Source: Chloroflexota bacterium
GTDB taxonomy: Bacteria > Chloroflexota > Anaerolineae > B4-G1 > DUEL01
Length of the DNA: 64,000 nucleotides
Direction: 5' to 3'
Assembly: GCA_014874475.1 (NCBI GenBank)
Contig: JADBJJ010000017.1
Coordinates: 1 to 64,000, forward strand
Within the stretch, counting starts at the first letter, position 1. Every line of letters begins with the position of its first letter. The notes beneath the pieces were generated by a model. The model had not been told where the DNA came from. It saw nothing but the letters and a program-made list of their open reading frames with translations, and ran no database searches. The translations under genes were made by a program, and so were the position numbers. Shown piece after piece: positions 1 through 64,000 of this stretch.

Positions 1-1
1 G

Positions 2-61
2 GAATGGCGCTTTACTTCTGCGGAGGCGCGGGACTGGCTGAAGCGCCTATACCGTCAATAA
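2..61 (+). mobile_element. 3' end of an IS630-type transposase (cut by window edge)
   Basis: Frame 2 reads EWRFTSAEARDWLKRLYRQ and then a stop. This resembles the usual C-terminus of IS630-family DDE transposases (W-x-F-T-x-x-D/E-A-R followed by L-K-x-L-Y). Only the last 19 codons are inside the window, so the family call rests on this short motif alone. The element lies at the edge of the Rhs array and may have removed the Rhs unit that once preceded the next gene. Confidence 0.5.
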
Positions 62-110
62 TCATTGTGGTCAAGTAGTAGAAGCGTTATCACACGGAAA
101 GGAGCGGAGT

Positions 111-548
111 ATGTATTTTCCAGACTTATCACCATATCCAATTACAAAGGAATATCAAACTTTGGGCACGTTATGTGTCGGATGGCTAACGAAAGAAGTG
201 CCCTATCCTCGGTGTTTGACTTCAGAGGAGTTCCAGGCCCGCCTCTTTGCCTTTTGCCTGAGACCTGTCTTTCAGATGAGGGGATTTCACAGGTGTGAAT
301 TTTGTTCTCCTCCCCCTTCATTTATGATTTGTGTAAAGCGCGGCAACCAGGAGGTATGGTTAGGCTCTGCCGAGATGCGGGTCTTTTACCAGAATCGGGT
401 CTATGCGGCCCCGAATTTGATCTACCACTATGTAACCGAGCATCAATACTGCCCGCCCGAAGAATTTATTGAAGCAGTACTTAAAGGGCCATTGCCCGGT
501 TCGCCTGAATACGAGACTTTCCTCAAAAGATGGGAGCAAGTTAGGTAG
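111..548 (+). CDS. Small DUF7919-like protein, possible immunity protein of a lost Rhs tip
   Basis: The product is 145 aa. The start is ATG 111 with AAGGAG seven bases upstream. The N-terminus (MYFPDLSPY, then VGWL about 25 residues later) and a central HRCEFC zinc-type motif near residue 61 resemble a family of small proteins often seen beside polymorphic-toxin genes. I recall these as DUF7919-like, but the assignment is from memory. There is no signal peptide or membrane segment. The gene sits between a transposase end and an eroded Rhs core, as an immunity gene left behind after loss of its toxin tip would. The function is unproven, and an unrelated hypothetical protein remains possible. 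Confidence 0.55.
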   Translation: MYFPDLSPYPITKEYQTLGTLCVGWLTKEVPYPRCLTSEEFQARLFAFCLRPVFQMRGFHRCEFCSPPPSFMICVKRGNQEVWLGSAEMRVFYQNRVYAAPNLIYHYVTEHQYCPPEEFIEAVLKGPLPGSPEYETFLKRWEQVR

Positions 549-704
549 TCTCCCTCTGGGGTGTTGCTGGAGGCCCAGCAGTTGGAAGCTGCGGGCAACA
601 TCTGCGAAGTCGCCCTACGGCGACTGGATTAGTGTGGAGGCATTCGCAAGAGCTGCCACGACTTCCAGTCGCCAGGTAGCAGCAGCAACACTCAGCAGGG
701 AGAC
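548..704 (+). repeat. Fold-back (MITE-like) element with imperfect terminal inverted repeats
   Basis: The left arm at 548-572 begins GTCTCCCT and ends TGTTGCTG. The right arm ends at 704 as AGGGAGAC, preceded by CAGCAACAC. The two arms pair over about 22 of 25 positions. An inner perfect hairpin, AGTCGCC / GGCGACT, lies near 608-625. No convincing ORF is present. The left arm starts at the last base of the stop codon of the preceding gene. A short ACCACC / GGTGGT hairpin follows at about 703-724. Confidence 0.5.
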
Positions 705-768
705 CACCCAAGTTTATGGTGGTCCTATATGACTGCCGCGCCCACTTCTAGCACATAGTACTGAGCCA

Positions 769-927
769 CTTCATCAGCGCCGATCCCATCATTCTGCCGG
801 GCGTGCAGAGCTTGAACCGATACGCGTTACGTTAACAACAACCCATTACTGTACACCGATCCCAGTGGCCACCGGATGGAGACGGCTGGCAGGACGAGAC
901 GGTCATCAGCTCAACCTATACCGCCGA
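769..927 (+). pseudogene. Decayed Rhs core remnant
   Basis: Translation gives FISADPI, LNRYA and, after a one-base frameshift, YVNNNPLLYTDPSGH. This is the end of an Rhs core like those at about 2930-3015 and 5130-5222. A further frame change near 880 leads into the reading frame of the large Rhs gene at 929 (D-G-W-Q-D-E-T-V-I-S-S). It is a fossil copy of the repeated core, fused by deletion to the next unit. Confidence 0.7.
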
Positions 928-928
928 C

Positions 929-3739
929 GTGAGCGTGTGGGTGGAAGGCACGGCCGAGCCGGGGGCGTTCATCACGCTGCTGGACGGCGGTATCTTCACC
1001 GTCACGCTGGAGAACCCCACCGGCGCCGATGGCCGCTGGGCGGGGGAGTACCTCCTCCACGGCGGGGTCAACCGCATCGTCGCCGTCGCCCACGACACCA
1101 CCGGCATCCCCAGCCCGCCCTCCAACTATGTGCGGGTCACCCACTTTGTGCACCCGCCGCTCTACGGCATAGGGACCGACCCGGCGACGGTGGCCGCCGG
1201 TGACACAACCCGCCTGTGGGCGCACGTGCGCGGCCACTGGCCGATGGAGGGTGCGGCGACCACGGCGGCCTGGGCCTTCCCGCCGGTCGGGGAACCGCTC
1301 TCGCTGACCCACCGCACGGCGATTTCCGCCGGCCAACTCTGGCTCTGGGACAACCCCTGGGCGGTGCCTGCCGGCCTGCCCTCGCAGGATGCGGTGGTCT
1401 ACTTGGAGGCGGTGGATGGGGACAACCTGACCGGCTGGGGAGAGGTGGGGCTGGCGATCCGCAATGCGCCGCCTGCGCCCCAGATTACCGGCCCGGCGGA
1501 GACCTATCTCACCGATGCCCGTTTCTCCGTCTGGGGCATCGTGCGCAGCGCCGAGGCGCTGACGGTGAGCGTGCGGGAGGGTGCGGATGAGCGGGGGCGG
1601 GCCCGCTCCGTTGGCTGGGACCCCACCGTGGGGGTCAACTGGCAGGCGGTGGTGACGCTGAGCGGCGAGGGGGCGCACACGCTGTGGGCGCAGGCGAGCA
1701 GCGACTTTGGGCTGGTTTCAGCGCCGGGGCCTGCGCGGACCTTCATCCTGGACCTCCATCCGCCGACGGTGACGCTGGGGGCGCTGCCGCCGTACACCAA
1801 TGCGCTGGACCTGAACCTGCGCTGGGCGGGGGATGACGGCGCCGGAAGCGGCATTGTCGGCTACGGGGTAGAGCATCGCTATGGTGGGGGAGAGTGGGGC
1901 GAGTGGGCCTCCGGCGGGGCGGAATACACGGCGGCCCTCTACCCGCTGCACCAGGAGGGGGTGTATGGCCTGCGGGTGCGGGCGGTGGACCGCGTCGGGC
2001 GGGTGGGGTATTCGGCAGCGCAGAGTGTGGTGGCCGACCGGACCCCGCCGACGCTGACACTTGCGCTCACCGAGAACAGCCCCTACGCCCACGTCGCCGG
2101 CCAGACGGCCTACTACGGTGTGGGCAGCGGCGGTTTCACCGTCACGGCGACGCTGGCCGACGGGACGGCGGGGCTGGCGGAGGTCGTGTTCCCGGACGCC
2201 ACCACTTCCGGTGCGGCATACGGGCTGAACGGCGCGGCGAGCGCCGCCGTCAGCCACGCCTACACCTTCACGGCGGCCTCTACCTTCAGCGGCGCCGTGC
2301 CCGTCACCGTCACCGACCGGGCGACCAATGTCACCGTGCGGAGGTTCACCGTGGAGCGGGATGCGACCGCGCCGCAGGTGTGGCTGGATGCGCCGACCCG
2401 CGTCTACACCGCTCCCTTCACCGTCACCTGGGGCGCAAGCGACGCGCAAGCGGGCGTGGCGTGGTACGACCTGGACGTGAGCGTGGATGGCGGCTCGTGG
2501 CAGCGGGTGCTCACCCAGACCACGGCCACTGCCCATACCATTGGCCAATCGGCCAACTACTTCTTCTTCCGGCTCACCGCCACCGACCACGTCTCCAACA
2601 GCGCCGTCGTCACCGCCGTCGCCTTTGTCCCTGCGGTCACCAAGTATTACCATCACGGCGGCGCGCGGGTTGCGATGCGGGCGGGTGGTGTGGTATACTA
2701 CCTGCACGCTGACCATTTGGGGAGCACCTCTTTAACAACCGATGCCGGGGGCAACCGAATAGCCGAAATGCGCTACCTGCCCTATGGCGGGACGCGCTAC
2801 GAGTGGGGCCACATCCCCACCGACCGCCGCTACACCGGCCAGCGCTGGGAACCATCCCTGGGCCTCTACGACTACCGCGCCCGCTACTACCATCCGGGGG
2901 TGGGGAGGTTCATCAGTGCGGATACAATTGTGCCAGAGCCGGGAAATCCGCAGGACCTGAACCGGTATGCGTATGTGCGCAACAACCCACTGAAATACAC
3001 TGATCCCAGCGGGCATATACTGGGCCTCGGCGATGGAGGAAGACGTAAGCGGGAGCCACCGCCACCACTGTCTCGGGAACGAGGAGGACGTAGGCAGGAG
3101 CCACCGCCACCACTGCCTCGGGAACCCGGAAGATCAGTACCTGATTCGTGGAAACAGGTTGAGAAGATTCTCGGTATCGCAGCTACCTGTGACATAGTAG
3201 CCGCGGCAGCCAGCATAAATGGTCTGATATTGGAGGGAGCGGGATTCATAGCAGGTGTTATAGGTGAACCCAGTCCAGGTGGAGGAGAAGCGGTTAGTTT
3301 CGGGAGTGCAGTGCTGGCGTACTATACGGTGATTAATCCTATTGAGAACAGGATCAGCAGTTGGGGTGCAATGTTCGCTGCGGCTGGTGATTATTTTGGT
3401 GGAAGGACGTACTTTGACCGGAAGAACAGCGAACTTGTGATCGGCCAAGACACAATAGTCAGTTATGGTGTACTGGCACTTGGAAATCAGGGGATTCTAT
3501 CTCTTGAAGGGGTAGGTGATACTCTTGTGAACGCGGGACTGGTGGCCTATGATATGGGCAGATTGGGCGAAAGGATACCCACGGTAGCCGAGAACCGCGT
3601 GGGGTTTAGCGTAGATAGAGGGGGATTCTATGTGGATTTGGTTGTCTATGGTGCTTTAGCTGAACGGTGGGGAAGAAAGCCAGGCGACCGATACCAACTG
3701 ATTTTGAATCTGTCTGCTGAGCAAGGATGGGTACCATGA
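929..3739 (+). CDS. Rhs/YD-repeat-type protein, unit A (5'-truncated), unknown C-terminal tip
   Basis: The ORF codes for 936 aa; GTG 929 is only the first possible start, has no Shine-Dalgarno sequence, and the frame runs in from the remnant upstream. Residues 1 to about 570 look like Ig-like beta-sandwich repeats, rich in T/V and D-x-T-x-P. Residues about 575-695 form the Rhs core (KYYHHGGARV, YLHADHLGS, YTGQRW, ARYYHPGVGRFISAD, YTDPSGH). In Rhs proteins this core encloses and autocleaves before a variable toxin tip. The tip, residues about 697-936, begins with a duplicated Pro/Arg-rich linker, then has Gly/Ala-rich hydrophobic stretches and clearly lower GC. I do not recognise its activity. 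Three small membrane-protein genes follow directly. Lack of a signal peptide and start region suggests a displaced cassette rather than an intact gene. Confidence 0.8.
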   Translation: MSVWVEGTAEPGAFITLLDGGIFTVTLENPTGADGRWAGEYLLHGGVNRIVAVAHDTTGIPSPPSNYVRVTHFVHPPLYGIGTDPATVAAGDTTRLWAHVRGHWPMEGAATTAAWAFPPVGEPLSLTHRTAISAGQLWLWDNPWAVPAGLPSQDAVVYLEAVDGDNLTGWGEVGLAIRNAPPAPQITGPAETYLTDARFSVWGIVRSAEALTVSVREGADERGRARSVGWDPTVGVNWQAVVTLSGEGAHTLWAQASSDFGLVSAPGPARTFILDLHPPTVTLGALPPYTNALDLNLRWAGDDGAGSGIVGYGVEHRYGGGEWGEWASGGAEYTAALYPLHQEGVYGLRVRAVDRVGRVGYSAAQSVVADRTPPTLTLALTENSPYAHVAGQTAYYGVGSGGFTVTATLADGTAGLAEVVFPDATTSGAAYGLNGAASAAVSHAYTFTAASTFSGAVPVTVTDRATNVTVRRFTVERDATAPQVWLDAPTRVYTAPFTVTWGASDAQAGVAWYDLDVSVDGGSWQRVLTQTTATAHTIGQSANYFFFRLTATDHVSNSAVVTAVAFVPAVTKYYHHGGARVAMRAGGVVYYLHADHLGSTSLTTDAGGNRIAEMRYLPYGGTRYEWGHIPTDRRYTGQRWEPSLGLYDYRARYYHPGVGRFISADTIVPEPGNPQDLNRYAYVRNNPLKYTDPSGHILGLGDGGRRKREPPPPLSRERGGRRQEPPPPLPREPGRSVPDSWKQVEKILGIAATCDIVAAAASINGLILEGAGFIAGVIGEPSPGGGEAVSFGSAVLAYYTVINPIENRISSWGAMFAAAGDYFGGRTYFDRKNSELVIGQDTIVSYGVLALGNQGILSLEGVGDTLVNAGLVAYDMGRLGERIPTVAENRVGFSVDRGGFYVDLVVYGALAERWGRKPGDRYQLILNLSAEQGWVP
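2363..3015 (+). repeat. Rhs core direct repeat, copy 1
   Basis: About 650 bp that recurs, full length or partial, at 4558-5222, 6350-6608 and 7755-8069. Identity is high through the HADHLGS, TGQR and ARYYHPGVGRF segments. It ends at the Y-T-D-P-S/T-G-H boundary, after which the copies are unrelated. Confidence 0.85.
3042..3131 (+). repeat. Tandem 2 x 45-bp repeat encoding a Pro/Arg-rich linker
   Basis: Two adjacent near-identical 45-bp copies, starting at 3042 and 3087, encode R-K/R-x-E-PPPPL-x-RE in frame. They sit just after the Rhs core end and form the linker between core and tip of unit A. Confidence 0.8.
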
Positions 3740-3771
3740 TAAAGTCTTTACGAGGATGGGAGGGGGTGTAA

Positions 3772-3903
3772 ATGGTGGACAGTAGGCTCTTTGCAACCTT
3801 GCTATTGGCGGTTGTCTTCCTTGCCACCCAGTGCATCAGGGATTACATTGGATTCCAGTTCTGGCTGCGTAACCTCTTAAACTATTTCGAACTGCCCGGC
3901 TGA
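3772..3903 (+). CDS. Small membrane protein (43 aa) after Rhs tip A
   Basis: ATG 3772 is preceded by a purine-rich GGGAGGGGG and ends at TGA 3901. The product is MVDSRLFATLLLAVVFLATQ and then a polar, aromatic tail (C-I-R-D-Y-I-G-F-Q-F-W). Residues 6-20 form one membrane segment, or possibly a lipoprotein-like signal with Cys at 21. Position straight after the Rhs tip suggests an immunity or accessory role, which is inference only. No family is recognised. Confidence 0.45.
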   Translation: MVDSRLFATLLLAVVFLATQCIRDYIGFQFWLRNLLNYFELPG

Positions 3904-3963
3904 CTAAAAAGGTTGCACCGTGATCTTCGCTTTGGTTGGCGGGTAGTAGTGCTAAGAGGAGTA

Positions 3964-4170
3964 TTGACGTCCCTATCCTGGATGAGTGCAAGCCTAATTC
4001 TGTTGATCTGGGTGCCTTTCTGGAACCTGTTGCCAGTGTGCATAGGAGCAAGCTTGGCGATAGGCTTGTACAACATCGTAGGGGATGTTTTTCACCTGCG
4101 AAGGTGCCGGCGCTATCGTTCACGAGCTCAAAATTGGGAAGCGCCAAATAGAACTGGCGGAGGCGCGTGA
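3964..4170 (+). CDS. Small two-helix membrane protein after Rhs tip A
   Basis: TTG 3964 has AGAGGAG two bases upstream; an in-frame TTG at 3913 lacks a ribosome site. The product is 68 aa with hydrophobic segments at about 8-22 and 26-42, then a basic tail. Its TGA at 4168-4170 overlaps the ATG of the next gene, suggesting translational coupling. The product is unrecognised; a candidate membrane immunity protein by context. Confidence 0.4.
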   Translation: MTSLSWMSASLILLIWVPFWNLLPVCIGASLAIGLYNIVGDVFHLRRCRRYRSRAQNWEAPNRTGGGA

Positions 4171-4511
4171 TGACCGTAGTGACATGGTTCGCTCTAGTGA
4201 CTTTGATACTCGCTCTTGTCTCGGTTGTCGGTGGTGCAGCCGGTACAATCATGAGCCTCCACTTGTATAGGGACCCGACCCAGCACAGGTTCTTGACGCG
4301 CCCCCGCACAGGGTTCATTCTTAGCCTGTTAACGGGAGTTCTTCTCGGGATATCAGAGATGCTATTCCTGGGATTTCTGTGGTGGCTTGGCCTCTATACT
4401 TTCTCGACAGTTCTTGCCGCGTCCATTGCCACAGCGATATTTGCGGCTATTGGAACGTATGGAGGTTGGACGATTGGCGTTAAGAAGTTTAAGAGGCGAA
4501 TAGACGGCTGA
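4170..4511 (+). CDS. Small multi-span membrane protein after Rhs tip A
   Basis: ATG 4170 overlaps the preceding stop codon; GTG 4167 is also in frame. The product is about 113 aa with three predicted membrane helices at roughly 5-27, 48-68 and 73-98, and a basic C-terminus (KKFKRRIDG). It is the third small membrane gene in a row behind Rhs unit A, and the next Rhs core begins about 40 bp later. Function is unknown. The same arrangement of tip then short membrane protein recurs after units B and C, which supports a toxin-antidote reading. Confidence 0.55.
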   Translation: MTVVTWFALVTLILALVSVVGGAAGTIMSLHLYRDPTQHRFLTRPRTGFILSLLTGVLLGISEMLFLGFLWWLGLYTFSTVLAASIATAIFAAIGTYGGWTIGVKKFKRRIDG

Positions 4512-4547
4512 ACCTACAGTCTTTCGCGCATCTCGCATTCCGCCATT

Positions 4548-5933
4548 GTGCAAAATGCCACCCCGCCGCGGGTATGGCTGAACGTACCGTGGCGGGCCTA
4601 CACCACCCCCTTCACCGTCACCTGGGGTGCGGGCGATGACCAATCCGGCGTAGCCTACTATGATCTCGACGTGAGCGTGGATGGCGGCTCGTGGCAGCGG
4701 GTGCTCACCCGGACCACGGCCACTGCCCATACCATTGGCCAATCGGCCAACTACTTCTTCTTCCGGCTCACTGCCACCGACCACGTCTCCAACAGCGCTG
4801 TGGTCACCACCGCCGCCTTCGTCCCCGCGGTCACCAAGTATTACCATCACGGCGGTGCGCGGGTTGCGCTGCGCACTACCGGCACGGGCGGGAGCGTGGT
4901 ATACTACCTGCACGCCGACCATCTCGGCTCCGCCACACTGAGCACCGATGGTGGCGGGCAGGTGGTGGCGCGGCAGTTCTATCACCCCTACGGCACCGTG
5001 CGCCACCGCCAGGGCACCTTCCCAACCGATATCGGCTTCACCGGCCAGCGTGCGGATGAGAGCACCGGCCTGATGTACTACCGCGCCCGCTACTACCATC
5101 CGGGGGTGGGGCGGTTCGTGAGCGCGGATACGATTGTGCCCGAGCCGGGGAATCCGCAGAGCCTCAACAGGTTCGCGTATGTGCTGGGGAATCCGCTCAG
5201 GTATACGGATCCGACAGGGCATTTCAGCGATGCTCAGCTCAAGAAATGGTTCGGAGATAGCTGGCGTACTCTGTTTAGCGAGACTTGGCAACGTATTCTA
5301 CTCTTGGCAGAATTTGGCGATGCAGTAGTATATGGCAGTGGTGAATATGCGTACTTTTTTATCGTCGCTGGATCTGAGGGCGAGTTGGTGGCATGGAACA
5401 TAAACCCCTCTCTTTCCCTCAATCTGGGTGAAGTCCAGTTGAGGGATATTTATGAGCATGTTAACACAGATAGCATTGCCCTCTTTCGCTCGAAATACGC
5501 TAATCCAGGAGGCGGACCTAGCAGTGATTATGAGTGGGATAGCTATTTTTGCGTTCCCTATGTGTACAGCGATATTCAGGATGGTCCCACTGCTCCCTAC
5601 CGATACAGATACATTGGTGGTGATACAGGCTATGGGCTGGACAAAAACTTTCCACCTCGCTGGAATCTAGGGCCACCTGGGGTATCCAGTCTGGGCTATT
5701 ATGTTGAAGTCAGGCATAAGCTGGCGGGATTTGAGTGGCCGTCAGTTCCCGGTCTTATTGGTGGAATATTAGGGCTGGCTAGCGGGGGTTGGAGCAGGAT
5801 AGTGGGATTAGCTGTCTTTCTTTGGGATTTGCAAACCTACGACACCTCGTATAGGGTGGTCCCTTCCACTCCTACTGTTCGACCAATACCGACACCTGGC
5901 CCTGTTTCTACCCCGGCAGGTAATGGGAGATAG
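4548..5933 (+). CDS. Rhs core fragment with unknown tip, unit B
   Basis: The ORF codes for 461 aa from GTG 4548, which has no Shine-Dalgarno sequence, so this is probably a silent orphan cassette. Residues 1-225 repeat the Ig-like end and core of unit A (VDGGSWQRVLT, KYYHHGGARVALR, YLHADHLGSATLSTD, ADESTGLMYYRARYYHPG, YTDPTGH). Residues 226-461 are a distinct AT-richer tip. It is rich in Trp, Tyr and Gly, has a hydrophobic segment near 405-425 (VPGLIGGILGLASGG) and a Pro/Thr end. No known toxin motif was recognised. A small membrane protein starts three bases after its stop. In known Rhs systems such orphans can replace the tip of an upstream full gene by recombination through the core. Confidence 0.75.
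   Translation: MQNATPPRVWLNVPWRAYTTPFTVTWGAGDDQSGVAYYDLDVSVDGGSWQRVLTRTTATAHTIGQSANYFFFRLTATDHVSNSAVVTTAAFVPAVTKYYHHGGARVALRTTGTGGSVVYYLHADHLGSATLSTDGGGQVVARQFYHPYGTVRHRQGTFPTDIGFTGQRADESTGLMYYRARYYHPGVGRFVSADTIVPEPGNPQSLNRFAYVLGNPLRYTDPTGHFSDAQLKKWFGDSWRTLFSETWQRILLLAEFGDAVVYGSGEYAYFFIVAGSEGELVAWNINPSLSLNLGEVQLRDIYEHVNTDSIALFRSKYANPGGGPSSDYEWDSYFCVPYVYSDIQDGPTAPYRYRYIGGDTGYGLDKNFPPRWNLGPPGVSSLGYYVEVRHKLAGFEWPSVPGLIGGILGLASGGWSRIVGLAVFLWDLQTYDTSYRVVPSTPTVRPIPTPGPVSTPAGNGR
4558..5222 (+). repeat. Rhs core direct repeat, copy 2
   Basis: Homologous to 2363-3015. Similarity starts at the codons for P-x-V-W-L and ends at Y-T-D-P-T-G-H. It closely matches copy 4 in the TDGGGQVVARQ-type segment. 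Confidence 0.85.
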
Positions 5934-5936
5934 ACA

Positions 5937-6314
5937 ATGTTAAGGGGCCACGCATTAGATATAGCATGGGGTATCGTAGGCGTTTTGACAATACCCCCTC
6001 TGATCAAGTTGGTGCTGGATTTTAATGCTCGTCTGGATATCAATTGGCTGCCAATTTTAATCGCAGCAGGACTAGGAGTATGTGTTGGGCTGGTACCCAG
6101 CCTGTGGTTCATGCGCAAGTATCTTCCTGCGCAAAGGATTACACAGGTACGTGTTATACTCTGTTTGGCTGGGATCGTATTGCTCAAACTTTGGCCTGGA
6201 GATAAAAGCATCTCCGAGCTTTGGTTCTTTATCAGCGTACTTGTTTTGGCCATTGGACACTTTCAATTCCGGCGAAAGCGCACTGTGCGACCTTCGGCTG
6301 AGAGCCACGGTTGA
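5937..6314 (+). CDS. Four-helix small membrane protein after Rhs tip B, putative immunity protein
   Basis: The product is 125 aa, starting three bases after the stop of unit B (ATG 5937, GGGAG about 12 bases upstream), so it is probably translated with it. Four hydrophobic segments lie at about 8-24, 33-53, 68-83 and 90-108, with a basic Arg-Arg-Lys tail. The next Rhs core begins within 40 bp of its stop. No family is recognised. Position and membrane topology match the genes after tips A and C. Confidence 0.55.
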   Translation: MLRGHALDIAWGIVGVLTIPPLIKLVLDFNARLDINWLPILIAAGLGVCVGLVPSLWFMRKYLPAQRITQVRVILCLAGIVLLKLWPGDKSISELWFFISVLVLAIGHFQFRRKRTVRPSAESHG

Positions 6315-6349
6315 ACTGCTGAAGCCTGACCATAGCTCATGTCTCCCGC

Positions 6350-6608
6350 ACCACAGCGCAGCAGCGCTACCTGCCTTATGGCGGCGTGCGTCACAGCGAA
6401 GGCGCCTTCCCAACCGACATCGGCTTCACCGGCCAGCGGGCAGATGAGAGCACCGGCCTGATGTACTACCGCGCCCGCTACTACCATCCGGGGGTGGGGA
6501 GATTTATCAGTGCGGATACAATTGTGCCGGAGCCGGGGAATCCGCAGAGCCTGAACCGGTATGCGTATGTGCGGAACAACCCGTTGCGGTATACTGATCC
6601 GATCGGAT
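6350..6608 (+). repeat. Rhs core direct repeat, copy 3 (partial)
   Basis: Contains only the last third of the core, from R-Y-L-P-Y-G-G to Y-T-D-P-I-G-Y. It directly abuts the stop region of the preceding small membrane gene. Confidence 0.8.
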
Positions 6609-7306
6609 ACTATAGCGAAGAAGAGATTAAGCGCTCTTTCGGTGTGAAATCTTGGGGTGAAGTGCTGGCATACTTCCGGAAAGGTAGCGTATTGGAAGGT
6701 AGGTGGGGTTGGTTAGAGATATTGAGGCGAGCAAAAGACAACTACATGGTAACGGGGAGCAAATCCGTGCCAGTTGACAACCTGCCTAGCGAATACATTA
6801 GCGCGTGGCCAGGTGGATTCTTCAGCCGAAATGAGAGGGGAGAGATACTCGTCGGCGGCGAATCACACATTGAATTCGCACTGCGATACGAGGAGTATGT
6901 GCTTCGGAAATCTGGTTGGCCGGGCGAACTCGGTCTGTACCCCGAGTTCTACACACGTGCGGACTGGATTCACTTTCACCCCCACCTCCGCTTTGAGCCT
7001 GATTGGGAAGCAGCTAAGCGAGATTTAGCTAGCATAGGCCTGGATGTTGTTGGAGTAGCAGCAATAGCAACCAGCACTCCTGAGGGTACCGTAATAGGAG
7101 GCATAGCTATAGGATTTGGCATAGCGGTTGATCTTGGGAAATCCATAGAGGGACTCTTGCGACTCATAGCATATAAACATACGGGATCTTATACATCGCA
7201 TAATTTCCTCGATATGGTTGGAATTGTGCCGGTAATAGGAATATACTCTGATTGGGTAAGCTTTGGCAGCAATCTTACAGAAGTATACATTGAGGTGACA
7301 CCGTAG
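6386..7306 (+). CDS. Rhs core fragment with unknown tip, unit C
   Basis: Core homology starts near 6350 (QQRYLPYGG) and the ORF is open there; GTG 6386 is only the first formal start and has no ribosome site. Residues 1-74 are core (FPTDIGFTGQRADESTG, ARYYHPGVGRFISADT, NRYAYVRNNPLRYTDP). Residues 75-306 are a new tip with a YSEEEIKRSFG start, a possible polar enzymatic half, then a hydrophobic glycine-rich segment near 215-245 and an aromatic C-terminus. The tip differs from A and B and I cannot assign it. A small membrane protein follows after 77 bp. Confidence 0.7.
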   Translation: MRHSEGAFPTDIGFTGQRADESTGLMYYRARYYHPGVGRFISADTIVPEPGNPQSLNRYAYVRNNPLRYTDPIGYYSEEEIKRSFGVKSWGEVLAYFRKGSVLEGRWGWLEILRRAKDNYMVTGSKSVPVDNLPSEYISAWPGGFFSRNERGEILVGGESHIEFALRYEEYVLRKSGWPGELGLYPEFYTRADWIHFHPHLRFEPDWEAAKRDLASIGLDVVGVAAIATSTPEGTVIGGIAIGFGIAVDLGKSIEGLLRLIAYKHTGSYTSHNFLDMVGIVPVIGIYSDWVSFGSNLTEVYIEVTP

Positions 7307-7383
7307 GGACATCTTCAGCACGAAACACTCAAACGGGATACCGGGGCGCACAATCGAGTACCGAAAACGGGGAAAGGAAGGAT

Positions 7384-7665
7384 ATGATTATGGAATTCGA
7401 CTTTGACAGCGCTGCCTTTTGGTTTCTTGTAGGAGCACTCCCGGTAGCCCTCGTCGGTATAGTGTTGTACCGAAAGAGAGTGATAAACGCAGAGATTGTA
7501 GTACGTGTATTCAGCCCACTGGCTCTTATAGTAGGCAACGTAATCTTCATCTGGAAGGCAGCCCCCACCTTACACATTGGGCTGAAGTTACTTTTCGTGG
7601 TCTGTGCCACGCTGGCTGTGTTACCTTTCATAGCATTGGGTGAAATGCTTCGTAGGAGACGGTAG
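7384..7665 (+). CDS. Small membrane protein after Rhs tip C, putative immunity protein
   Basis: The product is 93 aa, with ATG 7384 (or ATG 7390) behind an AAGGAAGGAT ribosome site. Three hydrophobic segments lie at about 10-26, 37-57 and 65-85, ending in a basic RRRR tail. It lies between Rhs tip C and core copy 4, the same position as the membrane proteins after tips A and B. No family is recognised. Confidence 0.55.
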   Translation: MIMEFDFDSAAFWFLVGALPVALVGIVLYRKRVINAEIVVRVFSPLALIVGNVIFIWKAAPTLHIGLKLLFVVCATLAVLPFIALGEMLRRRR

Positions 7666-7754
7666 GCACAATGAGAGAGTTATGGTAACTATTCAGCTAC
7701 CTCCTACTTGCACACTTGCATACCTGCAAACTTGCCCACTTGCCCACTTTTACA

Positions 7755-8069
7755 CCTTCCGTCTGATCGCCACCGACCACGTCTCCAACGCTGCCGTTGT
7801 CACCGCCACCACCATTGTCCCCGCCGTCACCAAATACTACCACCACGGCGGGGCGCGGGTGGCGCTGCGCACTACCGTTGCGGGCGTGGGCGTGGTATAC
7901 TACCTGCACGGCGACCATCTCGGCTCCGCCACACTGAGCACCGATGGCAGCGGGCAGGTGGTGGCGCGGCAGCTGTACCACCCCTACGGCGTTGTGCGCC
8001 ACCGCCAGGGCACCTTCCCAACCGATATCGGCTTCACCGGCCAGCGTGCGGATAGCAGCACCGGCCTGA
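7755..8069 (+). pseudogene. Rhs core copy 4, truncated by an IS5-family insertion
   Basis: Reads FRLIATDHVSN, KYYHHGGARVALR, YLHGDHLGSATLSTD and FPTDIGFTGQRADSSTGL. Identity with copy 2 stops at 8069, where the expected MYYRARYYHPG is replaced by the IS end. No tip survives. Before the core is a low-complexity stretch of ACTTGC-like repeats (about 7704-7750) that joins it to the preceding gene. Confidence 0.8.
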
Positions 8070-9075
8070 GGCTTTGGTGCATAAATTGCGCTACAAACAA
8101 ACGTGAGCAGCGCTCTCTGTTTCTTGATGACTGTTGGCAGCTCCATTGGGTGACTGGGTCAGGTCACCGCATAACTGTCCGGCATCCCCAGATGCGTCAT
8201 AATGTTCAACGCCCGGCAGCGAATGAACACCTGGGTGCGCTGGACAGGGAGCAAACGGGCACTCAGATGGTCCCCAAAGATGGTTTTCCGGCGAAAAACA
8301 GCCGTCTCCGCCAACGAACGGCGATGATAGTGGCAGTGCCTCTCCCAGGCACGGCGACCGTGCTTCCGAATATAACGCAGATTCTCGTTGCGCGGATGGG
8401 GCGGCCCTGGAGCATTAGCGTGTCGCCAGATGCGGGCATCCCGCCGGGGTGGAATCGCGATCGCCACCCCAGGGCTGTGGGTCTGCAGGGCCTCATACAC
8501 TTCCCGCCGGTCATAGGCCCCGTCACCGGCTGCGCTGGCAATGGGCTGCTCTACCTGCTTCAGCATAGGCTTGACAACCTTAGAACCATGCACGCCGGCC
8601 TCGGTCAATTCTACTGCCTGAATTTCGCCCCCTGTGCTATCTACGACCAGATGGAATACCCGCCAGGTGCGCCGTTTTGATGGGCCGCGCAGACGGACTT
8701 TCCACTCCCCTTCACCATAGACCTTCAGCCCGCTACTATCCAGCACCACGTGGAGCGGGCCTTGGGCCTTTTTGGGCAGGCGGACTCGCACCGTTCTGCC
8801 CCGGCGCGAGAGGGTAGTATGGTCGGGCACCGGCAGGGGAATTCCCATCTTCTGGACAGAGAACGCACAAAGCCCTCTGCTCCCCGATTGGGCAGATGGT
8901 ACACTTCCCGGAGGGTCAGGACGGTCTCAATGGCCGTGTCGCTGTAGACAAAAGGGGCGCCTCGGTGGGTCGGTCCATCGTACAGCCATCCGGCGATGGC
9001 ATCGTCCGACACTCAAAGAATCACCGCAAGCCCACGGTCCTCTCTCCATCTCCCCTCCCCGCGCTGCGCAGCCAC
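8070..9075 (-). mobile_element. Damaged IS5-family insertion sequence (one end missing)
   Basis: The left end at 8070 begins GGCTTTGGTGCATAAAT, very close to the terminal repeat I recall for IS903-group IS5 elements. It begins exactly where Rhs core 4 breaks off. The transposase runs leftward through 8159-9060. I could not find a matching inverted end on the right side (reverse complement ending CAAAGCC) before the next gene, so that end is lost. The right boundary given here is approximate. Confidence 0.7.
8159..9060 (-). pseudogene. IS5-family transposase, broken
   Basis: Minus-strand translation gives conserved IS5 segments in two frames. The N-terminal part has SDDAIAGWLYDGP, PFVYSDTAIETVLTLREVYH and FVRSLSRR. 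After a frameshift near 8850-8865 it continues LPVPDHTTLSRR, DSSGLKVYGEGEWKVR, KRRTWRVFHL, DGAYDRREVYEAL and LPVQRTQVFIRCRALNIMT. An in-frame TGA near 9014 replaces a Trp-like position (R-G-L-A-V-I-L-stop-V-S-D-D). Catalytic DDE-type surroundings are partly kept, but the gene cannot make a full protein. The plus-strand ORF over the same bases is an antisense shadow. Confidence 0.85.
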
Positions 9076-9092
9076 CGGGCCATCCACGCCGG

Positions 9093-9120
9093 TTGTCTTC
9101 TCCAGCCGACCTGCTATAAT
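9093..9120 (+). promoter_or_regulatory. Sigma70-type promoter of the DUF885 gene
   Basis: TTGTCT (9093-9098), a 16-bp spacer and TATAAT (9115-9120). The leader to ATG 9217 would be about 90 nt. It lies at the edge of the damaged IS. Confidence 0.6.
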
Positions 9121-9216
9121 AACACTGCGTTCCGCCAATCCCCTGCTGCAGCCCGGAATGAACGTCCGCACAACCCGGTGGGGAGCGGAACGGATGACCC
9201 AACCCGGAGGTTCCCC

Positions 9217-10869
9217 ATGTGTCCATCCGCTGCACGTGAACTGCAAAACCTGACCGATGCCTACCTGCGAGCCTACTGCGAAACCTACCCTCACGTCGCC
9301 GTCTGGCTGGGGTTCCACGAATACGATGGGCGGTTGCCCGACCTCTCCCGCCACGCGCAGGAAACCCGAGCGGCCGACCTGCGCCGCTTCCTGGCGGACC
9401 TGGAGCAGATAGACCCCGCCGACCTGGACGAACGGGCCTGGCTGGATTACCAGGTGGTGCGGTATGAGGCCCTCTTTGAGACCTTCGCCCTGACCAAATG
9501 GCGAAAACTGGAGCGGGACCCCATCCCGTATCTGGAAGTGCTGGATGTGGGCAACTATATTCTGCGCAACTACGCGCCACTGGAGACGCGGGCGCGGGCA
9601 CTCCTGGCCCACCTGCGCAGAGTCCCCGCCGTCCTCTCCTGCCTGCGGGAAAACCTCACCCATCCCATGCGCCCGGCTGTCGGTGTCGCCGCGCGCATCG
9701 GGAAAGGCCTGGCTTCCTTCTTGCAAGACGACCTCCCCGGCGCGCTGGCAGGTCTGGAAGATGGCGCCCTGCGGGCAGAACTGGATAGCGCCATCCGGGA
9801 CGCGGTCCGGGAAGTGGAAGCCGCCGTCTCCTGGCTGGAGAACGACCTGGCCCCCCGCGCCACCGACGACTTTGCCCTGGGCGCGGAGCGGTTCGCGCGG
9901 ATGCCGGCCCTGAGCGAGGGCGTGGACCTCCCGCTGGATCAGTTGCGGGAAGTGGCGGAGGCGGACCTAACCCGTAACAAGGAGGCGTTCCTGGAGACCG
10001 CCGCCCGTCTGGGAGGCCCCGGCAGTGACCCCCATCAGGTGATCGCCGAAGGCAAGCGCCGCCACCCATCCCCCGACAATCTGGTCCCCGAAGTCCGGCG
10101 GCTGGTGGATGACCTCCGCCAAATTGTCCTGGAACGAGGTATCGTCTCCGTCCCCTACGACGAGAACTGCATCGTCGCCGAGACGCCACCGTTTCTGCGC
10201 TATGCCTTCGCGATGATGTACTCCTCCGGCCCCTTTGAGACCGCCGCGCGCGAATCGTACTACTACGTCACCCCGCCGGAGCCGGACTGGTCGCCGGAGA
10301 AAGTGGAGGAGTGGATGACCACCTTCACCTACCACTCCCTCTGGAGCACCTGCGTCCACGAGGCCTGGCCCGGCCACTACCTGCATGGCCTGCACACCCG
10401 CAATGCCCCGTCGGCGGTCACCAAAGCCTTTGGCTCCTACGCCTTCACCGAGGGCTGGGCCCACTACTGCGAACAGATGATGTGGGAGACGGTATGTCCC
10501 GATGACCTCTGGGCCCGCCTGGGCCAGTTGAGCGAGGCCCTGCTGCGGGATGTCCGCTTCGTCTGCGCGCTGGGCCTCCATACCGCCGGGATGACGGTGG
10601 AGGAGGCAACCCGCCGCTTTGTGGAGGATGCCTTTTTGGAACCGGCACCGGCCGAAGAAGAGGCCGTCCGAGGCACGTACGACCCGCAGTACCTGAATTA
10701 CACCCTGGGCAAACTCATGGTGCTCAAACTGCGGGAGGACGTCCGGGCGCGAGAGGGCGACCGCTTTGACCTGCGGGCCTTTCACGACCGTCTTCTCTCC
10801 TTCGGCACTCCACCGGTCCCCGTCGTGCGCCGCCTGATACTGGGCACAGATGAGGGAGATGTGGTATAA
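9217..10869 (+). CDS. DUF885 family protein (probable zinc metallopeptidase)
   Basis: ATG 9217, with GGAGG six bases upstream, is preferred over the longer open frame that runs back through the IS remnant. The product is 550 aa, typical for DUF885. The metal-site motifs are clear: HEAWPGHYLH near residues 386-395 (HExxPGH form) and FTEGWAHYCEQMM near 411-423. DUF885 proteins are predicted M3-like/gluzincin peptidases. The substrate is unknown. No signal peptide is evident, so it is probably cytoplasmic. It starts the plus-strand block after the mobile island. Confidence 0.85.
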   Translation: MCPSAARELQNLTDAYLRAYCETYPHVAVWLGFHEYDGRLPDLSRHAQETRAADLRRFLADLEQIDPADLDERAWLDYQVVRYEALFETFALTKWRKLERDPIPYLEVLDVGNYILRNYAPLETRARALLAHLRRVPAVLSCLRENLTHPMRPAVGVAARIGKGLASFLQDDLPGALAGLEDGALRAELDSAIRDAVREVEAAVSWLENDLAPRATDDFALGAERFARMPALSEGVDLPLDQLREVAEADLTRNKEAFLETAARLGGPGSDPHQVIAEGKRRHPSPDNLVPEVRRLVDDLRQIVLERGIVSVPYDENCIVAETPPFLRYAFAMMYSSGPFETAARESYYYVTPPEPDWSPEKVEEWMTTFTYHSLWSTCVHEAWPGHYLHGLHTRNAPSAVTKAFGSYAFTEGWAHYCEQMMWETVCPDDLWARLGQLSEALLRDVRFVCALGLHTAGMTVEEATRRFVEDAFLEPAPAEEEAVRGTYDPQYLNYTLGKLMVLKLREDVRAREGDRFDLRAFHDRLLSFGTPPVPVVRRLILGTDEGDVV

Positions 10870-10895
10870 TAGGACCGGATATTAAATGGAGAGTT

Positions 10896-11663
10896 ATGTC
10901 CGATTGGTTCGTCCCTCAGGAACAGGAAATCACTCAGGACCTGGAAGAACTGCGCCGCAAGGTGCGGACGATGCTGGATTTGAGCGCTCCGCGCGACGGT
11001 CTGGCAGCCTACTATGTGCTCTACCACAACCCGGCGCGCACCCGGCTCTGGGTGGCCGAACGCGGGTCGCGCGTGGAGGGATTCCTGGCCATCTGCCAGA
11101 CCGGCTGGGACCTCTTCCGGCCTATCAGCGTCCTGCGCTCCCGCCGTATAGATGTGGCCCAGGTTCTGTTGCAGCGGAGCCTCCTCCCCTCCAGCGGCGG
11201 CCCCCCCCACCGTCCCTACTATCTGGTCACCACCCCCGACTTGCTGGGGGTGGCGGAGGAGGCGCTGGAGGTGGAGCGGGTCAGCCTCAACCGTATCTAC
11301 TACCTGGACCTGAGGCACTACGAACCGGAAATCAACGTCCTGGTGACCCCCGCCCAGGCCGCTAATGGCTCCCCCCGCTTCGTCATCCGTTTCCAGGGGG
11401 CCCAGATTGTCGCCGAGGCCGGCATCAACTGGCAATCCCCTCACTTCGCCGAAGTCTACGTTCAGACGGCCCCAGAGGCTCAACAGCGGGGCTGGGGCAA
11501 AGCAGTCCTGGATGCCTGCATCACCTGGATTCTGCGCTCTGGTGCTGTCCCCCTCTACGTCGTCGCCGAAGGCAACGAGCCCTCTGCTCGTCTGGCCGAA
11601 TCGGTGGGTTTCGTGGATAGCGGCGCACGGGAGTGCGTCGTAGAGGGCATCGCCAAAACGTAA
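10896..11663 (+). CDS. GNAT-family N-acetyltransferase
   Basis: The product is 255 aa, with ATG 10896 and GGAG seven bases upstream. The C-terminal half carries the GNAT fold: the acceptor-side strand AEVYVQT, then the acetyl-CoA loop QQRGWGKAVLDAC near residues 198-210, and the late motif EGNEPSARLAESVGF. The N-terminal 130 residues look like a degenerate second GNAT domain. The acceptor is not predictable. A TATAAT at 10863-10868, over the preceding stop, may be its own -10 box. Confidence 0.85.
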   Translation: MSDWFVPQEQEITQDLEELRRKVRTMLDLSAPRDGLAAYYVLYHNPARTRLWVAERGSRVEGFLAICQTGWDLFRPISVLRSRRIDVAQVLLQRSLLPSSGGPPHRPYYLVTTPDLLGVAEEALEVERVSLNRIYYLDLRHYEPEINVLVTPAQAANGSPRFVIRFQGAQIVAEAGINWQSPHFAEVYVQTAPEAQQRGWGKAVLDACITWILRSGAVPLYVVAEGNEPSARLAESVGFVDSGARECVVEGIAKT

Positions 11664-11739
11664 CAGGGCTGTTAGCCTGTAAACGGCCGGGTGGCCGGCG
11701 CTACATCACCGGCGTTACAGACCGCTGGTAAACGATCCG

Positions 11740-13602
11740 ATGACCCCTGACTGGAAAGACCGCCTGGAACGAATCCTCCCCCGCGTAGAGCGCCCCGGCC
11801 GGTATGTCGGCGGTGAGGTCAACGCCGTCCGCAAGGACTGGGATGCCACCCCCACCCGCGTCGCCCTCATCTTCCCCGACCTCTACGACCTGGGCATGTC
11901 CAATCTGGGCATCCAGGTCCTCTACGATATTCTGAACCGGATGGAGGGGGTTCTGGCGGAGCGGGCCTACACCCCCTGGCCCGATATGGCGGCGGCTATG
12001 CGGCGGGAGGATATCCCCCTCTACAGTCTGGAATCCTTCCACCCTCTGGCCGAATTTGACATCCTGGGCTTCAGCCTCCCCTACGAAGTCCTCTACACGA
12101 ATCTTCTGGAGACGCTGGACCTGGCGGGACTGCCGCTCAAGAGCATGGAGCGGGACGCCCGGTATCCGCTGGTCATCGCCGGGGGACATGCGACGTTCAA
12201 TCCGGAGCCGGTAGCGGACTTCGTAGACGCCTTCGTCATCGGCGACGGCGAGGAGGCGATTGGGGACGTCGTGCGGGCCTGGGAGCGCACCCGCCACCAG
12301 AGCCGCGAGGCCCAACTGGAAGCCCTGGCCCGCATCCCCGGTGTCTACGTCCCCCGGTTCTACGAAGTGGACTACCATTCTGACGGCACCGTCGCCCAAA
12401 TCCGCGCCCGGCGGCCGGAAGTGCCCTTTCCGGTCCGGCGGCGCGTCGTATCGGTCCTCCCCCCGCCACCCACCCGCCAACTGGTCCCCAACGTCACCGT
12501 GGCCCACGATCGGGGAGTGGTGGAAATCCAGCGCGGCTGTATCCGGGGCTGCCGGTTCTGCCATGCCGGAATCGTCACCCGACCCCTGCGGGAGCGGCCC
12601 CTGGAAGAGGTCCTGGCAGCGGTGGACGAGATTCTGGCCCACACCGGCTATGAAGAGATAGCCCTGCTCTCCCTCTCCTCCGCCGACTACTCCCGCATCG
12701 GCGAACTGGTGAGGGCACTGGCAGACCGGTACGCCGACCGGCATCTCTCCATCTCCCTGCCCAGTCTGCGGATTGAGTCCTTCTCGGTGGACCTGGCGGA
12801 CGCCATCAGTCGCGGGCGACGGACGGGCTTCACTTTCGCGCCAGAGGCCGGGACGGAGCGGCTGCGGCGGGTCATCAACAAACCGGTCCCGGCAGACCAG
12901 ATGGTGGAGATCGCCCGGGAGGTCTTCCGGCGCGGCTGGCGAACGGTCAAACTGTACTTTATGATCGGCCTGCCCGGGGAGACCCCCGAGGATGTCCGCG
13001 CCATCGCCGACCTGGCCCGAGCCGTGCTGGCAGAGGGGCGCCAGGTCCACGGGCGCAAAGCACAGGTCAACATCAGCATCAGTACGTTCGTTCCCAAGCC
13101 CCACACCCCCTTCCAGTGGGCGCCACTGGCCCCGCTGGAGGAGATTCGGTCCCGCCAGCAGGCCCTGCGGGAGCGGCTGCGCGGCGGCGGTCTCAACCCC
13201 AGTTGGAACGATCCCCGTATGACTCTGATAGAGGCGGTGCTCGCCCGGGGCGACCGGCGACTGGGAGAGGTCATCCGATGGGCCCGGGCGGAAGGGGCCC
13301 GCTTTGACGGCTGGGACGATTGGTTTGATTTCACCGCCTGGACACTGGCTTTTGAGCGGGTCGGGCTCTCGCCGGGCTTCTATGCCTACCGGGAGCGGCC
13401 CAGAGATGAGGTCTTCCCCTGGGACTTTGTGGACGTTGGGGTGCGAAAGGAGTATTTGTGGCGGGAATGGGAGCGGAGTCAGGAGGCCCGGACCCGCCCC
13501 GATTGCCGTAGCGCCTGCTCGGCCTGCGGCATCGGTGCCGCTTTCGGCGATCTCTGGGCTCCGTCCTGGGTCTGTCCTCCGCCAGAAGGAGACCGTGGCT
13601 GA
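11740..13602 (+). CDS. Radical SAM protein of the TIGR03960 type (B12-binding-like N-terminus)
   Basis: The product is 620 aa. The N-terminal region has FPDLYDLGMSNLGIQVLYD and VIAGGHATFNPEP, as in cobalamin-binding-like radical SAM proteins. The radical SAM cluster motif is RGCIRGCRFCHAG (CxxxCxxC) near residues 266-278. TFAPEAGTERLRRVINK and MIGLPGETPED follow. The C-terminus has CRSACSACGIGAAFGD, a possible additional metal site. In many bacteria this protein is followed by or fused to a DUF2344 partner near ribosomal genes; here miaA follows. The reaction is unknown. Confidence 0.85.
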   Translation: MTPDWKDRLERILPRVERPGRYVGGEVNAVRKDWDATPTRVALIFPDLYDLGMSNLGIQVLYDILNRMEGVLAERAYTPWPDMAAAMRREDIPLYSLESFHPLAEFDILGFSLPYEVLYTNLLETLDLAGLPLKSMERDARYPLVIAGGHATFNPEPVADFVDAFVIGDGEEAIGDVVRAWERTRHQSREAQLEALARIPGVYVPRFYEVDYHSDGTVAQIRARRPEVPFPVRRRVVSVLPPPPTRQLVPNVTVAHDRGVVEIQRGCIRGCRFCHAGIVTRPLRERPLEEVLAAVDEILAHTGYEEIALLSLSSADYSRIGELVRALADRYADRHLSISLPSLRIESFSVDLADAISRGRRTGFTFAPEAGTERLRRVINKPVPADQMVEIAREVFRRGWRTVKLYFMIGLPGETPEDVRAIADLARAVLAEGRQVHGRKAQVNISISTFVPKPHTPFQWAPLAPLEEIRSRQQALRERLRGGGLNPSWNDPRMTLIEAVLARGDRRLGEVIRWARAEGARFDGWDDWFDFTAWTLAFERVGLSPGFYAYRERPRDEVFPWDFVDVGVRKEYLWREWERSQEARTRPDCRSACSACGIGAAFGDLWAPSWVCPPPEGDRG

Positions 13603-13644
13603 CCTCGCGGGCGAAAAACCCGGATTTCTACTGCGACACTCTCT

Positions 13645-14589
13645 ATGGCTGAATCGCTGTACTGCGCAGATGCGGGAAGTTCACGCCAGCCCCTGCTGGT
13701 CATTATCGGGCCGACGGCCATCGGCAAGACGGCCCTCTCCCTCTACTTGGCCGAACATCTGGCGGGGGAGGTCGTCTCCGCCGATTCCCGCCTCTTCTAC
13801 CGGGGGATGGACATCGGCACCGCCAAGCCGACCCCCCAAGAGCGGGCCCGGGTTCCCCACCACCTGATAGACATTGCCGACCCCGATGACACGGTGGGGC
13901 TGGCCCGCTTTCTGCGCCTGGCGCAGGCAGCGATTGCCGATATCCACACTCGTGGCCGCTTGCCCGTGGTCGCTGGCGGCACAGGGCAGTATGTGCGCGC
14001 GCTGGTAGAGGGCTGGGTCCCGCCCGCCGTCCCCCCGGACCCTGCGCTGCGGGCCGAACTGGAGGAGCAGGCCCGCCGGGAAGGGCTGGAATCCCTTCTG
14101 GCCCGCCTGGCTGCGCTGGCCCCCCAGGCCGCCGCCCGCGTGGACCCCCGCAACCCCCGCCGGGTGGTGCGGGCGCTGGAGGTCGCTCTGCGCGCCGGCC
14201 CTGCAGGACCCCGCCGTACTCCTCCTCCCTACGATGTCCTTCAGGTCGGGCTGACGATGGAACGGTCGGCCCTCTACGCCCGCGCCGACGCGCGGCTGGA
14301 GGCAATGGTCCAGGCCGGACTGGTGGAGGAGATTCGGGGGCTGTTAGAGGCCGGATACGGCTGGGACCTTCCGGCGATGTCGGCCCTCAACTACCGGCAG
14401 TTCCGCCCGTACTTTGAGGGCCGGGCGACGCTGGAAGAGGTGCTGGCGCAGATTCGGCGGGACACCCGGCGGTTCATCCGTCACCAGTACAACTGGTTCC
14501 GCCTGAGCGACCCGCGCATCCGCTGGTTTGATGTCGCCCGGACGTCGCCGGAAGAGATTCTGGCAGCCGTCCGGGCATGGCTGAGGTGA
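13645..14589 (+). CDS. miaA: tRNA dimethylallyltransferase
   Basis: The product is 314 aa, the usual size. MiaA transfers the dimethylallyl group to A37 of UNN-reading tRNAs. The P-loop is IIGPTAIGKTALS (residues about 18-30). SADSRLFYRGMDIGTAKP carries the catalytic Asp and tRNA-contacting residues. VAGGTGQYVRALVEGW and SALNYRQF are further family signatures. It starts 42 bp after the radical SAM gene on the same strand. Confidence 0.95.
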   Translation: MAESLYCADAGSSRQPLLVIIGPTAIGKTALSLYLAEHLAGEVVSADSRLFYRGMDIGTAKPTPQERARVPHHLIDIADPDDTVGLARFLRLAQAAIADIHTRGRLPVVAGGTGQYVRALVEGWVPPAVPPDPALRAELEEQARREGLESLLARLAALAPQAAARVDPRNPRRVVRALEVALRAGPAGPRRTPPPYDVLQVGLTMERSALYARADARLEAMVQAGLVEEIRGLLEAGYGWDLPAMSALNYRQFRPYFEGRATLEEVLAQIRRDTRRFIRHQYNWFRLSDPRIRWFDVARTSPEEILAAVRAWLR

Positions 14590-14599
14590 TATGAAAGCA

Positions 14600-14620
14600 G
14601 CCGACGGCGTTGCCATCGGC
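14600..14620. terminator. Hairpin between convergent miaA and amidohydrolase genes
   Basis: GCCGACGG / CCATCGGC with a five-base loop and one mismatch, between the two stop codons. It lacks a strong T-run, so terminator function is tentative. Confidence 0.35.
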
Positions 14621-14633
14621 CACCGGGTTTCTC

Positions 14634-16001
14634 CTAAAGCGGCGCCACAGGAGGCACTTCCAACAGGGGCAGGAAGCGACCCGCCCCCGGTTCGGCCACT
14701 ACCTCCCCCTCCCAGAGCACCCGATGCCCCCTCTGGAAGGACATCACGGGCCAGCCCAGAACCGTCCGGCCTTCGTAGAGGGTGTAGCCGGCCCCCGAGT
14801 GCATCTCCTCCGCCCGGATGGTCACTGTCCGCCGGGGGTCAAAGACGACGATGTCAGCGTCGGAGCCCTCGGCAATCGTCCCCTTCTTCGGGTAGAGGCC
14901 GAAGATGCGGGCGGGGTTCTCGCAGAGAACCTGGACCAGCCGGACCAGGGAGATATGCCCCTGATTGACGCCCTCGTCGTGGGTGACGACCAGCAGCGTT
15001 TCCAGGCCCGGCGACCCGTAGGGCTGTTGCCGGAAGTCGCCAAAGGGCTCTTTGCGCTTGGGGGCATGATCGGAAGAGACGACGGAGAGGGTGCCGTCGG
15101 CCAGGGCCTGCCAGAGGGCCTCCCGGTCGGCGTCGGTGCGCAGCGGCGGGCCGATTTTGGCCAGCGCGCCGCGCGTCCGCAGGAGGTCCTGCGTCAGCGT
15201 CAGGTACTGGGCGCAGGTCTCGGCGAAAATCCGCTGCCCCTCCGCCCGGGCCTGCCGGATGGGCCGCAGGGCTCGCGCAGAGGTCACGTGGACAATATAG
15301 AGGGGGCAATCGGCCACTTCGGCCATGCAGATCGCCCGGAAGATGGCCTCCTCCTCCAGCACCGGAGAGTGGGAAAGGTTGAAGAAATGCGCTGCGTTGG
15401 GTCCGCCCAGTTCCTCCCAGTACCGGTCCTCCAAGTAGTCAATCCCGCCGCCGTTTTCGGCATGCACCATCGCCATGCCGCCCCGTTCGGCCAGGATGTG
15501 CATTGCCCAGAGCAGATGGTAATCGTCGGTGTACCATTTCTGTTTGACGTAGGCCAGGAAGAACTTGAGGGTGCGGACGCCCAGGTCCATAACCCGGGGG
15601 ATTTCGGGGACCTGGCGCGGGGCCTCAAAGAGGCCACCGTGGAGGCCGAAATCCAGCCGGGAGCGAGCCCGACCGTCCTCCAGCATCCGCTCCACCTGCT
15701 CCAAGAGGCTCTCGCCGGTACGGGCATAGGCGAAGTGGAAAAGGGTGGTGATGCCTCCATAGGCCGCCACGCGGGAGCATGCCTCCACGTCGTCCTCGTA
15801 GACAGGATGGACGTGGACATCAATGGCGCCGGGGAGGATGTAGTGGCCGGCCACGTCAATCACTTCGCGGGCGGGGTGGTCCCGCAGGTCCGGAGCGACG
15901 ACAGCGACGGTTTCGCCGCGCACGCCCACATCGGCCCGCCGGATGCCCTGGCCGGTCACCAGCAAGCCGCCAGTGAGGATGAGGTCTAAAGGTTCAGGCA
16001 T
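14634..16001 (-). CDS. Dihydropyrimidinase/hydantoinase-type cyclic amidohydrolase
   Basis: ATG 16001 (MPEPLDLILTGG) has CGGAG six bases upstream and is preferred over GTG 16028. The product is 455 aa, the family size. Metal-site residues are visible: DVHVHP near 60-65, the probable carboxylated Lys in TLKFFLAYVK near 146, VHAEN near 180, IVHVTS, and SSDHAP near 320. The family hydrolyses cyclic amides such as dihydropyrimidines, hydantoins or allantoin; sequence alone does not fix the substrate. It is the last minus-strand gene after recN and the liv operon. Uptake of an amide or amino-acid-like compound by that transporter is conceivable but not shown. Confidence 0.85.
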   Translation of the reverse strand: MPEPLDLILTGGLLVTGQGIRRADVGVRGETVAVVAPDLRDHPAREVIDVAGHYILPGAIDVHVHPVYEDDVEACSRVAAYGGITTLFHFAYARTGESLLEQVERMLEDGRARSRLDFGLHGGLFEAPRQVPEIPRVMDLGVRTLKFFLAYVKQKWYTDDYHLLWAMHILAERGGMAMVHAENGGGIDYLEDRYWEELGGPNAAHFFNLSHSPVLEEEAIFRAICMAEVADCPLYIVHVTSARALRPIRQARAEGQRIFAETCAQYLTLTQDLLRTRGALAKIGPPLRTDADREALWQALADGTLSVVSSDHAPKRKEPFGDFRQQPYGSPGLETLLVVTHDEGVNQGHISLVRLVQVLCENPARIFGLYPKKGTIAEGSDADIVVFDPRRTVTIRAEEMHSGAGYTLYEGRTVLGWPVMSFQRGHRVLWEGEVVAEPGAGRFLPLLEVPPVAPL

Positions 16002-16184
16002 AGCGTACTCCGGTTGCATAGTCTCCACCGTAACACGTCGGATTTTCCAGGTCTATCAGTCCGTGGTCCCAGCGTTGGGCACGGGAGTATACCGCTCCCT
16101 TTTTTGCGCCCGTGAACAGCGCAAGACCCTACGCGATGGCACCGCGTTTCGGGCCCGCTAACTTCTTCGTCGTTCGTACAACCC

Positions 16185-17993
16185 CTATTCGTCCTCCAAT
16201 CTGCACTTCCTGCTTCCTGCCTCTTCCAGTATTTCCTCTGCACTCCGGTAGGCGGATTCGCCGCTGGCGCCTAACATCTGGGCCAGTTCCTCCACCCGTG
16301 CCGGCCCCTCCAGAGGGGTCACCCGGGTGACCGTGCGGCCCTCCAGGGGAGTTTTCTCCACCCGGAAGTGAGCGTCGCCGAAGCCGGCCAGTTGCGGCAA
16401 GTGGGTGACGCAAAGGACCTGATGGGCGATCCCGCCGTTTGTTCCGGCGACCGTCAGCCGCCAGAGTTTTTCTCCCACCATCGCGCCCACCCGTCCGCCG
16501 ATGCCCTGGTCAATTTCGTCAAAGATGAGAGTGGGGGTTTCGTCCACGCGGGAGAGGACAGCCTTGAGGGCCAGCATCAGCCGCGAGGTCTCGCCGCCGG
16601 AAGCGATTTTGGTCAGGGGCTTGAGGGGTTCGCCCGGGTTGGGGGAGACGAGAAACTCCACCCGGTCTATGCCGGTGGCATCAAAGCCGAAGCGGGCCGG
16701 GAGGGGAAAATCGCCCGGGTCTATGCCCGCCGCCGCGACGTCCTCAGGGGTCAGCGGCACCCCTTCGGGGTCGGCCGTCCAGCGGAAATCCACTGCGAAG
16801 CGGGCGCCAGGCATCCGCAGGTCCTGGAGTTCCGCCTCAATACCCTGGGCCAGTTTCCGGGCGGCCTCCCGACGACGGGCGGAGAGGTCCAGGGCGGCGC
16901 GGGCCAGTTCGTCCAGGAGTTGCGCTTCCTGGGCGGCCAGCGCGGCGATCCGTTCCTCACTGTGGGTGATGGTCTCCAGTTCCGCCGCCGCTCGTCGGGC
17001 ATATTCCAGCACTTCGGTGACCGTGGCGCCGTATTTGCGCTTCAAGCGACGGATGAGGTCCAGCCGCTCCTCCACTTCGGCCAGCCGACGGGGGTTGAAT
17101 TCTACCCGGCTGGAGTACTCCCGCAGGTTGTCGGCCAGGTCCTGGAGACGGTAGAAGAGTTCTTCGGCTTCCTGGAGGCGGGAGGTCAGCGCGGCGTCTA
17201 TGCGGGCCAGTCCCTCCAGAGCCCGCAGGGCGTGGCCTAACTGGTCGGTGGCGGGACGGCCTTCTTCGCCACCCTCATCCAGTGCCCGCAGCGCGTCGGC
17301 CAGGAGGAGGGAGAGTTGTTCGGCGTTGGCCAGCCGTACCCGCTCCTCAGTCAGTTCTTCCTCTTCGCCGGGGCGGAGGGCGGCGGCCTCTATCTCCGCA
17401 ATCTGGTACTGGAGAAGGTCTATGCGGCGGGCCCGCTCCTGCTCATCCTGTTCCAGACTGGCCCGCTCCCGCCGGATGGCTCGCACTCGGGCCACCAGGT
17501 CGGCTACGCCAGCCCGGGCATCCTCCAGGCCGGCGAAGCGGTCCAGGAGGCGGATGTGCTCCCGCACCCGTAGGAGGGAAAGGTGCTCGCTCTGGCCGTG
17601 GACATCCACCAGTCCTTCAGCGATCTCCCGCAGGAGGGCCAGGGTCACCGCCCGGCCGTTGACGCGGCAGATGCTACGGCCTTCGGGCCGTACTTCGCGG
17701 GAGAGGATGAGGAGGTCGGGCTCGTCGCCTTCCAAACCTTCCCGCTCCAGGAGAGGACACAAGGCAGCCTGATGGGCCGGGTCCAGGCGGAAGACGGCCT
17801 CCACCAGGGCCCGGTCGGCGCCAGCGCGCACAACAGTCGGGTCAGCGCGGCCACCCAGGACCAACCCGACGGCGTCAATGATGATGGACTTCCCCGCTCC
17901 CGTCTCTCCGGTCAGGACAATGAAGCCGGAGGGGAAGGAGAGGTGAAGTTCGTCTATGATGGCGAAATCGCGGATATGGAGTTCAGAAAGCAT
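16185..17993 (-). CDS. recN: DNA repair ATPase RecN
   Basis: ATG 17993 (MLSELHIRDFAIID) gives 602 aa; the open frame extends four codons further to a TTG. SMC-like layout: Walker A VLTGETGAGKSIIIDA at about 30-45, a central coiled-coil region rich in E/R/L from about 150 to 370, the ABC signature SGGETSRLMLALK near 430-442 and Walker B TLIFDEIDQGIGG near 455-467. RecN works in double-strand break repair. It lies downstream of the liv genes with a 71-bp gap from the B-box protein gene. Confidence 0.95.
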   Translation of the reverse strand: MLSELHIRDFAIIDELHLSFPSGFIVLTGETGAGKSIIIDAVGLVLGGRADPTVVRAGADRALVEAVFRLDPAHQAALCPLLEREGLEGDEPDLLILSREVRPEGRSICRVNGRAVTLALLREIAEGLVDVHGQSEHLSLLRVREHIRLLDRFAGLEDARAGVADLVARVRAIRRERASLEQDEQERARRIDLLQYQIAEIEAAALRPGEEEELTEERVRLANAEQLSLLLADALRALDEGGEEGRPATDQLGHALRALEGLARIDAALTSRLQEAEELFYRLQDLADNLREYSSRVEFNPRRLAEVEERLDLIRRLKRKYGATVTEVLEYARRAAAELETITHSEERIAALAAQEAQLLDELARAALDLSARRREAARKLAQGIEAELQDLRMPGARFAVDFRWTADPEGVPLTPEDVAAAGIDPGDFPLPARFGFDATGIDRVEFLVSPNPGEPLKPLTKIASGGETSRLMLALKAVLSRVDETPTLIFDEIDQGIGGRVGAMVGEKLWRLTVAGTNGGIAHQVLCVTHLPQLAGFGDAHFRVEKTPLEGRTVTRVTPLEGPARVEELAQMLGASGESAYRSAEEILEEAGSRKCRLEDE

Positions 17994-18064
17994 CGTCTCA
18001 CACAAAAACCCAAAGGCGCAGGAGAATCAACTATTGACGGTGGTCGGTGGCCTCTGGTCCCTGG

Positions 18065-18583
18065 TCATACCCGCAGCCGGGCGACGGCGGCGCTGATGGC
18101 ACCCACCAGGTAGATGATGCCCCAGAGGAGGGGCCAGGCGATGCCGGTAAGGGACGCGGCGGCGATGGGAGCGCTCAGGATAGGGAGAAGGATGATCAGC
18201 ATCCAGGGGAGGGCGCCGACCAGGATGCAGGCGGCGACCACCAGCCAGGTGTAGCGGCCGCGCCGGCGGCGGATGGCCCAGCGGACGGCCTCGGCGATGC
18301 CCATTCCGGCCAGGGGGCTGAGGAATAGGGCCAGCCAGCCTGAGGTAGGGATGATCCAGCCCGCAAGGAAAGCCAGCGGGAGCGCGACCGCCGCCGCCAC
18401 CAGGTAGTGAACAGGACGGAAGTCGGCGTAGAAGACCCTTTGCTGGCGGTTGCGGCAGGCGGGGCAGATGTAGCCCACCTCTATCGGCACCGCGCACCGG
18501 GAGCAGATGGGCACCCCACATCGGGCGCAGCGCAGGTAGGTTTCTGCGTTGGGGTGATTGATACAGCGAAGAGGTTCGGACAT
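18065..18583 (-). CDS. B-box zinc-finger / four-helix membrane protein
   Basis: The product is 172 aa; ATG 18583 has AGGGAG one base upstream of it, and the stop of livF is five bases before. Residues 6-45 hold a zinc-binding B-box-like module (C-x-x-H, then C-x-x-C, C-x-x-C and CPAC). Membrane helices follow at about 58-78, 83-103, 112-132 and 140-168. Similar zinc-finger membrane proteins are common in Chloroflexota and sometimes precede rhomboid domains. No rhomboid Ser/His is visible here. Function is unknown. It is the last gene of the liv transcription unit by spacing. Confidence 0.7.
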   Translation of the reverse strand: MSEPLRCINHPNAETYLRCARCGVPICSRCAVPIEVGYICPACRNRQQRVFYADFRPVHYLVAAAVALPLAFLAGWIIPTSGWLALFLSPLAGMGIAEAVRWAIRRRRGRYTWLVVAACILVGALPWMLIILLPILSAPIAAASLTGIAWPLLWGIIYLVGAISAAVARLRV

Positions 18584-18588
18584 GCTCC

Positions 18589-19302
18589 CTATCTCTCCCC
18601 CAAATACGCCTTCCGTACCCGCTCATCCTGCATCAGTTCCTGCGCCGGGCCGGAGAGGACGACCCGACCGGTTTCCAGGACGTAGGCCCGATGGGCGATC
18701 TTCAGCGCCGCACGGGCGTTCTGCTCCACCAGCAGGATGGTGGTGCCGCGCGCGTTGATCTCCCGGATGGTCTCAAAGATGGCCTTGACCAGCATAGGGG
18801 CCAGTCCCAGCGAGGGCTCGTCCAGCAGCAGCAGCCGGGGCCGGGACATCAGCGCCCGCCCGATGGTCAGCATCTGCTGCTCGCCGCCGGAGAGGGTGCC
18901 GCCCAACTGGTTCTTCCGCTCCGCCAGACGGGGGAACAGGTCAAAGACGCGCTGGAGATTCTCCCGGATGGCCTGCTCGTCTTTGAGCGTGTAGGCCCCC
19001 ATCGTCAGGTTCTCCATCACCGTCAGGGTCGTGAAGATGCGGCGGCCCTCAGGGACGTGACAGACGCCCATCTGAACAATCCTGTGGGCCGGGACGTGGT
19101 TGAGAACCTGGTCATTGAACTCAACGCGGCCCTCGCGCGGGCGGACCAGGCCGGAGATGGTACGGAGCGTGGTGCTCTTACCGGCCCCATTGGCCCCGAT
19201 GAGGGTGACGATTTCTCCCTCCTCCACTTCCAGGTCAATCCCCTTGAGGGCGTGGACGTGGCCGTAGTAGGTGTGCAGGTTCTCTATCCTCAGGAGTGGC
19301 AT
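18589..19302 (-). CDS. livF: Branched-chain amino-acid-type ABC transporter ATPase LivF
   Basis: ATG 19302 sits seven bases behind GAGGAGG; GTG 19308 is the outer limit. The product is 237 aa. Walker A is IGANGAGKSTT, the signature is LSGGEQQML and Walker B is LLLLDEPSLGLAP, as in LivF. It provides one of the two ATPases of the HAAT importer. It follows livG with no gap. Confidence 0.93.
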   Translation of the reverse strand: MPLLRIENLHTYYGHVHALKGIDLEVEEGEIVTLIGANGAGKSTTLRTISGLVRPREGRVEFNDQVLNHVPAHRIVQMGVCHVPEGRRIFTTLTVMENLTMGAYTLKDEQAIRENLQRVFDLFPRLAERKNQLGGTLSGGEQQMLTIGRALMSRPRLLLLDEPSLGLAPMLVKAIFETIREINARGTTILLVEQNARAALKIAHRAYVLETGRVVLSGPAQELMQDERVRKAYLGER

Positions 19303-19304
19303 CG

Positions 19305-20165
19305 TCACACCTCCTCCTCTCCCAGGTAGGCCTGAATGACGCGCGGGTTTCGCTGCACCTCCTCCGGCGTCCCCTCGGCAATCTTTTTCCCGTAGTCCAG
19401 AACGACGATCCGTTCACAGATGCCCATCACCACTTTCATGTCGTGCTCAATGAGCAGGACGGTAATTCCCGAGTCCCGAATCTGCCGGATGAGGTCCATC
19501 AGTTCCAGGGTCTCCTGCTCGTTCAGGCCGGCCGCCGGTTCGTCCAGAATGAGCAGACGGGGTCGGGCCGCCAGCGCGCGGGCAATCTCCAGCCGCCGCT
19601 GATGGCCGTACGGGAGGTTCTTGGCCAGTTCATCCCGATAATCGGAGAGTCCCATAAAATGAATATACTGCTCCGCTTCTTTGACGATGAAGGCCTCTTC
19701 CCCCCGCTGCGCCGGTGGGCGGAAGATCGCCCCCCATACACCAGCCCGGGTACGGTGATGGACTCCCGCCATCACGTTTTCCAGGACGGTCATATTCTTG
19801 AACAGCCGGATGGTCTGGAACGTGCGGGCAATGCCCAGTTCGGTGATTTCATGGGGCCGCAGGGTTCGGAGTTGGTCCCACTGCTCCCGGAGCGACCGGG
19901 CCGGCACCCACTGCAACCACCAGACCGGGGTGATGAACTTCCGGGCGCCCAGGGGCGGGTGGGCAATCTGGTGGCCGTTAAAGGAAATCTCCCCCTCGGT
20001 CGGGGCGTAGATACCGGTGATGAGATTGAAGATGGTCGTCTTTCCAGCCCCGTTCGGGCCGATAAGACCCAGAATTTCTCCCTCGTCCAGGGAGAAACTG
20101 ACGCAATCCACAGCGGTCAGGCCCCCAAACTGTTTGGTCAGGTTGCGGATTTCCAGAAGCGCCAT
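19305..20165 (-). CDS. livG: Branched-chain amino-acid-type ABC transporter ATPase LivG, with an internal insertion
   Basis: The product is 286 aa, about 30 longer than common LivG. Walker A is [20 protein letters not shown] is the Q-loop, [15 protein letters not shown] replaces the usual signature, and Walker B is [12 protein letters not shown]. The extra length is mainly at residues about 70-105 ([14 protein letters not shown] region), just before the Q-loop. The closing GEEEV overlaps the ribosome site of livF. Confidence 0.93.
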
Positions 20166-20244
20166 CTATCCTCTCCGATGGGAATTTGCCACGGAATCCC
20201 ACAGAACCCCAGAAACTTCAGAATGTTTCCGCGGGTTTCTGTGG
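20166..20244. repeat. Intergenic hairpin between livM and livG
   Basis: CCACAGAACCCC near 20198 and GGGTTTCTGTGG near 20233 pair with one slip, around a loop that includes CTTCAGAATG. It may tune the relative level of livG/livF. A similar type of short AAAGA/TTTCT-rich hairpin occurs at other intergenic sites in the window. Confidence 0.4.
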
Positions 20245-21207
20245 CTACTCTTTCTCCCGAATCTCCATTCGGATGCGGCGGCTGGGCCACAGGCCCTCGG
20301 GGCGGGCAATCATCATCGCGACCATCGCCACGCCCATCCAGGCATCCCGCCAGGTTTTCAGGAAGCGGAAGATTTCCGGCAGGGTGATCATCCCCAGGGT
20401 GCCGACGAAGACGCCGGGGATGGAGCCGGTGCCCCCCAGGACGACGATGCAGAACATCACCACCGATTCAATAAAGCGAGCCAGGTCGGGGGAGACGACG
20501 GGAATGCGGGCCACGTAGAGCGCCCCCGCCAGCCCCGCCCACCCAGAGCCCAGCACGAAGGCCAGCAGTTTCGCCCATGTCGTGTCTATCCCCATCGCCT
20601 CGGCGGCCGTCTCGTCCTCCCGGACGTACATCCAGGCCCGCCCCAGGCGGGAGTTCTCCAGCCGCCGGACGGCGAAAAGCGTCAGGACCAGGAAAAAGAG
20701 GACCAGGTAATAGTGGTGAAGAGGAGTTCGCAGCGTCAGGCCGAAGAGGACAGTCTGGTCAATGCCGCTCAGCCCGTTGGCCCCGCCGGTGATGCCAAAG
20801 ATATTGTTGACCAGGGCCAGCCGGACCACTTCGCCGAAGGCGATGGTCACGATACAGAGATAGTCGCCGCGCAGGTGAAGGATGGGACGGGAAATCAGGT
20901 ACCCGAAGAACGCGGCCACCAGGATGCTGATGGGCCAGGTGAGGACCAGGGGGATGTCAAAGTGAAGGTTAAGGAGCGCCGACGTGTACGCGCCCAGCGC
21001 GTAGAAGGCGGCGTGGCCCAGTTGGAACAGCCCCGCGTAGCCAACGATGATGTTCAGGCTCAGCCCCAGAATGGCGTAGATGCCGGTGCGCCAGAGCACC
21101 GCGCGGTAATAGTCGTTCAGCGGGAGCGGAAGCAGAAGGGCCAGGGCCAGCAGGCCTATCTGCCACACCAGCGGCATCCTCCGGAGACGTTCCATCAGGC
21201 TCCCCAT
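20245..21207 (-). CDS. livM: ABC transporter permease LivM
   Basis: The product is 320 aa; ATG 21207 has GGGAGG five bases upstream. About eight to nine hydrophobic helices are present, with the family segments [23 protein letters not shown], split across helices 2-3, and [14 protein letters not shown] near the C-terminus. It pairs with LivH to form the membrane channel. Confidence 0.93.
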
Positions 21208-21219
21208 TGCTCCCTCCCG

Positions 21220-22128
21220 CTACAGTTTCTCCGCCACTCGCTCGCCCAGCAGGCCGGTGGGGCGGAAGATGAGAATTAGAATCAGAATCATGTAGGCAAT
21301 CACATCCTTCCACTGGGGGGAGACATATCCGGCCCCCAGGGTCTCTATGATACCCAGCATCATCCCGCCCAGCATAGCGCCGGGGATGTTGCCGATACCG
21401 CCCAGAATGGCCGAAATAAAGGCCTTCAGGCCGAAAATCCAGCCCAGGGTGAAGTCAAACGAGCCATAATAGAGGGCCACGATCATCCCCGCCAGTCCGC
21501 CCAGGCCCGGGCCGATGAGGAAGACGGTAGCAATGATGCCGTCCACATCTATCCCCATCAGCCGGGAGACCTCGTGATCCAGGGAGACGGCGCGCATGGC
21601 GGTGCCAATGCGGGTGCGGTAGACAAACAGGTAGAGAAGCGCCATCAGGAGAAAGGAGACGGTCAGGACCAGCACCTGCATTATGCTGATCCGGACATCG
21701 CCGACCAGAGCGACCCTACCAGCGGGCACCAGTCCGGGGGGATAGGTCTTCCAACTGGCACCGTAGATGTTGCGGGCCAGGCTTTCCAGGATGAAGGCCA
21801 TCCCCAGGGCCGAAATGACGGGCGCCAGGCGTCCGGCTGAACGGAGAGGACGGTAGGCAATGCGCTCTATCAGGACACCGACCATCGCGATGGTGACGAT
21901 GACGATAACGGCGATGGGGAAAATCATACCGGGGCCGCCCTGGGCCAGCAGGGCCAACAGGACGCTCAGCCCAGTCAATCCGATATAGGCCCCCCACATG
22001 AAAAGGCCGCCGTGGGCGAAGTTAATCAGTTTCAACACGCCGTACACCATCGTATAGCCCAGAGCGACCAGCGCGTAGAACGAGCCGATGGTGATGCCGT
22101 TGATGAGTTGCTGAAGCAATTGTTGCAT
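21220..22128 (-). CDS. livH: ABC transporter permease LivH
   Basis: The product is 302 aa. Starts [16 protein letters not shown], then [20 protein letters not shown], a classic LivH N-terminus, and contains [16 protein letters not shown] near residue 230. About eight membrane helices. It lies 12 bp before livM. Upstream it is separated from livK by a terminator-like hairpin. Confidence 0.93.
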
Positions 22129-22172
22129 AGAGTTTGCCCCCTGAACAGCGATTCCTGAGAGCCCCCTACATC

Positions 22173-22210
22173 AAAAAAGGGGGAGTCCGGAGGTTTCCCC
22201 GAACTCCCCC
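22173..22210 (-). terminator. Intrinsic terminator/attenuator between livK and livH
   Basis: Read on the minus strand: GGGGGAGTTCGGGG, loop AAA, then CCTCCGGACTCCCCC and TTTTTT (22178-22173). This is a strong GC stem with a U-tract just after the livK stop. Such a site usually lets the abundant binding protein be made in excess over the permeases. Confidence 0.8.
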
Positions 22211-22225
22211 CGGCTGGCACGACTC

Positions 22226-23380
22226 CTATGGTGACGGCTGCTTGGGGTTCAGGATAAACTCGCCCGTCTCGCTGATGACGTAGGCCACATGGATGGTGCC
22301 CAGGCGGTCCCCCTTCTCATCCCAGCCCAGGATGGGGCCCGTAATGCCGTTAATGTCCTTGGCCTGATGGATAAACTCCGCCAGCACCTTCGGGTCGGTG
22401 GACTTGGTCTGCTCAATCGCGTAGCGGATGACGTTGAAGGCCTCGGCGGCCATCATCCACCAGACGCTGGCCGGTTCCTCGCCGTAGCGGGCCTTGAAGT
22501 CCTCCACGTACTTCTTGGCCTCAGGGACGTTCACGTCCTTCGGCAGCGGCTCGGTGGTGACGTATGTCCCGGCAGCGTTCTCCACCCCGGCGATCTGGAT
22601 CAACTCCGGGTTGTTGCAGGCATTGCCCATCACCCACTGGAGTTTCAATCCCAGGTCAGCCGATTGCTTCAGGAGCAGGCCACCCTGAGCGTGGTAGCCG
22701 GTGAAGTAGATGGCATCCAGGCCAGCGCCGCCGATGCGGGTGAGGGTGGGCGTGAAGTCCTTATCGGCCGGGTTGATGGCGTCGTAGAAGGCCACATTCA
22801 TCCCCAACTGCTCAGCGTACCGCTTGGTGTGCTCCGCCAGACCCTGGGCGTAGGTGGAGTTATCATGGAGGATGCCGATTTTCTGGGCGCCCAGCACTTC
22901 CTTCATAAACTTGGCCGCGAAGAGCCCCTGTCGGTCATCCAGGAAGCAAACGCGGAAGAAGCGCTGGAAGCCCTTCTCGGTGAGCCGGGTAGCGGTAGAG
23001 GAGGGGGTGATGTGGAGGATGCCCGCCTGGTTGTAGATGACGGAGGCCGGTTCGGTGGCGCTGGAGTTATATGCACCAATAACGGCAATAACACCCGCAT
23101 CCACCAGTTTCTGGGCCACCTGGGAGGCCTGCCCCGCGTCTCCGGCGTCGTCCTCCACCACCAGTTCAATCTGGCGGCCCAGCAGCCCACCGGCCGCGTT
23201 GGTCTGGTCCACCAGCAACTGGATGGATTTGAGCATCCCTTGCCCCTCGTAGGCGAAGTCTCCCGTCAGCGGGAGTTCCACGCCGATTTTGATGGGGGCG
23301 GCCTCTTTGGGCTTGCACCCGGCGAAGATCGGCAGCACCAGAATGGCAGCGAGGGCCAGCAACAAGACTTTCCGGAGCAT
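22226..23380 (-). CDS. livK: Branched-chain amino-acid-type substrate-binding lipoprotein LivK
   Basis: The product is 384 aa; ATG 23380 has AAAGGAGG six bases upstream. The signal peptide ends in the lipobox LPIFAGC (Cys about 21). KIGVELPLTGDFAYEGQGML and VIGAYNSSATEPASVI are typical of periplasmic-binding-fold type I proteins of the Leu/Ile/Val group. Substrates of this group include branched-chain amino acids, amides, urea and aromatic acids, so the exact ligand is open. Confidence 0.9.
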   Translation of the reverse strand: MLRKVLLLALAAILVLPIFAGCKPKEAAPIKIGVELPLTGDFAYEGQGMLKSIQLLVDQTNAAGGLLGRQIELVVEDDAGDAGQASQVAQKLVDAGVIAVIGAYNSSATEPASVIYNQAGILHITPSSTATRLTEKGFQRFFRVCFLDDRQGLFAAKFMKEVLGAQKIGILHDNSTYAQGLAEHTKRYAEQLGMNVAFYDAINPADKDFTPTLTRIGGAGLDAIYFTGYHAQGGLLLKQSADLGLKLQWVMGNACNNPELIQIAGVENAAGTYVTTEPLPKDVNVPEAKKYVEDFKARYGEEPASVWWMMAAEAFNVIRYAIEQTKSTDPKVLAEFIHQAKDINGITGPILGWDEKGDRLGTIHVAYVISETGEFILNPKQPSP

Positions 23381-23497
23381 ATTTCTCCTCCTTTCAGAAT
23401 TTGGACGTTAAGAATGTTTCAGAGGAAAAGACGAGGATAACCCGAGCGCGTTCTTTGTTCCCCCCCTTGCACCTCCTTTACCTTGTGGTTGGTTTCA

Positions 23498-23525
23498 TTT
23501 ATAACCGAACTGGCCGATTTGTCAA
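23498..23525 (-). promoter_or_regulatory. Sigma70-type promoter of the liv operon
   Basis: On the minus strand TTGACA (23525-23520), 16-bp spacer, TATAAA (23503-23498). The -35 box overlaps the stop codon region of the upstream zinc-ribbon gene. The leader to livK would be about 110 nt. Confidence 0.75.
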
Positions 23526-24337
23526 GTGGGAAACCAGGTCAGCGCTTCCAGAACCTCCCCGGCAACGCGACGGGCCAGGGACGGGTCCTGCTGCACAAAC
23601 TGAACCAGCAACTGATAAATCTCCCGGCACGCCTCTTTCTCCTGATGTTCGGGCAGGACGGTACGGCGGGCCGCTTCCACCACTGCTTCGGCGACGGGGC
23701 GGGCGAAAGGTGTGGCCGCAGGCCGCCTCCGCCGGTCCACTGGCCCCTCCTGTTCCGGGATGATGCCTGCCTCTTCGGCAATGGCCTGCCGGAGGGACTG
23801 GGTAAGAGTCTGGCCCAGGCCGGCCTGTCGCGCCAACGTGCCCTCCAGACTAATGGTCTGCCCATCCCACGGCCGGACTTCGGCCCAGAGCAAGGATTCG
23901 CCGTCCGCCGCGGACTGAAGCGCACAATACCCATGCTGGATCAGATAGGCGATGGACGCAAATAGAAGAGCCGCGGCTTCCCGATGGGGGTCCAGAGAGG
24001 AGCCAAAGAGGTCTACCAGAACCGTCCGTCGCTGGGCATCGGCGTAGAAGAAGTCGGGGAGGTGGAGGGCTACCACACCACTGGCCACCAGATGGGCGCG
24101 CCGGCGGTCAGCAATCAGTTGGGCGGTCCGGCTATCCACTCCGACCCCGACGCGGAGAGATTCCAGTCGGTCTGGCTCCAGGGGGGCACCGCAGTGCTCA
24201 CAGACCGTCCCTTGATCGTCGGTGTACTGCTTGCAGTGGGCGCAGATAACCATAATGGTCTGCGCACACCATGGGCAGCGGGATGCCGGTACCGCGATCG
24301 GGCGGCCACAATGCCGACAGACCAGTCCTCCCTCCAT
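23522..24337 (-). CDS. Double zinc-ribbon protein of unknown function
   Basis: ATG 24337 (MEGGLVCRHCG) has GGAGG five bases upstream; TTG 24349 is the outer limit. The product is 271 aa. Residues 6-55 carry CRHCG, CPWC, CAHCK and CEHCG, four Cys pairs forming two zinc ribbons. The rest is an unrecognised soluble alpha/beta region with one run of hydrophobic residues near 130-150. It follows lepA by 85 bp on the same strand and may be cotranscribed. Confidence 0.65.
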   Translation of the reverse strand: MEGGLVCRHCGRPIAVPASRCPWCAQTIMVICAHCKQYTDDQGTVCEHCGAPLEPDRLESLRVGVGVDSRTAQLIADRRRAHLVASGVVALHLPDFFYADAQRRTVLVDLFGSSLDPHREAAALLFASIAYLIQHGYCALQSAADGESLLWAEVRPWDGQTISLEGTLARQAGLGQTLTQSLRQAIAEEAGIIPEQEGPVDRRRRPAATPFARPVAEAVVEAARRTVLPEHQEKEACREIYQLLVQFVQQDPSLARRVAGEVLEALTWFPT

Positions 24338-24422
24338 TGGGCCCTCCAATTCCTCGCCCTCCCGCGGGTTTCAACGGCCGGTCTCTTGAACCTGCCGGGA
24401 AGGGATGAGCAGCCAGTTGCTT

Positions 24423-26225
24423 CTATTCCTCCTCCAGTCTCAGAATGGCCAGGAACGCCTCCTGAGGAAGCACCACCTGCCCGAACTGCTTGAGCCGTTT
24501 CTTCCCCGCCTTCTGCTTCTCCAACAACTTCCGCTTACGGGTGACGTCGCCGCCATAGCATTTCGCCAGGACGTCCTTCCGCAGCGCCCGTACCGTCTCC
24601 CGGGCAATGATACGGCCCCCAATGGCAGCCTGGATAGGGACGGGGAACAACTGACGGGGGATCACTTCTTTCATCTTCCGCGCCAGCGCTGAACCCTTCT
24701 CGTACGCCTGGTCCCGATGGACAATGAGGGCCAGCGCGTCCACCGGCTGTTCGTTGACCAGAATATCCATTTTGACCAGATCGCCGGGCCGGTACCCTTC
24801 AAAGACATAGTCCATAGAGGCATAGCCCCGCGTGGCCGATTTCAACCGGTCGTGGAGGTCCACAATCATCTCGGAGAGGGGCATATGGAACGTCAGCACC
24901 ACCCGCTGGCTATCCAGGTACTCCGTCGTCTCGTACTGCCCCCGGCGGCGGGTGACCAGTTCCATCACCGGGCCGATGTAGGCAACGGGGGTGAAAATCT
25001 GGACCTTCATCCAGGGCTCCCGGATTTCCCGAATGACCGAGGAGTCGGGCAAGTCGGCGGGGCGGGAGACCTCCAGTACCTCCCCCCGGGTGGTGACGAC
25101 CTGGTAGGCCACACTGGGCGCGGTAGCGACGAGGTCCAGGCCGTACTCCCGCTCCAGTCGCTCCTGGACGATTTCCATGTGGAACAGTCCCAGGAAGCCG
25201 CAGCGGAAGCCGAATTGGAGCGCCTGCGAGGTCTCCGGCTCAAAGGTCAGGGCAGCGTCGTTGAGGTGGAGTTTTTCCAGCGCGTCCCGCAGGTCCTGAT
25301 AGTCCTTCGCCTCCACCGGGTAGAGGCTGGCAAAGACCATCGGTTTGGCCGGACGGTAGCCGGGGAGGGGCTCTTCGGCGGGACGGGCAGCATCCGTCAG
25401 CGTATCTCCGACCCGGCACTCACGGACGGTCTTCAGGCCGGTGGCGATGTAGCCGACCTCTCCGGTCTCCAGCCGACCTGTCGGCTGCATCTGTGGGGTG
25501 AAAATGCCGATTTCCACCGGCTCAATCTCCAGGCCGGAAGACATGAGCATCAATCGGCGCCCCTTCTCTACCGCGCCGTCCACCACCCGCACGTAGGCGA
25601 CAACGCCCTTATAGGAGTCATAGTGAGAGTCAAAAATGAGGGCCCGCAGGGGAGCGTCGGGCCGACCGGAGGGCGGGGGAATTTTCTGGACGACGGCTTC
25701 CAGTACAGCCGGGACGTTGGTCCCCTCTTTGGCGGAGACCCGCAGGACCTCTTCGGCGGGGACGCCCAGGAGTTCGGCCACTTCCCTTGCCACTTCGTCG
25801 GGCCGGGCGGCGGGGAGGTCTATCTTGTTGACGATGGGGATAATTTCCAGTCCGGCATCCAGGGCCAGATAGAGGTTGGCCATGGTCTGGGCTTCTATGC
25901 CCTGGGAGGCGTCCACCACCAGGAGAGCGCCCTCGCAGGCCGCCAGCGCACGGCTCACCTCGTAGGAGAAGTCCACGTGGCCCGGGGTGTCTATGAGGTT
26001 CAGTTCGTAGACCTGGCCGTTGGCGGCGCGATAGGTCATCAGCACCGCCGACGCCTTAATGGTAATCCCCCGCTCCCGCTCCAGGTCCATAGAGTCCAGG
26101 ACCTGCTCGGCCATCTCCCGGGGGGAAATGGTGCCGGTCAATTCCAGGAGTCGGTCGGCCAGTGTGGATTTGCCGTGGTCTATGTGAGCGATAATGCAAA
26201 AGTTGCGAATTGCTTCCTGGCCCAT
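24423..26225 (-). CDS. lepA: Elongation factor 4 (LepA), translational GTPase
   Basis: The product is 600 aa, the usual length. Signatures: [21 protein letters not shown] (G1), RERGITIKA (G2), [16 protein letters not shown] (G3), NKIDLPAA (G4), [19 protein letters not shown], and the LepA C-terminal [19 protein letters not shown]. It binds ribosomes and promotes back-translocation or rescue of stalled ribosomes. No Shine-Dalgarno sequence precedes ATG 26225; the promoter suggests a leaderless message. Confidence 0.97.
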
Positions 26226-26233
26226 TGGTTTTC

Positions 26234-26262
26234 ATTTTAACAGGGGCGGGGGGGATTGTCAA
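26234..26262 (-). promoter_or_regulatory. lepA: Consensus promoter giving a leaderless lepA transcript
   Basis: On the minus strand TTGACA (26262-26257), 17-bp spacer, TAAAAT (26239-26234). The -10 box ends eight bases before the A of the lepA ATG, so transcription should start at or within two bases of the start codon. Confidence 0.75.
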
Positions 26263-26444
26263 GCGCCGACAAACCACCCCACAAGGATAAACGTCATTCG
26301 CCGCATAGATTATTGTCACTTGTACCCAGGATGATTGAGGATATTATCAAGGAGAAATGGAGCATATTTTTGCGCAGCCCAAACCTATCCCATCTTGATT
26401 TGCCTTTACACCCTGAAAGGAAACATATGCCCAGGAGGAGCCGT

Positions 26445-26822
26445 ATGCCCAGGATTCTGGTTGTGGACGATGACCCGGATTTCCTACTGATCTGCCGCCG
26501 CATCCTGGAGGCGGAGGGCTACCATGTGACGGAGGCCCGCAGCGGCGACCAAGCCCTCCAGATGATGCGCAAGACTCGCCCCGACCTGGTTCTGCTGGAT
26601 GTGATGATGACCACCACCCTGGAAGGGGTGGACGTCAGTCGGGAAATGGAGGCGGACCCCCAATTGAAAGACATCCCCCTGGTGATGGTTTCCTCCATCG
26701 CCACCAGTGAATACGCCAGCGAGTTCCCGGAGGAGCGCGTCCCGATTGACGCCTGGATTTCCAAGCCCATCCAGCCTGAGGTCCTGGTGAAAACCGTCAA
26801 GCGCTTTCTCGGCGGGAAATAG
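26445..26822 (+). CDS. Stand-alone response-regulator receiver protein
   Basis: ATG 26445 (MPRILVVDDDPDF) follows GGAGGAG by four bases; ATG 26427 is also possible. The product is 125 aa, one CheY-like receiver domain with no output domain. The acidic pocket is DDD at 8-10, the phosphoacceptor is in LVLLDVMM near residue 53, the switch Ser is in VMVSS near 84 and the Lys is in WISKPIQPE near 105. No histidine kinase is in the window. Stand-alone receivers often sit beside Hdr/Mvh clusters, and this one is 110 bp upstream of the hdr genes on the same strand. Confidence 0.88.
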   Translation: MPRILVVDDDPDFLLICRRILEAEGYHVTEARSGDQALQMMRKTRPDLVLLDVMMTTTLEGVDVSREMEADPQLKDIPLVMVSSIATSEYASEFPEERVPIDAWISKPIQPEVLVKTVKRFLGGK

Positions 26823-26890
26823 AATTGAACCCCAAAGGATGCAAAGACCGGGAGGTTTTTGCGCTCTTTGCGTTCTCTGCGGTTTTGAAA
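26823..26890 (+). repeat. Intergenic CAAAG/CTTTG-type hairpin repeat
   Basis: Begins CCCCAAAGGATGCAAAGACC and ends CTTTGCGTTCTCTGCGG, forming an imperfect stem. A relative lies at 30126-30185 (CCCCAAAGAGACGAAGACAC ... GTGTCTTTGTGGTTTGGG), and a decayed one at 33668-33705 (AACCGCAAAGGGCACAAC). Each precedes a ribosome site in the hydrogenase cluster. Confidence 0.5.
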
Positions 26891-26931
26891 GGTGATTGGA
26901 CTGGCTCATACTATTAGGAGGTCACACGACT

Positions 26932-28116
26932 ATGTCCTCCCCTCTTCCTACACCACTGACCGAAAAACAACTGGACCGCGAATTTATGGCTCAGGTGGAG
27001 CCAGAATGGGAGAAACTGCTGACCTGCATGCAGTGCGGGACCTGCAGCGCGTCTTGCCCCACGGCAGACCTGATGGATTACTCCCCCCGTCAGTTGTGGG
27101 AACTGGTCCGCCTGGGGCTGCGCGACGTGGTGATGAATAGCCGTACCTTCTGGCTCTGCACCCAGTGCTATGCCTGCTCCGCCCGCTGCCCGCGCGGCAT
27201 CCTGACCAGCACCACTATGCGCCGCCTGCGCGAGTGGGCCGTCGCCAACGGCTATACTATCCCCCAGACGCTCCAGATGATGCGCCAGGCCGTCGGCGCC
27301 ACCCGCAACATCCTCAACGAGGACAACCAGACCCGCCTCATCTGGAGCCAGGGGCTGGAAAGCGTGGCGGAACGAGTCCGAGAGCCCGCAGAGGTGCTCC
27401 TCTTCACCGGCTGCGTCTCTGCGCTCTACCCGATGGCCTACAGCATTCCCCAGTCGCTGGTCCAGATTCTGGAACAGGCCCACATCTCCTACACCCTGCT
27501 GGGTAGCGAGGAGTGGTGCTGTGGCTACCCTCTCTACGGCGCTGGGTTTAAGGACGAGATAGGGGAACTGGCCCGGCACAATGTGGAGAAGGTTCGCTCC
27601 ATCGGCCCGAAAGTCCTGGTGGCGACCTGCTCTTCCTGCTACTACACCTGGCATCACCTCTATCCGGAGATGGTCGGCGATTCCTTCGGCTTTGAGGTCA
27701 TGCATGCCACCGAATTCCTGGCCCAGATGGTCCAGGAGGGCCGCATCCGGATGACCGAACTGGCCTGGACGGTCACCTACCACGATCCCTGCGACCTGGG
27801 CCGCAAGAGCGGCGTGTACGAGCCGCCCCGGACGGTCATCCGCAGCATCCCCGGCATACAATTGCGGGAGATGCCCCACGCAATGGAGAACGCGGTCTGT
27901 TGTGGCGGCGGCGGAGATGTGGCGATGACGGAGCCGGATGCGGTGGAGCACGTCTCCGTCCAGCGGCTGCAGGAGGCCATCTCCACTGGCGCCGAGGCCA
28001 TTATCTCTTCCTGCCAGCAGTGCAAGCGCACCCTGCTCCAGGCCGCCCGCAAGACCAAGACGCGCGTCCGGGTGCTGGATGTTTGCGAACTGATCTGGCA
28101 GGTAATGGAGAAGTAA
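26932..28116 (+). CDS. Fused HdrC-HdrB (HdrD-like) heterodisulfide reductase subunit
   Basis: ATG 26932 lies ten bases after AGGAGG. The product is 394 aa. The HdrC part has two [4Fe-4S] motifs, CMQCGTCSASCP (32-43) and CTQCYACSARCP (76-87). The HdrB part has two CCG domains: GCVS...EEWCCG...CSSC, then DPC...CCGGGGD...CQQC, which hold the non-cubane clusters in methanogen HdrB. In methanogens this subunit reduces the CoM-CoB heterodisulfide; in bacteria the natural disulfide or other acceptor is unknown. It is the first hdr gene, 39 bp before hdrA. A clear paralogue lies at 36830. Confidence 0.9.
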   Translation: MSSPLPTPLTEKQLDREFMAQVEPEWEKLLTCMQCGTCSASCPTADLMDYSPRQLWELVRLGLRDVVMNSRTFWLCTQCYACSARCPRGILTSTTMRRLREWAVANGYTIPQTLQMMRQAVGATRNILNEDNQTRLIWSQGLESVAERVREPAEVLLFTGCVSALYPMAYSIPQSLVQILEQAHISYTLLGSEEWCCGYPLYGAGFKDEIGELARHNVEKVRSIGPKVLVATCSSCYYTWHHLYPEMVGDSFGFEVMHATEFLAQMVQEGRIRMTELAWTVTYHDPCDLGRKSGVYEPPRTVIRSIPGIQLREMPHAMENAVCCGGGGDVAMTEPDAVEHVSVQRLQEAISTGAEAIISSCQQCKRTLLQAARKTKTRVRVLDVCELIWQVMEK

Positions 28117-28155
28117 GTTGACTGAAGGTAACTGTCACCTCGTGAGGAGGAAATG

Positions 28156-30126
28156 ATGTCCAACGAAGAACCGAGGATTGGCGTTTACATTTGCCACTGC
28201 GGGCTCAACATTGCGGCGACGGTGAACGTGGACGAGGTGGTGCAGTACGCCAGCACGTTGCCCAATGTGGTCGTTGCCCGCCCCCATAAGTACACCTGCT
28301 CCGAATCTGGCCAGGAGATAATCCGGCAGGACATCCGGGAACTGGGCTTGACCCGCGTCGTGGTGGCCTCTTGCAGCCCCCGGATGCACGAGCCCACCTT
28401 TCAGAACGTCCTGGCCTCGGCCGGCCTGAACCCGTACTACTTCCAGATGACTAACATCCGCGAGCACGTCTCCTGGGTGGTGGAGGACCCCGTCGCCGCG
28501 ACGGAGAAAGCCAAGCGGCTGGTGCGGGCCGCCGTCGCCCGGGTGAACTACCATGAGCCCCTCTTCCCCCGCCAGGAGAGCGTAACCCCAGCGGCGCTGG
28601 TCGTCGGCGGCGGCATCGCGGGCATCCAGGCCGCCCTCACCATCGCCGAGGCGGGCTACCAGGTCTATCTGGTGGAGCGGCAGCCGTCCATCGGCGGGCA
28701 CATGGCCCAACTGGATAAGACCTTCCCCACATTAGACTGCAGTACCTGAATTCTCGGCCCCAAGATGATGGATGCCGGTCGGCATCCCAATATCACCCTC
28801 CTGACCTATAGCGAGGTCATAGAAGTCTCCGGGTACGTCGGTCATTTTCGGGTTCAGGTGCGCCAGCGCCCCCGCTACGTCAACATGGACATCTGCACGG
28901 GCTGCGGGGCCTGTGCCGAAGCCTGTGTCTTCAAGCGGGGCGTTCCGAACGAGTATGATGCCGGCCTGAGCCGCCGTCGGGCCGCCTATATCCCGATGAA
29001 CGGCCAGGCAGTGCCGCTGAAAGCCGTCATTGACGACCAGGCCTGCCTCTACCTGACCCGGGGCAAGTGTACCCAGGCGTGCGCGGAAGCCTGCCCCACC
29101 AAAGCGATTGACTTCACCCAGAAAGAGCAAATTATAGAACTGAACGTCGGAGCCATCGTCGTCGCCACCGGCTTTGAGATGTTTGACCCCCGCCGTCTCC
29201 CTGCCTTCTCCTACGGCAAGTCCCCAGATATTATAGACGGCCTGCAGTTTGAGCGGCTCTCCAGCGCCACCGGCCCCACCCAGGGCCAGATTCTGACGTC
29301 CAGGGGCGAGAAGCCTCGCCAGGTGGCCATCATCCACTGCGTCGGCAGCCGTGACGAGAACGCCCATCGCTACTGCTCCCGCGTCTGCTGCATGTATGCG
29401 CTCAAACACGCCCACCTGGTTCGGGATAAGACCGGCGCGGAGGTGTTTGAGTTCTACATGGATATCCGCGCTTTCGGGAAGGACTACGAGGAGTTCTACG
29501 AGCGGGTCCAGCGGGAGGGCGTCTACTTCGTCCGGGGGCGCGGCGCGGAGGTCGTCGTCCTGGACGACGGGCGCATCCAGGTGAAGGCGGAGAACACCAA
29601 CCTGGGCATCCCCGTCCAGATAGACGTGGACATGGTCATCCTGGAGACGGCTATGGAGGCCCCGCACGACTCGGACCGGATCGCGACGCTCTTCGGCATC
29701 AGCCGGAGTGCCAACGGTTTCTTCCAGGAGGCCCACCCCAAACTCCGGCCCTTCCACACCAACACCGATGGCGTCTTCCTGGCCGGCGCCTGCCAGGCCC
29801 CCAAAGATGTGCCGGATACCGTCGCCCATGCCGGAGCCGCCGCCTCGGAGGTGCTGGCCCTGCTAAGCCGGGGCGAAGTGGTCATCTCCCCGACGACGGC
29901 ACTGGTGGATGAGCGTCTCTGCTCCGGCTGCAAGACCTGCATCACCCTCTGCCCATATAGCGCCATCACGTTTGACGAAGCGGCGCGGGTCGCCCAGGTG
30001 AATGAGGCCCTCTGCAAAGGGTGCGGCACCTGTGTCGCGGCCTGCCCGGCCGAAGCCATCACCGCCCGCCACTTTGCCGACCGTCAGATTCTGGCGGAAC
30101 TGGAGGCGTTGCTAGTCCCAGCATAA
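28156..30126 (+). CDS. hdrA: HdrA, FAD/Fe-S electron-bifurcating subunit, with a selenocysteine codon (UGA at 28747)
   Basis: ATG 28156 is five bases after GGAGG; ATG 28153 is also in frame. Read through UGA 28747-28749, the product is 656 aa with Sec at 198. The N-terminal part has ICHCGLNIA and SCSPRMHEPTFQN; the FAD site is VVGGGIAGIQAAL near 149-161. The segment TFPTLDCST-UGA-ILGPKM aligns with the usual TLDCSACILTPKM of HdrA, so UGA replaces a conserved Cys. Downstream are CTGCGACAEAC, CAEACP, and two C-terminal ferredoxin clusters CSGCKTCITLCP and CKGCGTCVAACP. Known HdrA bifurcates electrons from hydrogenase via FAD to HdrBC and ferredoxin. Sec-containing HdrA is known in methanococci and some bacteria. 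No separate start site precedes the 3' part, so two split genes are unlikely. Confidence 0.9.
28770..28787 (+). promoter_or_regulatory. Bacterial SECIS-like hairpin in hdrA
   Basis: GGATGCC (28770-28776), loop GGTC (28777-28780), GGCATCC (28781-28787): a perfect 7-bp stem. The first loop G is 30 nt from the U of the UGA codon, inside the 16-37 nt window known for bacterial SECIS. The GGUC loop is like that of the E. coli fdhF element, which SelB recognises. Confidence 0.8.
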
Positions 30127-30185
30127 CCCCAAAGAGACGAAGACACTGGCCATTTCCCTTCGTGTCTTTGTGGTTTGGGCTTTGA
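30126..30185 (+). repeat. Intergenic hairpin repeat between hdrA and mvhD
   Basis: CCCCAAAGAGACGAAGACAC and GTGTCTTTGTGGTTTGGG pair imperfectly around a 12-base loop. Same family as the copy at 26823-26890. It ends immediately before the mvhD ribosome site GAGGAGG. Confidence 0.5.
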
Positions 30186-30195
30186 GGAGGAACGA

Positions 30196-30633
30196 ATGAC
30201 CGAACCATTTGAACCCCGGATCATCGCTTTTATCTGCAACTGGTGTACATATACCGCCGCCGACAACGCGGGCGTGGGCCGGATGGAGCAACCGCCGAAC
30301 GTGGACATCATCCGCGTGATGTGCTCCGGACGGATTGAGCCGGCGTTCATCCTGAAGGCCTTCGCGCTGGGCGCAGACGGCGTTATTGTCTCCGGCTGCC
30401 ATCCACCGGGTGACTGTCACTACTCCAACGGCAACTTCAAGACCTTCCGCCGCATGCCGCTCCTGGAGCAGTTGCTGGCCCAGTTCGGTATTGAGAAAGA
30501 GCGCTTCCACTGGGGTTGGATTTCCGGCGCCGAGGCTGTCCGGTGGGCCCAACTGACGCACGAGTTCACCGAACGAATCCGCGCCCTGGGCCCCCTGAAC
30601 TGGTCGCGCCAGTTGGAGAGCAAGGAGGAATGA
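30196..30633 (+). CDS. mvhD: MvhD, Fe-S subunit linking hydrogenase to Hdr
   Basis: ATG 30196 has GAGGAGG five bases upstream. The product is 145 aa. The family motifs are FICNWCTYTAAD near 12-23, RVMCSGRIEP near 46-55 and GCHPPGDCHYSNGN near 74-87, a [2Fe-2S]-type cysteine set. In selenium-using organisms one of these Cys can be Sec; here all are Cys. GCHPPGDCHY has one extra Pro relative to the usual GCHPGDCHY. MvhD passes electrons from MvhAG to HdrA. Its stop overlaps an ATG of mvhG. Confidence 0.93.
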   Translation: MTEPFEPRIIAFICNWCTYTAADNAGVGRMEQPPNVDIIRVMCSGRIEPAFILKAFALGADGVIVSGCHPPGDCHYSNGNFKTFRRMPLLEQLLAQFGIEKERFHWGWISGAEAVRWAQLTHEFTERIRALGPLNWSRQLESKEE

Positions 30634-30635
30634 GC

Positions 30636-31601
30636 ATGGCCGGAAATGGGAAACTCAAACTGGGCCTCTACTGGGCCGCCTCCTGTGGCGGCTGCGAAAT
30701 CGCCGTGGTGGAACTGCGGGAGAAGATTCTCCTGCTGGACGAGGCGGCAGAGATTCTCTTCTGGCCCGTCGCGATGGACTTTAAGGTCAAAGACGTGGAG
30801 GCTATGCCGGATGGCCACCTGGACGTCTGCCTTTTCAACGGCGCTATCCGCACCAGCGAGAACGAGCATATGGCCCATCTCCTGCGCCGCAAGTCCAAAG
30901 TGCTGGTCGCGTTCGGCTCCTGCGCGTACGAGGGCTGCATCCCCGGCCTGGCCAACTTCTTTGAGAAGAGTTCCATTCTCCGGCGGGTCTACCTGGAGGT
31001 GCCCACGGTGGAGAACCCGGAGGGCATTATCCCCCAGCCCGTCACTCCGGTGCCCGAGGGAGAGATAGAGATTCCCCACTTCTACAACACGGTCAAGACC
31101 CTGGGCCAGGTGACGGATGTGGACTACTTCGTCCCCGGCTGTCCACCGCAGCCGCACCAGATATGGGCCGTGGTGGAGGCCATCCTCAGCGGGCAACTCC
31201 CCCCGAAGGGAAGCGTCGTCGGCGCCACCGAGAAGACAGTCTGCGACGAGTGCCAGCGCATCCGGGAGGAGAAGCGGATCAAGAAGTTCTACCGGTATCA
31301 CGAAATCATCCCGGACCCGGAGCGTTGCCTGCTGGAGCAAGGCATCATCTGCGCGGGACTGGCGACTCGGGGCGGCTGCGGGGCCCTCTGCCCCACCGTC
31401 AACCAGCCCTGCCGGGGGTGCTACGGCCCGCCGCCCAACGTCGTAGACCAGGGCGCGGCGCTCCTTTCGGCCGTCGCCTCGGTGGTGGACGCCGACACAG
31501 AAGAAGAAGCCGCCCGCATCGTGGGCGAAATCCTGGACCCGGCAGGCACCCTTTACCGCTTCGGCCTGCCTGCCTCCACCCTGCACCGGGCCCGAATGTG
31601 A
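30636..31601 (+). CDS. mvhG: MvhG, small subunit of cytoplasmic [NiFe] hydrogenase
   Basis: ATG 30636 lies seven bases after GGAGG and is preferred over ATG 30630, which overlaps the mvhD stop. The product is 321 aa. LYWAASCGGCEIAVVE near residue 15, GSCAYEGCIPG near 92 and the later FVPGCPPQPHQIW supply the proximal [4Fe-4S] ligands. The C-terminal CDEC, GGCGALCP and PCRGCYGPPP give the extra clusters expected of group 3c/Mvh-type small subunits. No Tat signal is present, so the enzyme is cytoplasmic. Confidence 0.93.
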   Translation: MAGNGKLKLGLYWAASCGGCEIAVVELREKILLLDEAAEILFWPVAMDFKVKDVEAMPDGHLDVCLFNGAIRTSENEHMAHLLRRKSKVLVAFGSCAYEGCIPGLANFFEKSSILRRVYLEVPTVENPEGIIPQPVTPVPEGEIEIPHFYNTVKTLGQVTDVDYFVPGCPPQPHQIWAVVEAILSGQLPPKGSVVGATEKTVCDECQRIREEKRIKKFYRYHEIIPDPERCLLEQGIICAGLATRGGCGALCPTVNQPCRGCYGPPPNVVDQGAALLSAVASVVDADTEEEAARIVGEILDPAGTLYRFGLPASTLHRARM

Positions 31602-31622
31602 GGGAAGTTAAGGAGAAATCTT

Positions 31623-33083
31623 ATGCGGAAGATCAGCATTGACCCGATTACCCGTCTGGAAGGGCACGGCAAGATAGACATCTTCCTGGACGAAGAGGGG
31701 AACGTTGCCAATGCCTATCTAGTCATCCCCGAACTGCGGGGGTTTGAGAAGTTTGCGGAAGGCCGGCCCGTGGAGGAACTCCCGGACATCACCCCCCGCA
31801 TCTGCGGCGTCTGCCCGGAAGCCCACCATATGGCCTCGGTCAAAGCCTGCGACGCGGTGTACCACGTGGAGGTCCCCTCAGCGGCGAAGAAACTGCGGGA
31901 ACTCTTCTATTCCGCCTTCTACGTCGCCGACCACATGACCCACTTCTACATCCTGGCCGGCCCGGACTTCGTCCTGGGGCCGGACGCGCCACCTGCGGAG
32001 CGGAACATCCTGGGATTGATCCACAAGGTCGGTTTGGAGACCGGCAGCCGGGTTATCCGCGCCCGGGGCATGGCGATGGACATCATCGGCATGCTGGGCG
32101 GACGCAAGGTCCATCCCCTCTTCGGCGTCCCCGGCGGCGTGGGCAAAGCCATCACCGAAGAAGAAAGGGCCCAGATTGAGACCACCGCCCGGGAGGAAGT
32201 GGAGTTCGCCCTTTTCACCCTGCAACTCTTCCGCCAGATTGTGCTTGACAATTCGGCGTATCGGGATATGATTCTCTCTGATGTGTTCACCCTGCCCACG
32301 TACTACATGGGCCTGGTGGACGAGAAGAACCGGGTGAACTTCTACGACGGTATGGTCCGGGTGGTGGACCCCGAGGGCCGGGAATTCGTCAAGTACGCGC
32401 CGTATGAGTACACCCAGGTTATCGCCGAGCGCGTGGAGCCCTGGACCTACCTCAAGTTCCCCTTCCTTAAAAAGATTGGCTGGAAAGGGCTGGTGGCGGG
32501 CAAGGATAGCGGCATCTATCAGGCCACTCCCCTCTCCCGTCTCAACGCCGCCGACGGAATGGCAACCCCCCGGGCCCAGGAAGCGTACGAAGAGTTCTAC
32601 GCGACCCTGGGCGGGAAGCCGGTCCACCACACCCTGGCGACCCACTGGGCCCGGCTGATAGAACTGCTCTACGCAGCGGAGCGGTTGCTAGAACTGAGCA
32701 CCGATCCGGAGATTACCAGCCCCTATGTGCGCAACATCCCCACAGCGACGCCGGATGAGGGGGTGGGCATTGTGGAGGCCCCGCGCGGTACCCTGACTCA
32801 CCACTACATCACTGACGAGCGGGGGCTGGTGGTCAAGTGCAACCTCATCGTTGGCACGACCAACAACTACGCGCCCATCGCGATGTCCGTCCGGCAGGCA
32901 GCGAAGGGGCTGATCCGCAAAGGGCAGGTCATCACCGAAGGGTTGCTCAACCGAATTGAGATGGCCTTCCGCGCCTACGATCCCTGCTTCGGCTGCGCCA
33001 CCCATGCGCTGCCGGGCCAGATGCCGCTGGAGGTGCGCATCTACGACGCTGAAGGGAACCTGAGAGACGTCATCTCCCGATAA
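31623..33083 (+). CDS. mvhA: MvhA, large catalytic subunit of cytoplasmic [NiFe] hydrogenase
   Basis: The product is 486 aa; ATG 31623 has AAGGAG six bases upstream. Nickel-site motifs: RICGVCPEAHHMASVKACD (L1) near residue 59 and DPCFGCATH (L2) near 454-462. A 24-residue tail follows His in L2, as in precursors or group 3 forms. All four Ni ligands are Cys, so this is not a NiFeSe enzyme. With MvhG and MvhD it feeds H2 electrons to HdrA. No maturation genes (hyp) or endopeptidase are in the window. Confidence 0.94.
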   Translation: MRKISIDPITRLEGHGKIDIFLDEEGNVANAYLVIPELRGFEKFAEGRPVEELPDITPRICGVCPEAHHMASVKACDAVYHVEVPSAAKKLRELFYSAFYVADHMTHFYILAGPDFVLGPDAPPAERNILGLIHKVGLETGSRVIRARGMAMDIIGMLGGRKVHPLFGVPGGVGKAITEEERAQIETTAREEVEFALFTLQLFRQIVLDNSAYRDMILSDVFTLPTYYMGLVDEKNRVNFYDGMVRVVDPEGREFVKYAPYEYTQVIAERVEPWTYLKFPFLKKIGWKGLVAGKDSGIYQATPLSRLNAADGMATPRAQEAYEEFYATLGGKPVHHTLATHWARLIELLYAAERLLELSTDPEITSPYVRNIPTATPDEGVGIVEAPRGTLTHHYITDERGLVVKCNLIVGTTNNYAPIAMSVRQAAKGLIRKGQVITEGLLNRIEMAFRAYDPCFGCATHALPGQMPLEVRIYDAEGNLRDVISR

Positions 33084-33098
33084 GGGCAGGCAGCGCGC

Positions 33099-33137
33099 CG
33101 TTTTCGCAGCGGCGGTTTCACTGTCGCTGCGAAAACG
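33099..33137 (+). terminator. Perfect 13-bp stem-loop between mvhA and the gcvH-like gene
   Basis: CGTTTTCGCAGCG (33099-33111) and CGCTGCGAAAACG (33125-33137), 13-base loop. No clean T-run follows (TTATTCT), so it may be an attenuator or an RNA-stabilising hairpin rather than a full terminator. Confidence 0.5.
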
Positions 33138-33203
33138 TTATTCTGGAAAAGTTGACGTCTGTGGTGAGAGTCCCGATGATCATCCCCAAAAAGGAGGTAC
33201 ACC

Positions 33204-33638
33204 ATGCAGATCGCCGGCATCGAATTCCCTGATGACCTGTACTACGACAAACAGCACAACTGGGCCCGGGTGGAGGGCAACACCGTCGTCCAGGGCATGA
33301 CCGATTTCGGTCAGCGCATCGCCAAAGAGATTGTCTACGTGGAAATCCCCCCAGTGGGAAAGGCCGTGACCCAGGGCCAGACTTTTATGTCTATGGAGTC
33401 CGGCAAATGGGTCGGGCGCGTCCCTGCGCTTGTCAGCGGCAAGATTGTCGCCGTCAACGAGGAACTGGAATTTGAGCCTTCCCTCATCAACCAGTCTCCC
33501 TTTGACCAGGGCTGGCTGGTCAAGATTGAGATGTCCAACCCAGCAGAACTGAACAATCTTTTCCGGGCCGATTCCCCCGAATTCCGCGCCTTCGTTGAGG
33601 AGGAAGCGGCCAAATACCAGGCCCTGTTGGGCGGATAG
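33204..33638 (+). CDS. Lipoyl-carrier protein, GcvH/LbpA-like
   Basis: The product is 144 aa; ATG 33204 has AAGGAGG six bases upstream. The lipoyl-attachment Lys is in MSMESGKWVGRV near residue 70, where GcvH usually reads ESVKA. The beta-barrel frame HNWARVEGNTVVQGMTD and NQSPFDQGWLVKIEM are GcvH-like. No gcvT or gcvP is present. Lipoate-binding proteins of this kind (LbpA) serve the sulfur-oxidising sHdr system, and GcvH-like genes occur beside hdr clusters. I favour an Hdr-associated carrier over glycine cleavage, but the sequence alone does not settle this. Confidence 0.8.
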   Translation: MQIAGIEFPDDLYYDKQHNWARVEGNTVVQGMTDFGQRIAKEIVYVEIPPVGKAVTQGQTFMSMESGKWVGRVPALVSGKIVAVNEELEFEPSLINQSPFDQGWLVKIEMSNPAELNNLFRADSPEFRAFVEEEAAKYQALLGG

Positions 33639-33825
33639 AACCCTTTTCGGAAGCGCCTTTTCAGCAACCGCAAAGGGCACAACAACACACAAAGAAACCG
33701 GAAACCCTTTACCCCTGATGGCTCGCTCATCCAAACCGCATGAGTGGAACTTTATCGCGCCAAGAAGCCATCACTCTTCACGTTTCACTCTTCACCCTTC
33801 ACCCCACCAGCAAGGAGGCCCCCCT

Positions 33826-35403
33826 GTGATCCATCAAACCCGACGTTCCGGACCTGTCCTCCTGCTCTGCCTGGCCGGTGTCGCCTGCCTCGTGCTGCTG
33901 ACGGGCTGCACTCCCAGCCCGCGTTTGGTCCCTCTGATGGACCCTTCACCGGGCTGGGCCATAGACCTGGAGCGATTCCGGGCTTCGGCCCATGGCCACC
34001 TGGACTGCGCCACCTGTCACCCGGATATCACCCCCGCCGACGAGTTGTCCCCGCATCCGGACCCGGCCCGGCTGACCCAGGATGCCCGCGCTCTCTACGA
34101 TTACGCCCGCTGCGCCGAATGCCATCCCAATGAATATGCCGCCTACGAACAGGGCATACACGCCGACGCCCGGGCCCGGTCCGAAGAGGGCGCCTTTCCC
34201 GCCCCCACCTGCGGCCACTGCCACGATGCCCATTACGTTGCTTCCGGGACGCGCGCCCAGGTGATGCAGTTTGTCACCCAGACCTGTGGCGAATGCCACC
34301 CCAAGGCGCTGAAGACGTACCAGCACGATTATCATGGCAAAGCCGTCATCCTGGGCCGGGAGAACTCGGCCACCTGTGCCGACTGCCACGGCGCCCACAA
34401 CGTCCTGGCCCTGGCGACCCCCGAGGAGGAATACCAGGCCTGCCGCCGCTGCCACCCCCAGGCCACCCTCGGGATGACGGGTTACTACGTCCACGCGCAG
34501 AAGACACTACAGGCCGCGCCGGATGACCCCCGTCGCCAGGACTTCGCCCTGTTCTTCTGGGTGCAACTCTTCTTCGTCGTCCTGACGGCCAGCGTCCTGA
34601 CGGTCTTCTACGCCCACACTGTCCTCTGGTTCCTGCGCAGTCTGCACGAGCGGCTCCGCCAACCCGCCGGCCACGCGGCAAAAAAGGCCAAAGAAGAAGG
34701 GCCCCAGTACTGGCGCTTCAACATCTACCACCGCCTGGTCCACCTGCTGGTGATGACCAGTTTCTTCGGCGCCACGATCAGCGGGATGCCCCTAAAGTAC
34801 CCGACAGCCGGCTGGGCCCAGTGGCTCACCCGTCTCCAGGGCGGAGTGGAGGTGATGGGCATTATCCACCGCATCAGCGCGGTGGTGATCGCCATCTGGT
34901 GCCTGATGCACCTGGCCTACATCGTCCACTACGTCTTCGTCCAGAAGCACAAGCCCTGGGGGCCCGATACCCCTGTGCCGACGATCAAAGACTTCAAAGA
35001 CATCTGGCAGAACTTCAAGTATTTCATCGGCAAGGGGAGCCGTCCCGTCTTTGACCGCTTCGCCTACTTTGAGAAGTTTGACTACTGGGCCGTCTTCTGG
35101 GGCGTCCCGGTCATCGGCCTTTCTGGGCTCATCCTCTGGTTTGAGGACTTCTTCTCCCGCTTCCTGCCCGGCATCGTCATCAACATCGCCCACATTATGC
35201 ACAGCGATGAAGCCCTGCTGGCTGTGGGCTTCATCTACATCGTCCACCTCTTCAACACCCACATCCGGTTTGACCAGTTCCCGCTCAACAAGGTCATCTT
35301 TACCGGCAAGGTCAGCGAAGAGGAGTTGCGCCACGAGCGGCCGCTGGAGTGGGAACGGATTCAAGCCGACCCCAGGCGTGCAGAGGAGATGAGAGTACGA
35401 TGA
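33826..35403 (+). CDS. Hexahaem c-type / membrane cytochrome b fusion lipoprotein
   Basis: GTG 33826 follows AAGGAGG by seven bases. The product is 525 aa. The N-terminus is a signal with lipobox LLTGC (Cys about 28). Six CxxCH motifs follow: CATCH 61, CAECH 96, CGHCH 129, CGECH 154, CADCH 184 and CRRCH 206. From about 240 on come five hydrophobic helices with His residues (NIYHRLVHLL, IIHRISAVVIAIWCLMHLAY, VGFIYIVHLFNTH), as in formate dehydrogenase gamma/cytochrome b561-type haem b subunits. The predicted path is between external haems and the membrane or quinone pool. The stop overlaps the next ATG by ATGA. Confidence 0.85.
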   Translation: MIHQTRRSGPVLLLCLAGVACLVLLTGCTPSPRLVPLMDPSPGWAIDLERFRASAHGHLDCATCHPDITPADELSPHPDPARLTQDARALYDYARCAECHPNEYAAYEQGIHADARARSEEGAFPAPTCGHCHDAHYVASGTRAQVMQFVTQTCGECHPKALKTYQHDYHGKAVILGRENSATCADCHGAHNVLALATPEEEYQACRRCHPQATLGMTGYYVHAQKTLQAAPDDPRRQDFALFFWVQLFFVVLTASVLTVFYAHTVLWFLRSLHERLRQPAGHAAKKAKEEGPQYWRFNIYHRLVHLLVMTSFFGATISGMPLKYPTAGWAQWLTRLQGGVEVMGIIHRISAVVIAIWCLMHLAYIVHYVFVQKHKPWGPDTPVPTIKDFKDIWQNFKYFIGKGSRPVFDRFAYFEKFDYWAVFWGVPVIGLSGLILWFEDFFSRFLPGIVINIAHIMHSDEALLAVGFIYIVHLFNTHIRFDQFPLNKVIFTGKVSEEELRHERPLEWERIQADPRRAEEMRVR

Positions 35404-36833
35404 AGACCATCCGCGTCCTGCTCATCCTGCTGCTGATGGTACTGATCGGGGCCGTCGCCGGTTCGGCCGTCCTTGCCCAGGGCCCCGGGAACGGTGGCGG
35501 AGAGGCCAACTGCTGGGCCTGCCACCGACAGCCGAACCCGAACACCCTCTCCGGCGCTGAGGCGGAGATTGCCTTCTGCCTGAAGTGCCATGGCGACCCA
35601 CAGGTGGAGACCTGGGCCACCGAAGGCCGCACGCCGGTCTACGTGGACCCGGCCCGCCACGCGCAGACCCTGCACGGGCGCGTCGCCTGCACCGCATGCC
35701 ATACGGACGTGGCCCGCAATCCCCACCGGGCCACGGAACCGGTCGCCTGCGAGAACTGCCATGCGGCCATTCTGGCCCACGTCCACATGGGCGCGCCGCA
35801 CCTGAGCACCGACTGCGCGGCCTGCCACCGCCCCGACCTGCCCGTTATCCGGGATACTGCAACGGGCCGTATCGTCGTGGCGAAGACCGACGCAGCCGGA
35901 AACCCCGTGGACCGGACCGCCCACGCGTTGGTCGCGCGGCCCGACTGTGAGAACTGCCATTATACTGGGAATCCAGTGGGGGCCCCGGCAATTGCGCTTC
36001 CGGCCCGGAGCGTCCTCTGCATGCCCTGTCACGAGGCTGCCCCTATTGTCAAAGACCCCTGGTCGGCGGTCGGGCTCCTGATCTTCCTGGCCGGGATGAC
36101 CGTCAACATCTCCATCTATCTCCGGGGCGAACTCCCAGGCCATCCGGGCGCAACCGCGATGCAGAAACTCTCCTACATCGCAGAAGGCTTGACCCGGCTG
36201 ATATTCTCCCGCCGCTTCTTCCGGGTGGTCGGCAGCAAACTGGCCGACGGCATCTTCCTGCGCCGGTCGCTTCAGGAGAGCGTCAGCCGCTGGGTGATGC
36301 ACACCCTCATCTACTGGCCCTTCCTGGCCCGCTTCCTGCTGGGCCTGATCACCTGGGCCGGGGAAGCCTTCTGGCCCGCCGCCCACTGGACCCGCGTCCT
36401 GGCCGACCGGGACACGCCGGGCGTCGCGTTCTTCAACGACCTCTGCGCTGCGCTGGTCATCCTGGGTGTGCTGATTGCGCTCCACCGGCGCTTCATCCGC
36501 CGCGACCCCCGTCTGCGCACCGGAGTGGAGGATAAGGCGGCCATCTCCCTGCTGGGCGCGGCCTTCTTCCTGGGCATTCTCCTGGAGGGCGTGCGACTTC
36601 TGAGCGTCGGTCTTCCGGCCGACCGCGCGGCCTGGGCGTTCCTGGGATACGCCGTTGCGGCCATCCTGCGGCCACTTCCTCTGGACTGGACCCAGGTTTA
36701 CCCGGTGCTCTGGTATCTCCACGCCCTGCTGATTATCGCGGTGATCGCGTACCTGCCATTCAGCAAATTGCTGCATATCCTCATCACGCCGCTGGTTGCC
36801 GTCATCAACACGGTCCGGGGAGGGCACAAATGA
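35400..36833 (+). CDS. Heptahaem c-type / NarI-DsrM-like membrane cytochrome fusion
   Basis: ATG 35400 overlaps the preceding stop. The product is 477 aa. The signal peptide ends near SAVLAQ (26). Seven CxxCH motifs are present: CWACH 38, CLKCH 60, CTACH 97, CENCH 117, CAACH 139, CENCH 183 and CMPCH 207. About six membrane helices follow from 221 to 465, including VMHTLIYWPFLARFLLG and YLHALLIIAVIAYLPFSKLLH, like the haem b subunits NarI/DsrM/HmcE. The next gene is a DsrK/HdrD-like protein, and DsrMK-type pairs form quinone:Fe-S oxidoreductases. Overlap of four bases on both sides indicates a tight operon. Confidence 0.85.
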   Translation: MKTIRVLLILLLMVLIGAVAGSAVLAQGPGNGGGEANCWACHRQPNPNTLSGAEAEIAFCLKCHGDPQVETWATEGRTPVYVDPARHAQTLHGRVACTACHTDVARNPHRATEPVACENCHAAILAHVHMGAPHLSTDCAACHRPDLPVIRDTATGRIVVAKTDAAGNPVDRTAHALVARPDCENCHYTGNPVGAPAIALPARSVLCMPCHEAAPIVKDPWSAVGLLIFLAGMTVNISIYLRGELPGHPGATAMQKLSYIAEGLTRLIFSRRFFRVVGSKLADGIFLRRSLQESVSRWVMHTLIYWPFLARFLLGLITWAGEAFWPAAHWTRVLADRDTPGVAFFNDLCAALVILGVLIALHRRFIRRDPRLRTGVEDKAAISLLGAAFFLGILLEGVRLLSVGLPADRAAWAFLGYAVAAILRPLPLDWTQVYPVLWYLHALLIIAVIAYLPFSKLLHILITPLVAVINTVRGGHK

Positions 36834-38044
36834 GCCCGATAGACCTCACCTGCTACACACCACGACAACTTCTGGAACTGGACGGTTGCACCCGCTGCGG
36901 CGAGTGCACCCAATGGTGTCCGACGTTTGCAGAAAAGCCGGACCTGGACGCCATCACGCCGCTGCGCAAAATTGAGGCGGTGCGGCGGTTTGTCCGGGGA
37001 CAGTTTGGTCTCCGGGCCCTGCTCTTTGGCCCCCGGCCGCCCAGACCGGAGGCGCTCCAGGCCCACTCCGCCGGTACATACGACTGCACCCTCTGCGGGC
37101 GCTGCGCCGTCGTCTGCCCGGCCAACATCCAGACCCGCGAACTCTGGATCGCCATGCGCCGGGACCTGGTCCGGCAGGGCACCTATCCGGCAATTTTTGA
37201 CCGTCTCCGGGAGACCTTCCTGACAGCCCACAACATCTCCGGCGACGATAACGCCAACCGGCTCATCTGGAGCCAGAACCTGCCCGAAATCCCGGAGGGG
37301 GTGGGCCGGAAGACGCGGGCGGAAGTGGTCTTCTTCGTCGGCTGCGTCGGCTCCTTCTACCCCCAGTCCTATTCCATCCCCCAGAACGCGGTCCAGGTGC
37401 TGGAGCGGGCCGGAGTAGACTACCTGACGCTGGGCGAGGAGGAGTGGTGCTGCGGCTTCCCGTTGGTCATCGCCGGGATGGGGGACGCGGCGGTGGAGAC
37501 GATGCGCCACAACCTGGAGGCGGTCCGCCGGGCCGGGGCACGGCGGCTGATCGCCGCCTGCCCGTCCTGCTACCACACCTGGAAGCACGATTACCCGCGC
37601 GTCCTGGGCGAGCCGCTGGGCTTTGAGGTCCTGCATCTGACGGAATTTGTGGCGGAACTCCTGGCGGAAGGGCGCATCCCGCTGAAGCCCCTGGAAGAGA
37701 CGGTGACCTACCACGACCCCTGCGACCTGGGGCGGACCAGCGGGGTGTACGACGCTCCCCGGGAGGTCATCCGGGCGGTCCCCGGCATCCGGCTGGTGGA
37801 AATGGAGCATCACCACCAGTACTCTCTCTGCTGCGGCGGCGGCGGAGATGTGGAGATGGCGGATAAGGACCTGGTCGCGGCGGTCTCCCGGCGGCGCATC
37901 AGCGAAGTCCAGGCCACCGGGGCGAAGATTCTGCTCTCCGCCTGCCAGCAGTGCAAACGGACCCTGGCGGGCGCGGCCCGGCAGGAGAAACTGCGCGTCC
38001 GGGTGCTGGACGTGGTGGAACTGGTGACGCAGCAGATAGAGTAG
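36830..38044 (+). CDS. HdrD/DsrK-like Fe-S protein (paralogue of the fused HdrC-HdrB)
   Basis: ATG 36830 overlaps the preceding stop (ATGA). The product is 404 aa. Two [4Fe-4S] motifs, CTRCGECTQWCP (20-31) and CTLCGRCAVVCP (85-96), then two CCG domains: GCVG...EEWCCGFP...CPSC and DPC...CCGGGGD...CQQC. It aligns along its length with the protein at 26932 (for example EEWCCG and TYHDPCDLGR-x-SGVY), so the two arose by duplication. It should be the cytoplasmic partner of the membrane cytochrome just upstream. Confidence 0.9.
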   Translation: MSPIDLTCYTPRQLLELDGCTRCGECTQWCPTFAEKPDLDAITPLRKIEAVRRFVRGQFGLRALLFGPRPPRPEALQAHSAGTYDCTLCGRCAVVCPANIQTRELWIAMRRDLVRQGTYPAIFDRLRETFLTAHNISGDDNANRLIWSQNLPEIPEGVGRKTRAEVVFFVGCVGSFYPQSYSIPQNAVQVLERAGVDYLTLGEEEWCCGFPLVIAGMGDAAVETMRHNLEAVRRAGARRLIAACPSCYHTWKHDYPRVLGEPLGFEVLHLTEFVAELLAEGRIPLKPLEETVTYHDPCDLGRTSGVYDAPREVIRAVPGIRLVEMEHHHQYSLCCGGGGDVEMADKDLVAAVSRRRISEVQATGAKILLSACQQCKRTLAGAARQEKLRVRVLDVVELVTQQIE

Positions 38045-38055
38045 GGGGAATGAGC

Positions 38056-38080
38056 GGCGGCGGCCCAAAGGGTCGCCGCC
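38056..38080 (+). terminator. GC hairpin after the HdrD-like gene
   Basis: GGCGGCG (38056-38062) and CGCCGCC (38074-38080) with an 11-base loop, followed by CTGAAAAACA rather than a T-run. Possible weak terminator or processing site at the end of the energy cluster. Confidence 0.4.
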
Positions 38081-38113
38081 CTGAAAAACAACCTTTGTAA
38101 GGAAGCCAGGGAA

Positions 38114-38245
38114 ATGGAGGAACGAGTTCTCCGGAGGCGAGAATCGCTCTTTCTGCGGCTCAGCGAGGATTGGTGGGCGGTCATCCTGGGGCTTCTGCTC
38201 ATCGCCCTCGTCCTTCTGGGCGTTTTGAGTCCCGTGCCCTGGTAA
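38114..38245 (+). CDS. Tiny membrane protein resembling the N-terminus of YeiH-type transporters
   Basis: ATG 38114, TAA 38243, 43 aa. N-terminal basic residues (RVLRRRES), then [20 protein letters not shown], one membrane helix, and SPVPW. The L-S-E-D-W-W-A-V motif is how many YeiH-family (putative sulfate exporter) proteins begin, but the frame stops after one helix and no continuation is found in the next 390 bp. It may be a small stand-alone subunit or a remnant. The ribosome site (CCAGGG) is weak. Confidence 0.5.
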
Positions 38246-38636
38246 CCCGGAGAGGATTTCGTCGCGGCTATAGGGGTAGGGCCGCAGAAACCCGCGCCGG
38301 TGGAGATGGCACAGAGAGGCCCGGACACAACGTCCGGGATCGGGATACCAAACCCTTCGGGCTACCAGGGTCCCGGGTAGGCCGGATTTTCAGTCCTCCG
38401 AAGGGGGCTTCGCCACGGACTCCGGCGTTTTACCCCTGGGCAGCGAGCGGCGGCTGCTGCCCGCTTGCCGACCACGCCGTTCTGTAGTACTATCACTCTG
38501 GGACAACGTACGGCGTTTTCTCCCTCATCCCATTCCCCTGCCCCCTCTCCGAAGTTTGGCCTTTTCAGGAGATGGTAGCGGAAGACGCTTTCCGGGATGG
38601 GATGGCCGTGAATTCTGAAACTGATAGGAGGAGTAG
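38246..38636 (+). other. 391-bp intergenic region without a convincing gene
   Basis: Contains a small hairpin CCCGGAC / GTCCGGG (38320-38338), a GC-rich stretch of broken palindromes, and a promoter-like pair for glmM. No ORF with coding character was seen and no YeiH-like continuation. Confidence 0.6.
38465..38493 (+). promoter_or_regulatory. Putative promoter upstream of glmM
   Basis: TTGCCG (38465-38470), 17-bp spacer, TACTAT (38488-38493). The leader to GTG 38637 would be about 137 nt. Confidence 0.45.
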
Positions 38637-40118
38637 GTGGAGGCCCTATTCGGCACCGACGGCATTCGCGGCACGACTGAATTCACCAACGAGCACCGCT
38701 CGCGCAAACTGACGCCCGAACTGGCCCTGCGTATCGGACAGGCGGTGGGGTGGGTCCTTACCTCCGCCCCTTCCTTCCCCTCCTCTCATCCCGTGGACGG
38801 GAGAGGAGGGGACATCGGGGTGGGAGGGGGGGCGAGAGCCTTCGCCATCATCGGCCGCGATCCCCGCGTCTCCGGCATAATGCTGGAGAGCGCGCTCACC
38901 GCTGGCCTACTCTCCCAGGGGGTGGACGTTCTCCACGCGGGCGTCATCCCCACTCCTGCCGTGGCCTATCTGACCCGCCATCTGGGAGCCGGCCTGGGTG
39001 TGGTCATCTCTGCCTCCCATAACCCTGTGGAGGATAATGGCATCAAGTTCTTCGGCCCCGACGGCTACAAACTGAGCGACGCACTGGAGGACCGGATTCA
39101 ATCGCTGGTTCTGGACCCTGCGCAGGTCTTCACCCCACGGGATACTCGTGATTTGGGGAGGTCCCGCCCCGCTCCCGAACTGGCGGCGGTCTACGTGGAC
39201 TACCTGGTGCGCTCGTGGCGGGGGAAGCGAGACCTCTCCGGTATCCGGGTTGTCCTGGAGTGTGCCAACGGCGCCACTTCCTGCGTCGCGCCGGAAGCCT
39301 TCCGGCGACTGGGGGCAGAGGTGGAGGTCCTCAGCGGCCAGCCCGATGGCCTGAACATCAACGAGAGTTACGAGTACATAGCACCCTGCACCCTGGCGGC
39401 TCGCGTCGTCTCCACTGGCGCTCACCTGGGTGTCGCCTTTGACGGTGACGGCGACCGGGTCATCCTGGTGGACGAGCAGGGCGGCTTTGTGGACGGCGAT
39501 GGCATCCTGGCGATTCTAGGCCGTCACTTTCACGCCCGGGGCCTGCTCTCGGTCCCCCTCATCGTGGCGACCCCGATGAGCAACTTCGGCCTGCATGAGA
39601 CTCTGCGCCCGCTGGGGATTGAGGTCGTGGAGGCAAAGGTGGGGGACAAATTTGTCCTGGAGCAGATGCGGGAACGGGGAACGGTACTGGGCGGGGAGCA
39701 ATCAGGCCACATCCTGATTCTGGATCGCGGCCAGACCACCGGCGATGGCATCTATACAGCCCTGGTCGTCGCCGCGCTGATGGTGGATGAAGCGGATGGC
39801 CGTCTCTCCCGCTTGACCGCCGGGATTCCCCGCTATCCCCAGGCAATGGTCAGTCTGGACGCGCCGCGCATCCCTATCCCGCTGACGGACGTGCCGGAAA
39901 TCCGGGCTGTCCTGGACGGATTGCAAGCCCGGGTGGGGGACGGAGCGGAAGTCCTCCTGCGCTACTCCGGCACGGAGGACAAACTCCGCCTCTCCATCCG
40001 CACCCGCACCCACGGCGATGCGGCGACGCTTGCAGAGGAGACCCGCCGCGCGCTGGAGCGGATTGTCGCCGAGGTGAAACGAATAGCAAGAGTCCAACAA
40101 ACATCCGCTCGCTGCTGA
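38637..40118 (+). CDS. glmM: Phosphoglucosamine mutase with an in-frame insertion
   Basis: GTG 38637 follows AGGAGGAG by three bases. The product is 493 aa, some 40 more than usual. GlmM converts glucosamine-6-P to glucosamine-1-P for UDP-GlcNAc synthesis. FGTDGIRG near the start, the catalytic Ser in ISASHNPVEDNGIK near 122-135, the Mg loop FDGDGDR near 264-270, and the C-terminal RYSGTEDKLR are all present. Residues about 42-64 (between VGWVLT and ARAFAIIGRDPR) are an insertion encoded by a palindromic DNA stretch. The alternative is another alpha-phosphohexomutase, but the motif set fits GlmM best. Confidence 0.9.
   Translation: MEALFGTDGIRGTTEFTNEHRSRKLTPELALRIGQAVGWVLTSAPSFPSSHPVDGRGGDIGVGGGARAFAIIGRDPRVSGIMLESALTAGLLSQGVDVLHAGVIPTPAVAYLTRHLGAGLGVVISASHNPVEDNGIKFFGPDGYKLSDALEDRIQSLVLDPAQVFTPRDTRDLGRSRPAPELAAVYVDYLVRSWRGKRDLSGIRVVLECANGATSCVAPEAFRRLGAEVEVLSGQPDGLNINESYEYIAPCTLAARVVSTGAHLGVAFDGDGDRVILVDEQGGFVDGDGILAILGRHFHARGLLSVPLIVATPMSNFGLHETLRPLGIEVVEAKVGDKFVLEQMRERGTVLGGEQSGHILILDRGQTTGDGIYTALVVAALMVDEADGRLSRLTAGIPRYPQAMVSLDAPRIPIPLTDVPEIRAVLDGLQARVGDGAEVLLRYSGTEDKLRLSIRTRTHGDAATLAEETRRALERIVAEVKRIARVQQTSARC
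38766..38832 (+). repeat. Palindromic insert inside glmM
   Basis: CCCCTCCTCTC and GAGAGGAGGGG form an 11-bp perfect stem (about 38777-38811) inside a G/C-rich stretch that keeps the reading frame. It interrupts the N-terminal domain of GlmM. Confidence 0.6.
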
Positions 40119-40152
40119 CGGAAACTCAAAGTAGCGCAGACGGTCAGCCGGT

Positions 40153-40172
40153 ATGCAGGCCCGGCGGCCTGC
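40153..40172. repeat. Short perfect palindrome between glmM and nurA
   Basis: TGCAGGCC, loop CGGC, GGCCTGCA. No T-run follows. It may act on RNA processing. Confidence 0.4.
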
Positions 40173-40284
40173 ACGGCGAAGGGTATCGGTGGAGGGACGA
40201 CCGCCAGCGTCGCCCTGTGCGGCTGCCCCTGCGCCGACACCGGGGAAATGCCCGAAAATTATCCCAACCAGATGGGGGATCACT

Positions 40285-41442
40285 GTGACTCTGAACCTGA
40301 CCCGTCTATCCCGCGCAGCGGATGAGATGGGACGTGCGCTGGCCCGGCAGGAACGGGAGTTCGGAAGCCAGGTTGCCGCCGCCCGCCAGTGGATGGAGGA
40401 GTTCGCTGAAACTGGCCTCTCCCTTCAAGAAGCCGCTGCGGAATTCGGAGCGGCCATCCCCACATCTGAACCCCTGAACACTGGGGTGGCCTGTCCGCTG
40501 GCCCCTCCCCGTTTCACCGTCATCGGCGCCGACGGAAGCACCATTGGACCGGACCGCCATAGCCTGGCCCTCTACTATCTCATCAATATCGGCAGCCTGG
40601 TCTTCCGGCATGGCAGTGGGGAAGCGCCCGAGGCTCGCAGCATCCCCACCCTAGCTTTCCAGGACGAGGACCTCTACGAAGGGGATTTGCTGGTCTCCGG
40701 CAACCTGCTGGACGTGCGGCGGGACTGCGCCGAAATCGCCCATCTGGCCGACCTGGTGGAGGCGGAGCCCCCTGGACCGACGCTGGCGCTGGTGGATGGT
40801 ACGCTCATCCTGTGGGTTCTGGATGACCTCCCCGCCGCAGGGCGGAAGGAGAAAATCGCCTTCTATCTCCGCCAACTGGAGCGCATCCGGGGAAAGGGAG
40901 CCGCGCTGGCCGCGTTCATCAGTCGGCCGCGCCATACCGAAGTGGGGAAACTTCTGCATCTGGCCCGGGTCGGCGGCGACTCGGTACGGGCACGGGGGGA
41001 GAAAAATCCATTGGGGCGCATTCCCGACCGGACCCTCTTCGCTTTTCTACCACCCGGTGCCCGCTCGGCTCGCTTCGTCTCGCCCAGCGGGATCAACCGA
41101 AATTACTATGAACCGGAAGGGCACGAGATACAGTTTTTCTATCTGAACGTCGCGGCGGAGGGGAGGGAACCGATTATCGCCCGGGTAGAGATGCCGCGCT
41201 GGGTGGCGGAGGATTCAGATGGGCTGAATTTGACCCACGCCGGGATTGTCGCCCAGTGCCGCATCCTGGGGGGATTTCCCTACGTGCTGGCCCGCGCGGA
41301 CGAACTGGCTTACATCAGCGGGCCAGAGCGGGAACAACTGGAGGAGATGGTGGGGAATGCACTGATGAGCGCGGGCATCGTTCCCGCCCCATCCCCGAAA
41401 GCATACTACAAGGGGTTAACCCGCAGGTGGCGAGAGGTCTGA
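40285..41442 (+). CDS. nurA: NurA-domain nuclease
   Basis: GTG 40285 has a GGGGG tract about seven bases upstream; the open frame further up has GC-rich, low-quality translation. The product is 385 aa. The NurA domain shows its first active-site block FTVIGADGSTIGPDRH near residues 75-90, LALVDGTLILWVLDD near 165-180 and the late THAGIVAQCRILGGFPYVLARA-type segment, split around 335-355. NurA is a 5'-3' nuclease that usually acts with the HerA helicase in end resection. No herA is next to it. Confidence 0.85.
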   Translation: MTLNLTRLSRAADEMGRALARQEREFGSQVAAARQWMEEFAETGLSLQEAAAEFGAAIPTSEPLNTGVACPLAPPRFTVIGADGSTIGPDRHSLALYYLINIGSLVFRHGSGEAPEARSIPTLAFQDEDLYEGDLLVSGNLLDVRRDCAEIAHLADLVEAEPPGPTLALVDGTLILWVLDDLPAAGRKEKIAFYLRQLERIRGKGAALAAFISRPRHTEVGKLLHLARVGGDSVRARGEKNPLGRIPDRTLFAFLPPGARSARFVSPSGINRNYYEPEGHEIQFFYLNVAAEGREPIIARVEMPRWVAEDSDGLNLTHAGIVAQCRILGGFPYVLARADELAYISGPEREQLEEMVGNALMSAGIVPAPSPKAYYKGLTRRWREV

Positions 41443-41502
41443 CCTGCCTGAGAGGGTGTCTGAAAAATTGGCGGAAGACTCTTGAAGGGCGAAACTCCTA
41501 CT

Positions 41503-43161
41503 TTAAGGCCAGGGGCAGGTCTGATAGTCAGCACCGATGATGAGCCGGAAACCGACCGGGGCATCCGGGTCATCCTGATAGGTCACCCGTCCGTCAGGGA
41601 TGCTGAACATCTGCTGGAGATGCTCCACACCCGTCCCTTTTGCGTAGGCCCGAAAGACAACCAGGGTGGTGTGGGGGTGATCATGGCGGTCTGAGGAACC
41701 GATGATCGCCGGGAATCCGGCCCGGACGAGGCGATCCACGGCCAGATCATCCCAATCGGGGTTGGAAGTTCCGTTCCACACTTCCACCCGGTTGAAGAGA
41801 CGATTCAGGCGGGCCTCCGGCACCGGAGCCATCGCCTCCGCCAGGAGAGGCTCTATCTGCTCCCAGCGAGGCAAAAATACGTGCCCCCCATAAGGAGTGG
41901 TCCAGGGTACCACCAGATCAGGGCCAATATTATAGAAGCGAACGTTTTCCTCTTCCAGCCGAAGGGCAACCTGGGCCAGTTGTAGAATTTCGGTCATGCC
42001 GAGATCGGTGACGACCATCCGTCGGGCCTGAGCCCAGAGGGCGGGAACCTGCCGCAGGACCCCCGTACTTCGCGCCCGGCGCCAGATCGCCTGCAAGACC
42101 TGTTGCTGCCGGCGCTCCCGGGAGAAGACACTGGTAGTCTGACGGGATCGGGCGTACCAGAGCGCCGTCTCCCCATCCATGTGGTGAACCCCTGGCTCCA
42201 TCGTCAGGATCGGGTATTCTCCATTCTCGTCCGGGTACGGCCAGTGATCCCTCAAGCCGCAGTGGACAGGGACATCTATCCCGCCCAGCGCGTCCACAAT
42301 GCCGATCAGCCCATCAAAGTCGGTGCGAACGAAATAGTCGGCGCGGATGCCCAGATTGTAAAGAAGCGTATCCCGCAGGAGCCCGGTCCCCCCGCCCGGA
42401 TAGCCATAAGTCTCCCCATAGTAATCGGCAAAATTGATGCGGCTCATCCAGAACCCCGGGATATAGACGTACAGGTCCCGGGGAATGGAGATGACCGACA
42501 CGGCAGGACGGCTGGTCTGCACAGAGACGACATGGATGGCATCCGTATGCCACTCGGACCAATCCGGACGGCGGTCACTCCCCAGGACAACGATGTTGAT
42601 GGCGTCGGATGCGACCGGGACGGGAGGCACTGGAGTAGGAACAGGTATGGGAGTAGAGAGCACCATCTGCCAAGAGATGCTGGGGGTTGGGAACGGAGAG
42701 AGGACAACCAGGTACGGCGTTGGTGTTGGCGTGGCCATTGGTGTAGGGGACGGCGTGGAGGTGGCGGTCGGCGAAGGCGTCCGGGAAGGAGTGAAGGTGG
42801 GGAGAGCGGAGGGGGTCGGAGAGAGGGACCCGGCAAAAGGAGTGGGAGGGAGGATACCTCCAGCCAGAGAAGCCTCTTTGCTGATCGCCCATCCCCCCAT
42901 CGTCCACGCACCGAACAGGAACAGCACTGCCAGAAAGAGGGCCCATAACCCATACCTGGAAGAGGAGCGGGAAGGCAGAGGTGCCACGGCCTCCGCCGAA
43001 GGGGAGAGGTCGGAAGGAGCAATTGCACTCCCGGCATCGGAGAAAAGGGCATTGAGGGCCTGCCATAAGTCTGGGGAGGACGTGGAGAGAGGGGCCTCCA
43101 CGTTCATAAACAGGTCCTCTACCCGTCCACGCAGGTCACTCTGGAGATTTCGGGCGCTCAT
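41503..43161 (-). CDS. LCP-family (LytR-CpsA-Psr) cell-wall glycopolymer ligase with LytR C-terminal domain
   Basis: The product is 552 aa. A cytosolic Ser/Pro-rich N-terminus (about 70 aa), one membrane helix (LFLAVLFLFGAWTMGGWAI), then a long Pro/Thr linker. The LCP domain has INIVVLGSDRRPDW, VVSVQTSRPAVSVISIPRDLYVYIPG (split across two strands), and DFDGLIGIVDALGGIDV. The C-terminal LytR_C domain includes VEVWNGTSNPDWDDLAVDRL. LCP enzymes attach glycopolymers to peptidoglycan or other acceptors outside the membrane. The ATG overlaps the ParA stop by ATGA. A similar C-terminal domain is seen again at 63747-63998. Confidence 0.9.
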   Translation of the reverse strand: MSARNLQSDLRGRVEDLFMNVEAPLSTSSPDLWQALNALFSDAGSAIAPSDLSPSAEAVAPLPSRSSSRYGLWALFLAVLFLFGAWTMGGWAISKEASLAGGILPPTPFAGSLSPTPSALPTFTPSRTPSPTATSTPSPTPMATPTPTPYLVVLSPFPTPSISWQMVLSTPIPVPTPVPPVPVASDAINIVVLGSDRRPDWSEWHTDAIHVVSVQTSRPAVSVISIPRDLYVYIPGFWMSRINFADYYGETYGYPGGGTGLLRDTLLYNLGIRADYFVRTDFDGLIGIVDALGGIDVPVHCGLRDHWPYPDENGEYPILTMEPGVHHMDGETALWYARSRQTTSVFSRERRQQQVLQAIWRRARSTGVLRQVPALWAQARRMVVTDLGMTEILQLAQVALRLEEENVRFYNIGPDLVVPWTTPYGGHVFLPRWEQIEPLLAEAMAPVPEARLNRLFNRVEVWNGTSNPDWDDLAVDRLVRAGFPAIIGSSDRHDHPHTTLVVFRAYAKGTGVEHLQQMFSIPDGRVTYQDDPDAPVGFRLIIGADYQTCPWP

Positions 43162-43961
43162 AACGACATCGTGGACTCTCTGGAAGAAGATTCCGCCAAT
43201 ATAGGCTCGGACAATAGTTCGGTTGCCAGAAGACGATACTGTTGCGCCCCCCGGCTCCTGGGAGCATACCGGTTGATCGGGTTACCAGCCATCCCACTTT
43301 CCTTTAAGCGAACATCTACCTCTACAATAGTCCTTAGAAGCCGGTGCCCCAATTGCTGCTGCAACTGCTCCAGGACAAGATGGGAAAGGCGGATGCGCCG
43401 GTCGTACATCGTAATCAGGATGCGGTATTCCAGGGATGGGTTGGTCCGCTCCCGAACCAATCTGGCCATCCCAATCGTCTGACGTAAAGAGCGGGCCGCA
43501 TAGGAGTCGCACAGGATGGGAATGACCAGCAGGTCAGCGGCAGTGAGCGCATTGAGGATCAACGGGCCAAAGGCGGGAGGACAATCTATTAGGATGATGT
43601 CGTACAGGCTGTTATGCGGCGCGCGGATCTGCTGCTGGAGGAGAAATTCGTAGCCCGCCTGACGATAGAGGATTTTGCTGATCACTGAGAGACTCTGGTT
43701 AGCGGGGACGATATCCAGACCAAACGTCCCGGTTTCCCGGCTGGCACCGACCAGAGAGAGATTCCCCAGGAGGACCTCGCTGGCCGTGTAACGGATGTTC
43801 TCCGGCTTCAGACCCAGGGAGAGGGTCAGGTGGGCCTGGGGGTCCAGGTCCAACAGGAGAACCATTTTCCCCATCTCCGCCAGGCATCCCCCCAGGGAGA
43901 GGCAGGTGGTGGTTTTCGCTACCCCGCCTTTCAGGTTGCCAATCGCAATAACAATGGTCAT
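43158..43961 (-). CDS. ParA/MinD-type ATPase
   Basis: ATG 43961 (MTIVIAIGNLKGG) follows GGGAG by eight bases; the longer frame to 44030 is unlikely. The product is 267 aa. The deviant Walker A is KGGVAKTTT, Walker A' is LLLDLDPQAHLT and Walker B is IILIDCPPAFGPL, all ParA features. No parB is adjacent, and it is translationally coupled to the LCP gene. This suggests a role in positioning the wall-assembly or capsule machinery rather than chromosome segregation, though that is inference. Confidence 0.85.
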   Translation of the reverse strand: MTIVIAIGNLKGGVAKTTTCLSLGGCLAEMGKMVLLLDLDPQAHLTLSLGLKPENIRYTASEVLLGNLSLVGASRETGTFGLDIVPANQSLSVISKILYRQAGYEFLLQQQIRAPHNSLYDIILIDCPPAFGPLILNALTAADLLVIPILCDSYAARSLRQTIGMARLVRERTNPSLEYRILITMYDRRIRLSHLVLEQLQQQLGHRLLRTIVEVDVRLKESGMAGNPINRYAPRSRGAQQYRLLATELLSEPILAESSSRESTMSL

Positions 43962-44279
43962 TGGGAACACTCCCTTCCGCAAACCCCAAAAGCCCGAAGA
44001 GGTTTGCTTTCTGAGCCCGGACGTGAACATCCGGGCTTCCGGCGGCCGCTGAGGTTGCGCCTACAGGACCGGGGACAGGGAGGGGGCAACGCTCTGCCTG
44101 AAAGAGGCATTGCCCGTTACGATTTTTTGAAGATTCAAACCGTTAGACTTGAGCCGGATTCAACAAACCGATACCATTTTAACCCATTTCCCAGATGGCG
44201 GTGTTACGGGGAAGTTACAGGCTGATGACATTCAAGAGTGGGTTGCGTCCTTCGCCATTCTGGGGTTTAATATACGCAG
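43962..44279. other. Divergent intergenic region between ParA and PgpH-like genes
   Basis: 318 bp without coding potential. Includes a lower-GC stretch (about 44120-44190) and the promoter of the HD-domain gene at its right end. No operator palindrome was recognised. Confidence 0.5.
44243..44271 (+). promoter_or_regulatory. Promoter giving a leaderless transcript for the HD-domain gene
   Basis: TTGCGT (44243-44248), 17-bp spacer, TTTAAT (44266-44271). The ATG begins at 44280, eight bases after the -10 box, and no Shine-Dalgarno sequence exists. This is the same geometry as lepA. Confidence 0.6.
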
Positions 44280-46376
44280 ATGAAAGCAAAACCAACCCGG
44301 TGGAAATGGTGGTTCTGGGGACGGCTGACGCTCCTGGGGCTGGTGCTGATCACCGTCAGCACGTTCCTGCTCTCTTTCCCCCTGCTCCCCTCTGGCCGCG
44401 TGGTCCTGGAGGTAGGAGATGTGGCCCCCCGGGACATCCGCTCGCCGCGCCGCATCACCTATGAGAGCGCCATCCGGACTGCTGAGCAACAGCAGCAGGC
44501 AGAGGCCGCCGTGCCCCCGGTCTATACGGCGCCGGACCCCAACCTGCTCCGTCGGCAAGTGGAGCGGGCGCACCAGGTGCTGGATTATCTGAGCGCCGTC
44601 CGTGCCGACCCCTATGCCACTCCCGCCCAGCGTCGGGCCTGGACCGCCGCCGTGCCCGAACTGAAAGACCTGCCTCCCGCCGTCGCCGACCTCATCTCCA
44701 CTCTCTCCGATGAATCCTGGAACAGGGTGCAACTGGAAGTCATCAACGTGGTGACGGAGATTATGCGCCAGGAGGTGCGGGAAGACAGGCTGGAAGAGGC
44801 GCAACAGCGGGCCGCCGCAATTGTCGGGCTGGACTTCTCCAGCGATGAAGTGCTCGTCATCACTGCCCTGGCCCAGCGGCTGATTGCCCCCAACTCGTTC
44901 TACGACGAGGAAGCCACCCAGCGGGCCCGACAGGCCGCGCGGGAGGCCGTCCCCCCGGTCGTCCGTACCTTTGAGGCCAACGAGGTCATCGTCCGGGAGG
45001 GGCAGCGGGTTAGCGCCCTGGACCTGGAGGCCTTGCAGGAACTGGGACTGCAACAGCCCCGTACTCGCTGGACGGAGGTCGCCGCCAACGGCCTCTTTTC
45101 CGCGCTGGGCGTCCTGCTGATGGGTGTCATCCTGGCCCGCTTCCAGCCGGACGTGCTGCAGGAGGGACGGAAATCACTGCTGTTGGCGCTGCTGCTGGCC
45201 CTGTTCCTGGCGCTGGTCCGACTGATGGTCCCCGATCGGACTGTGCTGCGCTACCTGTTCCCGGCGCCAGCGCTGGGGATGCTGGCCACCGCCACGATAG
45301 GCGTGCCCGCCAGTCTGGTCTCCAGTCTTCTGGTCGGGGCCGCAATGGGCCTGATAGGGGACCAGTCCCTAGAACTGGCCACGTACGCGACCGTTGGAGG
45401 CATCGTGGCTGCCATCGCCGTCCGCCACACCGACCGCCCGGTCGTCCTGTTCCGCGCGGGATTCCTCTCAGCACTGGCGACGGTGGGGATACTGGTGGCC
45501 TTTGCCCTCCTCGCCATCCACCCAGACCCGCTTTCTTTTGGTCTGGCGCTGGCAGGGGCTGTGACCAACGGGGTCATTTCCGCCAGCCTGGCCCTGGCTG
45601 GCCTCTTCTTCTTCGGCCCCCTCTTTGACTTGCCCACCACTTTCCGGCTTCTGGAGTTGAGCCGTCCGGACCATCCGCTCCTGCAACGGTTGCTGCGGGA
45701 AGCGCCGGGGACATACCATCACTCCCTGATGGTTGCCAGCATGGCCGAACAGGCGGCCGAACGGCTTGGCCTCAACCCACTGCTGGTGCGAGTGGGGGCG
45801 TACTACCATGATATCGGCAAAATCACCCGCCCTTATTTCTTCGCTGAGAACCAGATGGAAGGCACGAATCCCCACGACCAGTTGGACCCCCACACCAGCG
45901 CGCAGGTCATCATCGGCCACGTTCAGGATGGACTGGAACTGGCCCGCCGCTACCATATCCCGTTCTGGATCCGCTCTTTCATTGCCGAGCATCACGGGAC
46001 CAGCCGTGCGGGATTCCAGTACGAGCGGGCTGTGGAGCAGGCCGGTGACCCATTATGGGTCAACGAGGCCGATTTCCGCCACCGGGGCCCCCGGCCCCGC
46101 AGCCGGGAAACAGCGCTGGTGATGCTGGCTGACCGGTGCGAGGCCGCCGTCCGGGCCTACCGCCCGACCACACCGGAGGGCCTGGCCCAGGTCGTGGAGG
46201 AGATGTTCAGGGAAGTAGTGGGGACGGGGCAGTTGGATGACTGCCCGATCACTATGAGGGAACTGAATGAGGTACGACAATCCTTTGTCCATACGCTGAA
46301 GGGGGTATTTCACCCCCGTCTGCCGTATCCGACAGCCCAACCTTCTCTCGCTCCGCCTCCCGAACCGAAGGGGTGA
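44280..46376 (+). CDS. PgpH-like membrane HD phosphodiesterase (7TM receptor with HD domain)
   Basis: The product is 698 aa. One N-terminal helix (LTLLGLVLITVSTFLLSFPL) is followed by an extracytoplasmic domain (about 40-255), seven or so helices (about 255-455), then a cytosolic HD domain. Metal-site motifs: YHHSLMVASMAEQAA near 480 and YYHDIGKITRP near 508-518, then ITRPYFFAENQ, IAEHHGTS and MLADRCEAAVR. PgpH proteins hydrolyse cyclic di-AMP; the assignment here is by architecture. The usual neighbour ybeY is not next to it. Confidence 0.9.
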   Translation: MKAKPTRWKWWFWGRLTLLGLVLITVSTFLLSFPLLPSGRVVLEVGDVAPRDIRSPRRITYESAIRTAEQQQQAEAAVPPVYTAPDPNLLRRQVERAHQVLDYLSAVRADPYATPAQRRAWTAAVPELKDLPPAVADLISTLSDESWNRVQLEVINVVTEIMRQEVREDRLEEAQQRAAAIVGLDFSSDEVLVITALAQRLIAPNSFYDEEATQRARQAAREAVPPVVRTFEANEVIVREGQRVSALDLEALQELGLQQPRTRWTEVAANGLFSALGVLLMGVILARFQPDVLQEGRKSLLLALLLALFLALVRLMVPDRTVLRYLFPAPALGMLATATIGVPASLVSSLLVGAAMGLIGDQSLELATYATVGGIVAAIAVRHTDRPVVLFRAGFLSALATVGILVAFALLAIHPDPLSFGLALAGAVTNGVISASLALAGLFFFGPLFDLPTTFRLLELSRPDHPLLQRLLREAPGTYHHSLMVASMAEQAAERLGLNPLLVRVGAYYHDIGKITRPYFFAENQMEGTNPHDQLDPHTSAQVIIGHVQDGLELARRYHIPFWIRSFIAEHHGTSRAGFQYERAVEQAGDPLWVNEADFRHRGPRPRSRETALVMLADRCEAAVRAYRPTTPEGLAQVVEEMFREVVGTGQLDDCPITMRELNEVRQSFVHTLKGVFHPRLPYPTAQPSLAPPPEPKG

Positions 46377-46387
46377 GGAAAAACACA

Positions 46388-46414
46388 GGGACGGGCGACT
46401 TCGCCGCCCGTCCC
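46388..46414. terminator. Bidirectional terminator hairpin
   Basis: GGGACGGGCG, loop ACTTCGC, CGCCCGTCCC, between two convergent genes. On the minus strand TGTGTTTTTCC follows the stem, so it serves best as terminator of the glycan operon. Confidence 0.65.
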
Positions 46415-46430
46415 CCCAAATCCTTTCCGG

Positions 46431-48065
46431 CTACCCTGCCGCCCAGCCCAGACTCTCCAACCCGATCTCCACCGCGCTCCGCCAGACCGATGGCGACGTC
46501 AGCAACATCTTCAGGTAAGTCCAGGCCGGGCCCGGACGCATCGCCCATGCCCGGAACGCCCGCCGGGCCCACCGCTCCAGTTCCTCCGCCTGCAGGTGAG
46601 GGTAAGCCAGCACCGTGGAACGGTCCATATCCACCTGTTCCCAGCGGATGCCGGGGCGGAACCACCCCTTCTCCACCACATCAAAGAAGAACGGCGAGCC
46701 GGGATACGGCGCAGCGATGTGGAAGAGCGCCAGGTCCAGCGGCAACCGCAGGGCCAGACGAATGGTCTGCTGAATCGTCTCCTCCGTTTCGCCGGGGAGC
46801 CCGATGATAAAATAGCCCCAGTTGCGGATACCCGCTTCCTTCGCCCACCGCAGCGCCTGCTCTACCTGCTCCAGGCGAATCCCCTTCCCCGCCCGCCGCA
46901 GAATCTCCTCGTTCCCCGATTCAATCCCCCACGAAATCATCCAGCATCCCGCGCGGGCCATCATCCGGAGCATCTCGGGGTCCACAAAGTCCACCCGACT
47001 GTTGCAGGTCCAGCGGATCCGCAGACCCCGCTCCAGAATCCCCTGGCAGAGCCCCATCACCTGCTCCCGGCTGACGGTGAACAGGTCGGCATACATATGG
47101 GCGTGGCGGACGCCCAGCCCTACCAGTTGCTCCAGTTCCGCCAGGATGTTCTCGGGCGAGCGGAAGCGGACGGACTGGCCGTAAGAGACGTGTTTGATAC
47201 AGAAACGGCAGCCACCAGGGCAACCCCGACTGGTAACGACGAAGGCATACGGCCCCCCCACCAGCGGCGCGCGGTACTTCTTCAGCGGCAGCATGTCGTG
47301 CCGGGGGAGCGGGAGATCGTCCAGATAGCGGATGAAAGGCCGGTCGGGGTTAACCACAATCTCATCGCCGTCCCGCCAGACCAGCCCCCGAATTGCCGAA
47401 AGGGCCGCGGTTGGGGTCAGCGGTTCGGTGGTCCAGGCGGGCCGCCAATCCGGGTCGGTGTCGGCAAAGAGGCGCCGCAGGCGCGCCCGGACGTCCGGTT
47501 CCACCCAGGGCCAGCCCTCCGGCAACGGCGCGCCTGCGGCGAGCGAATCCAGCGTGTCCACCAGTTCCCGCAGCGTCAGTTCCGGCTCTCCCCGCAGGGC
47601 GAAATCCAGCGTAGGGAACGCGCGCATCGTCTCCCTGGGGATCGGGGTGACATGGGTGCCGAAGGTGATGGTGATGGCGCCCATACTGCGGGCCAGAAAG
47701 GTACCGTACATATCATTTCGGAGCGTCGGCGCAGTGACCTGGGTGACGTAGTAGCGAGGGCGCTTCTCCTCCAGCAACTTCTCAAAGGCTGCCCAGTCCA
47801 TCCGCAGGGCAATGGCATCTACCACATCCACCCGTTTGTCGGGGAACAGAGCCGCCATCTGGGCCAGACTGACCTGGGGCCATATCATCCCTTCGCGGGA
47901 CCGGCGCCCGACCCGATGCTGGCTCCGAATCCAGATGCCACCGTCGGGCGCGGGCGGGTTGACGAAAAGGATGTCCACCGCCCCTTCTTCCCGCTGGGCC
48001 GCGATACCGGCCCGCACCACCTCGTCCGCGTCTGGGAAGGTGGGCGGATAGACCCGTTCCTGCAT
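46431..48065 (-). CDS. B12-binding radical SAM protein of the glycan operon
   Basis: ATG 48065 (MQERVYPPTF) follows GGGGAG by five bases; the longer frame overlaps the GT2 gene. The product is 544 aa. The N-terminal cobalamin-like domain has DILFVNPPAPDGG and VTQVTAPTLRNDMYG. The radical SAM motif is SRGCPGGCRFCIKH (CxxxCxxC) near 260-273. WGIESGNEEILRRAGKG and GYFIIGLPGETEETI follow. Such enzymes often methylate or rearrange unactivated carbons. It is the last gene of a surface-polysaccharide operon, so it may modify a sugar or lipid carrier; the substrate is unknown. Confidence 0.85.
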   Translation of the reverse strand: MQERVYPPTFPDADEVVRAGIAAQREEGAVDILFVNPPAPDGGIWIRSQHRVGRRSREGMIWPQVSLAQMAALFPDKRVDVVDAIALRMDWAAFEKLLEEKRPRYYVTQVTAPTLRNDMYGTFLARSMGAITITFGTHVTPIPRETMRAFPTLDFALRGEPELTLRELVDTLDSLAAGAPLPEGWPWVEPDVRARLRRLFADTDPDWRPAWTTEPLTPTAALSAIRGLVWRDGDEIVVNPDRPFIRYLDDLPLPRHDMLPLKKYRAPLVGGPYAFVVTSRGCPGGCRFCIKHVSYGQSVRFRSPENILAELEQLVGLGVRHAHMYADLFTVSREQVMGLCQGILERGLRIRWTCNSRVDFVDPEMLRMMARAGCWMISWGIESGNEEILRRAGKGIRLEQVEQALRWAKEAGIRNWGYFIIGLPGETEETIQQTIRLALRLPLDLALFHIAAPYPGSPFFFDVVEKGWFRPGIRWEQVDMDRSTVLAYPHLQAEELERWARRAFRAWAMRPGPAWTYLKMLLTSPSVWRSAVEIGLESLGWAAG

Positions 48066-48079
48066 GCCGGCTCCCCGAT

Positions 48080-49291
48080 TCACTCCCTGCACGGTCGTCC
48101 CTCCAGGTCCCGATTGACCAGAATCTCCCGCTGGCTCAGTTCCTCTAGGACCCGCATGATGACCCAGAAGACCGAAAGTTGCAAGCCGGTCAGCACCAGC
48201 ATCGCCGCCCCTAAGAGGTAGAGCCAGAGCCGCTCCACGGGCCATCCCCTCAGCGCGAAGCCCAGGCTCCCGGCTCCCAGTGCCAGCCCGGCGATGACTG
48301 CCACCAACCCCATCCATCCGAAGTGGCGCTCCAGCGGGCGGTCAAAGAGGGGATTCCCGAAGAGCCCCTGGCGGATGGGCCGTTTGTGAAACAGCGAGAC
48401 CAGGTAATTGAACGTCGCCCCCAGGGAGAAGAGGGTGACCCCGGCAACAGTGGATAGGGCAGCGATGAAGACGGCGACGACGCCCCACGGGTCCAGATGG
48501 GTGATGCCGGAAAGGCGCATGCCGACAATGACAGCGCCAATGAGGGCCGTCACTCCTCCCAGCCCCAGCCCGGCCAGCCCCAGGACCCGGACCGGATTAT
48601 AGTTGAGGGCGGTCCAGATGATGGTCCGCAGGAAGCGGACACCGTCTCGCAGCGCGTTCAGTTTGGACCGCCCGACCCGCTCCCTGTACGGGATAGCCAC
48701 TTCCCGCATCTGCACCTGCTCGTGGATGGCGCGCGTACTCATCACGGGGGTAAAGTTCAGCCCATCGGGCAGAGGGTAGAGACGAGGGAGCACCTCCCGC
48801 CGGAGCACCCGCATCCCGCTGGCGCTATCCCGGACGCGGTGGTTGCCCAGGATGCTGACCAGACCGGCGAAGAGAATGTTGCCCACCCGCCGGACCAGCG
48901 GCATTTCGCTTTCCGCGCCGGACATCCGGGAGCCGATCACCAAGTCTGCCCCCTCCTGAAGGACCACCTGGCAGAGTTTCGGAAAATACTCGGGCGGATA
49001 GGTGCCGTCGGCGTCCAGAAACCCCAGCAGATTCCCCCGCGCGTGGTTGAAGCCGGTCTTGAGAGCCGCGCCGTACCCCTGATTGACTGTATGACGGATC
49101 AGGCGGACTTCCGGGTAACAGGCCACAATCTCCGCTGTCCGGTCGCGAGAACCATCGTCCACCACCAGCAGTTCTATATCCTCCACACCGGCTTCCCGGA
49201 GCCGAGGACGGATGGAGAGCGTGCGCTCAATAATCTGAGCAATGCCCCGCTCTTCATTGTAAGCAGGTATGACAACCGAAAGGACGTTCAT
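48080..49291 (-). CDS. Family 2 glycosyltransferase, membrane-anchored (dolichyl-phosphate mannosyltransferase-like)
   Basis: The product is 403 aa. The GT-A domain starts SVVIPAYNEERGIAQIIERT, with LLVVDDGSRDRT, the DXD-like FLDADGTYPPEYF near 94-106 and LVIGSRM. Four C-terminal helices lie at about 237-257, 268-290, 325-345 and 355-380. It probably adds a sugar to a polyprenyl carrier or extends the glycan. It lies 14 bp before the radical SAM gene. Confidence 0.9.
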   Translation of the reverse strand: MNVLSVVIPAYNEERGIAQIIERTLSIRPRLREAGVEDIELLVVDDGSRDRTAEIVACYPEVRLIRHTVNQGYGAALKTGFNHARGNLLGFLDADGTYPPEYFPKLCQVVLQEGADLVIGSRMSGAESEMPLVRRVGNILFAGLVSILGNHRVRDSASGMRVLRREVLPRLYPLPDGLNFTPVMSTRAIHEQVQMREVAIPYRERVGRSKLNALRDGVRFLRTIIWTALNYNPVRVLGLAGLGLGGVTALIGAVIVGMRLSGITHLDPWGVVAVFIAALSTVAGVTLFSLGATFNYLVSLFHKRPIRQGLFGNPLFDRPLERHFGWMGLVAVIAGLALGAGSLGFALRGWPVERLWLYLLGAAMLVLTGLQLSVFWVIMRVLEELSQREILVNRDLEGRPCRE

Positions 49292-49351
49292 CTTCTAACT
49301 CCTGAAACAAAAGGGCAAATGTAACGCGAGCTGACGGCCTGCACTGCATAT

Positions 49352-50155
49352 TTATCTCCACAACCGCGGCGGATGCTCCGGCGAAAAGGGGAGGTCGGGC
49401 GGCTCTGGCGGCATTGACCGTTGGCGAATCACCCGCGCGGGCACTCCGACGGCGACCGCCAGGGGCGGAACATCGCAGGTGACCACCGCGCCGGCCCCCA
49501 CCACGGCCCTCTCGCCCACTGTCACCCCGTCCAGAACAATCGCCCCGGCACCGATCCAGGCCCCATCTCCGACCCGGATTCCCCGTGCGACAATGCCCTG
49601 CTCCATCACAGGTCGGCTGGGGTCCTGGAAAATGTGCTCCACTGCCAGCAGTTGTACCCGCGGGGCCAGCAGGACCGATTCGCCAATTTGGACGCCTCCC
49701 TGCCCGCGAATCAGGCAAAACTCGCCAATAAAACTATTCGCGCCCACCCAGATGCCGGATTGAGGAAGCCCCCGGAAGTTGTAAACGTGCAGTTCCGAAC
49801 CGTGCATCACAAAGGTACGGTCGCCGATGAAAATGCCTTGGGGACAGGCATGCAGATAGACGCCGCGGTCCAGATAAACCTGCTGCCCCAGATGGATATG
49901 GGTGGGCTGCGCCAGCCGGACGTGGTCCTCAATTGCAGGCAGGCCATCGCTGGAAAGGATGAGTTTGTAGGCCAGAGCCCGCAGCCCGATGCCCACCAGT
50001 CCCGGAATGCCCCCCAAGAGGGCAAAGAGAGTCTGCTCCAGAACATACCGCGCCAGAGTGGTAGATTGACCTCGCAAGTAATAGCGGAGGGGACCCTCCC
50101 GAGCAGCGACGGCGGCGGCATCGGCTTCGCGAGATATGAACGACTCCTGCCCCAT
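49352..50155 (-). CDS. Left-handed beta-helix acyltransferase (sugar O-acetyltransferase-like)
   Basis: The product is 267 aa. Hexapeptide-type repeats run from about residue 85 to 235 ([79 protein letters not shown]). The substrate is not predictable. It is placed between the heptose genes and GT2 and probably acetylates the glycan or its precursor. Confidence 0.88.
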
Positions 50156-50158
50156 AAC

Positions 50159-50749
50159 CTACTGACCACCCCAGACCGGTATGGAGATGTGCCCCGAAAT
50201 CATCTTCGTCCGCAAGAGCGCGTGGACGGCGTGGTCCAGGTTCAGAGCCACCCGGAATCCCCGCTCGCCCATTCGCCAGCAGCGAATCAGTTCCCGCCGT
50301 CCCCGGCCTGTCAGCACCATCCATCGCCTGCAATTGGCCTGCCGCGCGGCCACCATATCGCTCCAGGCGTCTCCGATAAGCCAGGACTGGGAGAGATCAA
50401 TCCCCATCTCCCGGGCGGCCTGGAAGAGCAACCCTGGCTGCGGCTTACGGCAACCGCAATTTTCGTCAGGACGATGGGGGCAATACAGAACCCGGTCTAT
50501 CCGCCCCCCAGCGGCCTCCACCTCCCGGACCATCCGACGATGGATGTCCTCCACGACCTCTACAGACACCATGCCCCGGTTGATAATGGCCTGATTGGTA
50601 ATCACAATGACCAGGAAGTCTAAACGGCTCAACCGGGCCAGGGCATTCAGCGCACCCGGCAGGAAGACAAATTCCTCCCACGACTTTACGTGGTCCTCCC
50701 GGTTGCGACAAATCACGCCATCCCGGTCAATGAACACCGCCTGTTGCAT
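50159..50749 (-). CDS. gmhB: GmhB-type HAD phosphatase (heptose-1,7-bisphosphate 7-phosphatase)
   Basis: ATG 50749 follows AGGTGA by five bases and is preferred over GTG 50758. The product is 196 aa. The HAD catalytic motif is VFIDRDGVICRN (nucleophile Asp 7), then VIVITNQAIINRGMV, the zinc-binding CPHRPDENCGCRKPQPG near 105-121, and WLIGDAWSDMVAA. It removes the C7 phosphate in ADP- or GDP-heptose synthesis. It lies 22 bp after gmhA. Confidence 0.9.
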   Translation of the reverse strand: MQQAVFIDRDGVICRNREDHVKSWEEFVFLPGALNALARLSRLDFLVIVITNQAIINRGMVSVEVVEDIHRRMVREVEAAGGRIDRVLYCPHRPDENCGCRKPQPGLLFQAAREMGIDLSQSWLIGDAWSDMVAARQANCRRWMVLTGRGRRELIRCWRMGERGFRVALNLDHAVHALLRTKMISGHISIPVWGGQ

Positions 50750-50771
50750 AGGAGTCACCTGGAAAAGAGGG

Positions 50772-51407
50772 TTACACCGGACCAGGGCCCGGAATGACCG
50801 ATGCCCGCAGGGTCGGGTAAGAGATGCTCAGCGAAAGGGGCGGCTCAATCCTCTGGAGCCGCTGACGGAGGACGGTGGCCGTCAGGTGGCAGAGGACCAG
50901 GTGGACATCTTCAACCTGCTCCATGCAATAGCAGGAGACCACCACGGGAACATCCACCATCCGGCTTAACTGCCCGCCGTCAAACCCGGAGAAGCCAATA
51001 GTGATGCTTCCCTGCTGACGGGCCAGAGCGACAGCCCGCAGGATGTTGGGGGAATTTCCGCTGCCGCTAAAGGCAACGACCACATCCCCCCGGCCCATCA
51101 GGTTAGAGAGTTGCTCAGCGAAGACATTTTCATAGGAGACATCGTTGCTCCAGGCAGTGATCAGAGGGACGTTATCGGTCAAAGCGATAACCCGGAAGCG
51201 CGGGCTTCCGGGGACGATAGCCCCCTTCGCCAGGTCACATGCGAAGTGGGACGCGGTGGCTGCGCTCCCGCCATTGCCGATCGTGAAGATGGTGCTCCCC
51301 ACATACACCGCGCTGAGCAGAACGTCTATGACTTCCTCCAGCGCCTCCGGTGCAATTCGGCCCAGAACTTGCTGAACCTCATTCAGGTACTGGCGAATCT
51401 CTTCCAC
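50772..51407 (-). CDS. gmhA: GmhA-type SIS-domain phosphoheptose isomerase
   Basis: GTG 51407 follows AGGAGAG by six to seven bases. The product is 211 aa. The SIS fold motifs are FTIGNGGSAATASHFACDLAKG near 40-61 and VAFSGSGNSPNILRA near 110-124. GmhA converts sedoheptulose-7-P to D-glycero-D-manno-heptose-7-P. Related SIS proteins share the fold, but adjacency to hddA and gmhB supports this assignment. Confidence 0.9.
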   Translation of the reverse strand: MEEIRQYLNEVQQVLGRIAPEALEEVIDVLLSAVYVGSTIFTIGNGGSAATASHFACDLAKGAIVPGSPRFRVIALTDNVPLITAWSNDVSYENVFAEQLSNLMGRGDVVVAFSGSGNSPNILRAVALARQQGSITIGFSGFDGGQLSRMVDVPVVVSCYCMEQVEDVHLVLCHLTATVLRQRLQRIEPPLSLSISYPTLRASVIPGPGPV

Positions 51408-51431
51408 GACAATCTCTCCTCTTGCCGAGAT

Positions 51432-51445
51432 CGGTCAATTGACCG
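51432..51445. promoter_or_regulatory. Perfect 14-bp palindrome upstream of gmhA
   Basis: CGGTCAATTGACCG, 25 bp before the gmhA start in the 152-bp gap after hddA. It looks like a dimeric regulator site. A second inverted pair, GACxGTCT / AGACxGTC, lies at about 51510-51530. Confidence 0.4.
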
Positions 51446-51559
51446 TCCGCACTCTCACCTCACCAGGTCTAATCATTGCAGCGCCTTAACGGGTACAGGA
51501 TTCTCCATCAGGACAGTCTTTTCAGACCGTCACCTATCCCTATCCGTGCGAGTCAACGA

Positions 51560-52618
51560 TCACAAACTATGGAAAACCCTGAAGGGGTAACGGGACGAGG
51601 AGCGGGTCCACGGTATGCCTTGCAGAACCTGGGCCCCTTTGTCCTCAAAAGCAAACGGGCGCCGCTGAAGCCCTATAACCGTCAGCGCCTCTGTGACCGC
51701 TGCCTGGTGCTCCGACGGGCAGAAAAGCATCAGAAATCCGCCGCCACCAGCGCCCGTCACCTTTCCGCCCAGTGCTCCAGCCTCGCGGGCTATCTCGTAG
51801 TAGCGGTCCAGTTCGGGGTTGGTAATTCCTTCCGCCACCCGGCGCTTTTCCAACCAGGAGCGGTGAAGCAGTTCTCCAAACGTCCTTAAATCCCCGTTTT
51901 CCAGGGCGTGTCGGATTTCATACCCCAATTCCTTGATAGCCGTCAGCCGGCAAATCGTCTCGCGGTCCTCCCTCTGGCTGGCCTCTAGCTGTCGCTTTAG
52001 GATGGTGGAGGACTGTCGGGAGATGCCAGTGAAGAAGAGCATCAACCCCTGTTCCAATTCCCGGCGCGCCTGGAGAGGCATCCGTAGCGGCTCTACCCGG
52101 ACCTCATTGCGGAGGAAAGTGAAGCAACTCAATCCCCCGAAGGCTGCCGCGTACTGGTCCTGCTTACCGACGGGCATTCCCAGTTTGCTAATCTCAATAA
52201 AACAGGCCAATTCGGCCACTTCCTTGGGTCCCAGGTCCAGCCCACACCAGAAAGCCAGCGCTTTGATCATAGAGACCGCGGCGCTCCCCGATGAGCCCAA
52301 TCCTGTACCCGGCGGTACCTGGGAGGCCAGGAAGACCGTCAGCCCATCTCGGATGTTGAAGTAGTAGACGATGGCTTTCGGCAGACTCAGGTCCCCGTTC
52401 CAGATCAGGTCTTCACAAATCGGGCGCTGGGTGAAAGAGCGATAGTCAGCGGAAAAAATCTGCACCCCCTCCGGCTGACCGGGGGTCAGAATGGTGTAGA
52501 CATAGTAGTTGATGGTGGTGTTGACAACGAACCCTCCGTGCCGCTCATAGTAAGCCGGGATGTCCGTTCCACCGCCGCCGAAACTGATCCGCACCGGCGC
52601 TCGGGCGATAATCAACAT
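51560..52618 (-). CDS. hddA: GHMP-family sugar kinase (heptose-7-phosphate kinase, HddA-like)
   Basis: ATG 52618 follows AGGAGG by four bases. The product is 352 aa. The GHMP signatures are RAPVRISFGGGGTDIPAYYE near 6-25, VPPGTGLGSSGSAAVSMIKAL near 97-117 (split by one residue), and the C-terminal GKVTGAGGGGFLMLF near 285-300. HddA phosphorylates D-glycero-D-manno-heptose-7-P at the alpha C1. With gmhA and gmhB next to it, a GDP-heptose type route is likely, but the nucleotidyltransferase (hddC) is not in the window. Confidence 0.88.
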   Translation of the reverse strand: MLIIARAPVRISFGGGGTDIPAYYERHGGFVVNTTINYYVYTILTPGQPEGVQIFSADYRSFTQRPICEDLIWNGDLSLPKAIVYYFNIRDGLTVFLASQVPPGTGLGSSGSAAVSMIKALAFWCGLDLGPKEVAELACFIEISKLGMPVGKQDQYAAAFGGLSCFTFLRNEVRVEPLRMPLQARRELEQGLMLFFTGISRQSSTILKRQLEASQREDRETICRLTAIKELGYEIRHALENGDLRTFGELLHRSWLEKRRVAEGITNPELDRYYEIAREAGALGGKVTGAGGGGFLMLFCPSEHQAAVTEALTVIGLQRRPFAFEDKGAQVLQGIPWTRSSSRYPFRVFHSL

Positions 52619-52638
52619 AGGGCCTCCTGTGAGGTTCA

Positions 52639-54066
52639 TCAGTATGCTCCTTTTCCCTGGAGCACCACCCGGACTGTATGCAGCAGAAGCCGCAAATCCA
52701 GCCAGATGGTGTAGTTGCGGATATAGTACATGTCCAGCCGCACCCGCTCCTCATACGAAAGGTCGGCCCGTCCGCTGACCTGCCAAAGACCGGTGAGACC
52801 GGGTTTGACGGTAAGCAGATTGTGCTGCCAGCGGCCGAAGTGAGTCAGTTCGGCAGGGGTAATCATTCTGGGTCCAACCAGGCTCATCTGGCCCTTCAGC
52901 ACGTTGACCAGTTGAGGCAACTCATCCAGACTGGTGCGACGAAGCCACTTCCCCACCCGTGTGACGCGCGGGTCATTGCGGATCTTCCCCGTCTCCTCCC
53001 ATTCCCGCTTCAGTTCGGGGTGGCTTTCCAGATAAGCATCGGCGTCCACAATCATCGTACGGAATTTATAGGCACCAAAAACACGCCCGTTCAATCCCAC
53101 TACGCGTCGGCGGTAAATCACTGGCCCTGGTGAGTCCAGCCGGATCAACAGCGCGATCAGCAGAAAGAGGGGAGAAAGCACGACCAGCAGGAGCGTCGCG
53201 CCGACGTAGTCCAGCGCGGCCTTCATCAGGGCATCCATACCCGTGATACGGGTCCGGTTCAGGCTGACCAGCGGGACAAATCCCACCTCCTGCACCTGGA
53301 CCCCCGTGGTGAAGAGTTCGTAGAGGCCCGAGGAAAGGCGAATGCGCAGGCGATCCTGCCTGGCCCAGTCCCGGTACAGTTCCAGCAATTCCTCCCGCCG
53401 CAGGGCAGTAGGGATAACGATGATCTCTTCTATCCCCCATCGCTGGACTAGTTCTCCTAATGCATTCAGCCCCTTCCACACAGGCAAATCCCCTACAGGG
53501 ACATCAGACCCCCGAGGGTCCAGGAAGCCCACGACCTCCATGCCAGCCTGGGGTGCTGCCCGCAACTGGTCTGCGACGCCGCGTCCCTCGTCATTGGTCC
53601 CCACGATCAGCACCCGACGGACGAAGAGCCCTCGCCGCCGGAGACGGTAGATGAGGCGTCGGTAGAGGAAACGGGTCGTCCCCACCGTCAGGACAGAGAG
53701 TCCCCAGACCAGCGCCAGCCAGCCGCGAGAAATCTCCTCAGTCCCCTGCCGATCCAGGAAGCCGTAGAGGATCATCCCCACCAAACCCACGGTACAGGCG
53801 TTAATGACACCGGTGTATTCCTGCAAGCCACCGAAGAGACTTTCACGATCATAAAGACGGTAGAGAGCAAAGACGACCAGCCATATGGGGATGGTCAGGA
53901 GGGTCAGTTGAAAGTAAAAATCCAGTGAGACCGGGTTATGGTAAGGGAGGACCTGGAACCGCAGGTAATAGGCTCCCAGAAGGCTGAGTCCAATACATGT
54001 CGCATCCAGAAACAGAAGCGGTACCACTGCCAGTCCGATCGGAGGACGACGCAGTGCTTGCACCAT
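52639..54066 (-). CDS. Polyprenyl glycosylphosphotransferase (WbaP/WcaJ-like) initiating surface glycan synthesis
   Basis: ATG 54066 (MVQALRRPPIGLAV) is preceded by AGGGAGAGG; ATG 54198 is also in frame and would add 44 basic residues. Five membrane helices lie near the N-terminus and around 275-300. The middle Rossmann-like part has VLIVGTNDEGRGVADQL. The C-terminal catalytic domain shows YRRRVVGLNGRVFGAYKFRTM, split by the loop, then RRTSLDELPQLVNVLKGQMS and SLVGPRM, and GLTGLWQVSGR. It transfers a sugar-1-phosphate to undecaprenyl phosphate. It is the first gene of the minus-strand glycan operon. Confidence 0.9.
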   Translation of the reverse strand: MVQALRRPPIGLAVVPLLFLDATCIGLSLLGAYYLRFQVLPYHNPVSLDFYFQLTLLTIPIWLVVFALYRLYDRESLFGGLQEYTGVINACTVGLVGMILYGFLDRQGTEEISRGWLALVWGLSVLTVGTTRFLYRRLIYRLRRRGLFVRRVLIVGTNDEGRGVADQLRAAPQAGMEVVGFLDPRGSDVPVGDLPVWKGLNALGELVQRWGIEEIIVIPTALRREELLELYRDWARQDRLRIRLSSGLYELFTTGVQVQEVGFVPLVSLNRTRITGMDALMKAALDYVGATLLLVVLSPLFLLIALLIRLDSPGPVIYRRRVVGLNGRVFGAYKFRTMIVDADAYLESHPELKREWEETGKIRNDPRVTRVGKWLRRTSLDELPQLVNVLKGQMSLVGPRMITPAELTHFGRWQHNLLTVKPGLTGLWQVSGRADLSYEERVRLDMYYIRNYTIWLDLRLLLHTVRVVLQGKGAY

Positions 54067-54459
54067 CCTCTCCCTGATGCGTTTACTTTGCACGACCGGG
54101 CTTTCCCTGCGAGCAGCCTCCAAGTTCCTCCTCCTGCCAAAGACCCTCTGTTGGACAGGTATCTTTCGGTTTCTCAGTACACGGCTCCGTAAAGTCATCT
54201 CTGCCCGAAAGGGGAGACAGCGGCTCTGCCACCGCCTCTCCCTCTAAATGCGCTTTTATATTACCCATAAATTGTCAGAGTTTGGTGAGGGATGCCTTGA
54301 AAAAAGATTAGAACGGAAAAGAAGAGATGCGGGAGAGAGCAACTCCCTCTGCCATTGCTTCGTTCTTAACGGAACGGTGGTGCGATCAGGCGCTACTTGG
54401 AAAAACGGCTTAGCGCCGCCGGAGCCATGCTGCGGAATCGGCGATATCCGGGCGCGCAA

Positions 54460-54558
54460 CTTTGTAAATTCACTTGACAAACTAACGGGAGTATGGTATA
54501 ATACGAGCGATTCAGGGGACCGTCTTTCGGTAATAAACCGCTTTGTAAATCCATTGAC
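54460..54558 (+). promoter_or_regulatory. Paired TTTGTAAAT operator-like sites around the ROK promoter
   Basis: CTTTGTAAATTCACTTGAC at 54460-54478 and CTTTGTAAATCCATTGAC at 54541-54558 are direct repeats 81 bp apart. The first also reads as an inverted site, TTTGT-N11-ACAAA (54461-54481), that covers the -35 box. This fits autorepression by the ROK protein encoded downstream. Confidence 0.5.
54474..54502 (+). promoter_or_regulatory. Perfect consensus sigma70 promoter of the ROK locus
   Basis: TTGACA (54474-54479), 17-bp spacer, TATAAT (54497-54502). The leader to ATG 54570 is about 60 nt and has no obvious Shine-Dalgarno sequence. Confidence 0.85.
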
Positions 54559-54569
54559 TTTTCATTCCA

Positions 54570-55811
54570 ATGGACAGATCAACCTCCGCTGCCACTCCAT
54601 CTCGCTGGCCCAAGGCCACCCGTCAGCAGACCCGGGCCCATAACACCCGCCTGGTGCTCCGCACCATCTACGAGCACGGCCCCCTCAGCCGCGCCGACAT
54701 CGCCCGCGCCACCCACCTCACCCGCACCACCGTCTCCGACGTTGTCGCCGGACTGATAGAGCAGGGGCTGGTGGACGAGGTGGGATTTCGGCCCTCCTCT
54801 GGAGGCAAACCCCCCATCCTCCTCAACCTGGTGGATAACGCCCGCTACCTCATCGGCCTGGACCTGGCCAGCGACGCCTTCCGGGGCGCGCTGGTCAACC
54901 TGCGCGGCCAGATCCAGCACCGCATCAGTCTTCCTCTCTCTAGCCGCGATGGCGACCGGGCCCTGGAACTGGTCCGGGAAGCCATCGGCCAACTGATCGC
55001 CCAGGCCGATCGGCCCCTCCTGGGCATCGGCATCGGCACCCCCGGGCTGGTGGACGCGGTGCGCGGGATCGTCTACCAGGCCGTCAACCTGGACTGGCGA
55101 GACCTCCCCCTGCGCGCGCTATTGGAACAGCAATACCACCTGCCGGTCTATGTGGCCAACGACTGCCACGCCGCCGCCCTGGCCGAATACTATTTCGGCG
55201 GGAAGCGGGATGCCGAGAGCCTGGCCGTCGTCAAGGTGGAACGGGGCCTGGGCGTGGGCATCGTCCTCAGCGGACGTCTCCTCTCCGGCGATGCCTTCGG
55301 CGCCGGGGAGATCGGCCATCTGCGGATTGTGGATGGAGGGGAGCCTTGTCAGTGCGGGCACAGCGGCTGCCTGGAGACCGCCGTCAGCACCCGGGCCCTC
55401 CTGCGCCAGGCTATGGCCATCGCCCAGAGCCGCCCCGATTCCGCCCTCCATCGCTGGGCCGACTCCTCCGACCCGATTTCCCTGGATGCCGTTCTGGAGG
55501 CCTTCCAGACCGGAGATGAGGCGACCCGCCAGATGGTCTCCCAGATGGGGCGCTACCTGGGGTTCGGTGTCGCTACGCTGGTCAGCGTGCTGGGCATCCG
55601 GCACGTGGTCCTGGCGGGCAGCATCACCCGCTTCGGGGAGCCCCTGCTGGAGGCCGTGCGTCAGGAAGCGCGCGCCCGTGCTCTGGAGCGGGTTGCCCGG
55701 GAGGTCCGAATAGATCTCTCCCCCATAGATTCCAGCGATATGGTCATCCTGGGCGCTTCCGCGCTGGTCCTGGCCCGCCGCCTGGGGTTGTTCGCTCTAC
55801 TGCGAATGTAG
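54570..55811 (+). CDS. ROK-family transcriptional repressor
   Basis: The product is 413 aa. The N-terminal winged helix lies at about 22-80 (LVLRTIYEHGPLSRADIARA, then THLTRTTVSDVVAGLIEQGL). The ROK sugar-binding/kinase-like domain follows, with LIGLDLASDAFRGALVNLRG and the ROK zinc signature GEIGHLRIVDGGEPCQCGHSGCLE, split here as GEIGHLRI and CQCGHSGCLE, near 250-272. ROK repressors release DNA on binding a sugar. It is the first gene of a same-strand carbohydrate locus and probably its regulator. Confidence 0.92.
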   Translation: MDRSTSAATPSRWPKATRQQTRAHNTRLVLRTIYEHGPLSRADIARATHLTRTTVSDVVAGLIEQGLVDEVGFRPSSGGKPPILLNLVDNARYLIGLDLASDAFRGALVNLRGQIQHRISLPLSSRDGDRALELVREAIGQLIAQADRPLLGIGIGTPGLVDAVRGIVYQAVNLDWRDLPLRALLEQQYHLPVYVANDCHAAALAEYYFGGKRDAESLAVVKVERGLGVGIVLSGRLLSGDAFGAGEIGHLRIVDGGEPCQCGHSGCLETAVSTRALLRQAMAIAQSRPDSALHRWADSSDPISLDAVLEAFQTGDEATRQMVSQMGRYLGFGVATLVSVLGIRHVVLAGSITRFGEPLLEAVRQEARARALERVAREVRIDLSPIDSSDMVILGASALVLARRLGLFALLRM

Positions 55812-55828
55812 TTCGTCAAGGAGGTCTG

Positions 55829-57259
55829 ATGCCTTTCTCTGTCCCGCCGCAAGTCATCCCGCCGCTGGACCCGGACTTCCGGCCCGCCGCCGTGGCGAAC
55901 CGCACGTTCCGCCAGGCGGTGGGGGAGGTCGGAGACGGTGAACCTCTGGTCCTGGCCCTGGAGCGGCCCGGAGGGTCCGTCTCCCGCCTGGAGGCCCGCA
56001 TTCTACCAGAGGCCCACCCCCAGGCCAGCGCCAACTTCTGGTACGCCGAACGGCTCTTCAAGTTCTTCCTCTGGCAACGGGGCGGTTTCCGGGCCTGGGC
56101 CGGCGGGCCCGAATCGGTCGGCCAGTACCTCCGGTCCCGCTACGGTCCCGAGGGGACCCGCGCCTTTGACCACCACTTTATGGGCGAGACGGTGTACGGC
56201 CGCCCCTTCGCCTGGGTCCTCTGCCATCCCGACGAAGTCCCCCCGGCGCGGGAGCAGTACCAGGCCCTGGGGGGCCACCTGGATGGCTATCGCATCGGTT
56301 TTGACCTCGGCGCGTCCGATCGGAAGGTAGCCGCAGTGGTGGACGGTCAGGCCGTCTTCAGCGAGGAGGTCATCTGGGAGCCGACCATCCAGACCGACCC
56401 CCGTTACCACTACGACGAGATTCTTAAGGGCCTGCGGCGGGCAGCGGAACATCTGCCGCGCGTGGATGCCATCGGCGGGAGCGCGGCCGGTGTGTATGTG
56501 GAGAACCAGGTCCGCATCGCTTCTCTCTTTCGGGGAGTTCCGCCGGAGCGGTTTGACCTGGTCCGGACCCTGTTCCTGCGCCTGGGCCAGGAACTGGGGG
56601 TCCCGCTGGTCGTCGTCAACGACGGCGAAGTAGCCGCGCTGGCCGGTGCGATGTCCCTGGAGACGTCGGCCCTTCTGGGCATCGCTCTGGGCTCCAGCGA
56701 GGCCGCCGGTTTCGTGACTCCCGAAGGTCTCCTGACAGACTGGCTGAACGAACTGGCCTTCGCCCCCATTGATGAAAACCCTCAGGCCCCGGCCGACGAG
56801 TGGTCGGGAGACCAGGGGGTGGGCTCCCAGTACCTTTCCCAGCAGGCCGTCTTCAGGCTGGCGCCGAAGGTCGGAATCCACATCCCGGAACATCTCTCCA
56901 AAGCGGAAAAACTGGCCTACGTCCAGGAGTACCTGGAGAAGGGCCATGAGGGCGCCCATCTGATTTGGGAGACGATGGGCGTCTATCTGGGCTACGCCAT
57001 TGCCCACTACGCCGACTTCTACCCCTTGCGGCGCGTGCTCATCCTGGGACGATGTACCTCGGGCAGCGGCGGGCGCATCCTGCTGGAAGGGGCTCAGCGC
57101 GTGCTGCGGGTGGAATTCCCCGACCTGGCCGCCCGGATAGAGGTTCACCTGCCCGACGAGCGGAGTCGCCGGGTGGGCCAGGCCGTCGCGGCGGCCAGTT
57201 TGCCAGCGATTCCGAAGACCGTAGCGCAAGATTCATCGGGCAATCAGGAGGACGGATGA
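55829..57259 (+). CDS. ROK/ASKHA-fold sugar kinase-like protein
   Basis: ATG 55829 has AAGGAGG six bases upstream. The product is 476 aa. The first ~150 residues are an unrecognised N-terminal domain. ASKHA nucleotide-binding motifs follow: RIGFDLGASDRKVAAVVDG near 153-171, VPLVVVNDGEVAALAGAM near 257-274 and LLGIALGSSEAAGFVT near 280-295. The ROK zinc motif is missing. It is larger than a standard ROK kinase and is best described as a putative kinase for the sugar imported by the downstream transporter. The stop overlaps the next ATG. Confidence 0.7.
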   Translation: MPFSVPPQVIPPLDPDFRPAAVANRTFRQAVGEVGDGEPLVLALERPGGSVSRLEARILPEAHPQASANFWYAERLFKFFLWQRGGFRAWAGGPESVGQYLRSRYGPEGTRAFDHHFMGETVYGRPFAWVLCHPDEVPPAREQYQALGGHLDGYRIGFDLGASDRKVAAVVDGQAVFSEEVIWEPTIQTDPRYHYDEILKGLRRAAEHLPRVDAIGGSAAGVYVENQVRIASLFRGVPPERFDLVRTLFLRLGQELGVPLVVVNDGEVAALAGAMSLETSALLGIALGSSEAAGFVTPEGLLTDWLNELAFAPIDENPQAPADEWSGDQGVGSQYLSQQAVFRLAPKVGIHIPEHLSKAEKLAYVQEYLEKGHEGAHLIWETMGVYLGYAIAHYADFYPLRRVLILGRCTSGSGGRILLEGAQRVLRVEFPDLAARIEVHLPDERSRRVGQAVAAASLPAIPKTVAQDSSGNQEDG

Positions 57260-58104
57260 ACTTCCGCAACCCCACCGCCCAGATATTTGTGCCGGATGGC
57301 CTTCCCCCCGAGGAGGCCCTGGCCCGAACCACGCATCTGGCCGTCGGCGCCCATCAGGACGACGTGGAAATACTGGCGGCGGCGGGCATCCTTCAGTGCT
57401 TCCAGCAGCCGGACCGCTGGTTCTGCGCCGTCGTGGTGACCGATGGGCGCGGCTCCCCGCGCGACGGCCCGTACCGAGACTACACAGACGACCAGATGCG
57501 GATGGTGCGGATTCAGGAGCAGAAGAAAGCGGCGGTGGTGGGCGAATACGGCGCGCTGGTCCTGCTGGACTGGCCCAGCGCGACGCTCAAGGACGGGCAG
57601 AACCCGGACCCCGTCGCTGACCTGGAGGCTGTCTTTCGGCTGGCCCGGCCGGAGGTCGTCTACACCCACAATCTGGCGGATAAACATCCCACCCATGTCG
57701 CAGTGGCGCTGCGGACGATCCAGGCCTTGCGGCAACTTCCGGCTGATATGCAGCCCCGGCGCCTCTACGGGTGCGAGGTCTGGCGGGACCTGGACTGGCT
57801 CCCCGACGCGGATAAGGTGGTACTGGACCTCTCTGCTCGCGAGAACCTACAGGTCGCCCTGCTGGGCCTCTACGACTCCCAGATCAGCGGCGGGAAGCGA
57901 TATGACCTGGCGACGATGGGCCGCCGGCGGGCCCACGCCACCTACAGCGAGACCCATGAGGTGGACATCCGCACCGGTGCAACCTTCGCGATGGACCTGA
58001 CCCCGCTGATAGAGAACCCCGCATGGGACATCGCCGCCTACGTGCGCGGTTTCATTGACCGCTTCGCGGGGGAAGTAGAGGAACAACTGGCACGGTTGCT
58101 TTGA
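57256..58104 (+). CDS. PIG-L family N-acetyl-sugar deacetylase
   Basis: ATG 57256 overlaps the preceding stop (ATGA) and follows AGGAGG. The product is 282 aa. The zinc motif HLAVGAHQDDVEILA near 27-41 has Gln in place of the usual Pro (AHPDD). The second metal His lies in YTHNLADKHPTHVAVALRT near 137-155. The family deacetylates GlcNAc-containing glycolipids, mycothiol precursors or chitooligosaccharides. With a GH18 protein and a sugar importer in the same run, deacetylation of GlcNAc or chitobiose is a reasonable guess. Confidence 0.85.
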   Translation: MNFRNPTAQIFVPDGLPPEEALARTTHLAVGAHQDDVEILAAAGILQCFQQPDRWFCAVVVTDGRGSPRDGPYRDYTDDQMRMVRIQEQKKAAVVGEYGALVLLDWPSATLKDGQNPDPVADLEAVFRLARPEVVYTHNLADKHPTHVAVALRTIQALRQLPADMQPRRLYGCEVWRDLDWLPDADKVVLDLSARENLQVALLGLYDSQISGGKRYDLATMGRRRAHATYSETHEVDIRTGATFAMDLTPLIENPAWDIAAYVRGFIDRFAGEVEEQLARLL

Positions 58105-58248
58105 CGGTCTTCCCATGATAGCAGAGCCGCCGGCGAAAAGCGATTCCGTAAAAGGAGGTGGTGCGCTATAGCGTAAGCGACGTATTCTCTCGGCCCCAAA
58201 CGATGTGTATCGTATCCATCCCATTTACCCAGAAGGAGGTCAGAAGAA

Positions 58249-59592
58249 ATGCGCAGCAAAGTGTGGATTCTCGTGGCCGGTCTGAGTGTGGTAGCCCTTC
58301 TGCTGGCGGCCTGCGGGCCCAGGCCAACTCCTTCCCCGACTCAACCGCCAGTCCAGCCCACCCAACCGCCAGTCCAGCCCACCCAACCGACCCAACCTCC
58401 GGCGGTAGAGAAGGTCACCATTCAGGTCATGGTGGTGGACTACATCCCCGATAAGACCGATAAGTGGCTGGAGGAGGAGGTCGTTCCGGCTTTTCAGAAG
58501 GAGCACCCCAACATCAATGTGGAGTTCGTCTATGTCAACTGGGGGACGCTGGATGAGACGATCCAGGGCTACTTCGCAGCCGGTGAGGGCGCCGACATCC
58601 TCAATCTGGGCTCCGAGTATGTGGCGGAGTACGGCGACCGGCTGGCACCGTTGGGAGCATACCTCAAGGATTGGCCGGACTGGGCCCAGTTCATCCCCGG
58701 GACGCTGGACACGGTGATGTGGGAGGGCGAGCCGCGCGGTCTCCCCTGGCTGACCGCCCCGCGCGCCTACATGTGTCGCACCGACATCCTGCAGGAGGTC
58801 GGCTGGAGCAAGGTGCCTGGGACCTTTGACGAAATGGTGAAACTGGCGGGCGACGCCACCATTGTGGAGGGCGGAGCACTGAAGCGCCAGGGCTTCACCC
58901 CACTGGATGACTGGCAGGAGTACATCTCCCTCATCTGGACGCTGGGCGGCTCCATCTACAAGGACGACGGCAGCCCCAACTTTGATAGCCCCGAGGCTCG
59001 CGCCGCGCTCCAGTTCATGTACGACCGGCGCCGGGCCGTGCTGCCCAACGAGCAGACCGCGGGACTGCCGGAGACGACGGGAGCACTCCTGGCTTCGGAC
59101 CTGGTGGCCTGCCAGTGGGGGAATCTCTGGGGCGCCCCGGCGACCAGCGATCCCATCTGGGAGAAGATTGAACTCTTCCCCGGCTTCACCGACCCCGACT
59201 TCCCCAACAGCACGCCGGTGGTGCAGGTCTTCAACGACTGGCTCGCCATCCCCACCTACTCCAAGCACATCCCCGAGGCGGTGGAGTTTCTGAAATTCCT
59301 GGGCTCCGCCGAGAACCTGAACACCTACAACTCTCACTTCGGCTCCTTCCCGCCCCGGAAAGATGCCTGGTTCGGCTATGTGGAGAAGGACATCGTGATG
59401 ATGAAGATGGGCGAACTGATGGGCCAGTATGGCGTCGGCTTCGCCGACATCCGGGAGACGGCCCAGTTCCGCGACGTCCTGATGGCGGAGATGCCGCTCT
59501 ACTTCTCCGATGCCCAGGACCTGGACACCACCCTGAAGAACATCCAGGAGAAATATACCCAGATTCTGCGGGACGCCGGACGCCTGCCGTAA
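58249..59592 (+). CDS. Carbohydrate ABC transporter substrate-binding lipoprotein (family 1)
   Basis: ATG 58249 follows AAGGAGG by eight bases. The product is 447 aa. The signal peptide ends in the lipobox VALLLAAC (Cys about 22), followed by a Pro/Thr/Gln repeat linker (P-V-Q-P-T-Q-P units). The extracellular solute-binding family 1 domain follows, with aromatic residues typical for sugar binding (GWSKVPGTFDEMVKLA). Two permeases come next; the ATPase (MsmK/UgpC type) is not in the window and may be shared. Confidence 0.9.
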   Translation: MRSKVWILVAGLSVVALLLAACGPRPTPSPTQPPVQPTQPPVQPTQPTQPPAVEKVTIQVMVVDYIPDKTDKWLEEEVVPAFQKEHPNINVEFVYVNWGTLDETIQGYFAAGEGADILNLGSEYVAEYGDRLAPLGAYLKDWPDWAQFIPGTLDTVMWEGEPRGLPWLTAPRAYMCRTDILQEVGWSKVPGTFDEMVKLAGDATIVEGGALKRQGFTPLDDWQEYISLIWTLGGSIYKDDGSPNFDSPEARAALQFMYDRRRAVLPNEQTAGLPETTGALLASDLVACQWGNLWGAPATSDPIWEKIELFPGFTDPDFPNSTPVVQVFNDWLAIPTYSKHIPEAVEFLKFLGSAENLNTYNSHFGSFPPRKDAWFGYVEKDIVMMKMGELMGQYGVGFADIRETAQFRDVLMAEMPLYFSDAQDLDTTLKNIQEKYTQILRDAGRLP

Positions 59593-59667
59593 AACGGGGT
59601 ACCCCCCACCCTGCTTCTTGCGCCCCGTTCTTGCGTCAAAGTGGGTGGGGGTTACAATAAAAGCACA

Positions 59668-59699
59668 TCCTCCCGCAGGCGTCTCATCCTGCGGGAGGA
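59668..59699 (+). terminator. Perfect 12-bp hairpin between binding-protein and permease genes
   Basis: TCCTCCCGCAGG, loop CGTCTCAT, CCTGCGGGAGGA, then TTTCCC. A second stem, CCCCCACCC / GGGTGGGGG, lies just upstream (about 59602-59651). They probably stabilise the binding-protein message or attenuate read-through into the permeases. Confidence 0.6.
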
Positions 59700-59717
59700 T
59701 TTCCCTGAAAGGTGACT

Positions 59718-60863
59718 ATGAACCCGAAACTCTACACCTTTCTCTGGGCCATTGCGACGGTCATCTTCATCATTCTTTCCAGTCTGGCCGTCGCGTCGTT
59801 GGCGAAACTGATCGCCCGCTGGCGGGGGAAGAACCGGCTCTACCAATCCCGCACCTTCGCCGGCTACTTCTTCGCCTCGCCCTGGATTGTGGGGTATATC
59901 ATCTTCGTGATTGGCCCGACCCTTGCATCCCTCTACTGGAGTTTCACCCGCTTCAAACTGCCCGACCCACCGGTTTGGGTCGGCCCGCAGAACTACATCC
60001 AGTTGCTCACCGCCGATGACCAGTTCCGAGTCTCCATCCTGAACTCCCTCTATGTCACCTTTTTCGGCCTTCCTCTCCAGTTGGCAACGGCGCTGGTCCT
60101 GGCTTTGCTGCTGTATCGGAGACTGCCGGGCGAGCAGGCCTTCCGGATGATTTACTACCTTCCGGTGATGCTGGCCGCCAGCTCAGCGATGCTTATCACC
60201 TGGCGGCTGGTGCTGAACCCCAATAACGGCATCCTCAATACACTTATCCGGATGATAGAGAGCATCTTCCCCTTCCTGGTGCCGGTCCGCCAAGGGATGG
60301 TCTGGTTCACGGAAATCACCAATGCGGCCTTTATCGGCCTGCAGCGCGGGAACTTCAACCTGTTGTATCAGACCATTGCCCAGGGGCTCCCCGGCCCGGA
60401 AGTGATGCCCCTCTGGCACCAGAGCCAGTTATGGTCCAAGCCGGCCATCATCTTCATCGGCGTCTGGAGTTGCGGCACGATGATGATGATTTACCTGGCC
60501 GCTCTCTGCAGCGTCCCCACGCACCTCTACGAGGCGGCACTGGTGGACGGCGCCAGCGGCTGGCAGCGCTTCTGGCGCATCACCTTCCCCATGATTTCCC
60601 CCGCCACGTTCTATAACCTGGTTGTCGGCATCATCGCCACCCTGCAGATTTTTGAGCAATCCTATGTCCTTACCGACAACGGCGGCCCGGCTCAGTCTAC
60701 CTACTTTGTCGCCTACTACCTCTGGCGCTCCACCTTCCGCTTCAACAAGATTGGCTACGGCGCGGCCATGTCCTGGATTCTGCTGGTCCTCATCCTGATT
60801 CTGACTCTGATCCAGTTTCGGCTGGCCAACAAGTGGGTCTATTACGAATACGAGGAGGCCTAA
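59718..60863 (+). CDS. Sugar ABC transporter permease 1 (MalF/UgpA-type)
   Basis: ATG 59718 follows AGGTGA by three bases; GTG 59712 is the outer limit. The product is 381 aa. Six to seven membrane helices are present, with the EAA loop YEAALVDGASGWQRFWRITFP near 271-291, split by one residue, as in MalF-type permeases. There is an extra helix at the N-terminus. It is followed two bases later by the partner permease. Confidence 0.9.
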   Translation: MNPKLYTFLWAIATVIFIILSSLAVASLAKLIARWRGKNRLYQSRTFAGYFFASPWIVGYIIFVIGPTLASLYWSFTRFKLPDPPVWVGPQNYIQLLTADDQFRVSILNSLYVTFFGLPLQLATALVLALLLYRRLPGEQAFRMIYYLPVMLAASSAMLITWRLVLNPNNGILNTLIRMIESIFPFLVPVRQGMVWFTEITNAAFIGLQRGNFNLLYQTIAQGLPGPEVMPLWHQSQLWSKPAIIFIGVWSCGTMMMIYLAALCSVPTHLYEAALVDGASGWQRFWRITFPMISPATFYNLVVGIIATLQIFEQSYVLTDNGGPAQSTYFVAYYLWRSTFRFNKIGYGAAMSWILLVLILILTLIQFRLANKWVYYEYEEA

Positions 60864-60865
60864 GG

Positions 60866-61741
60866 ATGCCCAGGTCCAACCGGCGCGAATCGTTCCTGCC
60901 CCGCAAACTCCGCCAAGCGTTCAGTAATGGTATCGTTTACTTGCTCCTCTTGGCAGGCAGTGGGTTCATGCTCTTCCCTCTCTTCTGGATGCTTTCCACC
61001 TCCCTGAAGACGATGGAAGAGGCCAACTCGCCCCGCATCACCTGGTGGCCCGCGCAGCCTCAGGCAGACGCGTACCATGAGGTGTTGACGGACTCCCGCT
61101 GGCTGCTATATTTCTCCAACTCCGCCTTCGTCACCACGCTGGCGGTGCTGGGGACGCTGATCTCGGTGGCGGCCGTCGCCTACGCCTTCAGCCGCATCCA
61201 GTGGCCGGGGCGCAACATCGTCTTCTTCTTGATGCTCTCCACCCTGATGCTCCCGTACCAGACCACACTGGTCCCCCAGTACGTGATGTTCAACAAAATC
61301 GGGTGGGTGGGAACGTATAACCCTATCGTCATTCCGGGCTTCTTTGCAGGTGGCGCGCTCTACATCTTCCTCCTCCGGCAATTTATGATGGGTCTTCCCA
61401 AAGAACTGGACGAGGCGGCGTTGATTGACGGGGCCAATTACTTTCAGATTTGGCGACACATTATTCTGCCACTGTGCAAGCCCGCGCTGGCGACCATCGC
61501 GGTGTTCCTCTTCGTGGGGAACTGGAACGCCCTCCAGGCACCGCTCATTTACCTCCAGCGGGCCAATATGTACACGCTCCCGGTGGTCATCGCCAACCTT
61601 ATCAACCCCCAGGTGCAGGTCCAGCCCTGGCCACTGATTATGGCCGCCTCCGCGCTGACGATGATCCCCCTGGTCGTCGTCTTCTTCTTCACCCAGCGCT
61701 ACATCCTGGAGAGCGTGGCACTGACGGGGACGAAGGGATGA
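60866..61741 (+). CDS. Sugar ABC transporter permease 2 (MalG/UgpE-type)
   Basis: ATG 60866 follows GAGGAGG by eight bases. The product is 291 aa. Six helices and the EAA loop DEAALIDGANYFQIWRHIILP, split by one residue, near 188-208 place it in the MalG family. The stop overlaps the ATG of the GH18 gene. Confidence 0.92.
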   Translation: MPRSNRRESFLPRKLRQAFSNGIVYLLLLAGSGFMLFPLFWMLSTSLKTMEEANSPRITWWPAQPQADAYHEVLTDSRWLLYFSNSAFVTTLAVLGTLISVAAVAYAFSRIQWPGRNIVFFLMLSTLMLPYQTTLVPQYVMFNKIGWVGTYNPIVIPGFFAGGALYIFLLRQFMMGLPKELDEAALIDGANYFQIWRHIILPLCKPALATIAVFLFVGNWNALQAPLIYLQRANMYTLPVVIANLINPQVQVQPWPLIMAASALTMIPLVVVFFFTQRYILESVALTGTKG

Positions 61742-62742
61742 ACCATTGGGGTCTGAGCAAACATCCGAAGCGCCAGGCACCTCTCAAGTGCCTGGTGCTT
61801 ATTGGCATTATGGTCGGAATGTTTCTGCTACTGCCATCAGGTTGTCACCCTTCGGGATCTTCCCGCCGGGAGTTTCGCATCGTCGGCTATGCGACGGCCT
61901 GGTCGGGCCGGACGCGCGAGATTCCCTTTGACTACCTGACCCACGTCCACTACGCCTTTCTCCTCCCCCACCCGCGCGGCGACGGAAGCCTTCTGCCCAT
62001 TCAGAACCCGGACAAACTGAAGAACCTGGTCGCGACCGCGCACGAGCATGGGGTGAAGGTGCTCATCGCTGTTGGCGGATGGAACGAGGGAAACGACCTG
62101 GGATTTGAGACGCTGGCAGCCCATCCAGAGAGCATCCGGGCGTTCGCGGCGAATCTGACGGCCTTCTGCGACGAATACGGCCTGGACGGGGTGGACATAG
62201 ACTGGGAGTATCCCGATCCGGGAGAATCGGCGCGGAACTACGGGGCAATGATGAGGGTGCTGAGCCAGGAGATGCACGCCCGGGGCCGCCTGCTGACGGC
62301 GGCAGTAGTCGGCAAAGGGCCTCTGGCCGAAGGGGTTCCCGACGAGGTCTTCGGATATGTGGATTATCTGGGCATTATGGCCTACGACGGCGGAGAGGGA
62401 CCGGAGCATTCCCCCTACGAGTACGCCGAAGGCGCGCTGGATGACTGGCTGGGGCGCGGGCTACCGCCGGAGAAGGCCGTCCTGGGCATCCCCTTCTACG
62501 GACGGCCCAAATGGATGGAGTACCGGGCGCTGGTCTCCCTGGACCCCGACGCGCCCCAGAAGGACGTGGTAACGGTGGACGGCGTGCCCGTCCACTACAA
62601 CGGGATTCCCACCGTCCAGGCCAAGACGCGGCTGGCGCTGGAGCGCGCAGGCGGGGTGATGGTCTGGGAGTTGGCGCAGGACGCGACGGGCGAGGCGTCA
62701 CTGTTGAAGGCGATTTACCGGACGGCCCGGGAGGTCCCGTAG
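61738..62742 (+). CDS. Glycoside hydrolase family 18 lipoprotein (chitinase-like)
   Basis: ATG 61738 overlaps the permease stop (ATGA). The product is 334 aa. The N-terminal signal ends in the lipobox LLLPSGC (Cys about 36). The GH18 core shows VKVLIAVGGWNEGND, the catalytic DGVDIDWEYPDPGE (DxxDxDxE, acid Glu) near 152-165, VDYLGIMAYDGG and the late GGVMVWELAQDATGE. Family 18 acts on chitin or GlcNAc-containing glycans. Coupled to the importer, it should trim substrate at the outer face of the membrane. Confidence 0.92.
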   Translation: MNHWGLSKHPKRQAPLKCLVLIGIMVGMFLLLPSGCHPSGSSRREFRIVGYATAWSGRTREIPFDYLTHVHYAFLLPHPRGDGSLLPIQNPDKLKNLVATAHEHGVKVLIAVGGWNEGNDLGFETLAAHPESIRAFAANLTAFCDEYGLDGVDIDWEYPDPGESARNYGAMMRVLSQEMHARGRLLTAAVVGKGPLAEGVPDEVFGYVDYLGIMAYDGGEGPEHSPYEYAEGALDDWLGRGLPPEKAVLGIPFYGRPKWMEYRALVSLDPDAPQKDVVTVDGVPVHYNGIPTVQAKTRLALERAGGVMVWELAQDATGEASLLKAIYRTAREVP

Positions 62743-62851
62743 CCGGCCGCGCTGGCATGGCCGTCCGCTTTGGGATGTCCGTCTTCTCGTTGCCGGTGAT
62801 GCCCGTCCCCAGAACGTGGCGACCGCGCGGGCGCCGCCATCCGCTTTGGTG

Positions 62852-63655
62852 TCAGCGGGCGTGGATGACGCCTCTGCTGCGGGCCAGGAAGAGGATGGCC
62901 TCCAGCACCCCCCCGCCGATGGCCAGCGCCTTATCCGAAATGGTGAAACAGTGGGCCACGACGGCCCGGGGGTCCACATCCCCCACCTTCATCCCCGCGC
63001 AGACCCTCAGCCCATCGTGGAGCAGGCCCCGCAGGACGCCATCCAACGGGGAGAGGATAGGCGTGTCGTCCACGTAGGCCACCACCTCTCCGGCCCGCAC
63101 CTGGTCGCCGATGGCGCGGACGCCCCGGAAGACGCCGTCGGCGGGCGCGCGCAGGACCCGCCGCGCGCTCTCCCCGCCCACCTCGCCGGGGACCCCCGTA
63201 TCCGGATCAGCGCTCCCTTCCAGAATGACCCGTCCCAGGTTGTGGCCCCGGTTGGTCTCTACCACCGCGTGGCAATCCACGCCCGCGATAAATCCCGGCC
63301 CCAGCGCCACCACAATGGGCGCGTCCGTGATGCGGGTGCCGGTATTGTGCTTGGCCATAATGGCATCCACCACCGCCAGGGGGCGCAGACGCGCGACCCA
63401 TTCGGCCTGCGGGTCCACCACGACGGGGACCTCGTCGGCGGCCCAGGCGGCCCGAATGCCGGCCTCATCCTCCACCCGCCGCGCAGTGACGCCATCTACG
63501 GTAACGGTCCCCTCGTAGACCGCCGAGGCGAAGGCAACGGTACGGCGGATGAAAGTGGGCTGGGCCGTTTCGGTGACCAGGACGCGGAAGCCGCAGCGGT
63601 GAAGCCGCCAGGCGACGCCCGTGCCCAGGTCGCCCCCGCCCTTCACGATGACCAC
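62852..63655 (-). CDS. yqeB: YqeB-type selenium-dependent molybdenum hydroxylase accessory protein
   Basis: The open frame goes to 63781, but its first 42 codons overlap repeated ACCACCGACCAC-like DNA. GTG 63655 (VVIVKGGGDLG) is the best start although no ribosome site is seen. The product is about 267 aa. Motifs: KGGGDLGTGVAWRLHRCGF near 5-23, VDPQAEW, MAKHNTGT, VVALGPGFIAGVDCHAVVET split across strand 5, LRAPADGVFRG and DKALAIGGGVLEAIL. This family (EF2563/YqeB) belongs to selenium-dependent molybdenum hydroxylase maturation. Its partner yqeC and the hydroxylase may lie to the left in transcription, outside the window. Confidence 0.82.
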   Translation of the reverse strand: MVIVKGGGDLGTGVAWRLHRCGFRVLVTETAQPTFIRRTVAFASAVYEGTVTVDGVTARRVEDEAGIRAAWAADEVPVVVDPQAEWVARLRPLAVVDAIMAKHNTGTRITDAPIVVALGPGFIAGVDCHAVVETNRGHNLGRVILEGSADPDTGVPGEVGGESARRVLRAPADGVFRGVRAIGDQVRAGEVVAYVDDTPILSPLDGVLRGLLHDGLRVCAGMKVGDVDPRAVVAHCFTISDKALAIGGGVLEAILFLARSRGVIHAR

Positions 63656-63746
63656 TGACCACGAACCACCGACCACCGACCACGGGCCAGGGGCCACCGA
63701 CGGCCCGTCGTCCGGGGTCTGTAGTCTGCCGTCCGTCGTTCGTCGT

Positions 63747-63998
63747 CTATCTCTCATAACACGTCTGATAATCGGCGCCAATAATCAGGCGGAAGCCATA
63801 GGCGGTGCCCCAGTTGGGCTGGTAGAAGACCCGCTCCTCGGGAATTTGGAACATCCGCTTCAGGTCCTCCACCCCCGTCCCTTTGGCATGCTCCCGGAAG
63901 ACGATGAGCATCGTCTGGGGGTAATCCCGCCGGTCCGGATGACCAGCGATGGCGGGAAATCCGGCCCGGACCAGCCGATCCACGGCCAGCAGGTCCCA
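63747..63998 (-). CDS. LytR C-terminal domain of an LCP-family protein (5' part outside the window)
   Basis: The open frame enters from beyond 64000 (WDLLAVDRLVRAGFPAIAG) and ends MFQIPEERVFYQPNWG and GFRLIIGADYQTCYER. This closely matches the end of the LCP protein at 41503 (DDLAVDRLVRAGFPAIIG ... RLIIGADYQTC). It is the LytR_C domain of a second LCP protein. About 90 bp separate its stop from the preferred yqeB start. Confidence 0.85.
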   Translation of the reverse strand, partial: WDLLAVDRLVRAGFPAIAGHPDRRDYPQTMLIVFREHAKGTGVEDLKRMFQIPEERVFYQPNWGTAYGFRLIIGADYQTCYER

Positions 63999-64000
63999 GT

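Follow-up and report, generated by a model that had tools for sequence, protein, structure and literature searches.

An array of putative orphan Rhs toxin/immunity cassettes with small membrane partner proteins in a Chloroflexota genome

Orphan rhs-CT/rhsI and cdiA-CT/cdiI modules, and C-terminal displacement of rhs genes, have been worked out in Proteobacteria (Jackson 2009, PMC2935791; Poole 2011, PMC3150448; Hagan 2023, PMC10539506), where a long or full-length copy is followed by core pieces that differ in length and carry low-GC tips unrelated to one another, the orphan toxins lack translation initiation signals, the orphan immunity genes are expressible and disruption by insertion sequences (IS) is common. 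CDI ionophores combine a variable entry domain with a membrane-active five-helix bundle, a GxxxGxxxG glycine zipper being among their criteria, and are paired with small hydrophobic CdiI proteins of 72–100 aa that form a two-helix hairpin, with strong polymorphism of both toxin and immunity protein (PMC11630599). Tse5 of Pseudomonas aeruginosa is a T6SS-delivered, pore-forming Rhs effector with a hydrophobic, non-enzymatic C-terminal toxin and an immunity protein, Tsi5, of two transmembrane segments (TM) (PMC9637101). The EsxX/TspA-type T7SS toxins are secreted on an LXG-type carrier with a C-terminal membrane-depolarising domain, which in EsxX has an extended glycine zipper, and their membrane-bound immunity proteins also occur as orphans (PMC12744356).

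We analysed a stretch of 64,000 nucleotides (the window) from the genome of a Chloroflexota bacterium of the class Anaerolineae. Positions 769–8068 hold a longer Rhs copy (A), two 5′-truncated core and tip cassettes (B and C), a core cut by an IS (D) and a frameshifted fossil core, with the following features in and around them (SD, Shine-Dalgarno sequence).

111–548, forward strand: small DUF7919 (PF25535) protein upstream of the fossil core (Pfam E 2e-38; AGGAG-type SD).
758–866, forward strand: end of a fossil Rhs core in two frames, no tip left (six-frame translation; core profile matches in two pieces, E about 1e-3).
836–3013, forward strand: copy A, a 5′-incomplete frame with an Ig-like/OmpL47-like region (about 836–2359; OmpL47-like NCBIfam matches) and an Rhs core (2360–3013; TIGR03696 E 1.9e-22).
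3014–3739, forward strand: tip A (241 aa) and stop, with a Pro-rich linker at its start containing a 45-bp tandem duplication (3036–3125); homologs in genomes G057 and G241.
3772–4170, forward strand: candidate partner gene of tip A with 3 predicted TM in total, split by an in-frame TGA at 3901–3903; GGAGG-type SD before 3772.
4167–4511, forward strand: second small membrane protein behind tip A, 114 aa (ORF; SD match of 5 nt).
4548–5216, forward strand: orphan core B, 5′-truncated, no ribosome site (TIGR03696 match).
5217–5933, forward strand: tip B (238 aa), frame intact but not translatable in its present state; homolog in genome G249.
5937–6314, forward strand: candidate membrane partner of tip B, 125 aa with about 4 TM (ORF 4 nt past the tip stop; SD match of 4 nt).
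6341–6604, forward strand: orphan core C, shorter than cores A and B and lacking a ribosome site (TIGR03696 match).
6605–7306, forward strand: tip C (233 aa), with a conserved N-module F/Y-S-E-E-E-I...EGRWGWLE and a Gly-rich hydrophobic C-terminal half (alignment of homologs).
7384–7665, forward strand: candidate membrane partner of tip C, 93 aa with about 3 TM (ORF; SD match of 4 nt).
7739–8068, forward strand: core D fragment, ending before the tip boundary and matching only residues 66–177 of core B.
8159–9012, reverse strand: DDE transposase in two overlapping frames, of the IS that terminates the array (PF01609 E 3e-19; PF13737).

An earlier note, made from the sequence of the window, had described one core recurring near 2363, 4558, 6350 and 7755 with a fossil near 769, and this was borne out: the four repeats share 63–87% nucleotide identity across repeat blocks, far above chance and unlike the identical cores within a locus of Jackson 2009 (PMC2935791), the other cores are 76–82% identical to copy B at the amino-acid level, and the fossil carries a single frameshift. 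Copies A, B and C score well over the curated cut-off of TIGR03696 (Rhs_assc_core) and D only under it. The note's statement that every copy ends at Y-T-D-P-x-G-H and enters a low-GC tip needs trimming. Copies A and B end in YTDPSGH and YTDPTGH and C in YTDPIGY, all DPxG-type boundaries, and these three run from core and upstream sequence of 60–73% GC into tips of 46–55%, whereas D has no boundary and runs into the IS without a tip. A solo core elsewhere (G000:C4:22481) was considered a candidate for the half that core D lacks, the residue ranges abutting at 177/176, and was rejected on finding the IS fragment there about 670 bp away and the identity lower.

The same layout occurs in many Anaerolineae, and such arrays are common in relatives. 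A long copy stands first in all seven relative arrays that have one. In the window this place is taken by copy A, whose N-terminal part is unique within the genome; its frame opens at the junction with the fossil, no SD precedes its first start, and it is therefore not an intact expressed rhs gene. Because the window starts at base 1 of the contig, the sequence upstream of the array is unreadable. The expressed rhs gene onto which the note had cassettes B and C swapping was not found in the window, nor was a full-length rhs gene with the window's core type found in the genome, which together with the host phylum distinguishes the locus from the proteobacterial modules. The absence of ribosome sites from copies B and C was confirmed and extends to relatives, where an SD precedes only 4 of 82 orphan tips as against 100 of 140 downstream small ORFs, the same pattern as in the window. 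The nearest core lay in the same genome in 80 of 106 cases, and only 12 of 193 same-genome tip pairs were homologous. In terms of reading frames, similar cores are joined to unrelated tips, orphan tips are intact and predicted to be untranslatable, and a predicted translatable membrane gene stands behind each. Arrays of this kind are already known, and the pattern here matches the C-terminal displacement and orphan toxin-immunity modules of Proteobacteria.

The region might instead be a decaying relic, that is, fragments displaced by past recombination and insertion sequences and devoid of present function, and the frameshifted fossil, the TGA in the tip A partner, the IS-truncated core D, the start-less copy A and the lack of a full-length gene for this core in the genome would all suit such a history. 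We consider this quite improbable: tips B and C are intact at 233–238 codons and their partners retain ribosome sites, 69 of the 82 orphan tips of relatives are likewise intact at 190–265 aa, and the driver gene could be absent merely because the contig end cuts off the upstream side. Untranslatable tips in intact frames, in arrays headed by a long copy, agree with the silent cassettes that the note had envisaged. Relatives of tip C, detected in 12 further genomes of the class sample, are attached to full-length rhs genes in certain genera and to orphan cores elsewhere, an outcome that bears on the note's refuting condition of tips conserved with no exchange.

All 13 complete homologs of tips A, B and C are followed by a protein of 93–138 aa with 2–4 TM by a simple hydropathy rule, compared with 18 of 127 (14%) other array tips, although the 13 share ancestry and are not independent trials. 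Behind the tip A homologs stand 3-TM proteins of 110–111 aa, behind the tip B homolog a 132-aa 4-TM protein and behind those of tip C partners with 2–4 TM. A profile of the tip C partners gave 12 strong matches, six of which had themselves supplied the profile; all 12 lay in Rhs arrays, 10 of them directly behind tip C relatives, so the partner family was not seen outside such arrays. The C-terminal part of the tip varies in step with the partner (Mantel rho 0.62, p 0.0002). In the window the note had counted 3, 1 and 1 membrane proteins after tips A, B and C; the single genes behind B and C stand, and tip A has at most two, 3772–3903 and 3913–4170 being one reading frame broken by a single TGA. 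The window's partner proteins have no significant sequence similarity to the partners of tip homologs, B alone giving a weak hint at most, and their pairing with the tips thus rests on position, size and topology. The small membrane protein behind each tip probably protects its owner, and the toxin-immunity pairs that the note had thought possible gain in plausibility from a small membrane gene kept behind the tip homologs and from the testable partner family not being seen outside Rhs arrays. DUF7919 was also tried as an Rhs-specific immunity family and did not hold up, since of 7 loci in the class sample just 2 lie in Rhs arrays; the gene at 111–548 is possibly a leftover partner that is not Rhs-specific.

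As the note had stated, the tips resemble no known toxin: Pfam and NCBIfam toxin families gave no match to A, B or C. Searches of the PDB with a tip C profile and with tip A returned weak, implausible matches only, tip A did not match Tse5, and PADLOC detected nothing. An AlphaFold2 model of tip C from four sequences was unusable (mean pLDDT 35). Beyond the class, tip C had no match among plasmids or viral contigs, and a 380-genome sample of the phylum gave, apart from the genome of the window itself, a single weak match in the same class. The Gly-rich character noted earlier does not amount to a special motif, since each tip has one GxxxGxxxG glycine zipper, equal to the shuffled expectation; GGILGLASG within a hydrophobic stretch of tip B is unremarkable alone. 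At the family level, tip families with membrane partners are more hydrophobic and Gly-rich, also when the window's families are left out, which lends weight to the membrane as site of action. These family-level tests are preferred to a Fisher test on the tip C N-module, which is partly circular because its loci were fetched by tip C homology.

Within the same orphan toxin/immunity array, the hydrophobic stretches could alternatively be pre-toxin or translocation segments of toxins with an unrecognised cytoplasmic activity, with the membrane proteins acting at entry. Many recognised enzyme tips of these arrays also start with hydrophobic segments, and no toxin fold could be modelled. Enzyme-type tip families, however, seldom come with a membrane partner (none in 58 of 77 families, one of these having 25 tips), and hydrophobicity past residue 60, not just that at the tip start, goes with membrane partners, leaving this alternative unlikely. 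Still less probable, and in our judgement very unlikely, is a reading in which the tips, instead of being toxins, form the structural or membrane-anchoring end of an Rhs/Ig-like surface protein, whose anchoring or assembly partners would be the small membrane proteins. An Ig-like/OmpL47-like region in copy A and hydrophobic tips lacking any toxin match are in keeping with it; against it, other tips in arrays of this type are recognised toxins, tip and partner diverge together, and it is hard to see what purpose a silent stock of swappable anchors would serve.

Our preferred reading, which we regard as reasonably probable, is of an orphan Rhs toxin/immunity array formed by repeated C-terminal displacement, with tips A, B and C as putative membrane toxins. 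All three look like new toxin families that probably act at the membrane, their likeliest target. An incoming cassette of core, tip and immunity gene would recombine through the shared core, pushing the previous tip downstream, where it would fall silent while its immunity gene could still be expressed, so that the array would serve as a tip store and as protection against relatives using those tips. Once inserted in the membrane of the target cell, the tips would dissipate its potential, unless blocked at that site by the 2–4 TM proteins. For tips B and C, an entry role may fall to the conserved N-terminal module and a membrane-active role to the Gly-rich hydrophobic part, as in CDI ionophores. 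With these the locus would share a two-part C-terminal region, and it shares strong polymorphism of the putative toxin and immunity protein and a small hydrophobic membrane gene directly downstream, in the 13 homologs and the three window units alike; it differs in having Rhs, not CdiA, as carrier, tips without zipper enrichment and partners of 2–4 TM and 93–138 aa. Tse5 has in common the Rhs carrier, a hydrophobic, putatively non-enzymatic C-terminal toxin and a candidate TM immunity protein; it differs in its T6SS delivery, the window's 97.7% complete genome having no match to a VgrG-type spike domain (PF04717), and the copy A core aligns with it (7q97) only weakly. The tips would probably be delivered by an Rhs protein exported through Sec to the cell surface, on the pattern of relatives in which full-length rhs genes start with a segment resembling a signal peptide. 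A putative membrane-depolarising C-terminal domain with membrane-bound, also orphan, immunity would recall the EsxX/TspA-type toxins by analogy, on a different carrier.

More broadly, and more tentatively, Anaerolineae may hold large silent libraries of Rhs tips, one class of which, marked by a modular F-S-x-E/D-x-I entry segment beside the core, could be new ionophore toxins that depend for delivery on surface Rhs proteins exported by Sec, not on a T6SS, every one paired with a small membrane-bound immunity protein coevolving with the toxin C-terminus. The full pattern known for orphan Rhs/CDI cassettes of Proteobacteria now extends over 82 orphan units of Chloroflexota-type arrays, and intact untranslatable tips beside translatable immunity genes suggest a general device for storage and immunity. 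The three families of tips would enlarge the set of membrane-acting toxins by types so far unrecognised, and the tip-proximal module linked with membrane partners offers a sequence handle for finding more of them.

The 3.0-Mb source genome of the window is assembled in 32 contigs, and because the window comprises bases 1-64000 of contig C12, its base 1 is a contig end. The earlier note had described one recurring Rhs core, and the repeats are real:

near 769: frameshifted (fossil) core remnant
2360-3013: core of copy A, with tip A at 3014-3739
4548-5216: core of copy B, with tip B at 5217-5933
6341-6604: core of copy C, with tip C at 6605-7306
7739-8068: copy D, a core fragment

The TIGR03696 Rhs-associated core profile matched copies A, B and C (E 1.9e-22 to 4e-24), and the core of copy A aligned with solved Rhs-type cages among PDB sequences, one of them, weakly, the T6SS effector Tse5 (entry 7q97). 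The proposed fossil is confirmed and consists of a core broken into two pieces that lie in different frames, and copy A is itself a fragment whose frame starts at the fossil-core junction without a ribosome site. Some details of the earlier description required correction. Copy D never reaches the tip it was said to enter, as an insertion sequence carrying a DDE transposase truncates its core; copy C terminates in YTDPIGY rather than at the Y-T-D-P-x-G-H boundary claimed for each copy; and the first two of three membrane proteins reported after tip A are a single frame split by one TGA (3901-3903). Tip A opens with a Pro/Arg-rich linker encoded by a 45-bp tandem duplication (3036-3125, 91% identical) that is likely a recent slippage product.

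Further Rhs-related sequences were noted in the same genome. A more distant locus (C25:192-2584, core identity 43%) extends toward the start of contig C25, thus two contigs end in Rhs arrays, probably reflecting assembly breaks at repeats. A fragment of the insertion sequence that truncates copy D also occurs on contig C4, no more than about 700 bp from a solo core end with a short tip (C4:22481-22624). A DUF7919 protein adjoins Rhs cores in the window (111-548) and in genome G014 (L079:4493-4927); in five other sample genomes it has no Rhs core nearby.

Relatives retrieved by core search were mostly Anaerolineae-class Chloroflexota, and the window-type core was encoded in 49 of 60, in many of them in tandem, as in the closed genome G056 with its two arrays. 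We also found four Chloroflexota-like core/tip units on a contig binned with the archaeon Candidatus Methanosuratincola sp. MAG-2, representing either a binning error or transfer. Among 187 units pooled from the fetched loci, a long copy came first in all seven arrays with at least three units and a long copy, and the start points of short units were scattered over many core positions. The nearest core came from the same genome in 80/106 cases (median identity 89% versus 74%), and only 12 of 193 within-genome tip pairs were homologous. Tips of 190-265 aa were carried by 69 of 82 orphan units (5′-truncated core plus tip) in Chloroflexota-type loci. Scoring matches of at least 4 nt before an in-frame start, Shine-Dalgarno sites preceded only 4 of 82 orphan units (10 in the shifted-frame control) versus 100 of 140 downstream ORFs (p 1.9e-24). 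The window agrees with this pattern: tips B and C lack a site, as had been proposed, and good sites precede the small downstream genes at 3772, 4167, 5937 and 7384, as well as 111. Pfam recognised Ntox44, CDI EC869-type nuclease, RES, Tse2-type ADP-ribosyltransferase, TNT, Ntox10, AHH, Tox-REase-7 and HNH domains among 141 array tips; arrays of the window type are polymorphic-toxin arrays.

C-terminal displacement of the kind known from enterobacterial rhs (PMC2935791), with orphan modules whose immunity stays expressible (PMC3150448; see also PMC10539506), is the best-supported account of the array. Sequence statistics support displacement, silence and pairing; we infer toxicity, target and swapping of the tips.

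Tips A, B and C, which the earlier note could match to no toxin, had no match in Pfam, NCBIfam or PADLOC, and PDB searches with tips A and C gave no credible match. Across 249 genomes sampled from the class, homologs were found in two (tip A), one (tip B) and twelve (tip C) other genomes. In G063 and G246, relatives of tip C sit on full-length rhs genes that span 1965 and 2042 codons of open frame, contain YD repeats, are preceded by a ribosome site and start with a signal-peptide-like segment. Elsewhere they sit on orphan cores; a single tip family is thus found in both the attached and the detached state. By analogy with relatives, delivery would be by Sec-dependent surface display; a VgrG-type domain (PF04717) was not found in the window's genome.

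Downstream of all 13 complete tip A/B/C homologs checked, which are phylogenetically non-independent, lies a protein of 93-138 aa predicted to have 2-4 TM segments; the same holds for 18 of 127 other array tips. The earlier note counted conservation of these proteins without Rhs tips against its reading; a profile built from six 2-TM partners gave 12 strong matches in the 249 genomes, all within Rhs arrays (six of these loci being profile sources), ten immediately downstream of tip C relatives and two orphan between Rhs units. For two weak matches (E 2e-4 and 5e-4), no core lay nearby. Partner similarity covaried with tip C-terminal similarity (Mantel rho 0.62, p 0.0002; 0.52 for the conserved N-terminal module), the pattern that joint inheritance of cognate pairs would produce. 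The window's own partners showed no detectable sequence similarity to partners of the tip homologs.

Tip families with small membrane partners (19 of 77) were more hydrophobic (p 0.007) and Gly-richer (p 0.0007) beyond residue 60 than the other 58, also after removal of the window's families (p 0.03 and 0.002). A tip-proximal F-S/T-E/D-x-x-I type motif, picked post hoc from these data, occurred in 7/19 versus 1/58 families (p 1.4e-4), and tips B and C align in this region (profile comparison E 2.4e-4, probability 44%). The largest family (25 complete tips by single linkage; L056, L058, L070, L115, L116 and other loci), with starts including GHWLETxWDIxSIxxD and GHLPVVPLLVAGAI, never has a small membrane protein downstream and so looks like a different pre-toxin module. 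The window's tips probably act in the manner of CDI ionophores (PMC11630599) or of the Rhs pore toxin Tse5 (PMC9637101). Glycine zippers, used here as a mark of CDI-type ionophores, were not enriched in the tips, and the tip C structure model was unusable and gave no fold; the tips are therefore not assigned to the ionophore family.

In the full-text literature searched, which covers a minority of subscription papers, two papers mentioned Rhs together with Chloroflexi and polymorphic toxins, and none combined Rhs with Anaerolineae, toxin and immunity. The array mechanism is already known; as far as this search shows, what is new is the evidence from across the Anaerolineae, together with the three families of tips and partners.

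Follow-up and report, generated by a model that had tools for sequence, protein, structure and literature searches.

HdrABC-like complexes occur widely among bacteria that do not synthesise CoM or CoB; to our knowledge, the disulfide substrate of such complexes outside sulfur metabolism is mostly unknown. In work on HdrABC–MvhAGD, the CCG sites of HdrB reduce a disulfide. What do HdrB-type sites act on in the locus described here, in which a GcvH-like lipoyl protein, termed GcvHL below, is encoded among Hdr and hydrogenase genes? The same gap, that of the disulfide partner, is stated for Culexarchaeia in the passages of PMC9723716 used here.

We consider it fairly probable that GcvHL is a dedicated lipoyl dithiol/disulfide carrier for HdrB-type non-cubane iron–sulfur sites, in the role of CoM–CoB or DsrC. 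The sequence itself provides a GcvH fold (predicted), a lysine motif, a separate clade, linkage to HdrCB and to the lipoate ligase LplA, and conserved CCG cysteines; that the lipoyl group is the missing Hdr disulfide, we infer.

The predicted lipoyl protein and its gene cluster

The window, that is, the whole stretch of 64,000 nucleotides that was analysed, carries at 26896–38044 (+) a one-strand cluster for HdrCB1, HdrA, MvhD, a Vhu-type hydrogenase, GcvHL, two membrane cytochromes and HdrCB2. Those flanking genes that were examined are unrelated (response regulator, phosphoglucomutase family, NurA and radical SAM). The features of the cluster are:

26896–28116 (+), HdrCB1, fused HdrC–HdrB-like protein with two CCG stretches, soluble Hdr module (Pfam CCG and Fer4_8)
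28153–30126 (+), HdrA, with an in-frame TGA at 28747 (CST-U-ILGPKM), a probable selenocysteine
30175–30633 (+), MvhD/VhuD-like iron–sulfur protein (Pfam FlpD, 168 bits)
30630–31601 (+), VhuG-like hydrogenase small subunit (NF045875, 235 bits, below the cut-off of 450), its start inferred inside the ORF 30516–31601
31623–33083 (+), VhuA-like NiFe hydrogenase large subunit (NF041785, 401 bits, below the cut-off of 800; Pfam NiFeSe_Hases)
33099–33137 (+), 18-pair, terminator-like hairpin in the gap between VhuA and GcvHL
33204–33638 (+), GcvHL, GcvH-fold lipoyl-carrier protein of 144 aa, with predicted lipoyl-lysine K68 in ESGKWVGR
33595–35403 (+), multihaem cytochrome c/cytochrome b561-like membrane protein (Pfam Cytochrome_C7 over and Ni_hydr_CYTB just under the cut-off); the true start is uncertain and the ORF as given overlaps the 3′ end of GcvHL
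35349–36833 (+), multihaem c plus NarI/HdrE-like membrane cytochrome b (Pfam Cytochrom_c3_2 and Nitrate_red_gam)
36830–38044 (+), HdrCB2, HdrD/DsrK-like, with two complete CCG motifs (Pfam)

The ORF, its Pfam GCV_H match (128 bits) and its neighbours all bear out the earlier note's description of a GcvH-like lipoyl protein inside an Hdr/hydrogenase cluster, and its lysine lies, as that note had observed, in ESGKW rather than ESVKA. GcvHL passes NF002270, a broad GcvH subfamily model (134 bits, cut-off 117), and misses the cut-off of the gcvH equivalog TIGR00527 (101.9 against 115.85 bits); its translation contains no cysteine. The AlphaFold model (pLDDT 94.3) superposes on the Thermus thermophilus H-protein 1onl with TM-scores of 0.85/0.96, an rmsd of 1.1 Å and 38% identity. 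In this predicted structure, K68 lies between strands 60–65 and 70–75, at the tip of a hairpin, and aligns with the lysine of the 1onl ESVK motif, the conserved lipoyl-lysine of the GcvH fold, so lipoylation at K68 is predicted. A weaker structural match (TM 0.69) is to 5a35, the comparison being with the GcvH-L/SirTM lipoyl protein. That protein is encoded in an operon with LplA2, a macrodomain protein and SirTM, whereas the neighbours of GcvHL are Hdr genes. The closest named relative of GcvHL is a protein from a Thermoflexales metagenome-assembled genome (MAG), 97% identical.

At the downstream end of the cluster, HdrCB2 has both CCG motifs complete, and its ten CCG cysteines are invariant in 15 aligned sequences (25 family members were found); with all of them kept in these 15, the HdrCB2 sites look intact. 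The window HdrA ORF is broken at TGA 28747, in the context CST-U-ILGPKM, and the same TGA interrupts a second HdrA of the host genome (L138:12425-14383). A motif scan of HdrA in all loci covered distinguished 13 contexts, of which 10 have TGA and 3 TGC, and a tRNA-Sec match in the host genome scores 72.1 bits (gathering score 47). HdrA is thus likely a selenoprotein rather than a broken gene; ORF callers cut both genomic copies in two at this TGA. Selenocysteine is known in methanogen HdrA (PMC12054007).

The hairpin at 33099–33137 is strong and possibly a terminator or a processing site. The 120-base gap between VhuA and GcvHL has a folding z of −1.74, and the terminator scan overall found 8 sites against 7.7 in shuffles. 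A promoter-like match lies at 33152–33180, upstream of GcvHL. Taken with the hairpin, this match makes a transcription unit of its own possible for GcvHL; that it begins a separate unit together with the membrane genes is suggestive only.

Separation from housekeeping GcvH and apparent kinship with LbpA-like proteins

The host genome (3.02 Mb, 97.7% complete) contains one further GCV_H match, with ESVKAASD at the lysine, on contig C30. Its only two GDC-P matches both lie on contig C10 and represent a split gcvP, in keeping with the earlier note's remark that no glycine-cleavage gene is nearby. Searches of the same genome gave four LplA/B-family matches, two lipA matches over the cut-off (canonical lipA), two strong dihydrolipoyl-dehydrogenase matches, one of which is just under the cut-off, and, genome-wide, no DsrC match.

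The tree of GcvH, GcvHL and LbpA-like proteins was built from 108 rows and 149 columns, with a bootstrap that had not settled; a partial sequence (L098), a duplicate (L143, of L143_Afe), identical cores, second within-locus matches and HMM matches below 70 bits were left out. All 46 GcvHL rows form a single clade (support 99/90), and a 95/89 branch parts the GcvHL/LbpA-like side from 49 GcvH-labelled rows, among them the host's C30 GcvH. On the GcvHL side of this branch also lie L106, L128, a protein of an Acidithiobacillus plasmid, L124 (EAGKYVGP) and L153 (EAGKWVGG). The GcvH label takes two changes on the tree, because L131 groups with L059 and L064.

A housekeeping GcvH is rejected on four grounds: the tree, the motif, the presence of another GcvH in the genome and the neighbouring genes. 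The earlier note's reservation, that its reading would fall if GcvHL clustered with housekeeping GcvH in a genome with gcvT/gcvP and no other gcvH, lapses, since a second GcvH and gcvP are on other contigs and GcvHL has a clade of its own. A related alternative makes GcvHL a surplus H protein of glycine cleavage, or a lipoyl relay, placed in the Hdr cluster by chance; its GcvH fold, its GCV_H score and its passing of NF002270 would speak for this. We regard this as very improbable, given the second genomic GcvH with ESVKA, the separate clade, the score under the TIGR00527 cut-off and an Hdr linkage that recurs across many genera.

The phylogeny that the earlier note had called for therefore sets GcvHL apart from GcvH and beside LbpA-like proteins. 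The adjoining rows are three (L106, L128 and the Acidithiobacillus row), their LbpA-like label resting on cysteines and context; none has been studied experimentally, and the branches are long, including those of L128 and the Acidithiobacillus row. The best stand-in for LbpA is L128, whose gene precedes hdrC-, hdrB- and short hdrA-like genes. Plasmid searches for a named LbpA returned, among the best 40 of 161 and the best 40 of 150 matches, mostly annotated GcvH and one Acidithiobacillus relative. The LbpA-like rows carry ES(G/A)KW, as GcvHL does, which rules out ESGKW as a signature exclusive to GcvHL.

Hdr-linked GcvH-like carriers with their own ligases are established in the case of LbpA in sHdr sulfur oxidation (PMC6067878, PMC10332631). 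GcvHL could accordingly be imagined as a sulfur carrier of the LbpA type, its lipoyl arm holding a persulfide that Hdr proteins would oxidise, as proposed for sHdr; the nearest tree relatives are two-cysteine LbpA-like proteins, one of them (L128) directly upstream of Hdr genes, and the motif is common to both. In LbpA, two cysteines are conserved, one towards each terminus, with exceptions among the archaeal LbpAs (PMC6067878). By contrast, no GcvHL row has two (0 of 46; 40 have none and 6 have one, counted after trimming each row to its profile match with margins), so by that criterion GcvHL is not an LbpA; the kinship suggested by the earlier note is supported by the motif and by the place beside LbpA-like rows in the tree. 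Further, none of the ten recurrent neighbour families to which Pfam gave an identity is a sulfur-transfer family, and the window HdrA is full-length and accompanied by MvhD and hydrogenase. We therefore judge the sulfur-carrier reading unlikely.

Several other GcvH-like proteins came to light. Four loci of the same genus (L118, L122, L126 and L127) encode a paralogue with ETMKTDI or ETMKTDIA at the lysine, in a separate long-branched clade, and two loci of genome G065 (L155 and L157) contain long ORFs in tandem that show weak GcvH-like matches but lack a lipoyl-lysine motif. On an Acidithiobacillus ferrooxidans plasmid (L143:11986-12432), a protein with ESGKWAGG and N- and C-terminal cysteines neighbours hemerythrin, globin, DUF2249, hcp and a CCG-type protein, in what looks like a nitrosative-stress cluster. 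At L106:5724-8794 (genome G052), a two-cysteine LbpA-like protein (ESGKWVGP) is encoded behind DsrE, NarI-like and DsrK-like genes.

Recurrent neighbours and co-occurrence

Bacterial and archaeal genomes were scanned with six search peptides, which yielded 62 loci: the 43 nearest (L004–L046) and 19 more distant GCV_H loci (L047–L065). The nearest loci come from Anaerolineae and other Chloroflexota MAGs, one Firmicutes, one Clostridia and one labelled Propionibacteriaceae, the last possibly misbinned. All 43 carry ESGKWVGR and none of the 19 does, a frequency partly ascertained by the motif's presence in one of the six search peptides. Two distant loci, L059 and L064 from Caldimicrobium, lack the lysine, their GcvH-like proteins reading ESVEE.

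Hdr-type genes are found near GcvHL in 37 of the 43 loci: HdrCB in 25, HdrA in 16 and MvhD in 11. A NarI-like gene and LplA are each present in 18, and iron–sulfur/NAD-binding modules, which resemble Flx or sulfhydrogenase subunits, in 7. All of these are absent from the 19 distant loci. These counts, taken at a threshold of at least 100 bits, are not unbiased, because the profiles were built from the same 43 loci and contig ends truncate many of these loci. The order gcvHL – narI-like – hdrCB – ubiA – lplA recurs in five loci (L025, L026, L028, with cytochrome genes interposed, L032 and L034), and L012 and L024 have the gcvHL/narI-like/hdrCB/lplA order without ubiA. The family identity of LplA was established on one member, L025 (Pfam LplA-B_cat and Lip_prot_lig_C).

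What most commonly accompanies GcvHL is not hydrogenase but HdrCB, in many cases together with a NarI/HdrE-like membrane protein. A Vhu-type large subunit lies near 3 of the 43 loci and none of the 19, with a profile that covers the Vhu type and is blind to other hydrogenases. Of the hydrogenase-type Hdr link proposed in the earlier note, the tie to Hdr thus stands, the recurrent partners being HdrCB and LplA; a carrier tied to hydrogenase as such is weakened. Candidate soluble partners in other loci are iron–sulfur and FAD/NAD modules and, at the host's C22 locus, formate dehydrogenase.

A different partner is suggested by a GlcD-type gene in 5 of the 43 loci (0 of the 19): the carrier might serve an FAD-linked hydroxy-acid oxidase and a CCG protein, making the Hdr/hydrogenase link of this lineage secondary. 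GlcD, HdrCB and GcvHL are contiguous in two Firmicutes loci and in the divergent relative L124. No GlcD is among the genes identified in the window cluster, however, and for 38 of the 43 loci the stretch covered contains none, which leaves this a quite unlikely account of GcvHL. The three consecutive gene sets (L045, L046 and L124, with LplA in the same stretch for L046 and L124) are possible systems of lipoyl-linked hydroxy-acid oxidation. The L124 cluster also contains a dihydrolipoyl-dehydrogenase-like gene (398.1 bits, below the cut-off of 408.8) and a LipB–LipA fusion; since this stretch also includes a 2-oxoacid-dehydrogenase E2-type gene, the cluster was not taken as evidence of a redox role.

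Across 150 genomes of the window's class, GcvHL is present in 32, as judged with a profile from 29 of 44 proteins at E 1e-40 or better. The search for a ligase gene proposed in the earlier note led to a co-occurring LplA subfamily. LplA scores are bimodal, with 28 genomes at 524–629 bits and 20 at 298–354 (one a fragment); scores of at least 500 bits occur in 25 of the 32 GcvHL genomes and 3 of the 118 others (G006, G128 and G141), and inclusion of the lower group gives 31 of 32 against 17 of 118. All 32 GcvHL genomes have HdrCB with an E-value of 1e-80 or better, as do 8 of the 118 others; with a threshold of 590 bits the counts are 20 of 32 and 3 of 118. The 500- and 590-bit cuts were set after the score lists had been seen, and the candidates scored in each genome were the best 14 or fewer for LplA and the best 12 or fewer for HdrCB. 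Fisher p-values range from 8e-14 to 2e-25 and ignore shared ancestry, which overstates independence. On the same contig and within 10 kb of GcvHL, HdrCB occurs in 23 of 32 genomes, LplA in 17 and either in 26; for seven genomes the distance between the ends of the gcvHL and lplA matches is just 11–44 bp.

The host's own member of this LplA subfamily, at C22:388777, scores 627.9 bits against the cluster-LplA profile (its NCBI lipoyltrans match is under the cut-off). It lies in a second Hdr cluster that encodes MvhD, LplA, HdrC, HdrB, HdrA (with the TGA), MvhD, a 269-residue ORF and a match to the formate dehydrogenase alpha subunit.

Several points count against the carrier reading. The window locus itself contains no LplA gene. 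Two genomes, G006 (94% complete and of the same genus) and G141, combine the LplA subfamily with HdrCB but yield no GcvHL at the threshold; three more likewise lack GcvHL, G128 having the LplA subfamily and both G058 and G115 having HdrCB. Neither Hdr nor LplA occurs in the stretch covered of L027, L030 and L031 (3 of 43), and L016, L021 and L035 have LplA without Hdr. Finally, in the reported results on Sporomusa ovata used here, dihydrolipoate or lipoate gave no boost to methylene-THF reduction by an HdrA-containing system (PMC9430772).

Proposed electron flow and comparison with known systems

If GcvHL is a dithiol/disulfide carrier, the LplA of the formate-dehydrogenase-linked Hdr cluster on C22 would lipoylate K68. 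Reduction of the lipoyl disulfide would fall to the soluble module of HdrA, MvhD, hydrogenase and HdrCB1, which might also bifurcate electrons to ferredoxin. Reoxidation of the dithiol into the quinone/cytochrome pool would be the task of the membrane NarI–HdrCB2 module; the whole flow may also run in reverse. The potential of lipoamide falls between those of H2 and menaquinone, and the potentials leave a thin margin for bifurcation from H2 to ferredoxin and lipoyl, so that a non-bifurcating or reverse direction is conceivable. The E′0 of lipoamide is given as −0.29 V (PMC6067878). More tentatively, and with rather less than even confidence, we suggest that the lipoyl protein could be a diffusible cytoplasmic redox hub, reduced with bifurcation by hydrogenase-, formate- or NAD(P)H-linked HdrA–MvhD, reoxidised by membrane NarI–HdrCB into the respiratory chain and charged by a dedicated ligase, thereby replacing CoM–CoB and DsrC. 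The genes for lipoyl carrier, ligase and HdrCB, conserved as a set, offer a testable candidate for what bacterial Hdr reduces; if the reading is true, it would take lipoate beyond acyl and aminomethyl transfer into respiratory electron transfer.

The idea of an Hdr-linked lipoyl carrier is already in print for LbpA and for Culexarchaeia GcvH. Among the matches listed from the open-licence PMC literature, we found no description of the GcvHL family of Anaerolineae/Chloroflexota, and ESGKW as a word gave no match there. GcvHL resembles LbpA of the sHdr system (Cao et al. 2018, PMC6067878) in being GcvH-like and Hdr-linked, in having a putative lipoate ligase of its own, and in the ES(G/A)KW of the LbpA-like rows next to it in the tree; the candidate ligase is the LplA subfamily in 18 of 43 loci and on the host's C22, its specificity for GcvHL being putative. 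It differs in its want of paired cysteines and in its association with hydrogenase-type and membrane Hdr instead of sHdr: against the sHdr set hdrC1B1A-hyp-hdrC2B2, the window has a full-length HdrA, MvhD, hydrogenase and NarI–HdrCB. A further trait by which an LbpA may be recognised is LipS1/LipS2 lipoate synthases encoded close by. The ligases also differ, the GcvHL-linked LplA having a C-terminal small domain (Lip_prot_lig_C, L025) that the studied TkLplA lacks (PMC6067878). Another Chloroflexota, Thermomicrobium, has sHdr with lbpA genes (PMC6776052). In the Ehe hydrogenase–Hdr cluster of Culexarchaeia, GcvH has been suggested as the disulfide-bearing partner of HdrB/HdrA2B2C2 (PMC9723716). 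That system is archaeal, with a group 4 membrane hydrogenase, and is likened here by its published description, the passages used giving no ligase linkage, motif or clade (PMC9723716).

Housekeeping GcvH is alike in fold, lysine position and 38% identity (1onl), and differs in motif, clade and neighbourhood. DsrC is a protein-borne dithiol/disulfide proposed to link soluble Flx–Hdr (FlxABCD–HdrABC) with the membrane NarI–HdrD-like DsrMKJOP; it relies on two cysteines where GcvHL would use lipoate, and the host genome has no match to it. In methanogens, CoM-SH/CoB-SH shuttle between HdrABC and HdrDE. The CoM-S-S-CoB system (HdrABC–MvhADG and HdrDE) shares with the window the modules HdrA, MvhD, CCG sites and an HdrE/NarI-like cytochrome b, and differs in that its archaeal small-molecule thiols would here be replaced by a lipoyl protein.
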